Positions 1 through 51,100 of a stretch of DNA of 51,100 bases are shown piece by piece. The notes beneath the pieces were generated by a model. That model saw nothing but the letters and a program-made list of their open reading frames with translations, was not told the DNA's origin and made no database searches. A program made the position numbers and the translations under genes. Numbering within the stretch: position 1 is the first letter of the stretch; each line of letters opens with the position of its first letter. The DNA is from an uncultured Oscillospiraceae bacterium. GTDB lineage: Bacteria; Bacillota; Clostridia; Oscillospirales; Oscillospiraceae. The DNA is taken from the NCBI GenBank assembly GCA_947626905.1, contig CANQUE010000011.1, positions 1 through 51,100 of the forward strand, read 5' to 3'.

Positions 1-226
1 ACCCAAATGAATGTGACCTTCGTAAATCCCGGGGCGGATTATATGCTCTCGCGGATCATGGAGTCCCAAGCCGAAGGTGGACGGCGCGCCGATACTGGAT
101 ACGTTGGATGCCATGTACCAGTCCCAGAGCATCGAAAGTTTCATGCGCAGCAGTTTTGCCTATTGCAAAGAACATGAGACGGAGATCCGGGAGCACATGA
201 TCCAGTCAAACGGAGCGCTCGGATAG
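1..226 (+). pseudogene. 3' part of an unidentified gene, probably frameshifted
   Basis: The window opens inside coding-like sequence. From base 1 a G/C-biased frame reads MNVTFVNPGADYML (from base 7) and stays open to a stop at 178-180. From about base 62 a second frame, one base shifted, reads SPKPKVDGAPILD and runs to a stop at 224-226. The amino-acid character moves from one frame to the other near the C-run at 64-67, as a one-base loss in a homopolymer would cause. I do not recognise the family. It could be a decayed gene, a sequencing indel or two overlapping reading frames. A strong terminator follows at 287-335, which fits a real gene end. Confidence 0.4.
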
Positions 227-286
227 ATCCACTTTTCGGCGGGATGCAAAATACCCCGCGATCCGATCATTCCGGCTGCTACAAAA

Positions 287-335
287 GGCGGAGGGAGACC
301 ACTTCTTTACGAAGTGTCTCCCTCCGCCGCGTTTT
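287..335. terminator. Strong bidirectional terminator between the first gene and lepA
   Basis: Inverted repeat with arms 287-305 and 311-328 (18 pairs, one bulged C, loop TTTAC). It is followed on the plus strand by GCGTTTTGTTTTTATTC. On the minus strand the same hairpin ends in TTTTG, so it can also stop lepA transcripts. Confidence 0.85.
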
Positions 336-339
336 GTTT

Positions 340-2123
<1,784 letters not shown>

Positions 2124-2127
<4 letters not shown>

Positions 2128-2423
2128 ATATAACTCTCCGCCTGCTCCGCGATCTGGCGCAGCTGCCGGGCCATCTGCCGGACCGCCTCGGCGGTGAGCC
2201 GGGCGCCCCCGGCGGCAGTGGTCCTGCCCAGAAGATAGTCCGCCGTCACGCCGTAGTAATCACAGGCCCGGCACACGAAGGCCAGGCCCGGCTCCCGGGC
2301 GCCGTTTTCATAGTGGCTCAGCAGAGCCTGGGAGATGTGCAGATCGGAGGCCGCTTTTCGCTGGCTCACGCCTTTTTCCCGGCGCAGCCGGGCCAGATTC
2401 GCGCAAAAATCACGCTCGCTCAT
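2124..2423 (-). CDS. Small Xre-family HTH regulator, coupled to lepA
   Basis: A 99-residue DNA-binding protein. The HTH_3 domain occupies about residues 5-65 ([19 protein letters not shown], then [16 protein letters not shown]), followed by [10 protein letters not shown], the usual end of the Xre fold. A short helical tail follows. I start it at 2423 because GAGGAAAC lies just upstream. An in-frame ATG 11 codons earlier has no such site. It shares four bases with lepA. No target is identifiable; autoregulation of the promoter at 2462-2490 would be typical of the family but is inference. Confidence 0.85.
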
Positions 2424-2461
2424 TGGTTCGTTTCCTCGCTTGCAGTGTGATAACAAGCCGT

Positions 2462-2490
2462 ATTATACCATGCCCTTCCGCTCCGTGCAA
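2462..2490 (-). promoter_or_regulatory. Sigma-A promoter of the Xre-lepA operon
   Basis: On the minus strand TTGCAC (2490-2485), a 17-base spacer and TATAAT (2467-2462). It lies about 40 bases upstream of the Xre start. Confidence 0.8.
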
Positions 2491-2528
2491 GAGGCTCCGC
2501 CGCCGGCGGATATTTTTTCCCCGCCGCC

Positions 2529-2557
2529 TTGCAATTTCCACTGGTGCGTGCTATCAT
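2529..2557 (+). promoter_or_regulatory. Sigma-A promoter of pta
   Basis: TTGCAA (2529-2534), a 17-base spacer and TATCAT (2552-2557). It is divergent from the Xre-lepA promoter and leaves a leader of about 70 bases before pta. Confidence 0.75.
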
Positions 2558-2633
2558 TTATTTAAAGTGATGCGGGGCCCGGCCCCGCGGCTTATCATAC
2601 ATACGACGTTTTATCAAGAGAGGAGAATCCGAC

Positions 2634-3617
2634 ATGTTTCAACAGCTGATCGACTCCCTGCGCGCCCGGCCCCGCAAGATCGTCTTCACCGAGGGCAACG
2701 ACCCCCGTATCCTGGAAGCCGCCGCCCGGCTCCTGTCCGGCACCTTCCTGACCCCCATCCTCATGGGCAATGAGCTGGAGATCCTGTCCGCCGCCCAGAA
2801 ATACGGCTTCAACATCCGGGGCGCCACGATCATCGACCCCAAGACCTACCCCGACACCGAGGCCATGGTCCAGAAAATGGTGGAGCTGCGCCACGGCAAG
2901 ATGACCGAGGAGCAGTGCCGGGAGGCCCTGCAGCACCGCAACTACTTCGGCACCATGCTGGTGGCCATGGGCCACGCCGACGCCCTGCTGGGCGGCGCGA
3001 CTTATTCCACCGCCGACACGGTCCGTCCCGCCCTGCAGCTGATCAAGACCAAGCCGGGCAACAAGATCGTCTCCTCCTGCTTCATCATGGTCAAGCCCAG
3101 CCCCACCGGCGACAGGACCGTCCTGGCCATGGGCGACTGCGCCATCAACATCCACCCCACCGAGGACGACCTGGTGGAGATCGCCACCGAGACGGTGAAG
3201 TGCGGCCGCCTGTTCGGCATCGACCCCAAGGTGGCCTTCCTCAGCTACTCCACCTTTGGCTCCGGCAAGGGTGAGGACGTGGACAAGATGCGCAACGCCG
3301 CCGAGCGGGTGAAGGCCATCATGCCCAGCGTGCCCATCACCGGCGAGATGCAGTTCGACGCCGCCGTGAGCCCCGTGGTGGCCCACACCAAGTGCCCGGA
3401 CGACCGGGTGGCCGGCTACGCCAACGTGTTCATCTTCCCGGACATCAACGCCGGCAACATCGGCTACAAGATCGCCCAGCGGCTGGGCGGCTTCGAGGCC
3501 TACGGCCCCATCCTGTGCGGCCTGAACGCCCCCATCAACGACCTGAGCCGCGGCTGCAACGCCGAGGAGGTCTATTCCATGGCCATCATCACCGCCGCCC
3601 AGGCCAATATGGTGTAA
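2634..3617 (+). CDS. pta: Phosphate acetyltransferase
   Basis: Interconverts acetyl-CoA and acetyl phosphate, the first step of acetate fermentation. The 327-residue length fits the short class I Pta of Firmicutes. Typical blocks are visible: KIVFTEGNDPRILEAA at the N-terminus, the GGATYSTADTVRPALQ region, and the C-terminal PDINAGNIGYKIAQRLGG and GPILCGLNAPINDLSRG, which form the active-site region. GAGAGGAGA at 2618-2626 supports the ATG at 2634. The gene stands alone; the usual partner ackA is not adjacent. Downstream lie a perfect hairpin and the structured element at 3654-3800. Confidence 0.96.
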   Translation: MFQQLIDSLRARPRKIVFTEGNDPRILEAAARLLSGTFLTPILMGNELEILSAAQKYGFNIRGATIIDPKTYPDTEAMVQKMVELRHGKMTEEQCREALQHRNYFGTMLVAMGHADALLGGATYSTADTVRPALQLIKTKPGNKIVSSCFIMVKPSPTGDRTVLAMGDCAINIHPTEDDLVEIATETVKCGRLFGIDPKVAFLSYSTFGSGKGEDVDKMRNAAERVKAIMPSVPITGEMQFDAAVSPVVAHTKCPDDRVAGYANVFIFPDINAGNIGYKIAQRLGGFEAYGPILCGLNAPINDLSRGCNAEEVYSMAIITAAQANMV

Positions 3618-3618
3618 G

Positions 3619-3648
3619 TTTCGTTTGAATGCCAGCATTCAAACGAAA
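3619..3648 (+). other. Perfect 14-bp inverted repeat directly after pta
   Basis: Arms 3619-3632 and 3635-3648 are perfect reverse complements separated by two bases. It starts two bases after the pta stop. There is no U-run on either strand, so it is not a canonical intrinsic terminator. It may be a 3'-end-protecting hairpin or part of the larger element that begins at 3654. Confidence 0.75.
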
Positions 3649-3653
3649 AAATC

Positions 3654-3800
3654 GCGGCCCGCTGCAGCGCAAAACGCCCCGTCCTGTTCAGGACGGGGCG
3701 TTCTCGTTTGCGGGCCGAGAAGTGTATGATCTCCGAGGTACACGCCCCCGGAGATCATATCCGACTTTATTCGCCTCTGCGGCGGCAAACTCTGCGAGGC
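3654..3800 (+). ncRNA. Structured dispersed element, copy A
   Basis: Shares long identical blocks with 50733-50899 on the other strand. The blocks are GCGGCCCGCTGCAGCGC (3654-3670), GGGCGTTC (3696-3703), TTGCGGGCCGAGAAGTGT (3708-3725), GTACACGCC (3738-3746) and TTCGCC, CTGCGGCGGC, TGCGAGGC (3770-3800). The first and third blocks can pair (CGGCCCGC with GCGGGCCG), enclosing a local hairpin at 3673-3702. The GTACACGCC block sits in the loop of an 11-bp hairpin (3725-3735 with 3749-3759). This stem differs in sequence from copy B but is still paired. I do not recognise the family. No gene starts downstream of this copy; it lies between convergent genes. Confidence 0.7.
3673..3702 (+). terminator. 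Hairpin within element copy A, possible pta terminator
   Basis: 12-bp perfect stem (3673-3684 with 3691-3702), loop TGTTCA. It is followed only by CTCGTTTG, so terminator strength is doubtful. It occupies the variable branch of the structured element. Confidence 0.45.
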
Positions 3801-3813
3801 AGAGAGGCCCCCT

Positions 3814-6480
3814 TTAGCCCCGGACCACCTCGAAGAAGATCTCGTCCGTGCCTGTGGGCAGGCCCTTCACGGTGAAGAAGTGCAGCTCGTTGTTATCCAC
3901 CTTGCCCACGCTGGCGTAGGGGCTCAGGCTCTTCAGCTTATAGCCCGGCTTCAGGTTGAAGAAGTTCTCCGCCATATGGTAGGAGGCAAGGCTGCCGCTT
4001 TCGTCCAGGAATATGAACCGGGAGGTCCCGTCGCCGGCTCTGCTGCCGCCCAGCGGGTCCTTGATGGTGACCTGCAGCACCCGGGGCGCGCCGTCGCCAT
4101 GGATCATAGTCATCTCGATGTCCTCGTCGTTGGAGACGTCCGTCTCCCAGTACAGCTCACAGCTCAGGCCGTCGCCGCTGGGGCTCAGGCCGTAGCCGCC
4201 GCCGTAGCCCTCGGAACACTTGATGCCGTAGCCGTTTTCAAGGCAAATGAACAACAACAGGCTGTGCGTTTCCACTTCGCCGCTGGCCTCCACGGAGATC
4301 ATGCCCGCGGGGTCCACATTGTGGATGATGATATGGCCGCCGCCCCGGAGGGTGTAGGTGTAGGTATCGCCGTCGATCACAGGCTCATAGGCTTCGTGGT
4401 AGAACGTGCCGTTGGCCGAGGCGCCGTAGTCGGCGTAGAGGTCGCCCTCGGGAATGCCGGTGTTACACCACTTCTCCAGCGCGGGACCGGAGGAGAAGTC
4501 CGCCACATGGGGGTGGCTGGGTACGACCTTGCTCAGGCAGTCGGTGCGCACATAGCCGGTATAATCCCAGCCGGTGAAGCCCTCGCCGGTCTCGTACTCG
4601 TGGTACACCACCGGGGTCCAGCCGTTCTCGTCGGGACCCAGGCGGGACACCTCGTAGGTGGAATAAAGGGTGCAGATTACCTCGTAGCTCGTCCCCGGGC
4701 CGGAGTACAGACGGGTCAGGTTCCGGGTGCACCACATGATGTCCTCGCCGGAGCGGTCCAGATCCCAGTAGGTCTCGGACCACTGCTGTATCCACTGGCC
4801 GCCGTCCTCGCCGTTGTCATACAGGCCGTCGTCGATCTTGTCCCGCTTGGGCTTGATGAGGTTGGGGTTGTCCAGATTCCGCTCGGTGTGGGAGGCAGGG
4901 GCCTCGTAGGTCACCACCGTGTCCTCCGGCTGCTGCTCTGTGCCGGCGGCGGGCATACTGGTGGGATAGCAGCCCACCAGCTCGTCGTACCGCAGCAACA
5001 TGGCGCATACCTCCGCCCGGGTGGCGGGGTTGCCGGGACGGAGGGTGCCGTCCTCGTAGCCGGTGACGATGCCGTAATCCAGCGCCCACTGCATGGCCAT
5101 CTGGGCATAGGGCTGCACGTCCCCGCCGTCGGAATAGTTGCCCAGCAGGCTCCCGGACCAGGGGGTGGGCTGGCCCGCCATGCGGTACAGCATGGCCGCC
5201 AGCTGCTCCCGGGTGACGGCGCTGTCCGGCTCGAAAGAGCTGTCGCTGGCGCCGTTCACCGCGCCTATGGCGTTGGCCCAGGCGACCGCGTCCTTATAAT
5301 AGTCCGCCGTCAGGTCCTGGAACGCGGCGGCCCGTTCCGCGATGGGCGTCCCGGCCTGGCGCCAGATCATGGTCACGGTCTGGCCCCGGGAGGCGCAGGC
5401 GTTGGGGGAGAAGGTGTCCTCGCCGGTGCCGGCGATCATGCCGGCGGCATAGGCCCGCTCCACCGTGTCCTTATACCAGGCGCTGTCCGCCACGTCCTTG
5501 AAGGTGCCGGTGGCGGCGATGGGCGCGGGCTGGTCGGCGGCCGGTCCCTCCGCCGCCGGGGCGGGGCCCTCTTCCGTTTCCGGGGCGGGCTGGTCCTCCG
5601 GGGCCGTGAAGGGCTCGCCGGCCTTCACCACCGCGATGGCGAAGCTCTCCGCGTCGTCGTTCACATGCAGCACATAGCGGGTGCACCCCGGTTCCCAGTC
5701 AGGCAGGGTGGGGCTGGTGACCTCGGCCACATAGCCGCCCTCCAGCACCTGAATGGTATAGCCGCTCTTCACCGTATAGGCGAACTCACCTCCGGTGGTC
5801 ACGACGCGCCGGCCGGTCCCGTCCTCCAGAGTATCCTCCCATTCCCAGGAGGAACCCCAGTTATCCCCCGAGGACACCACGTCCCAGGAGAAGTTGTAAA
5901 ACGTAAACGGGATGACCTTCGGCAGGATATCGTCGGTGGGCACCACGCTGACCGTCACGGTCCCGCTCTCCGGGGCCGCCACCGTCACAAAGCGCCAGAC
6001 ATAAAAATCGTCGCTGCTGCTCCCCAGCAGCATGTTGGAGAACTCGTCCTTCTCTATGCTCCCGCCGTCCACGGTGAGTTCATATTCCGGCGCCACGCTG
6101 AACACGATCTCGCACCCGGGCGCCACGGTGACCTGGGTCGCCAGGCTCCCGCTCTCGTCCACCCAAACCTTCTTTGGGTCGGCATACTCGCTCTCGTAAT
6201 AGCCGTAATAGGTGCCCTCCGGATGGGTGTAGTAGTGGGTCCCGTCCGGGCCGTCATAGTGGTAGAACTCCACCTGCTCCACCGCGCCGGTGAGGCTCAC
6301 CGTCACGCCCGCCGCCGCTTCCGGCGCGTCCAGGGCCATGGTCTGGGGCGCGTCCGCCGGGGCCTCCTCCGTCTGCGCCGGTTCGGGCTCCGGGACCTCC
6401 TCCCCGTCCGCCAGGGCGGTCACAGGCAGGCACAGGATCATCAGCGCCGCCAACAGCGCGCTCAGCCATCTCTTGTTCAT
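3814..6480 (-). CDS. Secreted S-layer-homology (SLH) protein with SH3-like segment
   Basis: A large surface protein of 888 residues. A signal peptide covers residues 1-24 (NKRWLSALLAALMILCLPVTALA). An unassigned N-terminal part follows to about 320. Three SLH repeats then appear at about 326-380 (FKDVADSAWYKDTVERAYAAG), 386-440 and 448-500. SLH repeats anchor proteins to pyruvylated cell-wall polymers. Around 585-660, LTRLYSGPGTSYEVICTLYS resembles a bacterial SH3 domain. The C-terminal 200 residues are unassigned. The start at 6480 is chosen from AAAGGAGG seven bases upstream. It is the last gene of a sigma factor / membrane protein / SLH operon, which suggests envelope-stress-controlled expression (inference). 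Confidence 0.85.
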   Translation of the reverse strand: MNKRWLSALLAALMILCLPVTALADGEEVPEPEPAQTEEAPADAPQTMALDAPEAAAGVTVSLTGAVEQVEFYHYDGPDGTHYYTHPEGTYYGYYESEYADPKKVWVDESGSLATQVTVAPGCEIVFSVAPEYELTVDGGSIEKDEFSNMLLGSSSDDFYVWRFVTVAAPESGTVTVSVVPTDDILPKVIPFTFYNFSWDVVSSGDNWGSSWEWEDTLEDGTGRRVVTTGGEFAYTVKSGYTIQVLEGGYVAEVTSPTLPDWEPGCTRYVLHVNDDAESFAIAVVKAGEPFTAPEDQPAPETEEGPAPAAEGPAADQPAPIAATGTFKDVADSAWYKDTVERAYAAGMIAGTGEDTFSPNACASRGQTVTMIWRQAGTPIAERAAAFQDLTADYYKDAVAWANAIGAVNGASDSSFEPDSAVTREQLAAMLYRMAGQPTPWSGSLLGNYSDGGDVQPYAQMAMQWALDYGIVTGYEDGTLRPGNPATRAEVCAMLLRYDELVGCYPTSMPAAGTEQQPEDTVVTYEAPASHTERNLDNPNLIKPKRDKIDDGLYDNGEDGGQWIQQWSETYWDLDRSGEDIMWCTRNLTRLYSGPGTSYEVICTLYSTYEVSRLGPDENGWTPVVYHEYETGEGFTGWDYTGYVRTDCLSKVVPSHPHVADFSSGPALEKWCNTGIPEGDLYADYGASANGTFYHEAYEPVIDGDTYTYTLRGGGHIIIHNVDPAGMISVEASGEVETHSLLLFICLENGYGIKCSEGYGGGYGLSPSGDGLSCELYWETDVSNDEDIEMTMIHGDGAPRVLQVTIKDPLGGSRAGDGTSRFIFLDESGSLASYHMAENFFNLKPGYKLKSLSPYASVGKVDNNELHFFTVKGLPTGTDEIFFEVVRG

Positions 6481-6493
6481 CTTCATACCTCCT

Positions 6494-7243
6494 TTACCGT
6501 TCAAACAGTTCTTCGGCATAGACCGTCATCTCCTCCCGGCTCATGCCCTGGGAGATGATCTCGATCCACACCCCCCGGACCTCGTCGGCCCAGGCAAGGC
6601 TCATCCTTCCTTCGTCCTCTACCAGCAGGGCGTACGCCCCGTGCACATAGGTCTGCTCGCCGCCGTCCGGGGAGCCGGCATACATGGCGTAGCTCTCCCC
6701 CGGCTCGATCACGGTCATGTCCACTTCCACCTGGCCCCCCTGGCCGTTTCCGTACAGGATCACCAGCATCCCGGGCAGGGAGTGGAACTGGATCAGGGAA
6801 TAGCCCTCCGGGGCCTTGTCCGGGTCGAACACCTTGTCCAGCCGCTGGTCGGCGGGCAGGGCCGCCTCGCCGCCGGAGAAGCTCCACCGGGCGTTCACCC
6901 CGTCCCGGACCACCGTCAGATGGGGCCGGGACCGGAGAAAGCCGTCGCTGCTGGCATACACGGCGGTGAGAAGGCTGGCCGCCACCGCCGCCACCACCAT
7001 GGCCCGCACCGCGTGGCGGCGCAGCTTGCCCATGGCCAGCCGGCGGCTGCGCCGGGCCATGGCCTGGCGGATGGTCTCCCGGCAGCGGCTGTCCGCTCCC
7101 TCCGGAGGCGCGGCGGCGGGGTCCGCCCCCAGCGCGTCCAGCTCTCCGTCCAGCGCCGCTCCCTCCTGGCCCACCACCTGGGCCATCAGGCTCCGGAGCA
7201 GGGCGTCCTCCGGATCAGTTTTCGGTCTGTTCCAATTCGTCAT
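6494..7243 (-). CDS. DUF4367-like membrane protein, candidate anti-sigma partner
   Basis: A 249-residue protein. The N-terminal 75 residues are charged and cytosolic-looking. One membrane segment lies at about 80-96 (AMVVAAVAASLLTAVYA). The C-terminal half is extracellular and resembles DUF4367, ending LAWADEVRGVWIEIISQGMS then EEMTVYAEEL. This layout (sigma factor gene overlapping a single-pass protein with DUF4367) recurs in Clostridia, and an anti-sigma or sensor role is the usual inference. No classical zinc-binding anti-sigma motif (HxxxCxxC) is visible. It overlaps the sigma gene by 29 bases and ends 13 bases before the SLH gene starts. Confidence 0.7.
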   Translation of the reverse strand: MTNWNRPKTDPEDALLRSLMAQVVGQEGAALDGELDALGADPAAAPPEGADSRCRETIRQAMARRSRRLAMGKLRRHAVRAMVVAAVAASLLTAVYASSDGFLRSRPHLTVVRDGVNARWSFSGGEAALPADQRLDKVFDPDKAPEGYSLIQFHSLPGMLVILYGNGQGGQVEVDMTVIEPGESYAMYAGSPDGGEQTYVHGAYALLVEDEGRMSLAWADEVRGVWIEIISQGMSREEMTVYAEELFER

Positions 7244-7793
7244 CGATGCATCGTTCCTTTTTCATCTCCCGCAGGGCGTTCCTGCGGGCGCGGGTCAGCT
7301 TCATCCTCACGCTGCTGGGTTTGCATCCGGCCAGCCGGGCCAGCTCCCGGTCGTCCAGGCCCAATATGTACCGGCCGCTCAGGAGCAGCTGGTCCGCCTC
7401 CGGCAGCCGGGGCCATACCCGGCGCAGCGCCGACAGCTGTTCCTCCCGGACCATCAGCTCGTCCAGCGTGGGCCCCCCGCTGGGCGCGTCCGCCTCCTCC
7501 GGCAGCTCCGCCGTGTGCTTTTGCACCACGTTCATGTGCTTGAGGTAGTTGATGGCGGTGTTTCTGACAATGATAACAACCATGGCGGGCAAAACGCAAC
7601 GGTCCACCCGCCGCAGCGTGTCCACGTTCTCCACCAGCTTCACCAGTACGTCCTGGACGATCTCCTCGGCCGCCTGGGGATCGGTGGTATATTTTCTCGC
7701 GGTGGAGAACATCAGCCGTCGGTACTGTTCATACAGCCCCACGATGAACTCCTGCGCGTCGGTCTGCTCCTGGGATAGGACGGAAGGCGGCAT
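7215..7793 (-). CDS. ECF-type RNA polymerase sigma factor
   Basis: 192 residues with sigma-70 region 2 at about 15-85 (LYEQYRRLMFSTARKYTTD, then AAEEIVQDVLVKL) and region 4 at about 122-180 (LPEADQLLLSGRYILGLDDR, SSVRMKLTRARRNALREM). It binds core RNA polymerase and redirects transcription. AAGGAGG eight bases before the ATG supports the start. It heads the operon with the membrane protein and SLH protein. A TTGCAG/TTAATT pair with a 17-base spacer lies upstream on the minus strand but is weak, so I do not annotate a promoter. Confidence 0.88.
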   Translation of the reverse strand: MPPSVLSQEQTDAQEFIVGLYEQYRRLMFSTARKYTTDPQAAEEIVQDVLVKLVENVDTLRRVDRCVLPAMVVIIVRNTAINYLKHMNVVQKHTAELPEEADAPSGGPTLDELMVREEQLSALRRVWPRLPEADQLLLSGRYILGLDDRELARLAGCKPSSVRMKLTRARRNALREMKKERCIDDELEQTEN

Positions 7794-7934
7794 GTCTGAC
7801 CTCCTTACTTGGGCTTCTATATATAATTAAACAGCCGAAACGGAAAACTGCAACACCAAATTGTAATTTTTATAGAACTTTTGTAACTATTTCCTCCCCT
7901 CCGGTGTGGCATAATGGCCGGGAGGTGAAGCGGA

Positions 7935-8381
7935 ATGGAACGGGAGGACTATATGCGCATGGCCCTGGACCAGGCCCGCCAGGCGCTGGAAACGGGGGAC
8001 GTGCCGGTGGGCTGCGTGGTGACGGACCGGGAGGGACGGGTCATCGGCCGGGGCCGGAACCGGCGGCAGGAGCGGCAGAACGCCGTCCGCCACGCGGAGA
8101 TCGAGGCCATCGAGGCCGCCTGCGCCGCGGCGGGCTCCTGGCGGCTGGACGGGTGCGCCCTGTATGTGACCCTGGAGCCCTGCCCCATGTGCGCCGGGGC
8201 CATCATCAACGCCCGCATCCCCACGGTGGTATACGGGGCCAAGGAGCCCCAGACCGGGTCCTGCGGCAGCGTGATCAACCTCTTCGAGGAGCGCTATGGC
8301 CACCGGCCCGCCATATACGGCGGGGTGCTGGAGGAGGAGTGCGCGGCGCTGCTGCGGTCCTTTTTCGCGGCGCTGCGGTGA
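7935..8381 (+). CDS. tadA: tRNA-specific adenosine deaminase TadA
   Basis: Converts adenosine-34 to inosine in tRNA-Arg(ACG) to allow wobble reading. The 148 residues carry the zinc deaminase motifs HAE (residues 54-56, proton-shuttling Glu) and PCPMC (zinc ligands), with VTLEPCPMCAGAIINARI typical of TadA. GGGAGGTGAAGC precedes the ATG. It stands upstream of, but is probably not functionally tied to, the lipoprotein gene 89 bases downstream. Confidence 0.94.
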   Translation: MEREDYMRMALDQARQALETGDVPVGCVVTDREGRVIGRGRNRRQERQNAVRHAEIEAIEAACAAAGSWRLDGCALYVTLEPCPMCAGAIINARIPTVVYGAKEPQTGSCGSVINLFEERYGHRPAIYGGVLEEECAALLRSFFAALR

Positions 8382-8470
8382 GCGAGTTTACATTTTCGCC
8401 ACAGGATGCGGGAGAACTGTTCACATTTTCCCGGTATAGTTGGGCCATCTGAAAAACGGAGGACCGATCC

Positions 8471-10117
8471 ATGAGAGCCAAAAAGCTATTCTGCGCCCTG
8501 CTGGCGGCCGCGCTGCTCACCGGCTGCGCCCAGGGGGATCTGGCGGACCCGGCAGAGCCCACCGCTGCCGCCGCCCCGAAAACGGACGAGGCCGTGACCG
8601 TGCTTATCAGCGACAAAGCCGTACTGGTGGACGGCCAGGCCGCGCCGGAAGACGACGCCTCCGCCCCGGTGTACATCGCCCACGACATCGTCTATTACGA
8701 GTCCGGCCACGATCTCACCTATGGGGAGGGCGGCCCGGCCGACGAGCATGACCCCGCCGAGGCCCAGGCCCACACGGTGGTGCACATCGCCGCGCCGGGG
8801 ACCTATGTCCTGTCCGGCTCCCTAGAGCGGGGACAGATCGCGGTGGATCTGGGCGAGGGGGCCAAGGAGGACCCCGACGCCGTGGTGACTCTGGTCTTGA
8901 AGGGACTGGACGTGACATGCACCGTGGCCCCGGCGGTGATATTTTATAATGTATACGAGTGCGACCCGTCCGGGGACCAGGGCAGCCAGCCGGACCTGTC
9001 CGGCGCGGGGGCGGCCGTGGTCATCGCCGACGGCAGCGAAAACCGCATCACCGGGTCCTATGTGGCCCGGATCTATAAGTCCTATACCCTCAACGAGGCG
9101 GGCACCGCCGTCGTCGACAGCAAGAAGCTGCACAAGTACGACGGGGCCTTTTACTCCAAAATGAGCATGACCGTCACCGGCGGGCCGGAGGGTACCGGCG
9201 AGCTGAACATCACCGCCGAAAACGAGGGGCTGGACACGGAGATGCACCTGGGGATCTACGGGGGCAACATCAACATCCTCTCCGGCAACGACGGCATCAA
9301 CGTCAACGAGGACGGGGTGTCCGTGGTGACCATAGACGGCGGCAATACCCACATCACCGTCACCGGGACCACCGGCGAGGGGGACGGCATCGACTCCAAC
9401 GGCTGGCTGGTCATCAACAGCGGCACCGTCACCGCCCTGGCCTGCTCCACCAGCGGCGACGCCGGCCTGGACGGGGAAAACGGCGTCTATCTCAACGGCG
9501 GCCAGGTCATCGCCACCGGGAACATGCTGGACCAGCTCACCCCCTCGGACCAGTGCTGCGCGCTGTTCTCCTTCGCCGAGCGCCAGGCCGGCGGCCAGCG
9601 CTACGCCCTCACCGGCCCGGACGGGACCGAGCAGATGGTCTTCCTGGCGGAGAACGATCTCACCTATCTGCTCATGACCAGCCCCGCCCTGGAGGAGGGA
9701 CAGACCTATTCCCTCTACGCCGGCCAGAGCCTTGTCCAGGCCGTGCCCGGCGAGATGGGCGTAGGCGCGGGGAGGCCCGGCGGCCTCGGGCCCCAGATGC
9801 CGGCGGACGGCCAGCCGGACGACGCGCCGGAACCCCCCGACGGGGAAACGCCGGAGTTCCCCAGCGATGGCGACAGGCCGGAGTTCCCCGACGGCGATAT
9901 GCAGGAGCCTCTTGACGGCGACATGCCGGAACCCCCTGATGGGGAAACGCCAGAGCGCCCCGATGGGGATGACGCGCACCGGCCGTCCCAGGAGATGACC
10001 GGGACGCCCGGCGGCTTCGGACGCGGGGACTGGGAGCAGCCGTCCGGCGAGGCGGTGACCCAGTTCACCCTGGATCCGGGCATGAATCATTTTGGCTCCG
10101 CCTGCCTGGCGCAATGA
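8471..10117 (+). CDS. Lipoprotein with Cthe_2159-like beta-helix (carbohydrate-binding family)
   Basis: 548 residues. A lipobox LLTGC places the lipidated cysteine at residue 19. From about 40 to 390 the sequence matches the Cthe_2159/DUF4353 family (TYVLSGSLERGQIAVDL; KLHKYDGAFYSKMSMTVTGG; GDGIDSNGWLVINSGTV), a right-handed beta-helix whose founding member binds acidic plant polysaccharide. Residues about 440-505 are an Asp/Pro/Glu-rich repeat tail. Start: GGAGG eight bases before the ATG. It is expected on the outer face of the membrane. The ligand is unknown; a calcium-rich beta-helix adhesin is an alternative. Confidence 0.82.
   Translation: MRAKKLFCALLAAALLTGCAQGDLADPAEPTAAAAPKTDEAVTVLISDKAVLVDGQAAPEDDASAPVYIAHDIVYYESGHDLTYGEGGPADEHDPAEAQAHTVVHIAAPGTYVLSGSLERGQIAVDLGEGAKEDPDAVVTLVLKGLDVTCTVAPAVIFYNVYECDPSGDQGSQPDLSGAGAAVVIADGSENRITGSYVARIYKSYTLNEAGTAVVDSKKLHKYDGAFYSKMSMTVTGGPEGTGELNITAENEGLDTEMHLGIYGGNINILSGNDGINVNEDGVSVVTIDGGNTHITVTGTTGEGDGIDSNGWLVINSGTVTALACSTSGDAGLDGENGVYLNGGQVIATGNMLDQLTPSDQCCALFSFAERQAGGQRYALTGPDGTEQMVFLAENDLTYLLMTSPALEEGQTYSLYAGQSLVQAVPGEMGVGAGRPGGLGPQMPADGQPDDAPEPPDGETPEFPSDGDRPEFPDGDMQEPLDGDMPEPPDGETPERPDGDDAHRPSQEMTGTPGGFGRGDWEQPSGEAVTQFTLDPGMNHFGSACLAQ
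9828..9975 (+). repeat. Tandem Pro/Asp-rich coding repeat in the lipoprotein
   Basis: About six imperfect units of 24-30 bases encode variants of PEFPDGD / PEPPDGE. It is a low-complexity linker or wall-spanning tail, prone to copy-number change. Confidence 0.75.
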
Positions 10118-10152
10118 AAAAACGCCCGCCTCCCTTCTGTGGGAGGCGGGCG
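10115..10152 (-). terminator. Terminator of the secreted-protein gene, usable from both sides
   Basis: 12-bp perfect stem (10123-10134 with 10141-10152), loop of six bases. The minus strand continues with TTTTTTCATTGC. On the plus strand CCGCGTTTT follows, so it may also serve the lipoprotein gene. Confidence 0.85.
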
Positions 10153-10182
10153 CCGCGTTTTCCGGGCCGACGGGCGGCCGTT

Positions 10183-11487
10183 TTATTTTGTGATCTCGAT
10201 GATGAAATAATAGGTGGGCGCGGCAAAGCCGTAGGTCGGGTTGCCGGTGAGCACGTCCGTGGTGTCATAGGAGTGGTCGTAGACCACCGACACCACCACC
10301 CGGCCGGGGGCCTTGGCGGTGACGGTGCAGGAGGCGCTGATCTCCCCCTCCAGGCTCACCAGGTCCGCTCCCTCGTCCACGGCCCAGCGGTACTGTTCCG
10401 TGTTGGCGCCGAACTTGCGGGGGCAGTCCAGCCGCAGGCTTTCGCCCACCCGCATGGTATAGTCCGCGTCCCCGGAGCGAGAGCCCTTCCCGCCCATGGG
10501 ACCCTCCAGGGCCTCGTGCCGGTCCGAGATGCCGGTGACGGTGCTCCGGTCCCCGGTGTCGGCCACGATCAGGTCGTCGGAGAACCAGATGACCACCTCG
10601 CACCAGCCCATGTCGGGAAAGTCGTTGATCTTCACGGCCATCGCAACGTCGTCCCTGTCGATATTATAATTCTGTACCGGCGATACGTCCTCGTCCCCGG
10701 TATAGCTGAAATAATACCGGTAGGTGCCGCCGCCGTCGCTGTATCCCTGCTCCTTCTCTTCAACCAGCTCCAGGTCAAAGTCGCCGCTTTGCAGCAGCTC
10801 CACATATTCATAGGCCGCATCCACGCCGTCTATATCGAACCAGAAATCCGACTGTACCCCGTTTTCCACGTTCTCGTCCTCGTGGGTCGCCTCTTCGTTG
10901 AAGAAGGCCCAGGCGTCCGGGATCACCGGCCCGTCAGGCAGCTCGTCGGACGACAATGCGCCGACCAGATCGTCGATGTCCGGGGTGACCAGATCGTCCG
11001 GGTCCACCTCTATGGGGAAGTCCTCGCCCCAGGCCAGGGCCACCAGCAGAAAGTCCTCGTCCAGCCACACCTGCTGCACCGCGAAGTCGCAGTATTCTCC
11101 GCTGCGCAGGGCGGTGACGACGCCCGTGCGCTTCCGGCCCAGGTACCGGTACCGCGACTCCCGGTCCGTGTCGTTGTCTTTGCCGGAGAAGCCGCTGTCG
11201 AATTCCTCCTTGCCGACCCGGAGCACATCGCCGCACTCATCCAGCCGGCCGGTATAGGCATCGAACAGGTCCACACCCACCTGAGGGTCCGTGTAGAAGT
11301 ACAGCAGCAGGCCGGTGGCGTTCTCGTCGTCATAGATATCCCAGTTCACCAGCTCCGAGCCGTCCGGCCAGTCCTCGAACCACTCCAGCGGCTCGAACAG
11401 GTGGTCGTCGTCCATGCTGGCCATGGCCGGGACGGCCAGGCCCAGGCACAGCGTCAGGGCCAGGATAAGGCTGAGCAGTCTTTTCAT
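10183..11487 (-). CDS. Secreted acidic protein of unknown function
   Basis: 434 residues with a clear signal peptide (MKRLLSLILALTLCLGLAVPAMA). The mature part is very acidic and rich in aromatic residues, with no family I recognise. The last 90 residues (YRWAVDEGADLVSLEGEISA, TAKAPGRVVVSVVYDHSY) resemble a bacterial Ig-like (BIG2) beta sandwich. The start at 11487 is set by GGAAAGGAG six bases upstream rather than the ATG nine codons earlier. It has its own near-consensus promoter and terminator and is therefore a monocistronic, probably well-expressed exported protein. Wall or extracellular location is inferred. Confidence 0.75.
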   Translation of the reverse strand: MKRLLSLILALTLCLGLAVPAMASMDDDHLFEPLEWFEDWPDGSELVNWDIYDDENATGLLLYFYTDPQVGVDLFDAYTGRLDECGDVLRVGKEEFDSGFSGKDNDTDRESRYRYLGRKRTGVVTALRSGEYCDFAVQQVWLDEDFLLVALAWGEDFPIEVDPDDLVTPDIDDLVGALSSDELPDGPVIPDAWAFFNEEATHEDENVENGVQSDFWFDIDGVDAAYEYVELLQSGDFDLELVEEKEQGYSDGGGTYRYYFSYTGDEDVSPVQNYNIDRDDVAMAVKINDFPDMGWCEVVIWFSDDLIVADTGDRSTVTGISDRHEALEGPMGGKGSRSGDADYTMRVGESLRLDCPRKFGANTEQYRWAVDEGADLVSLEGEISASCTVTAKAPGRVVVSVVYDHSYDTTDVLTGNPTYGFAAPTYYFIIEITK

Positions 11488-11535
11488 CGCGGGCTCCTTT
11501 CCGGATCGTTCCATTTTGTTTTATATGATACATTC

Positions 11536-11564
11536 ATTATAAAGCGCTGGAAAAAGTCTGTCAA
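11536..11564 (-). promoter_or_regulatory. Consensus sigma-A promoter of the secreted-protein gene
   Basis: Minus strand TTGACA (11564-11559), a 17-base spacer and TATAAT (11541-11536): a perfect match to both hexamers. Confidence 0.9.
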
Positions 11565-11603
11565 CCATTTGGGCCGCCCGGCGTCTTCCGTCCGGGCGGG
11601 AAG

Positions 11604-11676
11604 TGTAAAAGAAAAACCTTGACAGCCCCCGGCCTTTGGTGTATGCTATACAGGCTGTAAAGCAAAAACCTTTACA
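11604..11676 (+). promoter_or_regulatory. Two near-identical 21-base direct repeats bracketing the ylxM-ffh promoter
   Basis: Bases 11604-11624 and 11656-11676 match at 18 of 21 positions (core AAAAACCTT), start-to-start 52 bases. The first covers the -35 box and the second covers roughly +3 to +23. The second also holds the inverted repeat TGTAAAG..CTTTACA. The layout is that of a two-site operator, but the binder is unknown. Confidence 0.5.
11619..11647 (+). promoter_or_regulatory. Sigma-A promoter of the ylxM-ffh operon
   Basis: TTGACA (11619-11624), a 17-base spacer and TATGCT (11642-11647). The predicted start near 11654 gives a leader of about 37 bases to ylxM. Confidence 0.8.
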
Positions 11677-11690
11677 CAAGGAGGCGCGCC

Positions 11691-12023
11691 ATGGACGCTT
11701 CCCCCCTGGACAGATCCCTGCTGCTGGACTTTTACGGCGAGCTGCTGACGGAAAAGCAGCGGTCCGCCTGCGAGCTGCACTGGAACGAGGATCTGTCCCT
11801 GGCGGAGATCGCCGAGCAGAGCGGGATCACACGCCAGGCGGTGGGGGACGTGGTGCGCCGGGCGGAGGAGACCCTCCGGGGATACGAGGCCAGGACCGGC
11901 CTCGTCCGGCGGTTCATAGAGCGGCGGGAGGCCGTCGCCGCCATCCGCCGGGATCTGACGGACCTTTTGCCGAACGACGCGCGGAGCCGGGATATCCTCT
12001 CCCGGCTGGAGGAACTGATGTAA
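11691..12023 (+). CDS. ylxM: YlxM-family helix-turn-helix protein
   Basis: 110 residues. The YlxM/P13 family stimulates or accompanies the signal recognition particle and is almost always encoded directly before ffh. The sigma-70 region 4-like HTH is visible (LTEKQRSACELHWNEDLSLA, EIAEQSGITRQAVGDVVRRA). AAGGAGG precedes the ATG. Its TAA stop overlaps the ffh ATG by one base (TAATG), indicating translational coupling. Whether it also binds DNA, for example the repeats at its promoter, is untested. Confidence 0.9.
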   Translation: MDASPLDRSLLLDFYGELLTEKQRSACELHWNEDLSLAEIAEQSGITRQAVGDVVRRAEETLRGYEARTGLVRRFIERREAVAAIRRDLTDLLPNDARSRDILSRLEELM

Positions 12024-13363
12024 TGGCATTTGAGAGCCTTTCTGAAAAACTGAACGGCATCTTCAAAAAGCTCCGTGGCAAGGGCCGCCTGTCCCAGGCG
12101 GACGTGAAGGACGCCATGCGCCAGGTGCGGATGGTGCTGCTGGAGGCGGACGTGAGTTACAAGGTCGTGAAGGACTTTGTGAAAAACGTTTCCGAGAAGG
12201 CCGCCGGCCAGGAGATCCTGGAGAGCCTGAACCCCGCCCAGATGGTGGTGAAGATCGTCAACGAGGAGCTGACCGCCCTGATGGGCGGCCAGGCGGCGCG
12301 GCTGAATTATTCCTCCAAGGTGCCCAGCGTGGTGATGGTGGTGGGCCTGCAGGGCGCGGGCAAGACCACCAACACGGCGAAGTTGGCCGCCTTCGTGAAA
12401 AAGCAGCAGAACAAGCGGCCTCTGCTGGCCGCCTGCGACGTATACCGCCCCGCCGCCATCCAGCAGCTGGAAACGGTGGGCGCCCAGGTAGGCGTGCCCG
12501 TGTTCCAGATGGGCCAGGCGGACCCGGTGGACATCGCCAAGGCCGCGGTGGAGCACGCCCGGCGCCACGGCAACGACCTGGTGTTTCTGGACACCGCCGG
12601 CCGGCTGCATGTGGACGAGGCGCTGATGGACGAGCTGAAGAACATCAAGGCCGCGCTGGACCCGGCGGAGATCCTGCTGACCGTGGACGCCATGACCGGC
12701 CAGGACGCGGTGAACGCCGCCGCCGCCTTCGACGAGGCGCTGGGCATCACCGGCGTGATGCTCACCAAGCTGGACGGCGACGCCCGGGGCGGCGCGGCGC
12801 TGTCCGTGCGGGCCGTCACCGGCAAGCCCATCAAATTCGCCGGCACCGGCGAGAAGCTGGACGCCATCGAGGTGTTCCATCCGGACCGGATGGCCAGCCG
12901 CATTTTGGGCATGGGGGATGTGCTGACCCTCATCGAGAAGGCCGAGCAGGCGGTGGACGAGAAAAAGGCCGCCGAGATGGCCGAAAAGCTGATGAAAAAC
13001 CGCTTCACTCTCCAAGACTATCTGGAGCAGCTGCGGTCTATGAAGGATATGGGTTCCATCGAGGATATCATCGGCATGGTCCCGGGCATGGACGCCAAGG
13101 CCCTGAAAGGGGCGAAGATCGACCCCAAGGCCATGGCCCGCACGGAGGCCATCATCCTGTCCATGACCCCCAAGGAGCGGGCAAACCCCTCCCTTCTCAA
13201 TGCCAGCCGCAAAAAGCGCATCGCCGCCGGCTCCGGCACCAGCGTGGTGGAGATCAACCGGCTTTTGAAAGGCTTTGACGCCATGAACGCCATGGTCAAG
13301 CAGATGTCCGGCTCCCGGCGGGGCCGGAAGATGGGCAAGCGCATGGGCATGTTCGGCATGTGA
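12023..13363 (+). CDS. ffh: Signal recognition particle GTPase Ffh
   Basis: Binds signal sequences of nascent membrane and secreted proteins and the 4.5S/6S RNA, and delivers ribosomes to FtsY. 446 residues: N domain from 1 (MAFESLSEKLNGIFKKL), G domain with P-loop GLQGAGKTT near residue 107, DTAGR and TKLDGDARGG, then the methionine-rich M domain from about 300 ending MGKRMGMFGM. The start at 12023 matches the conserved family N-terminus. It is part of the ylxM-ffh-rpsP-khpA-rimM run. Confidence 0.97.
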   Translation: MAFESLSEKLNGIFKKLRGKGRLSQADVKDAMRQVRMVLLEADVSYKVVKDFVKNVSEKAAGQEILESLNPAQMVVKIVNEELTALMGGQAARLNYSSKVPSVVMVVGLQGAGKTTNTAKLAAFVKKQQNKRPLLAACDVYRPAAIQQLETVGAQVGVPVFQMGQADPVDIAKAAVEHARRHGNDLVFLDTAGRLHVDEALMDELKNIKAALDPAEILLTVDAMTGQDAVNAAAAFDEALGITGVMLTKLDGDARGGAALSVRAVTGKPIKFAGTGEKLDAIEVFHPDRMASRILGMGDVLTLIEKAEQAVDEKKAAEMAEKLMKNRFTLQDYLEQLRSMKDMGSIEDIIGMVPGMDAKALKGAKIDPKAMARTEAIILSMTPKERANPSLLNASRKKRIAAGSGTSVVEINRLLKGFDAMNAMVKQMSGSRRGRKMGKRMGMFGM

Positions 13364-13429
13364 TCACGCTTTCAAAATTCATCTGAATTTGAAATAAACC
13401 AACCAACAACATTTTTGGAGGAACGATCA

Positions 13430-13693
13430 ATGGTTAAGATCAGACTGAAAAGACAGGGCGCGAAGAAGGCTCCCTATTACCGCGTCGTGGTGGCCGACAG
13501 CCGCTCCCCCCGGGACGGCCGGAACATCGAAGAGCTGGGCACCTATGACCCCATGGCCAAGCCCGCTTCCATCCAGATCGACCTGGAGCGGGCCAAGTAT
13601 TGGATCGGCTGCGGCGCTCAGCCCACCGACACGGTCCGCGGCCTTCTGAAGCTGGCCGAGGCCCAGCAGGCTCCCGCCGACGCGGCTGAGTAA
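13430..13693 (+). CDS. rpsP: 30S ribosomal protein S16
   Basis: 87 residues, the usual S16 size, beginning [20 protein letters not shown] and containing [15 protein letters not shown] use the ATG at 13430, preceded by TGGAGGA, rather than an upstream alternative. The 66-base gap from ffh contains an imperfect AT-rich hairpin (TTTCAAAATTCA..TGAATTTGAAA) of unknown role. Confidence 0.97.
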
Positions 13694-13707
13694 GACGGAG
13701 CCGTCTT

Positions 13708-13938
13708 ATGAAGGAACTGCTGACCTATATCATCCAGAGTCTGGTGGACAACCCTGATAAGGTCACCGTGGACGAGCATGCCGAAGGCGGCTCCACCGTC
13801 TACGAGGTCCGGGTGGCCGACGGGGATATGGGCAAGGTCATCGGCCGCCAGGGCCGGATCGTGCGCCAGATCCGGGTGCTGATGAAAACCGTGGCCCAGC
13901 GGCAGGGCAAGAAGATCTCCGTCGAGATACTGGATTGA
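13708..13938 (+). CDS. khpA: KH-domain RNA-binding protein KhpA
   Basis: 76 residues forming a single KH domain with the GxxG-type loop in DMGKVIGRQGRIVRQIR. In Firmicutes KhpA pairs with KhpB/EloR and binds RNA to influence cell elongation and division. It lies between rpsP and rimM as in Bacillus, though without ylqD. The start 14 bases after rpsP lacks a strong ribosome site (GACGGAG). Confidence 0.93.
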   Translation: MKELLTYIIQSLVDNPDKVTVDEHAEGGSTVYEVRVADGDMGKVIGRQGRIVRQIRVLMKTVAQRQGKKISVEILD

Positions 13939-14420
13939 AAAAACGATATTTAGAAGCGGGGCAGATCGTGAACACCCACGGCGTCCGGGGCGAGGTGCGC
14001 ATCCAGCCCTGGGCGGATGAGGCGGCGTTTCTGACCCGCTTCCGCCGGTTTTATATAGACGGCGCGCCGGTGGCCGTCCGCTCCTGCCGGGTGCACAAAC
14101 AGATGTGCGTCGCCGCCCTGGAAGGGGTGGAGGACGTGAACGCCGCCATGGCCCTGAAGGGCAAGGTGCTGTTCATCGACCGGGAGGACGCCCGTCTGCC
14201 CGCCGGGACGGTGTTTTTGCAGGACATCCTGGGCGCCAGGGCCGTGGACGAGTCCGGCCGGGCGCTGGGCACGGTGGAGGATATCCTCTCCGAGCCCGCC
14301 GCCAGCGTGCTGGTGATCAAGGGGGAGCGGGAGATCCTGGTCCCCGACGTGCCCGCCTTCGTGCTGAACAAGGACGCCGACGCCGGCGTCGTCACCGTCC
14401 GTCTGATCGACGGCATGTGA
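13935..14420 (+). CDS. rimM: 16S rRNA processing protein RimM (TTG start)
   Basis: 161 residues. RimM assists maturation of the 30S head. The N-terminal RimM domain is seen in YLEAGQIVNTHGVRGEVRIQ and PWADEAAFL; a PRC-barrel follows (LQDILGARAVDESGRALGTV ... ILVPDVPAFVLNKD). Translation appears to start at a TTG at 13935 that overlaps the khpA stop (TTGA), so it depends on coupling to khpA. No good Shine-Dalgarno is present. A terminator at 14427-14456 ends the operon, so trmD is not co-transcribed. Confidence 0.92.
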   Translation: MKKRYLEAGQIVNTHGVRGEVRIQPWADEAAFLTRFRRFYIDGAPVAVRSCRVHKQMCVAALEGVEDVNAAMALKGKVLFIDREDARLPAGTVFLQDILGARAVDESGRALGTVEDILSEPAASVLVIKGEREILVPDVPAFVLNKDADAGVVTVRLIDGM

Positions 14421-14426
14421 TCTTTC

Positions 14427-14456
14427 CGCCCGCCCCTTCCGGGGCGGGCGACTCTT
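14427..14456 (+). terminator. Terminator of the ylxM-rimM operon
   Basis: 10-bp GC stem (14427-14436 with 14441-14450), loop TTCC, followed by ACTCTT. The U-tract is short. Confidence 0.7.
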
Positions 14457-14493
14457 ATCAACCGGCGGTTGGACGGACCCGAATCCGCCTCTA

Positions 14494-14522
14494 TTGCCAT
14501 CTTCCCGCCCGGGTGTTACCAT
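14494..14522 (+). promoter_or_regulatory. Possible promoter of the Xre-TPR gene
   Basis: TTGCCA (14494-14499), a 17-base spacer and TACCAT (14517-14522). The match is modest. Confidence 0.4.
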
Positions 14523-14565
14523 GGCGTTACCGGGCCGGAATACGAGAAAAGGACGGATCACACAC

Positions 14566-15606
14566 ATGGAATTGGGAAAGACCATACGGGCCCTGCGGGC
14601 CAAGAAGGGCGTCACCCAGGAGCAGGCCGCCGCCTGCCTGGGGGTGAGCTGCCAGGCCGTCAGCAAGTGGGAAACGGCCGCCAGCCTTCCGGATATCACG
14701 CTGCTGCCGGCCATCGCCGCCTACTTCGGCGTGACCATCGACGAGCTGTTCCAGATGCCCGCCGAGACCCGCTTCGAGCAGATCGAGAACATGATGGACC
14801 GGGAGGGCCACATCGCCCCGGAGGCCTTCAGCCAGGCCGCCGCCTTCCTCACCCAGACCACGGTGGACGACCCCAAGAGCGTGCGGGCCTGGACGGACCT
14901 GGCCTATCTTTACAACCACCGGGCCCAGTACGACCACTATCTGGCGGCGGAGTACGCCCGGCGGGCCCTGGAGCTGGCCCCGGAGGAAAAGCCCGGCTGG
15001 GTGGCCTATCTGGAGGCCATGGGCGGCGTGTTCGGCGACGAGTGGTATGACAACCACTTCGAGGTCATCGAGTACTTCCGGCGGTTCGTGGAGCAAAATC
15101 CCGACACCTTCCAGGGCTATTACGCCCTCATCGAGAACCTGCTGGCCGACGGCCGGCACGAGGAGGCGGTGCCCTACATCCGGCGGCTCCAGACCATCCG
15201 GGACGACTATTTGGCGCTGTTCTATCTGGGGGACGTGGCGCTGTACCGGGGGGACCGGGACCAGGCGCTGCGGCTGTGGGACGCCGGGGTGGAGAAAAGC
15301 CCCCTCGCCTGGCAGGCCTGGTGCAGCCGGGCCGACCGGATCAAGAAGCTGGGCATGGAGGAGCAGGCAGAGGCGGACTATGAAAAGAGCTTCGCCATCC
15401 AGTCCCCTCCCCGGCTGACGGACCCGCTGTTCTCCCTGGAACAGATGCACGAGCAGCGGGGGGATTACGCCGCGGCCATCCGGGACTATGAGCGCATCCT
15501 GGAGGTGGATCAGAACGACTATGACGACGACGTGGCGGAAATGGAGCGGCTCAGGGAGGCGATCGGCCGGCTGCAAAAGCGGCTGGAGCGCCCCGCCGGC
15601 CTATGA
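14566..15606 (+). CDS. Xre HTH regulator with TPR-like repeats
   Basis: 346 residues. Xre HTH at about 1-65 (IRALRAKKGVTQEQAAACLG, SCQAVSKWETAASLPD, FGVTIDELF). The rest is helical with tetratricopeptide-like pairs (WTDLAYLYNHRAQYDHYLAA; YLALFYLGDVALYRGDRDQA; YAAAIRDYERILEVDQND). Xre-TPR proteins in Firmicutes are often peptide- or protein-sensing regulators, but no partner peptide gene is seen here. I begin at 14566, where the HTH starts; AAAGGA upstream is rather distant (12 bases), so a start at 14521 is possible. Confidence 0.82.
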   Translation: MELGKTIRALRAKKGVTQEQAAACLGVSCQAVSKWETAASLPDITLLPAIAAYFGVTIDELFQMPAETRFEQIENMMDREGHIAPEAFSQAAAFLTQTTVDDPKSVRAWTDLAYLYNHRAQYDHYLAAEYARRALELAPEEKPGWVAYLEAMGGVFGDEWYDNHFEVIEYFRRFVEQNPDTFQGYYALIENLLADGRHEEAVPYIRRLQTIRDDYLALFYLGDVALYRGDRDQALRLWDAGVEKSPLAWQAWCSRADRIKKLGMEEQAEADYEKSFAIQSPPRLTDPLFSLEQMHEQRGDYAAAIRDYERILEVDQNDYDDDVAEMERLREAIGRLQKRLERPAGL

Positions 15607-15630
15607 CCCGCGCGAAATCGGACACGCCCG

Positions 15631-15663
15631 GGACCTGCCTTGCGGCAGGTCCTCGTTTTCTTT
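15631..15663 (+). terminator. Terminator after the Xre-TPR gene
   Basis: 9-bp perfect stem (15631-15639 with 15644-15652), loop TTGC, tail TCGTTTTCTTT. Confidence 0.88.
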
Positions 15664-15705
15664 GGGATATCAACTGCCGCTTGATTTTCATCAAAATCGC
15701 CTGCG

Positions 15706-15734
15706 TTGTATTCAACGGCGGATTTAGCTATAAT
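15706..15734 (+). promoter_or_regulatory. Sigma-A promoter of the Xre-ABC exporter operon
   Basis: TTGTAT (15706-15711), a 17-base spacer and TATAAT (15729-15734), about 26 bases before the ribosome site of the Xre gene. Confidence 0.75.
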
Positions 15735-15766
15735 ACAACCATCCCTTGAATCAGGAGGCGCTTTGG

Positions 15767-16660
15767 ATGAAAACGGAGCTGCTGGGCGAGCAGATCGCCA
15801 AATACAGAAAGGCCGCCGGCCTGACCCAGGAGGAGCTGGGCCGGGCCGTGGGGGTGAGCACCCAGGCGGTGAGCCGGTGGGAGTGCGGCGGCGCGCCGGA
15901 TGTGACGCTGCTGCCCGCCATCGCCGACCGGCTGCATGTGACGGTGGACGCCCTGTTCGGCCGGGAGAGCGGCCCGGCAAAGGATATATCCAACGACCTG
16001 ATCCAGTGGCTGCGGTCCATCCCGGAGAAGGACCGGCTGACCGGGCTCGCCCGGCTGCTGTGGGAGGCGACCATCTACGGCGTCAGCGACGAGCTGGCGG
16101 CCAGCATCCCCAGCATCGGCTTTCCCAAAAACGCCTATGCGGACATACAGTTCGTCAACGAGAGCCGCCGGGTGATGCTGCGCACGGTGACGGCCAACGA
16201 CAGCGGCTATATCGTGGGCGTGGGGGCGGAGGATTACGCCTATTTCGGGGTATTCCCCGAGCCGGAGGAGGGCTATGAGCGGTTTTTCTCCACCGATGAC
16301 GAGTACCGGAAGCTGTTCGGGGCCCTGGCGCTGCCGGGGGCCATGGAAACGCTGCGGTTCTACTGCCGGAACCGGGAGGCTCTCTATTCGGCGGCGGCGG
16401 TGGCCCAGCGCATGGGCGCGCCCCTGCCGGAGACGGAGCGGGCGCTCCAGGCGCTGACGGAGGCGAACCTGCTGCACAGAGAGCAGATCATCCAGCCGGA
16501 GGGGCCGCTGGACGTCTACGTCATCGGCGATTACAGCGGCATCGTGCCGCTGCTGACCTTTGCCTGCTGGAACCTGCAGCCCTACCGGATGAACCTGATC
16601 GGCAACGTGATCCGCCGGACCTGTTTTGGAAAAGAGGATGGGAAGGATGAAAAGGACTGA
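15767..16660 (+). CDS. Xre HTH regulator with large C-terminal domain, coupled to an ABC exporter
   Basis: 297 residues. Xre HTH at about 5-62 (IAKYRKAAGLTQEELGRAVG, STQAVSRWECGGAPD). The C-terminal 230 residues match no family I can name. Residues about 205-240 (SAAAVAQRMGAPLPETERAL) look winged-helix-like. AGGAGG precedes the ATG at 15767; an upstream ATG at 15746 has no such site. Its 3' end overlaps the ABC gene by 14 bases, so regulator and exporter are one unit. Control of the exporter by this regulator is a reasonable inference. Confidence 0.82.
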   Translation: MKTELLGEQIAKYRKAAGLTQEELGRAVGVSTQAVSRWECGGAPDVTLLPAIADRLHVTVDALFGRESGPAKDISNDLIQWLRSIPEKDRLTGLARLLWEATIYGVSDELAASIPSIGFPKNAYADIQFVNESRRVMLRTVTANDSGYIVGVGAEDYAYFGVFPEPEEGYERFFSTDDEYRKLFGALALPGAMETLRFYCRNREALYSAAAVAQRMGAPLPETERALQALTEANLLHREQIIQPEGPLDVYVIGDYSGIVPLLTFACWNLQPYRMNLIGNVIRRTCFGKEDGKDEKD

Positions 16661-18371
16661 CCCCGCCCGGCCCTACATCCGGGCCTTTTACGACCGCAAC
16701 CGGGGCGCGTTCGCCCTGGCCCTGGGCCTGTACGCGCTGGACCAGGCGGGGACGCTGTACCTGGCCTGGCTGCTGGGGGCGGTGATGGACGCCATCGCCG
16801 CGGGGCGGATGGAACCGCTGATGCAAAGCGCCTGGCGGGCGGCAGTGTTCATCCCCGCGATGATCGCCCTGGAGCTGGGCTGGCACCGGGCCCGGGCGGC
16901 CTTCCTCCGCCGGGCGCTGACCCAGTACAAGGCCCTGGCCTTTCAAAAGCTCTCGGAAAAATCCATCAGCGCCTTCACCCAGGAGAACACAGGCCGGTAC
17001 CTGTCCGTGCTCACCAACGACGTGAATACCGTGGAGGAGAAATACCTGTCCCAGCAGTTCGATCTCATCCTCCAGCCGTTGACCTTCGCGGCCACCCTGG
17101 CGCTGCTGGTCTGGTACAGTCCCCTTCTCACCGGGGCCACGGGGCTGATGTGCCTGCTGCCCTTCGCCACGGCGGCGCTGCTGGGGCCGGGCCTGGCCCG
17201 GCGGGAGCGGGCGGTCAGCGACGGCGGCGAGGCCTTCGTGGGCCGGCTGCGGGACCTGCTGGCGGGCTTTTCCGTCATCAAGAGCTTCAAGGCCGAGGCC
17301 CAGACCGGCCAGGTCTTCGCCCGGGAAAACGCCGCCCTGGAGCGGACCAAGGCCGGGCGGCGCTGGTGGATAGGGCTTTTGAACACCCTGACCAGCTACG
17401 CGGGCGCCGCCATGCAGTTCGGCGTGTTCTTCCTGGCGGCCTGGCTGGCCATCCGGGGGACCGTCACCGCCGGGACGGTGATCGTATTCACCCTGCTGAG
17501 CAACAACCTGGTCATATCGGTGCGGCTCATCCCCCAGTATCGGGCCGACCGGAAGGCCGCCCGGGGACTCATCGAAAAGCTGGCGGCGGTGACGGAGGAG
17601 CACGCCGCCCGGAGGGGCGCGCCCATCGAGCCGGTGCTGCGGGACGCCATCGAGCTTGCGGGCCTATCCTTCGCCTACGAGCCGGGCAAGCCGGTGCTGC
17701 GAGACATATCGATGCGGCTGGAGGCGGGGAAGAAATACGCCCTGGTGGGCCCCTCCGGTTCCGGCAAGAGCACCCTTTTGGACCTGCTCATGGGGGCCCA
17801 CGACGGCTACGCCGGCTCGCTGACCGTGGACGGACGCCAGATGCGCGCCATCGACCCGGACAGTCTGTATGATCTGGAGAGCCTGATCGGCCAGAGCGTG
17901 TTCCTCTTCGACGACACCGTGCGCCAAAACATCACCATGTTCCGGGACTTTCCCAGCCAGGCGGTGGACAGCGCCGTGGCCCGGGCGGGACTGAAAGAGC
18001 TTCTGGCGGAGCGGGGAGAGGATTACCGCTGCGGGGAAAACGGCAGCGGCCTGTCCGGCGGGGAGCGCCAGCGCGTTTCCATCGCCCGGGCCCTGCTGCG
18101 GGGCACGCCGGTGCTGCTGCTGGACGAGGCCACGGCGGCCCTGGACAGCCAGACCGCCCGCGACGTCACCGCCGCCATCCTGGATCTGGAGGGGCTGACC
18201 CGGCTGGTGGTGACCCACCGGCTGGAGGCGGCGGAGCTGGCCCGGTACGACGAGATCTTCGTGCTGCGGGGCGGGACCCTGGCCGAACAGGGCACCTTCG
18301 CTCAGCTCATGGACCGCAAGGGCTACTTCTACAGCCTGTACACCGTGGCCAACGGTTTTCAGGGATCGTAG
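16647..18371 (+). CDS. ABC exporter, fused membrane and ATPase domains
   Basis: 574 residues. The six-helix transmembrane domain covers about 15-310. The nucleotide-binding domain follows, with Walker A GPSGSGKST near residue 368, signature LSGGERQ near 469, Walker B VLLLDEA near 488, and the H-loop in VVTHRL. It exports an unknown substrate, probably as a homodimer since no second half-transporter is nearby. AAGAGG nine bases before the ATG at 16647 supports this start. Together with the coupled Xre regulator it resembles a drug- or peptide-responsive efflux unit (inference). Its last 13 bases overlap the convergent NlpC/P60 gene. Confidence 0.9.
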   Translation: MKRTDPARPYIRAFYDRNRGAFALALGLYALDQAGTLYLAWLLGAVMDAIAAGRMEPLMQSAWRAAVFIPAMIALELGWHRARAAFLRRALTQYKALAFQKLSEKSISAFTQENTGRYLSVLTNDVNTVEEKYLSQQFDLILQPLTFAATLALLVWYSPLLTGATGLMCLLPFATAALLGPGLARRERAVSDGGEAFVGRLRDLLAGFSVIKSFKAEAQTGQVFARENAALERTKAGRRWWIGLLNTLTSYAGAAMQFGVFFLAAWLAIRGTVTAGTVIVFTLLSNNLVISVRLIPQYRADRKAARGLIEKLAAVTEEHAARRGAPIEPVLRDAIELAGLSFAYEPGKPVLRDISMRLEAGKKYALVGPSGSGKSTLLDLLMGAHDGYAGSLTVDGRQMRAIDPDSLYDLESLIGQSVFLFDDTVRQNITMFRDFPSQAVDSAVARAGLKELLAERGEDYRCGENGSGLSGGERQRVSIARALLRGTPVLLLDEATAALDSQTARDVTAAILDLEGLTRLVVTHRLEAAELARYDEIFVLRGGTLAEQGTFAQLMDRKGYFYSLYTVANGFQGS

Positions 18372-19273
18372 CGGATGTACGGGCATTGCAGCCACCCGGT
18401 CCAGGGGCGGTCGGCCAGCTTTGTCTTCACGACGCCGCCGGCGTGGGATATCGCCTCGATCACGTAACCTCCGCCTATGTAAACGCCGATATGCCCCGCC
18501 GTGGAGTATACCAGCAGGCCCGGCTCGTCCGGTATGGCGCCGATCTCCCCCTTTACATCGGCGGCGTCCCACATGCCGTCTGTCCCGGTATCCGGCATAT
18601 CGCCGGAGCCGTACTCGATACCGCCGGTCGTCGGATCGTACCAGCCGTAGCTCTTGATCAGGCCGACACAGTCCGCCACTCTCCGACCCATCCACTTCTC
18701 CCGGACGATATCCTCATACTCGCCTAGGGTGTCCGGATACTGTTCCATCTTGCCGGCCAGCAGATCCTCCGTCAGAACGTAGCCGAAGGTCCCCCAAACA
18801 TAGCCCCACTGGTTCTCCCAGGCCATCTTTGCCCACTCCACCAAATCATGGCTGTTTTTCGTGGAGGGGTCGGTGAATCCGCTCGTGTCCAGCTGAGTGG
18901 AGGTCTCCGTGCCGTACTCCACCGCGACGAACTGCCCCTCCTTCCACTCCAGCATGCCGGTCGTGGACGGTCCGGCAGCGGTTTCCATGGGGTCCGCCGC
19001 CGAGGCCGTTGTGCCTACCGGCGGCACATTTTCTGTTTCCTCGGCCGGCATGTCCTCCGGTCGAGGCGCCAGCCCCTTCCCCGAGCCGAAAAGCAATAGC
19101 ATACAGGGCACCGCCGTCAGGACGAAGGCCGCCAGGACCGCCGCCAGACGCAGCCTGCGCCCCGTCCACCCCGTTTTCCTGGGCGCGGCCGGCCGCAGAT
19201 GCGTTCCGCGGCGCTCTTCCTGAAAACGTGTTTGGCCGGACAGCGAAACGACATTTCTCTTTCTAAAATACAT
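18359..19273 (-). CDS. Membrane-anchored NlpC/P60-like cell-wall hydrolase
   Basis: 304 residues. One N-terminal membrane helix (about 42-62, LAAVLAAFVLTAVPCMLLLF) follows a basic stretch, then a Pro/Thr/Glu linker, then a C-terminal domain. That domain has the cysteine-peptidase pattern ADCVGLIKSYGWYD (Cys), AGHIGVYIGGGYVIEA (His) and WDAADVKGEIGAIP. The family cleaves peptidoglycan stem peptides; the role here is wall remodelling or muropeptide release (inference). AAGGAGG five bases before the ATG fixes the start at 19273. It has a perfect consensus promoter of its own. Confidence 0.8.
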   Translation of the reverse strand: MYFRKRNVVSLSGQTRFQEERRGTHLRPAAPRKTGWTGRRLRLAAVLAAFVLTAVPCMLLLFGSGKGLAPRPEDMPAEETENVPPVGTTASAADPMETAAGPSTTGMLEWKEGQFVAVEYGTETSTQLDTSGFTDPSTKNSHDLVEWAKMAWENQWGYVWGTFGYVLTEDLLAGKMEQYPDTLGEYEDIVREKWMGRRVADCVGLIKSYGWYDPTTGGIEYGSGDMPDTGTDGMWDAADVKGEIGAIPDEPGLLVYSTAGHIGVYIGGGYVIEAISHAGGVVKTKLADRPWTGWLQCPYIRYDP

Positions 19274-19339
19274 ATTGACCTCCTTGTTCGGTCCAGGTGT
19301 TCGGACTGGCATAAAATGTACGCGCACTTTGTAAACGGA

Positions 19340-19368
19340 ATTATAGTTTAACTAAAATTATTTGTCAA
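19340..19368 (-). promoter_or_regulatory. Perfect consensus sigma-A promoter of the NlpC/P60-like gene
   Basis: Minus strand TTGACA (19368-19363), a 17-base AT-rich spacer and TATAAT (19345-19340). Confidence 0.9.
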
Positions 19369-19458
19369 TATTTTGTTATAACTATTGTATTTTTGTAACT
19401 TTTATCCCATTAACTACCAACCGACATATAATATGGTCACAGTCAGGCAGGTGATCGT

Positions 19459-19836
19459 ATGGCAAGGTTTGGGGAGCTTCTGGCGGAGCTGCGAAAAGAC
19501 AGCGGCATGACCCAGAAGCAGTTGGCGGAGCGGCTGCATGTTTCGGTGGGGACCGTTTCCAATTATGAAAACGGCGTGCACCTGCCCGATCTGGAGAAGC
19601 TCGTGGAGCTGGCCGATCTGTTCGGCGTCACCACGGATTATCTGCTGGCCCGGGCGGCTTACAACATCCCGCCGGACGCCTTTCATGCCCCGGCGCTGGC
19701 TGGCCGGCCGGCCTATGAGGTCATTGAACTGCTGCGGGCGCTGACCGAGGAGCAGCAGCGGGCGCTGAACGTGATATTGGAGGACATGCGCTTTCGGGCG
19801 GAGGTCATGCGCCGGACCCGGCCGGACGTGGGATAA
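19459..19836 (+). CDS. Xre-family HTH regulator
   Basis: 125 residues. The HTH is at about 1-65 (LLAELRKDSGMTQKQLAERL, SVGTVSNYENGVHLPD, FGVTTDYLLAR). The tail is a helix (ALTEEQQRALNVILEDMRFR) like the regulatory tail of SinR-type proteins. AGGCAGGTG precedes the ATG. A TATAAT at 19427-19432 is a plausible -10, but its -35 box is poor, suggesting activator dependence or autoregulation. The divergent neighbour is the wall hydrolase, whose promoter region it could control (inference). Confidence 0.85.
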   Translation: MARFGELLAELRKDSGMTQKQLAERLHVSVGTVSNYENGVHLPDLEKLVELADLFGVTTDYLLARAAYNIPPDAFHAPALAGRPAYEVIELLRALTEEQQRALNVILEDMRFRAEVMRRTRPDVG

Positions 19837-19844
19837 AAACAAGC

Positions 19845-19878
19845 ACACGACCCGGTGGAAAAATCCACCGGGCCGTGT
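19845..19878. terminator. Hairpin between the Xre gene and trmD
   Basis: 15-bp stem with one mismatch (19845-19859 with 19864-19878), loop AAAA. The U-tract on the plus strand is weak (TATACTGTTCT). Confidence 0.65.
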
Positions 19879-19918
19879 TATACTGTTCTGCAAGAACTGA
19901 CTATACGGAGCGAGCGCT

Positions 19919-21184
19919 ATGCGGATAGATATCCTCACCCTGTTCCCCGAGGCGGTGCGGCCCATGATGGAGGCGTCCATCCTGGGACGGGCGGCGAAAA
20001 AGGGACTGATCGAGATCCACTGTGTCCAGATCCGGGACTTCACCGACAACAAGCAGCAGCAGGTGGACGACTACCCCTATGGGGGCGGCTGGGGCTGCGT
20101 GATGATGGCCCAGCCGCTGAAGGCCTGTCTGGACTGGGTGACCGCCCAGGCCGGGCCGAAAAAGAGGCGGGTGATCTATCTGTCCCCCCAGGGGGCCCGG
20201 TTCGACCAGGGCCACGCCCGGCGGCTGGTCAGCGAATATGACCACCTGGTGCTGGTGTGCGGCCACTATGAGGGCGTAGACGAGCGGTTCATCCAGACCT
20301 GCTGCGACGAGGAGCTGAGCCTGGGGGACTTCGTGCTCACCGGCGGGGAGATCCCGGCCATGGCGGTGGCGGACAGCGTCTGCCGCATGGTGCCGGGGGT
20401 GCTGTCCGACCCGGCCTGCTATATGGGAGAGAGCCACTGGGACGGGCTGTTGGAATATCCCCAGTACACCCGGCCCGACGTGTGGGAGGGGCTGGAGGTG
20501 CCGGAAGTGCTGCGCCAAGGCGTCCACCGGGACATCCAGGCCTGGCGGCGGGAGCAGCAGCTGATCCGCACCCAGGCCCGCCGGCCGGACATGTTCGCCG
20601 CCTACACCCCTCAGAGCCCGGAGGAGGAGCGGATCGTGGCGCGGCTCACCGGCCGGGAGAAGCTGGTCTATGACTGCCGCCCCGCCGTGCCGGAGGATGT
20701 GGACGCGCTGGTAGCCATCACCGGCGAGGCCAGCGACTATCTGCGCCAGTGCGGCGTGGACCAGTGGCAGGACGGTTTTCCCAACCGGGACACCCTTCTG
20801 GCGGATATCGCCGCCGGGGGCTGCTGGCTGTTCACCCACGACGGCGCCCCCGCCGGGGTCGTCTGTCTGTACGCCCGGGAGGAGCCGGATTATGCCGTCA
20901 TCGACGGGGCCTGGCGCACCGAGGGCGCCCCTTACACCACCATCCACCGGGCGGCGGTGAAGGCCGCCTACCGGGGCCGGGGCCTGGCGGACGAGATGCT
21001 GCAGCTGTGCGAGGACCTGGCCCTGGGCCGGGGCTATGGCAGCGTCCGGGCGGACACCCACCCGGACAACCGGGCCATGCGCACGGTGCTGGAGCGCCGG
21101 GGCTACGCCCTGTGCGGGCAGATATATCTGACCCGCTCCACCGAGTCGGACCGGCGCCGCCTGGCCTACGAAAAGGTGTTCTGA
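19919..21184 (+). CDS. trmD: tRNA (guanine37-N1)-methyltransferase TrmD fused to a GNAT acetyltransferase
   Basis: 421 residues against about 245 for ordinary TrmD. Residues 1-245 are a complete SPOUT TrmD: MRIDILTLFPE, the DDYPYGGGWG substrate loop, and the SAM-binding knot (VCGHYEGVDERF, LSLGDFVLTGGE, IPAMAVADS). Residues about 250-421 form a GNAT domain (CRPAVPEDVDALVAITGEAS ... VKAAYRGRGLADEMLQLCED, RADTHPDNRAMRTVLERRGY). The acetyl-CoA loop RGRGLA is intact. The frame is continuous with no sign of an internal stop. The N-acetylation target is unknown. The gene is separated from rimM by 5.5 kb, and rplS does not follow. CGGAGCG precedes the ATG. Confidence 0.93.
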   Translation: MRIDILTLFPEAVRPMMEASILGRAAKKGLIEIHCVQIRDFTDNKQQQVDDYPYGGGWGCVMMAQPLKACLDWVTAQAGPKKRRVIYLSPQGARFDQGHARRLVSEYDHLVLVCGHYEGVDERFIQTCCDEELSLGDFVLTGGEIPAMAVADSVCRMVPGVLSDPACYMGESHWDGLLEYPQYTRPDVWEGLEVPEVLRQGVHRDIQAWRREQQLIRTQARRPDMFAAYTPQSPEEERIVARLTGREKLVYDCRPAVPEDVDALVAITGEASDYLRQCGVDQWQDGFPNRDTLLADIAAGGCWLFTHDGAPAGVVCLYAREEPDYAVIDGAWRTEGAPYTTIHRAAVKAAYRGRGLADEMLQLCEDLALGRGYGSVRADTHPDNRAMRTVLERRGYALCGQIYLTRSTESDRRRLAYEKVF

Positions 21185-21190
21185 CCGCCC

Positions 21191-22213
21191 TTACCGCCGG
21201 GCGAAGCGGTAGCACGTCCGGGTGACAAGCGTCTTTCCCGCCCGGAGCACCGGAGAGGGAAAGCCCCAGCAGTTCATGGCGTTGGGGTGCAGCTGGGTCT
21301 CCAGGCACACCGCCTCCCGGGGGCCCATGACCGCGCCGCCCTTGCCGGGGCGGGGGGAGAGGAAGTTGGCGGTATACACCTGCATCCCGGGCAGATCCGT
21401 TTCCACGGTCATCTCCAGGCCGCTTTGGGCGCTGTAAAGCACCGCGGCCGGGCCGCCGTCCAGGTCGAAGCTGTGGTCATAGCCCCCGCCCACCCGGAGC
21501 TGGGGGTCGTCCGCGCCGATGTCCCGGCCGATGGGCTTGGGCCGCCGGAAGTCAAAGGGCGTGCCCTCCACCGCCAGCATCCGGCCCGTGGGCAGGCATC
21601 CGGCGCCGTTTTCGCAGAACCGATGGGCGGCGAGGCGCAGGGTGTGGTCCAGCACGGACCCGCCGCCGTTCAGATTGAAATACGTGTGGTTGGTCAGGTT
21701 CACCGGCGTGTCCCGGTCGGTCCGGGCCTCATAGGTGATGGCTAGGGCATCGTCCTCCGAGAGGGTGAACGTCACCGTCACCTCCAGCGTCCCGGGATAC
21801 CCCTCCTCCCCGTCCGGGGAGATCCGGGAGCAGGCCAGCCCGCCGGGGACGGCCTTCATGTCCCAGACGTATTTGTCAAAGCCCCGCAGGCCGCCGTGGA
21901 GATGGTTCTCCCCGTCGTTTTTTGCCAGATCGTATTCCTCCCCGTTCAGGGAAAACCGGGCCCCGCCGATGCGGTTGCCCACCCGGCCGATGGTGGCCCC
22001 CAGATAGCCGTCTCCGGCCTCGTAGCCGGCCACGGTGTCATAGCCCAGGGCCACGTCGACGCGGCCGCCCCGGCCGTCGGGCACGCAGACGGACTGGATG
22101 GTCGCCCCGTAGTCCAGCACGGTGACGGCCATGCCGGCGGCGTTTTCGATCCGGCCCGCCAGGACCTCCTCCCCGGCCCGGGTACGGCCGAAGGGGACGA
22201 TGGTAACTGCCAT
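21191..22213 (-). CDS. galM: Aldose 1-epimerase (galactose mutarotase)
   Basis: 340 residues. Interconverts alpha and beta anomers of galactose and glucose. Family blocks: GATIGRVGNRIGGARFSLNG, ENHLHGGLRGFDKYVW, TNHTYFNLNGGG (catalytic His), GGGYDHSFDLDG and the C-terminal Glu in VCLETQLHPNAMN. GGGAGG precedes the ATG at 22213. It is convergent with trmD (seven bases apart) and stands alone with no galK/galT nearby. Confidence 0.93.
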   Translation of the reverse strand: MAVTIVPFGRTRAGEEVLAGRIENAAGMAVTVLDYGATIQSVCVPDGRGGRVDVALGYDTVAGYEAGDGYLGATIGRVGNRIGGARFSLNGEEYDLAKNDGENHLHGGLRGFDKYVWDMKAVPGGLACSRISPDGEEGYPGTLEVTVTFTLSEDDALAITYEARTDRDTPVNLTNHTYFNLNGGGSVLDHTLRLAAHRFCENGAGCLPTGRMLAVEGTPFDFRRPKPIGRDIGADDPQLRVGGGYDHSFDLDGGPAAVLYSAQSGLEMTVETDLPGMQVYTANFLSPRPGKGGAVMGPREAVCLETQLHPNAMNCWGFPSPVLRAGKTLVTRTCYRFARR

Positions 22214-22239
22214 AACTGTACCTCCCGGATGTTTTTTTC

Positions 22240-22268
22240 ATCATACACCCTCTGCCCGTCCGGCGCAA
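22240..22268 (-). promoter_or_regulatory. Sigma-A promoter of galM
   Basis: Minus strand TTGCGC (22268-22263), a 17-base spacer and TATGAT (22245-22240). Confidence 0.6.
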
Positions 22269-22338
22269 GGACCGGGCGAAAAAACGGCGGCCGGCGGCTG
22301 AGCCCGCCGGCACGACAACGACAACAGGAGGCTCGTCC

Positions 22339-22809
22339 ATGAGTTACATCGAAGTGGAATACCCCGGGGAAAAACCGGCCTTTTACGCCATGCTCCTGGA
22401 GCAGCTGGCCCTGTATCTGGCCGGCGAGCCGGACCGGACCGCCCGCCTGGCCAACGCCTCGGCGGTGCTGGCCCAGGCCTTCCCCCAGGCCAACTGGGTG
22501 GGCTTTTACCTGGTGGACGGGGACAGCCTGGTCCTGGGCCCCTTCCAGGGCCGGCCGGCGGTGAGCCGCATCGGTCTGGGCAAGGGCGTGTGCGGCACGG
22601 CCTGGCAGGAGAGGAAAGCCCTGGTGGTGGCGGAGGTCTGCCGCTTCCCGGGCCACATCGCCTGCGATCTGAACTCCCGCTCGGAGATCGTCGTGCCCCT
22701 GTGGCGGGACGGGGAGATATGGGGCGTGCTGGACATGGACAGCGCGCTCCCCGGCCACTTCATCGAGGAGGACCGGGCCGGGCTGGAGCGGGCCGTGGCG
22801 CTGCTGTGA
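22339..22809 (+). CDS. msrC: Free methionine-(R)-sulfoxide reductase (GAF type)
   Basis: 156 residues, a single GAF domain. It reduces free Met-R-sulfoxide using thioredoxin. The family's cysteine pattern is visible in GLGKGVCGTAWQ and PGHIACDLNSRSEIVVPL, followed by WGVLDMDSALPGHF. AGGAGG lies eight bases before the ATG. It is divergent from galM and alone in its transcription unit. Confidence 0.9.
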   Translation: MSYIEVEYPGEKPAFYAMLLEQLALYLAGEPDRTARLANASAVLAQAFPQANWVGFYLVDGDSLVLGPFQGRPAVSRIGLGKGVCGTAWQERKALVVAEVCRFPGHIACDLNSRSEIVVPLWRDGEIWGVLDMDSALPGHFIEEDRAGLERAVALL

Positions 22810-22823
22810 CCCGGACCATGACA

Positions 22824-22863
22824 GAAAAACCGTCCCCCGTCTGCCGATGCAGGCGGGGGACGG
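22824..22863 (-). terminator. Terminator of the aldolase-kinase-dehydrogenase operon
   Basis: 15-bp stem with one mismatch (22830-22844 with 22849-22863), loop of four. The minus strand ends in TTTTTCTG. It also lies immediately after msrC on the plus strand and may serve both genes. Confidence 0.82.
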
Positions 22864-22869
22864 CTCTTG

Positions 22870-23913
22870 TCATGCGGGAAGGGATCCGTTGATCTGATTG
22901 GCCGGCGTTTTTCCGGCCAGGAGCTGTTCGAACTGGCTCCGGATGATATCCACGGAGTTGGAAAACGCGTCCACCGTGGTCCCGGCCGAGTGGGGCGTCA
23001 GGGTGACGTTGGGCAGGGACAGGAACGGGTGGCCCTCCGGCAGCGGCTCGACGTCGAACACATCGATGGCGGCGCCGCCGATGCGCTTGTCCCGCAGCGC
23101 GGCGGCCAGGGCCTCCGTGTCCACCAGGCCGGCCCGGGCGCAGTTGACCAGGATGGCGCTCTTTTTCATCAGCGCCAGCTCCTCCTCGCCGATGAGATGG
23201 GGGTCCCCCTCCTTGTAGACCATGTGCATGGTGACAAAGTCGGACCGCCGGAGCAGCTCCTCCTTGCCCACCGCCTCGTCGCAGCCCCGGGCCAGGATCT
23301 CCTCTTCCGGCAGGTACGGGTCGCAGCCCAGGATCCGGCAGCCGAAGCCCCGGAGCCGCCGGGCCACCAGCGAGCCGATCTTGCCCACCCCCAGGATGCC
23401 CACGGTGCAGGAGCGCATATCGTGGCTGTCGTATACGTTCGGGAACACCTTGACCCACTTGCCGCTCATCAGCGCCGCGTGGCCCCGGGCGATGTTGCGC
23501 ATCTCGCACAGCATCATGGCCACCGTCTGATCCGCCACCGCCACCGCGTTGCGGCCGTCCGCGTTATAGACCGCGATGCCCCGCTGGGTGCACAGCGGCA
23601 CGTTCACGTTCTCCACCCCCGTGCGCAGCACGCCCACATACTTCAGCGCCGGGGCCGCGTCCAGCACGGCCCGGTTCACCGGCGCGGTGTGGACCACCAG
23701 GGCGTCCGCATCCCGGACGGCCTGGAGCATCTCCTCCGTGACCGGGCAGCTTTCCGGGCCGTTGACCTCCGCGTTGCGACCCATCACGGTGATGGCCTTG
23801 ATATCCATCAGGGTCTTTTCGGTATACAGCACCGCCTCGCATCCGGGCAGTCCCCTCATTTTCTGCATCAGCATTTCCGGCACCCCGGCGTCGCAGACAC
23901 ATACGATCTTCAT
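22870..23913 (-). CDS. D-isomer-specific 2-hydroxyacid dehydrogenase
   Basis: 347 residues. NAD(H)-linked oxidation or reduction of a 2-hydroxy/2-keto acid. The NAD-binding motif is in TVGILGVGKIGSLVARRLRG. The catalytic triad is present: Arg in NCARAGLVDT, Glu in VFDVEPLPEGHP and His in LTPHSAGTT. It resembles the phosphoglycerate dehydrogenase branch but lacks the regulatory ACT domain. It is the third gene of an operon after a class II aldolase and an APH-like kinase, with 27-base gaps, so its substrate is probably a product of that pathway (inference). Confidence 0.88.
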   Translation of the reverse strand: MKIVCVCDAGVPEMLMQKMRGLPGCEAVLYTEKTLMDIKAITVMGRNAEVNGPESCPVTEEMLQAVRDADALVVHTAPVNRAVLDAAPALKYVGVLRTGVENVNVPLCTQRGIAVYNADGRNAVAVADQTVAMMLCEMRNIARGHAALMSGKWVKVFPNVYDSHDMRSCTVGILGVGKIGSLVARRLRGFGCRILGCDPYLPEEEILARGCDEAVGKEELLRRSDFVTMHMVYKEGDPHLIGEEELALMKKSAILVNCARAGLVDTEALAAALRDKRIGGAAIDVFDVEPLPEGHPFLSLPNVTLTPHSAGTTVDAFSNSVDIIRSQFEQLLAGKTPANQINGSLPA

Positions 23914-23940
23914 GTTCTTCTCCTTTCCGGCGCCGATCCG

Positions 23941-24753
23941 TCAGACTCCGTACTTTTCGATGAGCTCACGGATGGTCTTCGTCAGATACGGCTTTTCAAA
24001 TTCGATGTTCCAGCTCCGGCGGAGGATGAGGGCCGGCAGCCGCCAGCGGTCGATCTCCTCCGGGCTGATGGGCGTGAGCTTCTGGTATTCCCGGAAGAAC
24101 TGCTTTCCCACGAACCCGCGGACGGCGTGGAAGAACTTCTTCTGCATCTCCGACGCCTCCGGGAACAGCTCCGCCTCCGAAAAGAGGAACTCCATCAGCG
24201 CCTCCTCCACGCCCCGGTTCCCCCGGGCAGCCGTCATCCAGTCGATGATCTTGCACTGGCCGCTCTTGTCCACCAGCACGTTCCCGGTATGGAAGTCCAG
24301 ATGCAGCACCGTGTCATCCTCCGGCAGGGACCGGATATAGCCGGCGGCCTTCTGCTTCTCCTCCGCCGAGAGGAAGGACATCGTCTTGTCGGCCAGCAGA
24401 TCCAGACAGACCTGGCGCACGTCGTCCAGCTGTTTCGTATGCTTCGCCTGGACCCGGACGTGGCACTGGGCCAGGTCCTTGCCGCCCCGGAACAGGTACA
24501 GCGGGTTTTTCCCGGGCATGTCGTTTTGGGACACCCCGTCCACCAGATCCATGACGAAGCCGAAGCGGCCGTCCTTTTCCACCATCTCGTATACGTTCAT
24601 GCCCGTGCAGCCCAGCTCGGCGGCGATCTTGGTGTTGCGGTACTCCTTTTCCGCGTATTCCCGGGGATAGTCCGCGAAAAACAGTTTCAGGATCTTTCCC
24701 TCGCCCGCGTGGAAGATCTCCGCGGACCGGCCTCTCGCAAAATTCTCGCTCAT
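23941..24753 (-). CDS. APH-family small-molecule kinase
   Basis: 270 residues of the aminoglycoside phosphotransferase/choline kinase fold. The N-lobe begins ARGRSAEIFHAGEGKILKLF. The catalytic loop is VLHLDFHTGNVLVDKSGQCK and the Mg-binding motif is IIDW. Location between an aldolase and a dehydrogenase points to a metabolic sugar or hydroxyacid kinase rather than drug resistance. The methylthioribose/deoxyribose-type kinases of this fold pair with class II aldolases, so a salvage role is possible, but no isomerase is present. AAGGAGG five bases before the ATG gives the start at 24753. Confidence 0.8.
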   Translation of the reverse strand: MSENFARGRSAEIFHAGEGKILKLFFADYPREYAEKEYRNTKIAAELGCTGMNVYEMVEKDGRFGFVMDLVDGVSQNDMPGKNPLYLFRGGKDLAQCHVRVQAKHTKQLDDVRQVCLDLLADKTMSFLSAEEKQKAAGYIRSLPEDDTVLHLDFHTGNVLVDKSGQCKIIDWMTAARGNRGVEEALMEFLFSEAELFPEASEMQKKFFHAVRGFVGKQFFREYQKLTPISPEEIDRWRLPALILRRSWNIEFEKPYLTKTIRELIEKYGV

Positions 24754-24780
24754 AACGCCCTCCTTATCCATGGGTGTTTT

Positions 24781-25869
24781 TTATGCCTCCAACTGTGCCT
24801 TCGCCAGCGCCTCCGCCTCCACCGCCCGGCGAAGGGCCTGCTGCAGGTCCTCTCCCCCGGCCACGAACCCGTGGTTGGCCATAAGGCATCCGTCATGCTC
24901 TCCCATGGCCCGGGCCACGTTTTCCGCCAGCTTCCCGGAGCCGCTGACCCCATAGTCCGCGCAGGGATAATAGACGCCGCTTCCCTTCAGCTCCCGCCGG
25001 CAGGCGGCAAACACCTGGCAGCAGGCCGAGTGGGTGTGGATGACGGCCCGGACGTCCGGCTGCTTTTCGTATACCAGACGGTGCAGTTTCCGCTCGCTGG
25101 AGGGGTGCTGGCCCTCCGGATAACCGCCGTCCGCTATGCGGACCTCCACCACCTCTTCCGGCCGGATCCGGTCATAATCCACCCCCGAGGGGGTGATGAG
25201 GAAGCGGCCGTCGTCCAGCCGCACGGATACGTTGCCCCATGTGGCCTGGATCAGCCGGTCCTCCACCAGGCGCTTGCCGTACTCGATCACCGCCTGCCGG
25301 AGCGCCAGATCCGGCACGCCGTCCCCGGCCACCGCCGGGACCGGGGCCGGTCCGGCCGCGGCCTGCTGGGCGGGGCGGGAATATTTTTTCAGATAGACCC
25401 GGTGCTCCAGGGAGCACAGCAGGCCCCCCAGGGGCTTGACGCCGCCCAGCTTCGGCGCCAGAACGGCCGCCATGCACATCTTTTCCATCAGGATACAGGC
25501 GGCGATCAGCTCGCTGTCGAACCGGCCCGTCACCACGAAGCCCCGGTCCCGGATCAAAAAGGCCGGCCTGTCCCCCGCCGGAGTTTCCACGCAGCCCACG
25601 CGCCCGCCGAACATCTGGGCCATGTCGTCGGTGAAAGCGCGGACCGGCCGCCCTTCGGCGGCATAGGCCCGGGAATAGCGGCCGGACGTGAACACCGCCG
25701 CCGGCGCGGAAATGCCGTCGAACCAGGCCTTGCCGGCCTCGTTCCCCTCGGCGTCCAGCACCGTCCGCTCCTCCCCGGCGCCCAGCATGACCAAGGTCTG
25801 GCCGCCGAACAGCCCCAGCTGTTCCAGCTGCGCGCGGATGGACGCAAACCTCTCCCGGACATTTTCCAT
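24781..25869 (-). CDS. Class II aldolase/adducin-family protein with an extra N-terminal half
   Basis: 362 residues, longer than the ~210-230 usual for the family. The C-terminal domain (about 165-362) is a full class II aldolase: QATWGNVSVRLDDGRFLITP, SGVDYDRI, HTHSACCQVFAAC with zinc-binding His pair, ADYGVSGSGKLAENVARAMG and NHGFVAGGEDLQQALRRA. The N-terminal 150 residues end in IRDRGFVVTGRFDSELIAAC, which mirrors the NHGFV segment of the C-terminal domain but lacks its metal ligands. It may therefore be a degenerate duplicate. The start at 25869 follows GAGGGG. First gene of a three-gene operon. Confidence 0.82.
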   Translation of the reverse strand: MENVRERFASIRAQLEQLGLFGGQTLVMLGAGEERTVLDAEGNEAGKAWFDGISAPAAVFTSGRYSRAYAAEGRPVRAFTDDMAQMFGGRVGCVETPAGDRPAFLIRDRGFVVTGRFDSELIAACILMEKMCMAAVLAPKLGGVKPLGGLLCSLEHRVYLKKYSRPAQQAAAGPAPVPAVAGDGVPDLALRQAVIEYGKRLVEDRLIQATWGNVSVRLDDGRFLITPSGVDYDRIRPEEVVEVRIADGGYPEGQHPSSERKLHRLVYEKQPDVRAVIHTHSACCQVFAACRRELKGSGVYYPCADYGVSGSGKLAENVARAMGEHDGCLMANHGFVAGGEDLQQALRRAVEAEALAKAQLEA

Positions 25870-25962
25870 CGGCCCTATCCCCTCTTTTCCCGCGATCTCG
25901 GCCCGCCGCCATCGCACCGGCGCTCGGGCTGGCAAAAAATAGAAAACTATGCCGCTATTTTG

Positions 25963-25991
25963 AATATATCACACAAAAACGCGCAAATCAA
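25963..25991 (-). promoter_or_regulatory. Sigma-A promoter of the aldolase operon
   Basis: Minus strand TTGATT (25991-25986), a 17-base spacer and TATATT (25968-25963). The leader before the ATG at 25869 is about 85 bases. Confidence 0.7.
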
Positions 25992-26042
25992 GACGATGTT
26001 TCATAGCAATTGTTAATAGTTTGTTTCTTTTGTCACGGCGGC

Positions 26043-26084
26043 GGAAAAAAGGAACGCCGGCAGGGTCGTGCCCTGCCGGCGTTC
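26043..26084 (-). terminator. Terminator of pyrR-uraA
   Basis: 14-bp perfect stem (26052-26065 paired with 26071-26084), loop of five bases. The minus strand continues CTTTTTTCCGCC. Confidence 0.88.
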
Positions 26085-26142
26085 GGTCTTATCGGGGCCC
26101 GGGTCCGGCGGCCTTGCCGCCCGCCTCCGGGCCGGAGGGAGC

Positions 26143-27486
26143 TTACTGCTGCTGCTCGGTCTCGTCCTTCTCCTTGGACAGCATCACGTTGGCCAGGATG
26201 CCCAGGATCAGCGCGCAGGCCACGGTACGGATCTCCACCGCGCCGATGGTGACGGACAGGCCGCCCACGCCGGTGATGAAGATGATGGAGGCCACGAACA
26301 GGTTCCGGTTCTTGTTCAGGTCCACGCCCTGGAGCATCTTGAAGCCGCTCATGGCGATGAAGCCGTACAGGGCCACGCACACGCCGCCCATGACGCAGGA
26401 GGGGATGGTCTGCAAAAAGGCCATCAGCGGGGAGATGAAGCTGACGATGATGCACAGCACCGCCGCGCCCCAGATGCTGATGGTGGAGGCGTTGCGGGTG
26501 ATGGCCACGCAGGCGATGGACTCGCCGTAAGTGGTGTTGGGGCAGCCGCCAAAGATGGCGCCGGCCATGGAGCCCACGCCGTCGCCCAGCAGGGTGCGGG
26601 TCAGGCCGGGCGTTTCCAGCAGGTCCGTGCCGATGATGGAGGAGAGGTTCTTGTGGTCGGCCAGATGCTCGGCGAAGACCACAAAGGCCACCGGCACATA
26701 GGCGGTGAACAGGGTCAGCAGATAGGTGGGCGTGATGCCCTCCAGCCCGCCGCCCAGCAGGAAGGTGAAATCGGGCACGGAGAAGAAGCCCACATTGGCC
26801 AGGGCGCTATAGTTGATGACGGTGAAGGCGGGGTTGCCGGTGAAGTAGCCCACGAAGGCGAACAGGCTGGCGCAGGCATAGCCGGCCAGGATGCCGATGA
26901 TGAAGGGCACCAGCCGGACCATCTTCTTGCCGTAAGTAGACGCCAGGATGGTGACGGCCAGAGTCACCAGCCCGCAGATGATGGCCACATACACCGAGCC
27001 GCCCTCCACGCTGGAGCTGGTCAGGTCGCCCACGGCGTTGCCGGCCAGGGACAGACCGATGATGGCCACGGTGGGCCCGATGATGACGGGGGGCATGAGC
27101 TTGTTGATCCAGTCCACGCCGCAGAACTTGATGACGATGGCCAGCACCACATATACCGCGCCGGCCATGGCCGCGCCGATGATCAGGCCCCAATAGCCGG
27201 CGGCCATGGAGGCGGCGCCGGAGAAGGCGCTCATCATGGAGCCGATGAAGGCGAAGGAGGAGCCCAGGAACACGGGGCTGGCGCTCTTGGTGAAGATGAG
27301 GTACACGAAGGTGCCCACGCCGGCGCCGAAGATGGCTGCGGAGGCGGGCAGCGCGGTGCCGCAGGCGGAGTTGACCACGGCGGGCACCGCGATGGTGGCG
27401 GCCATGATGGCCAGCAGCTGCTGGATGGCGAAGAGGATGACTTCGCCGAACTTGGGCTTGTCCTTGATCCCGTAGATCAGATTCAT
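26143..27486 (-). CDS. uraA: Uracil permease (NCS2 family)
   Basis: 447 residues, a proton-coupled nucleobase symporter with about 12-14 membrane helices. The sequence begins MNLIYGIKDKPKFGEVILFA and carries the NCS2 landmark regions QQLLAIMAATIAVPAVV, PVIIGPTVAIIGLSLAGNAV, VVFAEHLADHKNL and FGGCPNTTYGESIACVAITR, all close to UraA/PyrP. AGGGAGAG seven bases before the ATG at 27486 excludes the longer N-terminus. It follows pyrR by 37 bases, so it should be under PyrR attenuation and rise when pyrimidines are scarce. Confidence 0.94.
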   Translation of the reverse strand: MNLIYGIKDKPKFGEVILFAIQQLLAIMAATIAVPAVVNSACGTALPASAAIFGAGVGTFVYLIFTKSASPVFLGSSFAFIGSMMSAFSGAASMAAGYWGLIIGAAMAGAVYVVLAIVIKFCGVDWINKLMPPVIIGPTVAIIGLSLAGNAVGDLTSSSVEGGSVYVAIICGLVTLAVTILASTYGKKMVRLVPFIIGILAGYACASLFAFVGYFTGNPAFTVINYSALANVGFFSVPDFTFLLGGGLEGITPTYLLTLFTAYVPVAFVVFAEHLADHKNLSSIIGTDLLETPGLTRTLLGDGVGSMAGAIFGGCPNTTYGESIACVAITRNASTISIWGAAVLCIIVSFISPLMAFLQTIPSCVMGGVCVALYGFIAMSGFKMLQGVDLNKNRNLFVASIIFITGVGGLSVTIGAVEIRTVACALILGILANVMLSKEKDETEQQQ

Positions 27487-27523
27487 TGCTTTTCTCTCCC
27501 TTTGTTTGTGTTTGGATATATGG

Positions 27524-28201
<678 letters not shown>

Positions 28202-28210
28202 CTACGGTTG

Positions 28211-28239
28211 ATAATACGCCTGGCGGAGAGATCTGTCAA
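28211..28239 (-). promoter_or_regulatory. Strong sigma-A promoter of pyrR-uraA
   Basis: Minus strand TTGACA (28239-28234), a 17-base spacer and TATTAT (28216-28211). The leader to the TTG start is about 140 bases and holds the attenuator. Confidence 0.85.
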
Positions 28240-28351
28240 TCTGTGTTTTACACAAATCTCCCTGTCCCGGAGCGGGCATTTCCTGGACTACTTTCGCTGT
28301 GGCCCGCCGGACGCCGGGCCGTTCCCCGCGGGGCCGCTTTTCTCTCCGGTC

Positions 28352-30127
28352 TTATGGCTCCTTGATGAGCCGCCACAGGGTGGTGCGGCTGATGCCCAGC
28401 CGGCGGGCGGCGGCGGTGTGGTTGCCGTTCAGCTCCCGGATCACCCGCTGGGCCACGTCCCGGTCGATCTCGCTGAGCGGCCGGTTCAGATCCAGCGGCT
28501 GGGACGTATCCTCCCCCAGGGGGGAGAAGGAACCGACGTGCTGCTCCTTTTGCAGCACCCGCCCCACGTCCCCCGCCGTGATGCTCTGGCCCCCGGCGTT
28601 CACGGTCAGGTCCCGGAGCACCCGCAGGAACTGGGTGTAGTTGTGGGGCCAGGGATACCGGCGCAGCAGCTCCACCGCCTCCGGCTCCACCCCCGCCGCC
28701 CGGGCGGACAGGTCCGCGTTCATGTGGTTCACCACCAGACCCACCAGGGCGCTGATCTGCCCGGCCATCTGCCGCAGGGGCGGCAGATACAGGGGCACGC
28801 ATCCCAGCTTGTCCATATACAGAGACCCCGTGTCGGAGATCTGCTCCCCCGGCCGGCACACGCAGGAAAAGATCACCCGGTTCCGGCGGCACACGTCCAT
28901 CTCCGCCAGCGAGGCCAGAAGCTGGCGGCTCCGCTCCGGGGCCATGGCGTCCAGGCCGGAGAAATACAGCGTGCTGCCCACCCCGGTGAGGGGGGAGGCG
29001 TGATGCTCCAGGAGGAAATCCCAGCTCTTGTCGTTGAGAAGGCTGCCATTGATGGTGACGAAGGGATCGTCCCGCAGCGGCCCGGCGATGTACAGAAGCT
29101 CCGCGATCCGCTCTTTCCCGGTGCCGTCCTCCCCGGAGATCATGACCGGCGCGGAGGTCTGGCCCAGAGGCGCCAGCTTCTCCTGGGGATGGAGCAGCGC
29201 GCCGGCATAGCCGAAGATGCTGCCGTAATAATCCGCCTCCGCCTCCGGCCGGGACAAAAACCGCATACCGGTCTGGCTGGGCGCGAGAGGCGCTTTGCGT
29301 CCGTCGAAGAAGAAGGCCACATAGTCCCCGATCCGCCGGGACCGGATGGTGTATACCGTGCGCTCCACCATCCGTATGACCCGCCGCTCCGGCGTCCGCC
29401 GGGACTCCTCCAGCTCCCGCCGGAGCGTTTCCATGACCCCGGAGCGGGTCTCCCCCTGGGAGGTGAAATACAGGTTCCCCTCCCGGTCGAACACCACCGT
29501 CTGGCCGATCTGGCCCTGGAGCAGCTGCCGGAAAAAAAGGTTTTCCCGCCGCAGGAGGACCCGGCTCCGGCACAGGGCCACCGCCTGGGCATAGGCCCGG
29601 CGGATGCTGTCCGCCCCGGATACGATGAGATAGGCGCTCATGCCCATGCGCCGGGCGGCGGTATGGCAGATCACGTCGCACAGCACCGTCTGATAGCCCC
29701 TCTGCCGGACCTGTTCCAGGGCAGGCTCCACCTGGGCGGGCGACGCCGGGGCGAACAGGTCGATGTCGTAGCCCAGCGCCGCGGCCAGGGCGTTGGCGCT
29801 GTCCACCAGCTCCGCCAGCGTGACCAGGGCGATGCGCCCGGCGGGAACGCCCGTGATCCGCAGCGTGCGCAGCACGTCGAACATGCTGATCTCCACCTCG
29901 ATCACCGGCAGGTCCAGATCCTTTTGCAGGATGCGGGCCGTGCCGCCCCGGGAGATGACCACGTCGTAATTGCCGTACAGGTTGTTGCGGGCCACCTCCA
30001 GCCCCTGCTCCATGTCGCCCACGAACATGGTCAGCTCCAGCCGGGGGTATTCCCGCGCCACCTCCTCCATCAGGGAGGTCATATTCTCATAGGGCGCGAT
30101 GCCTAAGACCCGGATCTTTTCGTCCAT
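28352..30127 (-). CDS. PrpR-type transcriptional regulator with degenerate AAA+ domain
   Basis: 591 residues. The N-terminal PrpR_N sensor domain covers about 1-190 (IRVLGIAPYENMTSLMEEVA, DVVISRGGTARIL, GMSAYLIVSGADSIRRAYAQ). A PAS-like region follows at about 200-290. The AAA+ region is about 320-520, and a Fis-type HTH ends the protein (LNGNHTAAARRLGISRTTLW). Walker A is intact (GEDGTGKE). The GAFTGA sigma-54 contact loop is missing, and the Walker B DE pair is replaced (STLYFSGLD), so sigma-54 activation is unlikely. It is divergent from the acid-sugar kinase operon, its likely target; the ligand is probably a pathway intermediate. Start: GAGAGGG before the ATG at 30127. Confidence 0.86.
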   Translation of the reverse strand: MDEKIRVLGIAPYENMTSLMEEVAREYPRLELTMFVGDMEQGLEVARNNLYGNYDVVISRGGTARILQKDLDLPVIEVEISMFDVLRTLRITGVPAGRIALVTLAELVDSANALAAALGYDIDLFAPASPAQVEPALEQVRQRGYQTVLCDVICHTAARRMGMSAYLIVSGADSIRRAYAQAVALCRSRVLLRRENLFFRQLLQGQIGQTVVFDREGNLYFTSQGETRSGVMETLRRELEESRRTPERRVIRMVERTVYTIRSRRIGDYVAFFFDGRKAPLAPSQTGMRFLSRPEAEADYYGSIFGYAGALLHPQEKLAPLGQTSAPVMISGEDGTGKERIAELLYIAGPLRDDPFVTINGSLLNDKSWDFLLEHHASPLTGVGSTLYFSGLDAMAPERSRQLLASLAEMDVCRRNRVIFSCVCRPGEQISDTGSLYMDKLGCVPLYLPPLRQMAGQISALVGLVVNHMNADLSARAAGVEPEAVELLRRYPWPHNYTQFLRVLRDLTVNAGGQSITAGDVGRVLQKEQHVGSFSPLGEDTSQPLDLNRPLSEIDRDVAQRVIRELNGNHTAAARRLGISRTTLWRLIKEP

Positions 30128-30159
30128 TTTCCCTCTCCTACACCCTTCAGGATGGGAAT

Positions 30160-30188
30160 ATTCTATCAAACGCACAAAAAGAAAGCAA
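30160..30188 (-). promoter_or_regulatory. Sigma-A promoter of the PrpR-type regulator
   Basis: Minus strand TTGCTT (30188-30183), a 17-base spacer and TAGAAT (30165-30160). Confidence 0.7.
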
Positions 30189-30201
30189 TTATTTTTCCGT
30201 C

Positions 30202-30218
30202 TGTTTCAAAAATGAACG
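30202..30218. promoter_or_regulatory. Candidate operator 1 of the catabolic island
   Basis: TGTTTCAAAAATGAACG matches 30339-30355 at 15 of 17 positions. The core TTTCA(4)TGAA is an inverted repeat. It sits just upstream of the regulator's -35 box. Confidence 0.6.
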
Positions 30219-30237
30219 CTCATTTTCCCAAAAAAGA

Positions 30238-30267
30238 TTGAAACTCCCGGCTTCTATCAGGTAGAAT
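30238..30267 (+). promoter_or_regulatory. Possible promoter of the acid-sugar operon
   Basis: TTGAAA (30238-30243), an 18-base spacer and TAGAAT (30262-30267). No sigma-54 -24/-12 element (TGGCAC..TTGC) is visible in the region. Confidence 0.5.
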
Positions 30268-30338
30268 ATACAAAACTTGTATTTCAAGGGAACCGTCTTT
30301 TGCAAAACCGAACGGGAATTTGATTCGATCTATCGGGG

Positions 30339-30355
30339 TGTTTCAAATTTGAACG
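30339..30355. promoter_or_regulatory. Candidate operator 2 of the catabolic island
   Basis: TGTTTCAAATTTGAACG contains the perfect 12-base palindrome TTCAAATTTGAA. It lies 20 bases before the kinase ATG and 137 bases from its twin at 30202. Confidence 0.6.
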
Positions 30356-30374
30356 GTTTGCGCCCGGAGGCATT

Positions 30375-31610
30375 ATGAACAAACTTCTGATCATCGCGGA
30401 CGATTTCACCGGCGCGCTGGATACCGGCGTACAGCTGGCCGAATACGGCGCCGCCACCCGGGTGGTGACCGGCCCGGAGGGCGCCTTCTCCGAAACGGAG
30501 GGCGTTCAGGTGCTGGTCATCGATACCGAGACCCGCCATATGACCGCCCGGGACGCCTTTGAGACCGCCCGCCGGGTGACGGCGGAGGCGGTAAAAGCCG
30601 GGTTTGGATACATATACAAGAAAACGGACTCCGCCCTGCGGGGCAACGTGGGCGCGGATCTGGCGGGCGTGCTGGCCGGGTCCGGCGCGGAATATATGGC
30701 CTTTCTGCCCGCGTTCCCCAAAATGGACCGGACCACCCGGGGCGGCGTGCAGTACATCGGCGGCGTGGCCGTGGCGGACAGCGTGTTCGGCCGGGACCCC
30801 TTCGAGCCGGTGCGGGTATCCTCCGTGGCGGGCATCATCGCCCAGCAGTCCGACCTGCCGGTGATCCTCCACGGCACAGATGCCCTTCAGGCTCCGGACC
30901 GCCCGGGCATCCACGTCTATGACGCGGCCACCGCCCAGGACCTGCGGGCGGCGGCCGCCGCCCTGAAGCAGGCGGGCGCCCACCGGGTGCTGGCCGGGTG
31001 CGCCGGCATGGCGGCCATGCTGCCGGAGCTTATGGACCTGGGCGGCGAGATCCGGTATCTGCCGGTGCTGCGGGGCCGGCTGCTCACGGTCTGCGGCAGC
31101 GTCAACCCCATCACCCGGGCCCAGATGGACGAGGCCGCCCGGGCCGGCGCTCTGCGCCTGACGCTGACGCCGGAGCAGAAGCTGTCGGAGGATTGGATCG
31201 GCTCCCCGGAAGGGCGGGCCGCGGTGGCCGGCTGGCTGGCCCGGATCGAGAAGGCCCACAACGCCATCGTGGAATGCGGCGCCAACGACGAGGCCACCGC
31301 CGCCAAGGTGGCCGAGCTGGGCCTGGACCTGGACCAGACCCGCCGGCGGATCGCCTCCACCATGGGCCAGGTGCTCCGGCAGCTGCTGGAGGCGGGCCTG
31401 CACCGGGACCTGCTGGTCACCGGCGGCGACACCCTGCTGGCCTTTATGCGCCTGTCCGGCCAGACGGCCCTGGCGCCGCTGGGAGAGGTCCAGCCCGGCG
31501 TGGTGCTGAGCCGGATGCGCTTCGGCGGCAGAGATTTCAACCTTTTGAGCAAATCCGGCGGCTTCGGCACCCAGACCCTTTTGACCGACCTGGCCGCGCC
31601 CACCATCTGA
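30375..31610 (+). CDS. Four-carbon acid sugar kinase (DUF1537/OtnK family)
   Basis: 411 residues. The N-terminal domain opens with the substrate signature IIADDFTGALDTGVQLAEYG and GYIYKKTDSALRGNVGADL. The C-terminal nucleotide-binding domain ends LLVTGGDTLLAFMR, VVLSRMRFGGRDFNLLSKSG and GFGTQTLL. Characterised members phosphorylate D-threonate, D-erythronate or L-threonate at C4. CGGAGG precedes the ATG. It is the first gene of the island, with a PdxA-like dehydrogenase three genes downstream, the known enzymatic partner that leads to dihydroxyacetone phosphate. Which stereoisomer is used cannot be read from the sequence. Confidence 0.9.
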   Translation: MNKLLIIADDFTGALDTGVQLAEYGAATRVVTGPEGAFSETEGVQVLVIDTETRHMTARDAFETARRVTAEAVKAGFGYIYKKTDSALRGNVGADLAGVLAGSGAEYMAFLPAFPKMDRTTRGGVQYIGGVAVADSVFGRDPFEPVRVSSVAGIIAQQSDLPVILHGTDALQAPDRPGIHVYDAATAQDLRAAAAALKQAGAHRVLAGCAGMAAMLPELMDLGGEIRYLPVLRGRLLTVCGSVNPITRAQMDEAARAGALRLTLTPEQKLSEDWIGSPEGRAAVAGWLARIEKAHNAIVECGANDEATAAKVAELGLDLDQTRRRIASTMGQVLRQLLEAGLHRDLLVTGGDTLLAFMRLSGQTALAPLGEVQPGVVLSRMRFGGRDFNLLSKSGGFGTQTLLTDLAAPTI

Positions 31611-31641
31611 TCTGTGAATTTAATTTAGGAGGTATCATCCC

Positions 31642-32802
31642 ATGCTGACGAAGTACAACCTGAAAATGCCCCATGCCATCTATGGCGGCGAGGACGCCAT
31701 GGAAAACATCACCTCCATCCTGCTCGCCAACAAGGTCCGCCGGGTGGCCATGTTCACCGACAAGGTCATCGAGAGCACCGGCCTGTTCGCCCTGCCCGAG
31801 GCGGCGGTGAAGGCCGCGGACGTGGATTATTACGTGCTGGACGATCTGCCCCCCGAGCCCTCCTATATGGCCGTGCAGGCGCTGGTGGATCAGTTCAAGC
31901 AGAGCGGCGCGGATATGATCGTGGCCTGCGGCGGCGGCAGCGTGCTGGATGCGGCCAAGCTGGCCAGCGTACTGGTCACCGACGAGTACGGCGTGAAGGA
32001 GCTGCTGGACGATCCCGGCCGGGCCCAGAAGTGCGTGCCCATCATCCTGATCCCCACCACCGCCGGCACCGGTGCCGAGGTCACCCCCAACGCCATCGTG
32101 GCCGTGCCCGAGCGGGAGCTGAAAGTGGGCATCGTCAACGAGAACATGATCGCCGACTATGTGATCCTGGACGCCCGCATGATCAAGAACCTGCCCCGGA
32201 AGGTGGCCGCCGCCACCGGCGTGGACGCCCTGGCCCACTGCATCGAGTGCTTTACCAGCAACAAGGCCAACCCCTTCTCCGATCTGTACGCCCTGGAGGG
32301 CCTGGACCTGATCCTGAACAACATCATGGACGCCGTCAACGACAGCGAGGCCATGGAGGCCAAGAACCGGATGCAGATCGCGGCCTACTACGGCGGTCTG
32401 GCCATCACCGCCTCCGGCACCACCGCCGTGCACGCGCTGAGCTATCCTCTCGGCGGCAAGTATCACATCGCCCACGGCGTTTCCAACGCCATCCTGCTGG
32501 CCCCGGTGATGCGCTTCAACGAGCCGGTCTGCCGGGAAAAGTTCGCCCAGGTCTATGACCGCTGCGTCCACGGGGAAAAGACCTGCGCCACCGTGGAAGA
32601 GAAGAGCGCTTACATCATCGCCTGGCTGGAGAAGATCGTCCGGGAGCTGGAGATCCCCACCAGCCTGAAGGAATTCAACGTCCCCGAGGAGGATCTGGAG
32701 TCCCTGGTGGCCTCCGGCATGGAGGTGACCCGCCTGCTGGTGAACAACATGCGGCCCGTCACCGCCGACGACGCCCGGCGCATTTATCAGGAAGTCCTGT
32801 AA
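31642..32802 (+). CDS. Iron-containing alcohol dehydrogenase
   Basis: 386 residues, group III ADH. The N-terminal NAD-binding part has VACGGGSVLDAAKLASVLVT. The metal-binding part has PTTAGTGAEVTPNAIV, GVDALAHCIECFTS and the His pair in YHIAHGVSNAILLAPVM. In this operon it may oxidise a hydroxyacid, or reduce the aldehyde released by the adjacent aldolase and so regenerate NAD (inference). AGGAGG nine bases before the ATG; 31 bases after the kinase. Confidence 0.93.
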   Translation: MLTKYNLKMPHAIYGGEDAMENITSILLANKVRRVAMFTDKVIESTGLFALPEAAVKAADVDYYVLDDLPPEPSYMAVQALVDQFKQSGADMIVACGGGSVLDAAKLASVLVTDEYGVKELLDDPGRAQKCVPIILIPTTAGTGAEVTPNAIVAVPERELKVGIVNENMIADYVILDARMIKNLPRKVAAATGVDALAHCIECFTSNKANPFSDLYALEGLDLILNNIMDAVNDSEAMEAKNRMQIAAYYGGLAITASGTTAVHALSYPLGGKYHIAHGVSNAILLAPVMRFNEPVCREKFAQVYDRCVHGEKTCATVEEKSAYIIAWLEKIVRELEIPTSLKEFNVPEEDLESLVASGMEVTRLLVNNMRPVTADDARRIYQEVL

Positions 32803-32842
32803 CACATCGATCCGATCAATAAAATATAAAGGAGCCGTGAAC

Positions 32843-33754
32843 ATGAAAAACGTCCAGATCAAGGGCATCATCCCGCCGGTCGTCACTCCCATGAACCCGG
32901 AGGACGAGTCCGTCAACATCCCCGAGCTGCGCAACCAGGTGGAACGGCAGATCAACGCCGGCGTCCACGGCATCTTCCCCTTCGGCACCAACGGCGAGGC
33001 CTACATCCTCAGCATGGAGGAGAAAGAGCAGATCCTGGAGGCCACCGTGGACCAGGTCAAGGGCCGTATCCCCGTCTATGCCGGCACCGGCTGCATCTCC
33101 ACCCGGGACACCGTGTATCTGAGCAAGCGGGCCCAGGCCATCGGCGCCGACGCGCTGAGCATCATCACCCCCAGCTTTGCCGTCGCCAGCCAGAAGGAGC
33201 TTTACGACCACTATGTGGAAGTGGCCAAGCACGTGGACATCCCCATCATCCTCTACAACATCCCCGCCCGCACCGGCAATAAGCTGCTGCCGGAAACCGT
33301 GGCGAAGCTGGCCAAGGACGTGGACGTGATCGTGGGCGCCAAGGACTCCAGCGGCGATCTGGACAACCTGATGGCCTATATCGCCCAGACCCGGGACATC
33401 GGCAAGGACTTCGCCGTCCTGGCCGGCAACGACGGCAACATCCTCAAGTGCCTGAAGGCCGGCGGCGCCGGCGGCGTGGCGGGCCGGGCCAACCTCTGGC
33501 CCAAGACCATCGCCTCCATTTACGATCACTTCGTGGCCGGAGAGCTGGATCTGGCGGAGAAGGCCCAGCAGTCCATCACCTCCCTGCAGCGCGTGTTCAA
33601 GTTCGGCAACCCCAACACCATCATCAAGAAGGGCACCGCCCTGCTGGGCTATCCTGTGGGCGACTGCCGCCGGCCCTTCAACTACCTGTGCGACGAGGGC
33701 ATGGAAGAGCTGAAGAAGGTCCTGGCCGAGGCCAAGGCCGCCGGTGTTTGCTGA
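32843..33754 (+). CDS. DapA/NanA-family (class I, Schiff-base) aldolase or synthase
   Basis: 303 residues, a TIM barrel of the dihydrodipicolinate synthase superfamily. Visible motifs: KGIIPPVVTPMNPED, FPFGTNGEAYILSMEEK, YAGTGCISTRDTV, LYNIPARTGNKL (catalytic Tyr) and VGAKDSSGDLDNL (Schiff-base Lys). There is no lysine-biosynthesis context, so a 2-keto-3-deoxy acid aldolase or 4-hydroxy-2-oxoacid lyase yielding pyruvate plus an aldehyde is more likely than DapA. GGAG eight bases before the ATG at 32843 fixes the start. Confidence 0.9.
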   Translation: MKNVQIKGIIPPVVTPMNPEDESVNIPELRNQVERQINAGVHGIFPFGTNGEAYILSMEEKEQILEATVDQVKGRIPVYAGTGCISTRDTVYLSKRAQAIGADALSIITPSFAVASQKELYDHYVEVAKHVDIPIILYNIPARTGNKLLPETVAKLAKDVDVIVGAKDSSGDLDNLMAYIAQTRDIGKDFAVLAGNDGNILKCLKAGGAGGVAGRANLWPKTIASIYDHFVAGELDLAEKAQQSITSLQRVFKFGNPNTIIKKGTALLGYPVGDCRRPFNYLCDEGMEELKKVLAEAKAAGVC

Positions 33755-33785
33755 CGCGCCCGGAAGCAAGGAGGATTTGAAAGAC

Positions 33786-34868
33786 ATGGCAGACAGACCC
33801 ATCCTGGGGATCACCATGGGCGATCCCTTCGGCAACGGCCCGGAGATCTCCGTCCAGGCCCTGGCGGACCCGGCGGTCTATGACCGCTGCCGGCCTCTCA
33901 TCGTGGGCGACGCCAGCGCCATGGCGTACGCGGCGAAGGCCGCGGAGACGGTGCACGGCATCCATGTGACCATCCACCCCATCCACGCCGTAGGCGAGGC
34001 GCTGTTCCAGCCCGGCACCATCGACGTGTACGACATGGGCCTTGTCTCCCCCGCCGACATCCCGGGCGATCCGGCCAATCCCAAGCCCTTCAAGCTGGGG
34101 GCCACGGCCCTGGGCGGCGAGGCCGCCTTCCAGTACGTGAAGCGGGTCATCGAGCTGGCCATGGCCGGCGAGGTGGACGCCACCGTCACCAACGCCCTGA
34201 GCAAGGAGGCCATCAACATGGCCGGCCACCACTACTCCGGCCACACGGAGATCTACGCCCACTACACCGGCACGGACAAGTACACCATGATGCTGGCCCA
34301 CGAGGATCTGCGGGTGGTGCACGTGTCCACCCACGTGTCCCTGCGGGAGGCCTGCGACCGGGTGAAGAAGCAGCGGGTGCTGGACGTGATCCGCATCGCC
34401 AACGAGGGCTGCAAGGCCATCGGCATCGCCCAGCCCAAGATCGCCGTGGCGGGGCTGAACCCCCATTGCGGCGAGAACGGCCTGTTCGGCACCGAGGAGG
34501 TCCAGGAGATCCAGCCCGCCATCGACCAGGCCATGGCCGAGGGCATCCTCATCCCCGACGGCAAGCCCACGCCCCCCGACTCCGTGTTCTCCAAGGCGCT
34601 GGGCGGCTGGTATGACATCGTGGTGTGCATGTACCACGACCAGGGCCACATCCCCCTGAAGGTGAAGGGCTTTGTGTACAACAAGGCCGAGGGCCACTGG
34701 GACGCGGTGGCCGGCGTGAACGTGACGCTGGGCCTGCCCATCATCCGGGCCAGCGTGGACCACGGCACCGGCTATGGCCACGCGGGCAGCGGCCACGCCA
34801 ACGCCCTGAGCCTGGTCAACGCCATGGACTACGCCATCCGCATGGCCAACGCCAAGGCGGCGCAATGA
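33786..34868 (+). CDS. PdxA-like 4-phosphate dehydrogenase, probably PdxA2 type
   Basis: 360 residues. PdxA fold with PILGITMGDPFGNGPEISVQ at the N-terminus, TNALSKEAINMAGHHYSGHT, AGLNPHCGENGLFG (zinc His), MYHDQGHIPLKVKGF and GTGYGHAGSGHAN. In the D-threonate/D-erythronate route PdxA2 oxidises the 4-phosphate, which decarboxylates to dihydroxyacetone phosphate. The acid-sugar kinase in the same operon strongly favours that role over vitamin B6 synthesis. AAGGAGG precedes the ATG at 33786. Its stop overlaps the next start (ATGA). Confidence 0.92.
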   Translation: MADRPILGITMGDPFGNGPEISVQALADPAVYDRCRPLIVGDASAMAYAAKAAETVHGIHVTIHPIHAVGEALFQPGTIDVYDMGLVSPADIPGDPANPKPFKLGATALGGEAAFQYVKRVIELAMAGEVDATVTNALSKEAINMAGHHYSGHTEIYAHYTGTDKYTMMLAHEDLRVVHVSTHVSLREACDRVKKQRVLDVIRIANEGCKAIGIAQPKIAVAGLNPHCGENGLFGTEEVQEIQPAIDQAMAEGILIPDGKPTPPDSVFSKALGGWYDIVVCMYHDQGHIPLKVKGFVYNKAEGHWDAVAGVNVTLGLPIIRASVDHGTGYGHAGSGHANALSLVNAMDYAIRMANAKAAQ

Positions 34869-36517
34869 CCCGCCCGCCGGTCTACACTTACATCTCCTCT
34901 CGCGCCGGGTTCGATCCGGTCAGGACCATCTATCTCATCGTCCCCTCCTCCCACGCCGGCTCGGCCGGGGCGGCGGAGCGGTTCGCCGAGAGCTCCGGCT
35001 GGAAGCGGCTGGCGGAAGAGGACGGGGCCGTGCTGGTGGCGCCCCTGACGGACAAGGGCTGGGCCGAGGAAGATCCGGCGGCCATCGCCGCCCTCTACGC
35101 CCGGACCCGGGGCGGCTTTCCCGCCCCGGACGGCCGGGGCCTCTTCGGCCGGGACGGGATGCTCTGGTGCTGGGAGACCCTGGTGGACATCGTGGGTTAC
35201 CAGGACGGCGGCGTATACGCCGGAAAGGCCCTGGCCGCCAGCCCCGGCCTGTTCGCGGCGGCGGCCCTGATCGGCGGCGCGCCAGAGGCATACGACCCCG
35301 GCGACGGTCCCTCCGGCCACTATATGCTCCCCCAGGTCAGCCCGGACTACCGGCTGAAAAACCGGGACATCCCCGTGTGTCTGTGGGTGCTGGGCGCGGG
35401 CCCCGAGGCGGAGGCGGCGGCTTTGGAACGCTTCTTCCCCGCCGGCGCCGGTCCGGACCCGGATCGGGTCCGTTTCGGCGGCGCGGACAGCCGGGTATAT
35501 GTCGGCGCGGCCGGGCAGCTGCGCCTGTCCTCCGGCCAAGCCGGACCGGACCCGGACACCGCCCGGACCGTCTTTCAGAGCTTGTTCGCGCCGGTTATCC
35601 GCTGGAAGACCGGACCGGACGGGACCCTGGCCCCTCTGCTGGGCCGGGAGGCCCTCTCCGGCTCCGGGCGGTTCCTCCGGGAGCGCTTTTCCTTCCAGGG
35701 CCGGGATTACAGCGCCTGGCTCCACCTTCCCGCCGGGCGGGAGACCTCTTCGGGCCTGCCCCTGGTCCTCAGCCTTCACGGCCGGGGAGAGCCGGCCTGG
35801 ATGTTCGCCCAGAAAAACGGCTGGCCGGAGCTGGCCGATGAGACAGGCGCTTTCGCTGTGGCCGTACCGGATTCCCCGGAGAATATCTGGTTCCTGGACC
35901 GGGACGGGGACGCCCTGGCGGCCCTGACAGAGCATTTGGCCGGCCGATACGGCTTCGACCGGGAGCGGATATACCTGACCGGATTTTCCAACGGCGCCAT
36001 GATGACCCGCCAGGCGGGCACCAGCTTCCCCGGCCTTTTCGCCGGTCTGGCCCCCTCCAACGGTCCTGCCAGCGACGCGCTGCCCGGCGCGGAGAGCTGG
36101 CCGCGGGCGCTGGAGCGGCTGGAGGAAGAGGGCTGGCAGATGCCCTATTTCGCCTATGCCGGCGACCGGGACCCGGCGGCTCCGCCGGAGCGGGAGGAGC
36201 TGCTGGAGCGGATGCTCCGCCTCAACGGCTGCGCCGGGCGGGCCTGTCCGGACGCGGTATATACCTGTGACAACGTCTACACTCCCCAACAGGGCTACCG
36301 GGAGGGCGCCCGCCAGCGGACGGAGGTCTGGCTGGACGGAGAGGGCCTGCCCCGGGCCGCCATGACCGTCATGGCGGATATGCCCCACGGGGCCATCCCC
36401 GACGAGAGCCGTTCCGCCTGGATGTTCCTGGCGCGGTACCGGCGCCCGGCGGGCAGCCGGACGGTGGTCTCCACCGGCCCGAAAAAGGAGGACGCCCATG
36501 CTGGACCGCTTCAATGA
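34865..36517 (+). CDS. Two-domain alpha/beta hydrolase (CE1/PHB-depolymerase-like), N-terminal half degenerate
   Basis: 550 residues, no signal peptide, so cytoplasmic. The C-terminal domain from about 275 has an esterase layout: LVLSLHGRGEPAWMFAQKNG (oxyanion region), nucleophile motif YLTGFSNGAMMTRQ (Ser about 375) and a late His in MADMPHGAIPDESR. The N-terminal half shows the same fold-like order, but the elbow reads GYQDG (about 111-115), with Gln where Ser is expected, so it is probably inactive. It is coupled to pdxA by an ATGA overlap and overlaps the next hydrolase by 20 bases. Substrate unknown; cleavage of an ester of the acid sugar is inferred. Confidence 0.8.
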   Translation: MTRPPVYTYISSRAGFDPVRTIYLIVPSSHAGSAGAAERFAESSGWKRLAEEDGAVLVAPLTDKGWAEEDPAAIAALYARTRGGFPAPDGRGLFGRDGMLWCWETLVDIVGYQDGGVYAGKALAASPGLFAAAALIGGAPEAYDPGDGPSGHYMLPQVSPDYRLKNRDIPVCLWVLGAGPEAEAAALERFFPAGAGPDPDRVRFGGADSRVYVGAAGQLRLSSGQAGPDPDTARTVFQSLFAPVIRWKTGPDGTLAPLLGREALSGSGRFLRERFSFQGRDYSAWLHLPAGRETSSGLPLVLSLHGRGEPAWMFAQKNGWPELADETGAFAVAVPDSPENIWFLDRDGDALAALTEHLAGRYGFDRERIYLTGFSNGAMMTRQAGTSFPGLFAGLAPSNGPASDALPGAESWPRALERLEEEGWQMPYFAYAGDRDPAAPPEREELLERMLRLNGCAGRACPDAVYTCDNVYTPQQGYREGARQRTEVWLDGEGLPRAAMTVMADMPHGAIPDESRSAWMFLARYRRPAGSRTVVSTGPKKEDAHAGPLQ

Positions 36518-38255
36518 GATCACCGCCTTCTCCCCTTATGGGGGCCAGCTGATCCGGGAAACGGTGACCGGCCGGACCGGCGGCCGGTATGAGCCGGAAA
36601 ACGAGCTTCTCGTCCGGGAGGGCGAGGCGCGGGACATGTTCGTATATGTGCCCGCCTCCGGCTGTCCCGACGCCAAGCAGTGCCAGGTGCTGATGGTCCT
36701 GCGGGACGAATCCGGCGAAGACTCCGCCCGGCAGGCGATGGATACATACGGCCTGGCGGAGCTGGCCGAGGACCGGCACTTCATCCTGGTGTTTCCCGAG
36801 CCGGGGCCCAAGGGCTGGGATCACGCCGGCGGCGAGGAGGACATGGACTATCTGTCCCGGTGCTTCATGGCGCTGCCCGGCGGCAAGGGCCGGGTGGGCG
36901 GCTTCATCGGCATGATCTTCTACGTGGGGCTCACGCCCGCCGCCTGCGCCTTTCTGATGACCATGAGCGCCAAACGGCCCACCCATGTGGCCGCGGTGGT
37001 GCTGGCGGCCCCCTTTCCGGCGGGCTACGCCATCCCCGCGGGAGCGGACGCGCCCCAGGCGGCCTGGCTGTGCGGGCGCAACGCCCAGGCGGAGGCGTAT
37101 CTGGCCCGGGTGAACCGCTCCGGTCCAGAAAAAGAAGAGGGCCCCGTGGCCGTCCGCACCGGCACAGAAAATCCCAACGTCCGGCACATGGTCTATGACG
37201 GCCCGCTGACGGCGGCCTCCATGGCCCTGGCCTGGGAGATGCTCCTGTCCGAGACCCGCCGCTGGACCAACGACACCTACGGCACCTATCAGGCCCGCAC
37301 CGACTTCGCCGCCCGGGGCTTCGTCCCCCACGTGGCCGACAGCCGGCTGGGCGTGAACGGCGGCTTTGCCCACACCTGGTATGAATACGTCCCGCCCCAG
37401 CTGCGGGGCAGGGAGGAAAAAGTCCCGCTGGTGTTTTACCTCCACGGCATCGGCTGCGTGCCCCTGTACGGGGCGGAGCAGAGCGGCTGGCACGACATCG
37501 CCGACCGGGAAGGCTTCATCGTGGTCTATCCCAAGCCCGCGGTCAATAAAATGTGGAACGTGTGGGACGACCCCTCTCTTCCCAGCGATCACGCCTTTCT
37601 CCTGGCCCTGCTGGAATATTTGAAGGACACCTATCCCATCGACCCGACCCGGGTCTATGTGACCGGCTTTTCCATGGGCGGCATGATGACCCACTCTCTG
37701 GCCTGCGCTTATCCGGAGCTGTTTGCCGCGGCGGCGGCCTGCAACGGCTACAACCTGGGATATCTCTCGGACCTGGCCTCTCAGGCGGGGACCCTGCCGG
37801 GGAACGTGCCCGTGCCTGCCGGCGCCAAGCCGGGACCGTCCCCGGTCCGGCTGCTGGCGGACCGGAAGAAGGCGGAGCGGGACTGGCGGATGCCGCTGAT
37901 CCAAAACGCCGGCCTGCTGGACGGCGTATGGCCCATGACGCCGGAAAAGGACCCCATGGGTTTCCTTGGCACGCTGGACTACTGGAAGCGCTACAACGGC
38001 GTCGCCCTCACGTCCCTGGCCCCCACGGGCCCCTACGAGTCCGGCCTGACCGCGGACGAGAGCTTTTACGACGGCGCGGACGGCCGGTTCCTGCACCAGC
38101 GCTGGCACAGCCCGGAGGGCGGACCCGCCCTTTTGGAGCTGGTGCTGGCCAAGCGGATGCCCCACGCGCTGGACCTGCGGCAGCTGGAGCTGGCCTGGCA
38201 GTTCCTGAAGAAATTCTCCCGGAGCGCGGACGGCGCGCTGCACACCGGCGGCTGA
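36498..38255 (+). CDS. Second two-domain alpha/beta hydrolase, paralogue of its neighbour
   Basis: 585 residues, no signal peptide. The C-terminal domain from about 265: EYVPPQLRGREEKVPLVFYL, HGIGCVPLYGAEQSGWHDIA, IVVYPKPAVNKMWNVW and nucleophile YVTGFSMGGMMTHSLACAYP (Ser about 392), the typical CE1/PHB depolymerase elbow. A C-terminal His lies in KRMPHALDL. The N-terminal half has MFVYVPASG and a GLTPA segment where GxSxG would be, so it lacks a serine nucleophile. AAAGGAGG precedes the ATG at 36498. With the previous gene it forms a translationally interlocked pair that may act as a heteromer (inference). Confidence 0.8.
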   Translation: MLDRFNEITAFSPYGGQLIRETVTGRTGGRYEPENELLVREGEARDMFVYVPASGCPDAKQCQVLMVLRDESGEDSARQAMDTYGLAELAEDRHFILVFPEPGPKGWDHAGGEEDMDYLSRCFMALPGGKGRVGGFIGMIFYVGLTPAACAFLMTMSAKRPTHVAAVVLAAPFPAGYAIPAGADAPQAAWLCGRNAQAEAYLARVNRSGPEKEEGPVAVRTGTENPNVRHMVYDGPLTAASMALAWEMLLSETRRWTNDTYGTYQARTDFAARGFVPHVADSRLGVNGGFAHTWYEYVPPQLRGREEKVPLVFYLHGIGCVPLYGAEQSGWHDIADREGFIVVYPKPAVNKMWNVWDDPSLPSDHAFLLALLEYLKDTYPIDPTRVYVTGFSMGGMMTHSLACAYPELFAAAAACNGYNLGYLSDLASQAGTLPGNVPVPAGAKPGPSPVRLLADRKKAERDWRMPLIQNAGLLDGVWPMTPEKDPMGFLGTLDYWKRYNGVALTSLAPTGPYESGLTADESFYDGADGRFLHQRWHSPEGGPALLELVLAKRMPHALDLRQLELAWQFLKKFSRSADGALHTGG

Positions 38256-38365
38256 CCGCCCGGGACCGACGCAACACCATCATCAAGAGAAGGGAGGGCT
38301 CTTACCGCACCACTTTTCCGCGACCCCTGCGATCTTATCCGCAACAATAGAAAGGAGAACACAAA

Positions 38366-39637
38366 ATGACTACCCCTATGATCATCGCACTGGGCATCAC
38401 GATCCTGATGATCGTGATGATCATGTCCGACAAATTCGCCTTCGGCGCGCCCCCGCTGATCTGCTGCGTGCTGCTGGTGCTCTGCGGCATTTCCACCGTA
38501 CAGGAAGCCTTCGCCGGCTTCGTCAACAACAGCGTGGTCATGATCGCCGGCTTCATGGGCATTATGGCGGCCCTGCAGAAGACCAGCCTCATCACCAAGG
38601 TCAAGTCGGTCATGCTGAACTTGGCCATGAAGGGCGGCTATAAGAGCTACATCCTTCTGGTGGTCATCGCCATGCTGGCCGGTTCCGTGTTCGGCGCCGG
38701 CGCCACCGCCTGCTATGTGCTGGTGCTGAGCCTGGTGTCCACCATCCCCTACAACAAGCAGCTGCCTCCCTCCAAGCTGATGATGCCCATGGGCTTCGCC
38801 ACCAACCAGCCCCTGATCCCCATCAACGTGGCCCTGCATCTGGGCATCACCGTCCAGGTGCTGCAGACCGCCGGCTGGCAGATCGACGGCATCCCCACCA
38901 TCCAGTTCTCTCTGGTGAACGTGGTGATGAACGTGGCCTTCCTGGCCTGGTGCCTGATCGGCTACAAGCTGCTGCCCGACCATGAGATCGCCGCCGCCGA
39001 GGCCTCCAACAGCGCCGCCGAGGCCGAGAAGCTGCCCAAGTGGCAGGAGAACCTGATCTACGTCTGCTTCGTGGTGGGCGTGCTGGGCATGGTGTTCCAG
39101 TCCAAGATCGGCAATGCCGGTTACGTGATCCCCGCCCTGTGCGTGGCCGTGCTGGTGACCTGCCGGGTGCTGACCTTCGGCGAGGCCATGCACAACATCG
39201 GCGCGCCGGTGGTGCTGATGATGGCCGGCGTGGTCGGCGTGGCCGACGCTCTGGCCAACACCGGCTTCACCGCCATGATCGGCGAGAAGATGGCCGTGCT
39301 GCTGGCCAACGTGAGCCCCTTCGTCATCGTGCTGGCCTTCTCCCTGCTGGCCTCCACTCTGGCCACCTTCACCGGTTCCAACCTGGGCACCGCTATGGTG
39401 TTCGCCCCCATCGCCGTGGCCGCCTGCATGGCTCTGGGCTACAACCCCACCGCCGCCGCCACCGCGGTCGTCATCTCCTCCTGGAACGGCGGCTATATGC
39501 CGGTGGACGGCATGCCCGCCATGATCATGGGCATGGGCAACTACAAGCTCACCGAGTTCTGGAAATTCTCCGTACCCATGTACTTTATCCGGATCATCTT
39601 CCTGTCCCTGGGCGCCGTGCTCATTTTCCCGCTCTGA
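38366..39637 (+). CDS. SLC13/ArsB-like (ion transporter superfamily) permease
   Basis: 423 residues, about 10-11 membrane helices in two related halves. Each half has a re-entrant-like loop (SVFGAGATACYVLVLSLVST; TFTGSNLGTAMVFAPIAVAA) as in SLC13/DASS and CitMHS carriers of di- and hydroxy-carboxylates. MGFATNQPLIPINVALHLG is unusual for the classic members. In this operon it most likely imports the acid substrate, with Na+ or H+. AGAAAGGAG precedes the ATG. A 110-base gap separates it from the hydrolases, with no clear promoter or terminator. Confidence 0.82.
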   Translation: MTTPMIIALGITILMIVMIMSDKFAFGAPPLICCVLLVLCGISTVQEAFAGFVNNSVVMIAGFMGIMAALQKTSLITKVKSVMLNLAMKGGYKSYILLVVIAMLAGSVFGAGATACYVLVLSLVSTIPYNKQLPPSKLMMPMGFATNQPLIPINVALHLGITVQVLQTAGWQIDGIPTIQFSLVNVVMNVAFLAWCLIGYKLLPDHEIAAAEASNSAAEAEKLPKWQENLIYVCFVVGVLGMVFQSKIGNAGYVIPALCVAVLVTCRVLTFGEAMHNIGAPVVLMMAGVVGVADALANTGFTAMIGEKMAVLLANVSPFVIVLAFSLLASTLATFTGSNLGTAMVFAPIAVAACMALGYNPTAAATAVVISSWNGGYMPVDGMPAMIMGMGNYKLTEFWKFSVPMYFIRIIFLSLGAVLIFPL

Positions 39638-39641
39638 TCCC

Positions 39642-39669
39642 TTGACGGCTGCTTCCCAGGAAGTATAAT
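39642..39669 (+). promoter_or_regulatory. Internal sigma-A promoter before the Ca/Na antiporter
   Basis: TTGACG (39642-39647), a 16-base spacer and TATAAT (39664-39669). The predicted start near 39676 lies six bases before a strong hairpin. Confidence 0.7.
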
Positions 39670-39681
39670 AGACCATGACGA

Positions 39682-39716
39682 TCGCCCGGGACCCCGTGTC
39701 CCGGGGCCCCGGGCGA
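39682..39716 (+). other. Two-tier GC hairpin at the 5' end of the antiporter leader
   Basis: Outer arms 39682-39690 and 39708-39716 (9 bp) and inner arms 39692-39696 and 39702-39706, loop of five. There is no U-run. It may be a 5' mRNA stabiliser or a weak terminator for transcripts coming from the permease. Confidence 0.6.
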
Positions 39717-39785
39717 GCTGTCTTCCGCGCCCCGGCGCGAAATAACCCTCCCGCGCCCTGACGCGGAAACAAGGAGAATGATAGT

Positions 39786-40754
39786 ATGCTGGTACCTGTA
39801 TTGCTGTTTATCGTGGGCCTGCTGTGCCTGATCAAGGGCGGCGACTGGTTCGTGGACGGCGCGGTGGGCATGGCCCGCCGGTTCCACCTGCCGGAGCTGC
39901 TCATCGGCGCCACGGTGGTATCCATCGGCACCACCCTGCCGGAGGTCATGGTCTCCACCACCTCCGCCCTGAAGGGCATCGGCTCCATCGCCTATGGCAA
40001 CGCCATCGGCTCCGTCATCTGCAACACCTCCCTCATCGCCGCCATCACCATCGCCGTCCGGCCCGGTCCGGTGGATAAGAAAGCGCTGAAGACCCCGGTG
40101 CTGTTCTTCTTCACCGCGGCGGTGATCTATGCGGTCGTGGCCTATACCACCGGCAACTTCACCCGTCCCGTCGGCCTGATCATGATGGCGATGTTCATCG
40201 TGTACATGGTCGTCACCGTGCGCCAGATGAAGGGCGCGCCGGCGCCGGCGCCGGAGGACGGCGAGGAGCAGGAGGAGGAGATGACTCTGGTCAAGAGCCT
40301 GATCCTGCTGGTGCTGGGCGCGGCGGTCATCGCCGTGGGCGCGGACCTGCTGGTGGACAACGGCACCCTCATCGCCCGGGCCCTGGGCGTGCCCGAGACC
40401 GTCATCGCCCTGACCTTCGTGGCTCTGGGCACCTCCCTGCCCGAGCTGGTCACCGCCATCACCTCCCTGATAAAGGGCCACGGCGCCCTGAGCCTGGGCA
40501 ACGTGATCGGAGCGAACCTGTTCAACCTGGTGCTGGTCAGCGGCGTGGCCGTCACCCTGGCGCCCTTCCCCATCCCGGAGGCCGCCACCATCGCCGGCCA
40601 CAACGCCTCGCTGGTGATGGATCTGCCGGTGATGTTCGCCGTCATGCTGCTGCTGACGGTGCCGGCCCTGCTGAAGGGGAAGCTCTCCCGGGTGCAGGGC
40701 ATCGTGCTGCTGTGCATCTACGCGGCCTTCTGCGTGATCCAGTTCACGCTGTAA
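39786..40754 (+). CDS. Calcium/sodium antiporter (CaCA family, YrbG-like)
   Basis: 322 residues, ten predicted helices in two inverted halves joined by an acidic loop at about 155-165 (PAPAPEDGEEQEEE). Each half carries the alpha-repeat signature: ATVVSIGTTLPEVMVSTTSA and ALTFVALGTSLPELVTAITS, with the ion-binding Glu. It exchanges Na+ for Ca2+ or H+. Placed after a probable Na+-coupled acid permease, it might rebalance sodium or handle calcium released with the substrate (inference). It has its own promoter at 39642. Confidence 0.92.
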   Translation: MLVPVLLFIVGLLCLIKGGDWFVDGAVGMARRFHLPELLIGATVVSIGTTLPEVMVSTTSALKGIGSIAYGNAIGSVICNTSLIAAITIAVRPGPVDKKALKTPVLFFFTAAVIYAVVAYTTGNFTRPVGLIMMAMFIVYMVVTVRQMKGAPAPAPEDGEEQEEEMTLVKSLILLVLGAAVIAVGADLLVDNGTLIARALGVPETVIALTFVALGTSLPELVTAITSLIKGHGALSLGNVIGANLFNLVLVSGVAVTLAPFPIPEAATIAGHNASLVMDLPVMFAVMLLLTVPALLKGKLSRVQGIVLLCIYAAFCVIQFTL

Positions 40755-40794
40755 GCCATACGAGCCAAAATATCAAGAAAGGAAGGACCCCCCT

Positions 40795-41949
40795 ATGAGC
40801 TATCCCGTACTTCCCGGCCTGACGCCCGACGGCGTCGTATACGAGAACCCCCACATGGGTACCGTGGAGGCCATGCTGCCCCCCGGACCGTACGCCACCG
40901 CCCACGCCCCCTCTCTGCTGGAACTGCCCGACGGCACCATGCTGTGCTGCTGGTTCGCCGGCACCTACGAGGGCAGCGCCGACGTGAGCGTCATCTGCTC
41001 CCGGCTGCCCAAGGGCGCCGATCGCTGGAGCGAGCCGGTGATGATCTCCGGCGACCCCCACCGCAGCGAGCAGAACCCCTCCCTGTTCCTGGCTCCCAAC
41101 GGCGAGGTCTGGGCCATGTACACCGCCCAGCTGGACCGGATGGAGGGCAAGGACAACATGCAGTACACCTCCCAGGTGCGCCGCCAGCGCAGCACCGACG
41201 GCGGTCTGACCTGGAGCGAGTATGAGACCGTGTTCCCGGAGCTGGGCACCTTCTGCCGCCAGCCCATCCAGATCCTGTCCAACGGCCGCTGGATCTTCGG
41301 CAACTGGATCTGCACCGACAGCGCGTCCGGCCTGGCCGGCGACCCCTCCGCCTTCCGCATCTCCGACGACGGCGGCGAGACCTGGCGCCGGGTGGATATG
41401 CCCAACTCCCACGGCCGGGTGCATCCCAACGTGGTGGAGCTGGAGAACGGCCACCTGCTGGCCTTCATGCGCAGCCGCAACGCGGACTTCATCTACAAGA
41501 GCGAGTCCTTCGACTACGGCGACACCTGGTCCGACCCGGTGCCCACCGTGCTGCCCAACAACAACTCCTCCATCAGCGCCCTGAAGCTGAAGAGCGGCCG
41601 CATCGCCATCGCCTACAACCCCACCAGCGCCCCCCAGACCGGCGAAGTGGCGGCTTGGCCCGGCCTGCGCTGCCCGGTGGCCGTGGCCCTGAGCGAGGAC
41701 GGCGGCAAGACCTTCCCCCTGATCCGCAACATGGAGCTGGGCGAGGGCTTTATCGGCGAGGAGAACGCCGCCAACAACCGTCAGTATGAGTATCCCTACC
41801 TGATGCAGGCCTCCGACGGCATGCTGCACCTGGCCTATGCCTTCGAGACCCGCCGGGGCTGCAAGTGGATGACCTTCTCCGAGCAGGACGTCATGGGCGC
41901 CAAGCGGGGCGCGGGCCATTACAACCCCACCGCCGCGCAGGTAAAGTAA
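40795..41949 (+). CDS. Cytoplasmic sialidase-fold (BNR/Asp-box) protein
   Basis: 384 residues, six-bladed beta-propeller of the exo-alpha-sialidase-like superfamily. Four Asp-boxes are visible: STDGGLTW, SDDGGETW, SFDYGDTW and SEDGGKTF. The N-terminus has HAPSLLELPDGTMLCCWFAG. No signal peptide is present and the sialidase FRIP arginine motif is not evident, so true sialidase activity is doubtful. The fold occurs in several glycoside hydrolases and in uncharacterised sugar-acid operons. Substrate processing inside the cell is plausible. GAAAGGAAGGA precedes the ATG. Confidence 0.82.
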   Translation: MSYPVLPGLTPDGVVYENPHMGTVEAMLPPGPYATAHAPSLLELPDGTMLCCWFAGTYEGSADVSVICSRLPKGADRWSEPVMISGDPHRSEQNPSLFLAPNGEVWAMYTAQLDRMEGKDNMQYTSQVRRQRSTDGGLTWSEYETVFPELGTFCRQPIQILSNGRWIFGNWICTDSASGLAGDPSAFRISDDGGETWRRVDMPNSHGRVHPNVVELENGHLLAFMRSRNADFIYKSESFDYGDTWSDPVPTVLPNNNSSISALKLKSGRIAIAYNPTSAPQTGEVAAWPGLRCPVAVALSEDGGKTFPLIRNMELGEGFIGEENAANNRQYEYPYLMQASDGMLHLAYAFETRRGCKWMTFSEQDVMGAKRGAGHYNPTAAQVK

Positions 41950-41960
41950 CCCGACATACC

Positions 41961-41991
41961 GGCCGTCCGGCCCCATGGGGACCGGACGGCC
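41961..41991 (+). other. GC-rich hairpin between the sialidase-fold and VOC genes
   Basis: 10-bp stem (41961-41970 with 41982-41991) around CCCCATGGGG, which is itself self-complementary. There is no U-tract. It could lower but not abolish read-through to the VOC gene. Confidence 0.6.
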
Positions 41992-42028
41992 ATCACCATC
42001 GCGCTCCGGCGCGGGAAAGAGGCGACAA

Positions 42029-42376
42029 ATGGAGAACAAATTTGAATTGGCCCACGTGGGCATCAACACCCCCGACGCCGAGCAGGCGGCGGCATTGGCG
42101 GCTCTTTTGAGCGAGGTCTTCAACCTGGCCCCCCGCCACGGCAACAAATCTGAGTTTGCGGGCGATTATTTCGAGTGCATGAAGGCCCCCTTCCACGGGA
42201 CCAACGGCCACATCGCCATGCGCACCGCGGACCTGGACGCCGCCGTGGAAGAGCTGAAGGGCAAGGGCTTTTCCTTCCGCCCCGAGAGCGCCGCGTATAC
42301 CGAAGACGGCAAGCTGAAGAACATCTACCTGGCCGGAGAGTTCGGCGGCTTCGCCATTCACATCATGCGCAAATAA
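42029..42376 (+). CDS. VOC-family protein (glyoxalase/dioxygenase fold)
   Basis: 115 residues, one vicinal-oxygen-chelate module pair: FELAHVGINTPDAEQAAALA, NGHIAMRTADLDAAVEELKG, KGFSFRPESAAY and ending LAGEFGGFAIHIMRK. The His in HVGI and the His in NGHIAM sit where metal ligands usually lie, but the terminal Glu ligand is not clear. It may be a lyase, epimerase or binding protein acting on a small acid or aldehyde of the pathway. GAAAGAGG precedes the ATG at 42029. It is the last gene before a strong terminator. Confidence 0.8.
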   Translation: MENKFELAHVGINTPDAEQAAALAALLSEVFNLAPRHGNKSEFAGDYFECMKAPFHGTNGHIAMRTADLDAAVEELKGKGFSFRPESAAYTEDGKLKNIYLAGEFGGFAIHIMRK

Positions 42377-42395
42377 ACTGGCCGGCGGAAAGTGC

Positions 42396-42429
42396 GCCCC
42401 CGGACGGGAAACCGTCCGGGGGCCATTTT

Positions 42430-42436
<7 letters not shown>
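42396..42436 (+). terminator. Terminator of the catabolic island
   Basis: Stem 42396-42407 with 42412-42423 (12 bp), loop GAAA, then CATTTTTCATTTTT. It overlaps the last bases of the convergent uvrB. Confidence 0.92.
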
Positions 42437-44406
<1,970 letters not shown>

Positions 44407-44445
44407 GACGGCATGACCTCCCTGCAACGTGCTATAATGGGGCAT

Positions 44446-44479
44446 GTTTTGCGGTTCCGGCGTCAGCCGGGAGCAAAAC
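44446..44479 (-). promoter_or_regulatory. Hairpin in the uvrB leader
   Basis: Outer arms GTTTTGC/GCAAAAC (44446-44452, 44473-44479) and inner arms CCGGC/GCCGG (44457-44461, 44466-44470). An alternative pairing GCGGTT/AACCGC is possible on the minus-strand RNA, so the leader could switch between two forms. Confidence 0.5.
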
Positions 44480-44493
44480 CGCCTCGAATCATA

Positions 44494-44519
44494 TATAATG
44501 GCCGCTTGCGGCCATTATA
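44494..44519. promoter_or_regulatory. Perfect palindrome carrying TATAAT on both strands
   Basis: Arms TATAATGGCCGC (44494-44505) and GCGGCCATTATA (44508-44519) around TT. The right arm is the -10 box of uvrB read leftward; the left arm is a -10-like box read rightward. Another copy of TGCTATAATGG lies at 44430-44440. Confidence 0.7.
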
Positions 44520-44541
44520 GCATACTTTTTCAAAAGCACAA
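44514..44541 (-). promoter_or_regulatory. Extended -10 promoter of uvrB
   Basis: Minus strand TTGTGC (44541-44536), a 16-base spacer and TATAAT (44519-44514), preceded by TGC (extended -10). Confidence 0.75.
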
Positions 44542-44555
44542 GCGCCCGGCCCGTC

Positions 44556-44584
44556 TTGACGCGCTGGCCCGGGCCATGTACAAT
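44556..44584 (+). promoter_or_regulatory. Sigma-A promoter of the rRNA methyltransferase gene
   Basis: TTGACG (44556-44561), a 17-base spacer and TACAAT (44579-44584), giving a leader of about 18 bases. Confidence 0.7.
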
Positions 44585-44608
44585 AACAGCCAGAAAGGCT
44601 GGGATAAC

Positions 44609-45811
44609 ATGGAAACTGGTATCGTCACCCTGAAACAGGGGGAGGGCCGGGCCCTGAAGGCCGGCGGGCCCTGGATCTACGACAACGAGGCCGCCTCCAT
44701 CCAGGGGGACCCCGCCGACGGGGACATCGTCGCCGTGACGGACAGCCGGGGCCGGTTCCTCTGCAAGGGCTTTATCAACCGCAAAAGCAAGCTGCTGGTG
44801 CGGGTGATGAGCCGGGACGAGGGGGCGGTCATCGACCGGGATTTCCTCGCCGCGCGGGTGCGCGGCGCCTGGGAGTACCGCAAGCGGACCGTGGACACCT
44901 CGTGCTGCCGGCTCCTCTTCGGAGAGGCGGATTTTCTGCCGGGGCTGGTGGTGGACAAATTCTCGGACGTGCTGGTTGTCCAGTCCCTGGCCCTGGGCAT
45001 AGACCGGATGAAGGCGACCATCCTGGAGCTGGTCACCGAGACCCTGGCGGCGGACGGGGTGACCATCCGGGGCATATATGAGCGCAGCGACGCCCCGGTC
45101 CGGGCCCGGGAGGGCCTGCCCCTGGTCAGGGGCTTTATCGGCCCGCCCTTCGACACCAAGGTGGAGATCCGGGAAAACGGCGTGCGGTATCTGGTGGACG
45201 TGGCCGAGGGGCAGAAGACGGGATTTTTCCTGGATCAGAAATACAACCGCAAGGCCATATGGCCCCTCTGCCGGGGGGCGAAGGTGCTGGACTGCTTCAC
45301 CCACACCGGCTCTTTTGCTCTGAACGCGGCGCTGGCAGGGGCATCCAGCGTATTGGCGGTGGACGCCTCGGAGCTGGCCATCGCCCAGGCCCGGGAGAAC
45401 GCGGCGCTGAACGGCCTGGAGGACCGGGTCCGGTTCACCTGCGCGGACGTGTTTGAATTTCTGCCGGCGCTCATCCGGAAGGGGGAACGGTTCGACGTGG
45501 TGATCCTGGACCCGCCCGCCTTTGCCAAGAGCCGGGGCGCGGTGAAAAACGCCGTGAAGGGCTACCGGGAGGTGAATCTGCGGGCGCTGCAGCTGGTGCG
45601 GGACGGCGGCTATCTGGTCACCTGTTCCTGCTCCCACTTCGTGGACGCGGCCCTGCTGGGCCAGACGGTGCACCAGGCGGCCAACAATGTGCGCAAGCGC
45701 CTGCGGCAGGTGGAATTTCGCACCCAGTCCCCGGACCACCCCATCCTGTGGGGCGCGGAGGATTCGGAATATCTGAAGTTTTTCATTTTTCAGGTGTGCC
45801 GGGAGGGGTAA
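44609..45811 (+). CDS. Class I SAM-dependent rRNA methyltransferase (RlmI-like)
   Basis: 400 residues. An N-terminal PUA-like domain (about 1-80, ALKAGGPWIYDNEAASIQGD) is followed by a Rossmann methyltransferase domain: VLDCFTHTGSFALNAALAGA (SAM motif I), VDASELAIAQARENAALNGL, VILDPPAFAKSRGAVKNAVK (motif IV) and LVTCSCSHFV (cysteine motif VI). The family makes m5C1962 in 23S rRNA. Start at 44609: it matches the PUA start and lies just after a good promoter; an open frame extends upstream to 44444 but covers the promoter region. Confidence 0.92.
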   Translation: METGIVTLKQGEGRALKAGGPWIYDNEAASIQGDPADGDIVAVTDSRGRFLCKGFINRKSKLLVRVMSRDEGAVIDRDFLAARVRGAWEYRKRTVDTSCCRLLFGEADFLPGLVVDKFSDVLVVQSLALGIDRMKATILELVTETLAADGVTIRGIYERSDAPVRAREGLPLVRGFIGPPFDTKVEIRENGVRYLVDVAEGQKTGFFLDQKYNRKAIWPLCRGAKVLDCFTHTGSFALNAALAGASSVLAVDASELAIAQARENAALNGLEDRVRFTCADVFEFLPALIRKGERFDVVILDPPAFAKSRGAVKNAVKGYREVNLRALQLVRDGGYLVTCSCSHFVDAALLGQTVHQAANNVRKRLRQVEFRTQSPDHPILWGAEDSEYLKFFIFQVCREG

Positions 45812-45829
45812 CTCCGCGCCGGAAGCTTG

Positions 45830-45859
45830 TTGACAGCCGCAAGATACAAATGGTAATAT
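45830..45859 (+). promoter_or_regulatory. Probable promoter of the secreted protein at 45894
   Basis: TTGACA (45830-45835), an 18-base spacer and TAATAT (45854-45859). Confidence 0.6.
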
Positions 45860-45893
45860 ATAATCAAAATATGACGGCGGGAGGTTGTCCGAT

Positions 45894-47549
45894 ATGAAGA
45901 TGCCCAGAAGGATCCTGGCGCTGCTTTTGGCGGCGCTGATGGTCGCGGCCATGGGGCTGAGCAGCGGCGCGGCCCGGACCCAGAGCACAGAGAAGGGTTA
46001 CCAGCGCTACGAAAACGACACGGCCAAGTTCGCCCTGGACGCGCCGGAGGACTTCGATATCTCCGAGCCCTATGACAATGCGGTCCTCTTCTCCAACGGG
46101 AGCGATTTCCGCGTGTCGGCGGAATATACGTTTTATACCGCCGACGGCGCCCACTTCATCCAGTCCGCGGCGGACTTTGCCTCCTTTATCGAGGCGGACC
46201 AGGCGGTGCTGGCCGATTGGGTGGGCGTTTCCGAGCTGGAGATACAGGGTTCCGCCTGGGGCGAAGTGAACGGCGCGCCCTGCTATGTGTGCGCCTATTC
46301 CCTGACGCAATCCGGCGATAACTACTCCGGTGCCATCTATCTCTTTGACGGCAAAGGAGATTTTGGCTGCTACTGCCTGCAGGTCCTGCTCCGGGACGAC
46401 GCCAGCGGCGCGGAGGAATTTGTCCAGCAAACGGAGCACATCGTCCAAAGCTTCACCGTCACCGGCTCCTATCAGGGGGAGGGCTATTCCCTGTATGAGA
46501 TGGAGAGTGAGGGCGCGCCGATGCAGTTTTTCGCCCGGGACACGGCTGAGGTGAACCAGATCTCCAACGGCGCGGCCATCTACCCGGTGGACCGGGTGTT
46601 CACCGAGGCCAGGGTCAACATCCGCCAGACCTCTTTTGAGTCGTCCTATGACGTGGCCGATGCCATCGAAGGGGTGACGTCCTACTATTTCAACTACCGG
46701 GACGACGCCCGGTTCACCGCCCAGCCCTCCCATTTTGATCTGGGGCGGTACAGCTATGACATGGTGCAGATAGAATGCTCCAACGAAGGCGTACATTACA
46801 CGGTCTGTGTGGCGCTGTTCGTTTCCGGCGGCTATTACTGGCTGGTATCCTCCGAGGCCACAGACGAGTATGTGGCCCAGGTGGCGGACGCGTTCAGCGA
46901 CACCCTGTTCTCCCTGCGGGCCAACGGCGACGGCGCGGGCACGGGCGCTGCGGTGAATGCCATCCGGGGCGGCGTGAATGAAGTGCTGGACGTCATCGAG
47001 GACCAGGAGGGCTTTGAGAGCGGCGAGGACGGCTGGATGGAGCCCCTGGGCTGCGTGCTCGATCTGGACGGGGGCGGACAGCTGCTGGTAACGGTATACG
47101 AAACCGTCATCGGCACCGACTATTCCGTACGGACCGAGGCCTGGCTGCTCGAGGACGGCACCGCGGCGCTGCTGACCCGCAACGAGCTGTATAAAGAGGT
47201 GGGCGGCAACAGCGGACGCGTGTCCCTCGTCCGCAAAAGCGGCGCCGTTCACCTGGCGCTGGAATGCAACCTCTGGGAAGGGGACCGGTTCAACAACTAC
47301 TACGCCTATCTGCCTCTGAACGAACAGGACGTCTGTTTCGACGAGGGCGTCTATATGGAGGCCCACGGCACGGTGGGCCAGGAGGACGAGGGCCAATACA
47401 ACGTGGACGGAAAGGACGTTTCCCTGGCCTCCTTTGACGCCGCCCGGGACAGCTATTCCCTGCTGATAGGCCCGCTGGACATCCAGCAGGGGCACGGCAA
47501 CGGCGACGTGATGGACTTCGACGGCCTGCGGCACTTTTATCCCGACTGA
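45894..47549 (+). CDS. Secreted protein of unknown function
   Basis: 551 residues with a signal peptide (ILALLLAALMVAAMGLSSGA). Two regions, about 35-190 and 195-350, look like repeats of one alpha/beta unit. Each reads like a PsbP/MOG1-type domain (YENDTAKFALDAPEDFDISE ... AYSLTQSGDNYSGAIYLFDG; ... VCVALFVSGGYYWLVSSEAT). The C-terminal 180 residues are unassigned. I do not recognise the whole. GGGAGG nine bases before the ATG sets the start at 45894. It is probably exported to the wall or medium. The next gene follows after 44 bases and may be co-transcribed. Confidence 0.72.
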   Translation: MKMPRRILALLLAALMVAAMGLSSGAARTQSTEKGYQRYENDTAKFALDAPEDFDISEPYDNAVLFSNGSDFRVSAEYTFYTADGAHFIQSAADFASFIEADQAVLADWVGVSELEIQGSAWGEVNGAPCYVCAYSLTQSGDNYSGAIYLFDGKGDFGCYCLQVLLRDDASGAEEFVQQTEHIVQSFTVTGSYQGEGYSLYEMESEGAPMQFFARDTAEVNQISNGAAIYPVDRVFTEARVNIRQTSFESSYDVADAIEGVTSYYFNYRDDARFTAQPSHFDLGRYSYDMVQIECSNEGVHYTVCVALFVSGGYYWLVSSEATDEYVAQVADAFSDTLFSLRANGDGAGTGAAVNAIRGGVNEVLDVIEDQEGFESGEDGWMEPLGCVLDLDGGGQLLVTVYETVIGTDYSVRTEAWLLEDGTAALLTRNELYKEVGGNSGRVSLVRKSGAVHLALECNLWEGDRFNNYYAYLPLNEQDVCFDEGVYMEAHGTVGQEDEGQYNVDGKDVSLASFDAARDSYSLLIGPLDIQQGHGNGDVMDFDGLRHFYPD

Positions 47550-47593
47550 CCTCGGTCCCGGACGCTTCCGGTGACCACGAAAGGAGGACCGCC

Positions 47594-48472
47594 GTGTACG
47601 AACTGACGCAGCTCACCGACCGGTGCTATTATATCCAGAGCCCCGCCAAGATCGGCCTGGTGCGGCTGGAGGGGGACCGGGTATGCCTCATCGACAGCGG
47701 CAACGACAAGGACGCCGGCCGGAAGGTCCGCCAGATCCTGGACAGCCGCATCTGGCGGCTGAGCGCCATTTACAACACCCACTCCAACGCCGACCACATC
47801 GGCGGCAACCAGTATCTGCAAAAACAGACCGGCTGCAAGATATACGCCCCCGGCATCGAGCGGGACTTTACCCGCCACCCCCTGCTGGAGCCGTCCTTCC
47901 TCTACGGCGGGTATCCCTGCCGGGATCTGCGCCACAAATTCCTCCTGGCCCAGCCCAGCGACGCCCTGCCCCTGACGGAGGACGTCCTGCCGGAGGGCTG
48001 GGAAATGATCCCCCTGCCCGGCCATTTCTTTGACATGGTGGGCTTTCGGACGGCCGACGGCGTGGTGTATCTGGCCGACTGCCTCTCGAGCCGGGAGACA
48101 TTGGAAAAGTACCGGATCGGCTTCCTCTACGACGTGGGGGCCTATCTGGACACCCTGGAGAGGGTAAAGACCATGGAGGGGACCGTGTTCGTCCCCGCCC
48201 ACGCCCCCGCGGCGGAGAGCGTGGCGGAGCTGGCCCAGTATAACATCGACGCGGTGCTGGCCGTGGCGGAGGCCATCGTGGCCGCCTGCCGGGAACCCAC
48301 CTGTTTTGAAATGCTGCTGGGCGGGCTGTTCCGGCAATACGGCCTGGCGATGAATTTCGAGCAATATGCCCTGGTGGGCAGCACGGTCCGGTCCTATCTC
48401 AGCTGGCTGAAGGATACCGGCCGCCTCACCGTCCGGTTCGAAGACGGCATGCTCCTGTGGGAGCGGGCATAA
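47594..48472 (+). CDS. Metallo-beta-lactamase-fold hydrolase (GTG start)
   Basis: 292 residues. MBL core in order: LIDSGNDKDAGRKV, NTHSNADHIGG, PLPGHFFDMVGF, YLADCLSS and VPAHAPA. In the usual HxHxDH metal motif the second His is replaced by Asn (H-S-N-A-D-H), a variant that I recall from related Clostridia proteins; it implies altered metal binding. The C-terminal 80 residues are helical with a winged-helix look (MLLGGLFRQYGLAMNFEQYA). Substrate unknown. AAAGGAGG six bases before the GTG is convincing. Confidence 0.85.
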   Translation: MYELTQLTDRCYYIQSPAKIGLVRLEGDRVCLIDSGNDKDAGRKVRQILDSRIWRLSAIYNTHSNADHIGGNQYLQKQTGCKIYAPGIERDFTRHPLLEPSFLYGGYPCRDLRHKFLLAQPSDALPLTEDVLPEGWEMIPLPGHFFDMVGFRTADGVVYLADCLSSRETLEKYRIGFLYDVGAYLDTLERVKTMEGTVFVPAHAPAAESVAELAQYNIDAVLAVAEAIVAACREPTCFEMLLGGLFRQYGLAMNFEQYALVGSTVRSYLSWLKDTGRLTVRFEDGMLLWERA

Positions 48473-48492
48473 AACCGTCGACAAAAGGACGG

Positions 48493-48514
48493 TCTGGCGT
48501 TCGGGAACGCCAGA
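48493..48514. other. Perfect 10-bp palindrome after the MBL gene
   Basis: TCTGGCGTTC (48493-48502) and GAACGCCAGA (48505-48514) around GG. There is no U-tract. It precedes the true terminator and its function is unclear. Confidence 0.5.
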
Positions 48515-48532
48515 CAAGAAAGCTTTCGGCAG

Positions 48533-48571
48533 AAAATGGCACAGCGCTCCGATGCGGCGCTGTGCCATTTT
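48533..48571. terminator. Bidirectional terminator between the MBL and methyltransferase genes
   Basis: 15-bp perfect stem (48533-48547 with 48557-48571), with an A-run on the left arm and a T-run on the right arm, loop of nine. Confidence 0.88.
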
Positions 48572-48625
48572 GATCGTATTGGGATACCGTTTTCCTGTTT
48601 GCTGCGCCATACTAGCGCCCGGGAT

Positions 48626-49423
48626 CTAACCCTTTCTCGCTAACTGTAGATCCATCGTATCATAAATCGTGATCCTGCCGCCATGTTTATGGATCGCCTC
48701 TTCGATCTTTGCAAAAAACTCCGTTCTGATATTTTCTGCCATCGCGATATGATCTGAGTATGTTCCAAGAAGTTCTATATACTCTTTTGCGGAAAATGCA
48801 CGTTCTCGATAAAACAACGCGTATCTTATATCCGAAAAACCATATTTGCTTGCGATCATAGCCAGTTCCTTTGCCTGCTGCTCCGTATATTCAGATATCG
48901 TTTCACGTTCTCTATTGTAATACCTATTATAGTATTGGTCATAGAGCTCATCTATCTCCTGCGAGAGCGCAGGATCTCCTTTATCGCGATACGGATGATT
49001 CGCAAACCGCGCAAAAGCGCCTCCCCTTTTCAACATAGAAAATACTTTTTCATATCCGATCTTCTCCGGCACCCAATGAAACGCAGATGCGGAAAACACC
49101 AGATCAAAGGCATCGTCCTCAAACACAGTATCTTCAAATCTACCTGTGATCACCGAAAATTTTTGATATTCCTTAAACTTATCTTTTAGCAGCGCAGAGA
49201 ACCGTTCCCCACATTCTACCGCTGTCAATCGGCACCCGGTCTTTAGAATGGGAGCCGTCGCTTGTCCTCCGCCGCTTCCAACCTCAACCACATTACTGTT
49301 TTCATTGATAGGGATATAATGAAACAACGTCTGATACAATTCTTTTACATAGCCGGGACGTAACTTTTCATACGTAGGGGCCACTGTATCAAACGTCCAT
49401 TCCCATCCTTTCCTTGTCGGCAT
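48626..49423 (-). CDS. Class I SAM methyltransferase, AT-rich and probably acquired
   Basis: 265 residues. Methyltransferase domain at about 20-150: FDTVAPTYEKLRPGYVKELY, SAM motif NVVEVGSGGGQATAPILKTG, LTAVECGERFSALLKDKF and DAFDLVFSASAFHWVPEKIG. The rest is helical and lysine-rich. It is similar to UbiE/BioC-like small-molecule methylases; substrate unknown. Base use is unlike any neighbour: 48661-48720 has 26 G/C of 60, against 47 of 60 at 49501-49560. It uses many A/T-ending codons, which points to recent transfer. GGGAGGG precedes the ATG at 49423. No mobile-element ends were found around it. Confidence 0.85.
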   Translation of the reverse strand: MPTRKGWEWTFDTVAPTYEKLRPGYVKELYQTLFHYIPINENSNVVEVGSGGGQATAPILKTGCRLTAVECGERFSALLKDKFKEYQKFSVITGRFEDTVFEDDAFDLVFSASAFHWVPEKIGYEKVFSMLKRGGAFARFANHPYRDKGDPALSQEIDELYDQYYNRYYNRERETISEYTEQQAKELAMIASKYGFSDIRYALFYRERAFSAKEYIELLGTYSDHIAMAENIRTEFFAKIEEAIHKHGGRITIYDTMDLQLARKG

Positions 49424-49478
49424 AACGACCCACCCTCCCGATTCGCAGTTACCTCTCCCGTCCGCCGGGGCCGTCCCG

Positions 49479-50726
49479 TCACGGCTCCGGGTCGATGCCG
49501 TGGCCGGACAGGGCCTGGGTGCGGCGTTTGCGGAGGATGGAGCCCGGCGGCGCGGGGACCGGCAGCGCCATGCGCAGGGCCATCTTGGCGTGGCTGGCGG
49601 CGGCCACCGGCGCGCCCTCCCCGTCCCATATCTCCCCGGCGGTGAAGGCCAGGGGCTCCGCCCCCGGCATGAGCAGCTCCAGCCCGTCCCCGGGGGAGAA
49701 CCGGTTGCGCTGGGTGAGCCAGGCGCTCCCGTCGCCGTCGCACCGCTCCACCACCGCCGCCACGTCATAGCGGGAGAAATAGCAGGCGTCGGCGGTATAC
49801 TGGCCCGGCTGGCCGAAATAAAAGCCGGTGCAATAGGGCCGGTGGCTGACGGCCAGCACCTCCTCTTCCCATACCGGCTCCAGAGGCCGGCCCGCCAGCG
49901 CCGCGTCCACCGCGTGGCGGTAGGCGTTGGTGACCGCGGCGGCGTAATAGGCAGACTTGGTCCGGCCCTCGATCTTCAGGCTGCTCACCCCCGCGTCCAG
50001 AAGCGCGGGGATGTGGCCGATCATGCACATATCCCGGGAATTGAAGAGGTACGTCCCCCCGTCCTCGACCAGCTCCATATACTCCCCGGGCCGCTTTTCC
50101 TCCATCACGTGATATTTCCACCGGCACGGCTGGGCGCACTGGCCCTGGTTGGCGTCCCGGCCGGTCAGGTAGTTGGACAGCACGCACCGCCCGGAGAAGG
50201 ACACGCACATGGCCCCGTGGACGAAGGCCTCCAGCTCCAGGCCCGCCGGGGCCCGAGCCCGGAGGGCCGCGATCTGCTCCAGCGTCATCTCCCGGGCCAG
50301 CACCACCCGCTTCGCCCCCAGATCGTAGAACATCCGGGCGGTCTCGGCGTTCATCACCCCCGCCTGGGTGCTGATGTGGATGGCGGCGCGGGGGGCGTAG
50401 CGCTTCGCCAGGGCCAGCACCCCCAGATCGGAGACGATGAGCCCCGCCGCCCCCGCTTCGTCCAGGCTCTCCAAATACGCCGGCAGCTCGTCCATCTGGC
50501 TGTCGGTGGGGATGGTGTTCACCGTCACATACATCTTCACGCCCCGCTCCCGGCAGTACGTCCCGGCCCGGGCCATCTCCCGGGGGCCGAAGGACCCGGC
50601 GGCGGCCCGCATGCCGTACCCCGGCCCCGCCAGATACACCGCGTCCGCCCCGAAGGCGACGGCCATCGTCAGCTTTTCCCAATTTCCCGCCGGAGCCAGC
50701 ACCTCCGGACGTTTTGTTCCATCCAT
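49479..50726 (-). CDS. U32-family protein, TrhP-type tRNA/rRNA hydroxylation factor
   Basis: 415 residues, annotated in this family as peptidase U32. Members (TrhP, RlhA) hydroxylate tRNA U34 or 23S rRNA C2501 with prephenate-linked chemistry. Motifs: PEVLAPAGNWEKLTMAVAFG, ADAVYLAG, FVHGAMCVSFSGRC, and the Fe-S-associated cysteines in SNYLTGRDANQGQCAQPCRW and DMCMIGHIPALLDAGVSSLK. Length fits TrhP. The ATG at 50726 has GAGG seven bases upstream. That GAGG lies inside the conserved TGCGAGGC block of structured element copy B, so its translation could depend on that RNA fold. Confidence 0.9.
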   Translation of the reverse strand: MDGTKRPEVLAPAGNWEKLTMAVAFGADAVYLAGPGYGMRAAAGSFGPREMARAGTYCRERGVKMYVTVNTIPTDSQMDELPAYLESLDEAGAAGLIVSDLGVLALAKRYAPRAAIHISTQAGVMNAETARMFYDLGAKRVVLAREMTLEQIAALRARAPAGLELEAFVHGAMCVSFSGRCVLSNYLTGRDANQGQCAQPCRWKYHVMEEKRPGEYMELVEDGGTYLFNSRDMCMIGHIPALLDAGVSSLKIEGRTKSAYYAAAVTNAYRHAVDAALAGRPLEPVWEEEVLAVSHRPYCTGFYFGQPGQYTADACYFSRYDVAAVVERCDGDGSAWLTQRNRFSPGDGLELLMPGAEPLAFTAGEIWDGEGAPVAAASHAKMALRMALPVPAPPGSILRKRRTQALSGHGIDPEP

Positions 50727-50732
50727 ATCTTA

Positions 50733-50899
50733 GCCTCGCACAGTTCGCCGCCGCAGCGGCGAAGAAAGGTGGATCGTTTTTCCGGCGGCGTGTACGTCGG
50801 AAAAACACTTCTCGGCCCGCAAGCATGAACGCCCTTGGGGTCCCCCCACGGATCCAGTGAAGCGATTCGCCTGTTCCGACGAGCGCTGCAGCGGGCCGC
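50733..50899 (-). ncRNA. Structured dispersed element, copy B, in the leader of the U32-family gene
   Basis: Minus-strand reading: GCGGCCCGCTGCAGCGC (50899-50883), GGGCGTTC (50834-50827), TTGCGGGCCGAGAAGTGT (50822-50805), then a 9-bp hairpin whose loop holds GTACACGCC (50795-50787), then TTCGCC..CTGCGGCGGC..AACT.TGCGAGGC ending at 50733. TTCGCCGC/GCGGCGAA forms an 8-bp stem with loop TGCG near the 3' end. The last block contains the ribosome binding site of the U32 gene. It shares all conserved blocks with 3654-3800, but the variable branch is longer. Confidence 0.7.
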
Positions 50900-50907
50900 T
50901 CTCTATT

Positions 50908-50947
50908 GGCAAAGAAATGCCCGGCTGCAAAGCAACCGGGCATTTCT
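50908..50947 (-). terminator. Terminator of the ABC permease operon
   Basis: Arms 50913-50924 and 50936-50947 (12 bp perfect), with further pairing inside. The minus strand continues TTTGCC. It separates the permease operon from element copy B. Confidence 0.8.
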
Positions 50948-50956
50948 GCCAGCATA

Positions 50957-51100
50957 TCATCTCTGTCCCTTGTCGTAGGGGATGCCCTCGGCCTTGGGGG
51001 CCCGGGAGCTCTTGGAGGTGAAAGCCAGCACCAGCAGCGTCACCAGATAGGGCAGCAGCCGGTAGAAGTTGGCGTTCAGGCCGATGTTGGCCAGCAGGAA
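50957..51100 (-). CDS. C-terminus of an ABC transporter permease (nucleoside/simple-sugar type), partial
   Basis: The last 47 residues are present; the rest is beyond the window edge. The end FYRLLPYLVTLLVLAFTSKS is a final membrane helix, followed by the short basic tail RAPKAEGIPYDKGQR. This tail (ending PYDKGQR or similar) is characteristic of the BmpA/Nup-type nucleoside ABC permeases of Firmicutes. A terminator follows at 50908-50947. Confidence 0.75.
   Translation of the reverse strand, partial: FLLANIGLNANFYRLLPYLVTLLVLAFTSKSSRAPKAEGIPYDKGQR

Follow-up and report, generated by a model that had tools for sequence, protein, structure and literature searches.

What kind of element places the same elaborate fold, built from different bases, in two intergenic spacers of one bacterial contig? 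The window, i.e., the whole stretch of 51,100 nucleotides from an uncultured Oscillospiraceae bacterium analyzed here, contains two such copies, A on the plus strand and B on the minus strand, and a sequence-only reading had seen in them a candidate new RNA family under selection for its structure. Direct reading of the letters bears out most of the description on which that proposal was founded. The blocks of 17, 18, and 9 bases (GCGGCCCGCTGCAGCGC, TTGCGGGCCGAGAAGTGT, and GTACACGCC) are common to both copies in the same order, the stem presenting a 13-base loop is TATGATCTCCG/CGGAGATCATA in A and GTTTTTCCG/CGGAAAAAC in B, with different bases and the same pairing, loop positions 2 and 12 go from G/C in A to C/G in B, and the outer helix CGGCCCGC/GCGGGCCG is present. 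The branch enclosed by this helix is variable, as claimed, its inner hairpin differing in length and sequence in the alignment of copies. The proposed pseudoknot between GTGT beside the stem and ACAC in the loop found no support, because GTGT is no more common with ACAC loops (27 of 129 copies) than with other loops (23 of 61).

Anatomy of the two copies

A covariance model of the element (R1) was built from an alignment that includes both A and B. By this model copy A is a complete element (positions 3621 to 3800, plus strand; 182 bits over 180 of the 180 model positions) that reaches further 5' than the stretch from 3654 to 3800 singled out before, by a first hairpin at 3621 to 3646. It starts 3 nt past the stop codon of pta, the phosphate acetyltransferase gene (2634 to 3617, plus strand), which thus carries the copy at its 3' end, and its tail ends, at 3800, 13 nt short of the convergent gene for an SLH-domain protein (3814 to 6519, minus strand). 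Hairpin 1 (TCGTTTGAATGC/GCATTCAAACGA, 3621 to 3646, with double changes in 9 of 12 pairs) corresponds to the first hairpin of other genera, which derives from a TIR and is described below. It is followed, on the same strand, by helix 2, assigned from the sequence and the pairing in the alignment, with its 5' strand CGGCCCGC at 3655 to 3662 and its 3' strand GCGGGCCG at 3710 to 3717, which enclose the inner hairpin of variable length and sequence (3673 to 3702). Hairpin 3 (3725 to 3759) has an 11-bp stem and the apical heptamer loop TACACGC at 3739 to 3745, and after a conserved unpaired segment (consensus ATCCNACTTTATT, 3760 to 3769) come hairpin 4 (3770 to 3789), imperfect in copy A, and the conserved tail CTCTGCGAGGC (3790 to 3800). 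This tail equals the inner part of an IS1182-like right end; copy A lacks the outer part, which in other genera reads TTTTTTGACAAGCTG. The sole open reading frame of at least 60 amino acids beginning inside copy A is a 62-amino-acid frame (3629 to 3817), and the element, of ca. 180 nt, has no transposase gene of its own.

Copy B comprises a body and tail at 50733 to 50900 on the minus strand (R1 match at 50733 to 50935, 124 bits). It lies directly upstream of a U32-family gene (TrhP/UbiU-like, 49479 to 50726, minus strand), its tail ending 6 nt ahead of the start codon at 50726. Its hairpin 3 (50776 to 50806) is GTTTTTCCG/CGGAAAAAC with the loop ACGTACACGCCGC, and in the place of hairpin 1 there is, read directly, a terminator-like hairpin with a T-run (AAATGCCCGG..CCGGGCATTTCTTT, 50911 to 50946, minus strand).

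A widespread family and its covariation

The further copies that a new family calls for do exist. With copy A as the query, blastn retrieved relatives, B included, in 34 of the 35 genomes of the genus, with at most 27 per genome. The statement that these blocks belong to no known family also stands: Rfam (release 15) gave no match at gathering thresholds in the whole window, the best sub-threshold scores being 19.6 (A) and 17.7 bits (B), which rules out a known Rfam family, and among the papers listed in searches of an open library we recognized none as describing the element. R1 matched 170 of the 300 sampled genomes of the bacterial family (75 of 106 genera), and yet this frequent repeat is absent from Rfam. 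Within the order, 37 of 295 genomes had matches, 20 in the window's family and 17 in five other families, one of these supported by a single weak match (E 3e-4); within the phylum there were 2 of 299, both in the window's family. In more distant families, as judged from 20 regions (one of which is from the window's family), the plan is unchanged but the stems differ greatly in sequence. An exact 23-base pattern from hairpin 3 occurs in records titled Oscillospiraceae, Clostridiales, Ruminococcaceae, and similar, and also in the isolate Pseudoflavonifractor gallinarum DSM 107456, a Dysosmobacter sp., and a Butyricicoccus sp.; R1 matched 10 of the 10 loci with this pattern that were tried. One exact 23-base pattern had no match in viral contigs, nor had the body of copy A, used as the query, in plasmids and phages, searches that divergent copies could escape.

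Six genomes of the genus searched more fully yielded 7, 23, 24, 16, 31, and 7 R1 matches at an E-value limit of 0.001, with palindromes read backwards or chance hits among the weaker ones; weak matches on the opposite strand at an element are its own palindromes in reverse. The window's genome has seven, three of them above 100 bits. The whole-genome R1 searches (40 genomes) scored at most nine candidates per genome under strict filters, and their copy numbers are lower bounds. Mean identity between copies is 81.0% within a genome (88 pairs) and 67.4% between genomes (2057 pairs). Hairpin 1 was considered as a separate repeat of the genus and rejected, as 31 of the 33 exact TCGTTTGAA hairpins found in five genomes begin a sense R1 match. 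Another genus repeat, with CCCCAAAAGGCAGGCGTGCCTTTTGGGG-like and GAGAGGAGG blocks, was seen at L050, L121, and L129 and is seemingly unrelated to the element. In P. gallinarum (L257), two copies have a long variable branch with common sequence, perhaps a second repeat inside the element.

The element measures ca. 180 nt (about 180 to 220) and consists of five hairpins, conserved unpaired segments, and the tail CTCTGCGAGGC. In an alignment of 29 copies, the 52 pairs of the five hairpin units are paired in 95.4% of the cells, against 33 to 50% in slid controls, and 32 of them show double changes, with none of 500 shuffles attaining the observed value in any of five measures. The covariation first seen in two copies therefore holds with more of them, and chance or artefact is excluded by the shuffles and by the blastn relatives in 34 of 35 genomes.

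As a control for the nature of the pairing we used 68 distinct tRNAs (of 70) from the loci analyzed, counting only their acceptor and T stems and only rows in which 10 or more of the 12 pairs form. In 66 copies from other genera, 609 cells are changed on both sides and 39 on one side; in 59 copies from the window's genus the counts are 434 and 30 (alignments A2 and A3, each reduced from 71 rows by removing weak or opposite-strand ones), and in the tRNA stems they are 310 and 57. G-U pairs make up 0.2 to 0.5% of hairpins 1, 3, and 4 outside the genus and 0.4 to 1.9% within it, 3 to 5.5% of helix 2 and its inner part, and 9.1% (74 of 816 cells) of the tRNA stems. A near absence of G-U would be the pattern expected of perfect DNA palindromes, maintained by selection or by template switching, and its scarcity in hairpins 1, 3, and 4 suggests maintenance of the palindromes at the DNA level, with the reservation that terminator hairpins may also be poor in G-U. 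It should be noted, as a warning, that covariation nearly without G-U pairs need not indicate an RNA gene.

These same counts could mean that the covariation is mainly mutational, template-switch correction keeping the DNA palindromes perfect and the body being a passive hitchhiker: two-sided changes prevail more strongly than in tRNA stems, and G-U is much rarer (0.2 to 1.9% against 9.1%). We consider this unlikely, as such correction does not readily explain the conserved unpaired segments, the covariation of the long-range helix 2, or what is found in the apical loop of hairpin 3. There, positions 1 and 7, scored in 190 of 204 copies, are T..C in 139, C..T in 50, and T..T in one. This non-Watson-Crick covariation holds in 189 of the 190 copies, and the two positions have switched jointly in 11 supported independent cases on a quick FastTree tree (p about 0.001). 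Strand correction cannot produce a T.C/C.T covariation, but whole-loop exchange between copies could. Together, the loop covariation and the conserved unpaired segments suggest that some factor reads the folded body, as RNA or as single-stranded DNA.

Duplicated hairpins and IS1182-like ends in other genera

Outside the window's genus, many copies are flanked by a locus-specific direct repeat that is a whole terminator-like hairpin. This duplication was present in 29 of 89 rows of the first scored set (in which two overlapping starts of one locus, L178, were entered as two rows), against 0 of 445 swapped-flank controls. In an enlarged, overlapping, nonredundant set, it was found in 39 of the 115 copies outside the genus, and in 0 of 598 swapped controls. 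The enlarged set contains 204 nonredundant copies, each with a recognizable tail, core, and 60 nt of flank; 55 of 204 came from 120 stretches among the matches listed in the contig scan, and for 178 both neighbor genes were called, by our own codon-usage caller (not Prodigal). The duplication was scored in a P. gallinarum isolate (L246) and in a Butyricicoccus sp. (L263), and in another family (L378 to L380) several copies lie, by eye, between two copies of a terminator-like hairpin. Also by eye, the upstream hairpin copy is often without a T-run, and the downstream one often retains it.

The sequence between the tail and the duplication is nearly constant, about TTTTTTGACAAGCTG, and the element ends in these genera (about CAGCYTGTCRAAAAAG) resemble those of autonomous IS1182-family elements in the same bacterial family. 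They are imperfect inverted repeats, about GAGACTGTCRAAAAAG at the 5' end and about CTTTTTTGACAAGCTG at the 3' end, and in hairpin 1 the left end pairs with an inverted copy of itself. In some loci of another family (L381, L383, L385, L389, L393, and L394), hairpin 1 is immediately preceded by a further long hairpin, TTCACTTGGAATTGCGCAGGCGCAATTCCAAGTGAA or a variant of it, which may be a common insertion target or an additional module, and at L376 to L379 (G499) an extra hairpin, GCGTGTCGAG..CTCGACACGC, lies between the terminator-like hairpin and hairpin 1. A palindromic, intergenic repeat with numerous copies 3' of genes could also be of the REP/BIME kind, spread by an HUH transposase (TnpA-REP/RAYT or IS200/IS605-type). 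We hold this to be very improbable, as long hairpin duplications disfavor it and the element ends resemble those of the DDE-type IS1182 group; we know of no REP or IS200/IS605-type elements with long target duplications or DDE-type TIRs.

The transposases of the putative partners carry the Pfam domains DUF772 and DDE_Tnp_1_6, and two of them scored 393.8 and 388.6 bits with NF033551 (IS1182 transposase; cut-off 270). In this bacterial family, IS1182 ends are of the type CAGNYTGTCRAARAAC, followed in several cases by a short hairpin. By eye, their ends are mostly flush against terminator-like hairpins, the left end at L406 having no adjoining hairpin. Both ends could be located for 11 distinct elements (30 loci). 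In four of them (L396, L397, L403, and L407) a hairpin of 29 to 35 bp is duplicated, flush at both ends; seven are without duplication, one lying at a contig edge and one having 35 nt of flank. Duplications in the IS1182 family are, according to ISfinder, variable and partly long. In several of the seven without duplication, the two ends adjoin hairpins that differ from each other. The same arrangement is seen in the IS1182 elements at L398, L400, L417, and L418, which may have recombined or been inserted in another mode. In one genome, G318, the end of an IS1182 element adjoining a terminator-like hairpin, CAGCCTGTCAAAAAACCTCGCC, differs little from the reverse complement of CAGCTTGTCAAAAAAGCCTCGC, with which the element copies of that genome (L157 to L160) end on their 3' side; since the match runs through CCTCGC, the conserved tail belongs to the IS-like end.

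The whole-hairpin duplications and the IS1182-like ends, both from other genera, are the basis for reading the element as transposable, and probably the family consists of non-autonomous IS1182-type DNA transposons (MITEs) targeting terminators. As to the hallmarks of MITEs, TIRs matching an IS1182 element are found in other genera, A and B keeping only the tail CTCTGCGAGGC; target duplications are found outside the genus and are lacking at A and B; presence and absence at an orthologous site are seen at pta. In the mechanism that we propose, an IS1182-family transposase would connect the ends of the element to the feet of the terminator hairpin (as a cruciform), the entire hairpin then being duplicated by repair. 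The 5' hairpin (left end plus inverted copy) resembles, in other genera, an A-stem-T terminator, so that insertion should be nearly harmless, a route by which mobile DNA could colonize gene ends at almost no cost. The body (helix 2 and hairpins 3 and 4) would be a recognized nucleic-acid fold, functioning either during transposition, in the form of a cruciform or of single-stranded DNA, or in RNA form at the 3' ends of mRNAs.

Several observations stand against the MITE classification. An IS deletion derivative should not have a body conserved over families, and most element-bearing genomes have no detected partner. Of 250 genomes of the family, 64 had PF13751, as did 3 of 12 genomes chosen because they contain copies; the latter figure argues against a resident partner as the rule, with assemblies being incomplete. 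Close relatives of one transposase were found in 20 of 300 genomes. One genome of the same genus (G024) has a single PF13751 or close-transposase match. The window's genome has none, so it is probable that neither A nor B is mobilized at present.

At the IS1182 ends of five IS loci, no counterpart of the element body was seen by eye. This bears on the possibility, to which we give limited credence, that the element is mobile and depends, for its movement or for the control of that movement, on a body folded as RNA or single-stranded DNA. The transposase or some other factor would recognize this body, and the transposition substrate would be the fold and not the ends alone. As would be expected, several families retain the body plan with stems of different sequence, duplicated copies retain it too, and the conserved unpaired segments and the T.C/C.T loop covariation point the same way. 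However, autonomous IS1182 ends are without the body, as judged by eye, and yet some such elements show hairpin duplications, so the body is not needed for the duplication reaction as such.

Among known systems, group IIC introns insert next to terminator hairpins, a preference shared by the element, which at ca. 180 nt is too short for intron domains or a reverse transcriptase and, unlike these introns, is flanked by a duplicated target. The closest parallels to the MITE that we propose are IS1272 and TnSha1, IS1182-family elements of staphylococci that target hairpins, several of them proven terminators, without sequence specificity (PMC4923244; PMC5678879). The partner transposases here are of the same DDE family (NF033551), and the target is likewise a hairpin or terminator. 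In the published insertions, as far as the available text of these reports goes, the hairpin is partly or wholly removed and there is no target duplication (PMC4923244; PMC5678879), which speaks against the MITE reading, as the element duplicates the whole hairpin (39 of 115 copies outside the genus). It also differs from both in its size of ca. 180 to 220 nt, in lacking a transposase, and in its multi-hairpin body. Pathway b of the model in PMC5678879 does predict whole-hairpin duplication, the very pattern at copies outside the genus, which are natural evidence for a reaction of IS1182-type elements that was, in the available part of that report, only modeled. Prokaryotic MITEs, as described in the available part of PMC10969869, are similarly small and intergenic, with IS-like ends, target duplication, and stable folds. 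They are typically AT-rich, whereas the element has 48 to 66% GC (strong matches), and they differ from it in that its body plan is kept and covaries over several families and in its long hairpin duplications. The pneumococcal BOX, RUP, and SPRITE are also dispersed structured repeats; SPRITE resembles a Rho-independent terminator, and BOX is transcribed as an operon extension at either end (PMC3049150). They belong to another genus and have other sequences, and the available portion of that report describes no duplication of terminator hairpins. The element is best classed as an IS1182-type MITE with an unusual conserved body and hairpin-duplicating insertion at terminators, absent from Rfam.

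Gene ends in the genus of the window

The picture is different in the genus of the window. None of its 89 copies has a duplication, the outer end is, by eye, unrecognizable in nearly all of them (L029 and L118 retain possible traces), and hairpin 1, commonly TCGTTTGAAAGG/CCTTTCAAACGA, has a sequence unlike that of other genera. For A and B themselves the MITE reading would thus be one of homology, as no copy of the genus is duplicated and hairpin 1 differs. The median distance from the stop codon to a copy is 1 nt in the genus (quartiles 0 and 3) and 55 nt for duplicated copies elsewhere. Between genes of the same direction, they are in sense at 32 distinct loci and in antisense at 3 (p = 4e-7), whereas elsewhere the counts are 6 and 5 loci for duplicated copies and 28 and 12 for non-duplicated ones. 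The contrast between duplicated copies and those of the genus suggests that the element inserts without preference for an orientation and that the bias lies in which copies are retained. Divergent genes flank just 1 of the 178 copies. Where the neighboring genes converge, the spacing to each of them is 25 nt or less for 29 of 35 copies in the genus, so that the element is often nearly all the DNA between the two; the corresponding counts elsewhere are 0 of 15 for duplicated copies and 4 of 27 for the others. Convergent gaps of the genus that have no element measure 62.5 nt in the median (n = 20; quartiles 48 and 134; 6 of 20 of at most 50 nt).

Sense orientation and a position right behind the stop codon, in this genus, are what a dedicated, non-mobile cis-acting RNA (a 3'-UTR regulator or a new class of terminator) would show, the duplications then being of other origin. 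The strong covariation and the loop covariation of positions 1 and 7 (189 of 190 copies, 11 supported switches) also fit it. We nevertheless regard such an RNA as improbable, in view of the whole-hairpin duplications (39 of 115 copies outside the genus) with IS1182-like ends, the absence of orientation bias among duplicated copies (6 against 5 loci), the up to 31 matches per genome, weak ones counted, and the scarcity of G-U. The proposal of the sequence-only reading thus fares unevenly. The conserved, covarying, structured family is real, and RNA as the cause of its covariation is not supported, the inference being weakened by the hairpin duplications, the IS1182-like ends, and the near absence of G-U in hairpins 1, 3, and 4. 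The body may still act as RNA or single-stranded DNA, since both the loop covariation and the sense bias in the genus speak for a fold that matters.

A terminator-targeting MITE would fit the gene ends of this genus if its copies there had lost their outer TIRs and the duplications, come to sit flush behind stop codons in sense, and taken over the 3'-end role of the terminator they replaced. Judging from their position, the copies of the genus have probably been exapted as a 3'-end element in place of a terminator, which would be a possible instance, within one bacterial genus, of terminators being taken over by a transposon. We offer the fuller scenario only tentatively: a transposon-borne folded module may have spread over many Oscillospirales genera via terminator-targeting transposition and been exapted in one genus, where it would replace canonical terminators with a bidirectional, U-tract-poor 3'-end element (terminator or mRNA-stabilizing) whose heptamer loop is read by an RNA- or single-stranded-DNA-binding factor. 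What counts against a 3'-end role is the lower T content of hairpin 1 in the genus, where the best T count in 7 nt averages 3.46 against 4.67 elsewhere, so that this hairpin does not qualify as an orthodox intrinsic terminator.

The pta locus, which carries copy A in the window, shows gain and loss of the element at one site, which we read as replacement of the terminator. Of 30 loci, 28 were used, two with partial genes being omitted. A complete element was found in 6 of the 28, a partial one in 2, and none within 330 nt or the available flank in 19, with one locus having no flank. Many of the element-free pta loci have, by eye, an ordinary terminator-like hairpin. A comparison of two genomes (G011 and G032) indicates, also by eye, that the right arm of the terminator-like hairpin persists behind the element. 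At another locus 3' of pta (L113, in G025), a remnant of the 3' end of the element (GCGAACTCTGCGAGGC) lies behind an intact terminator-like hairpin, a trace of a lost copy.
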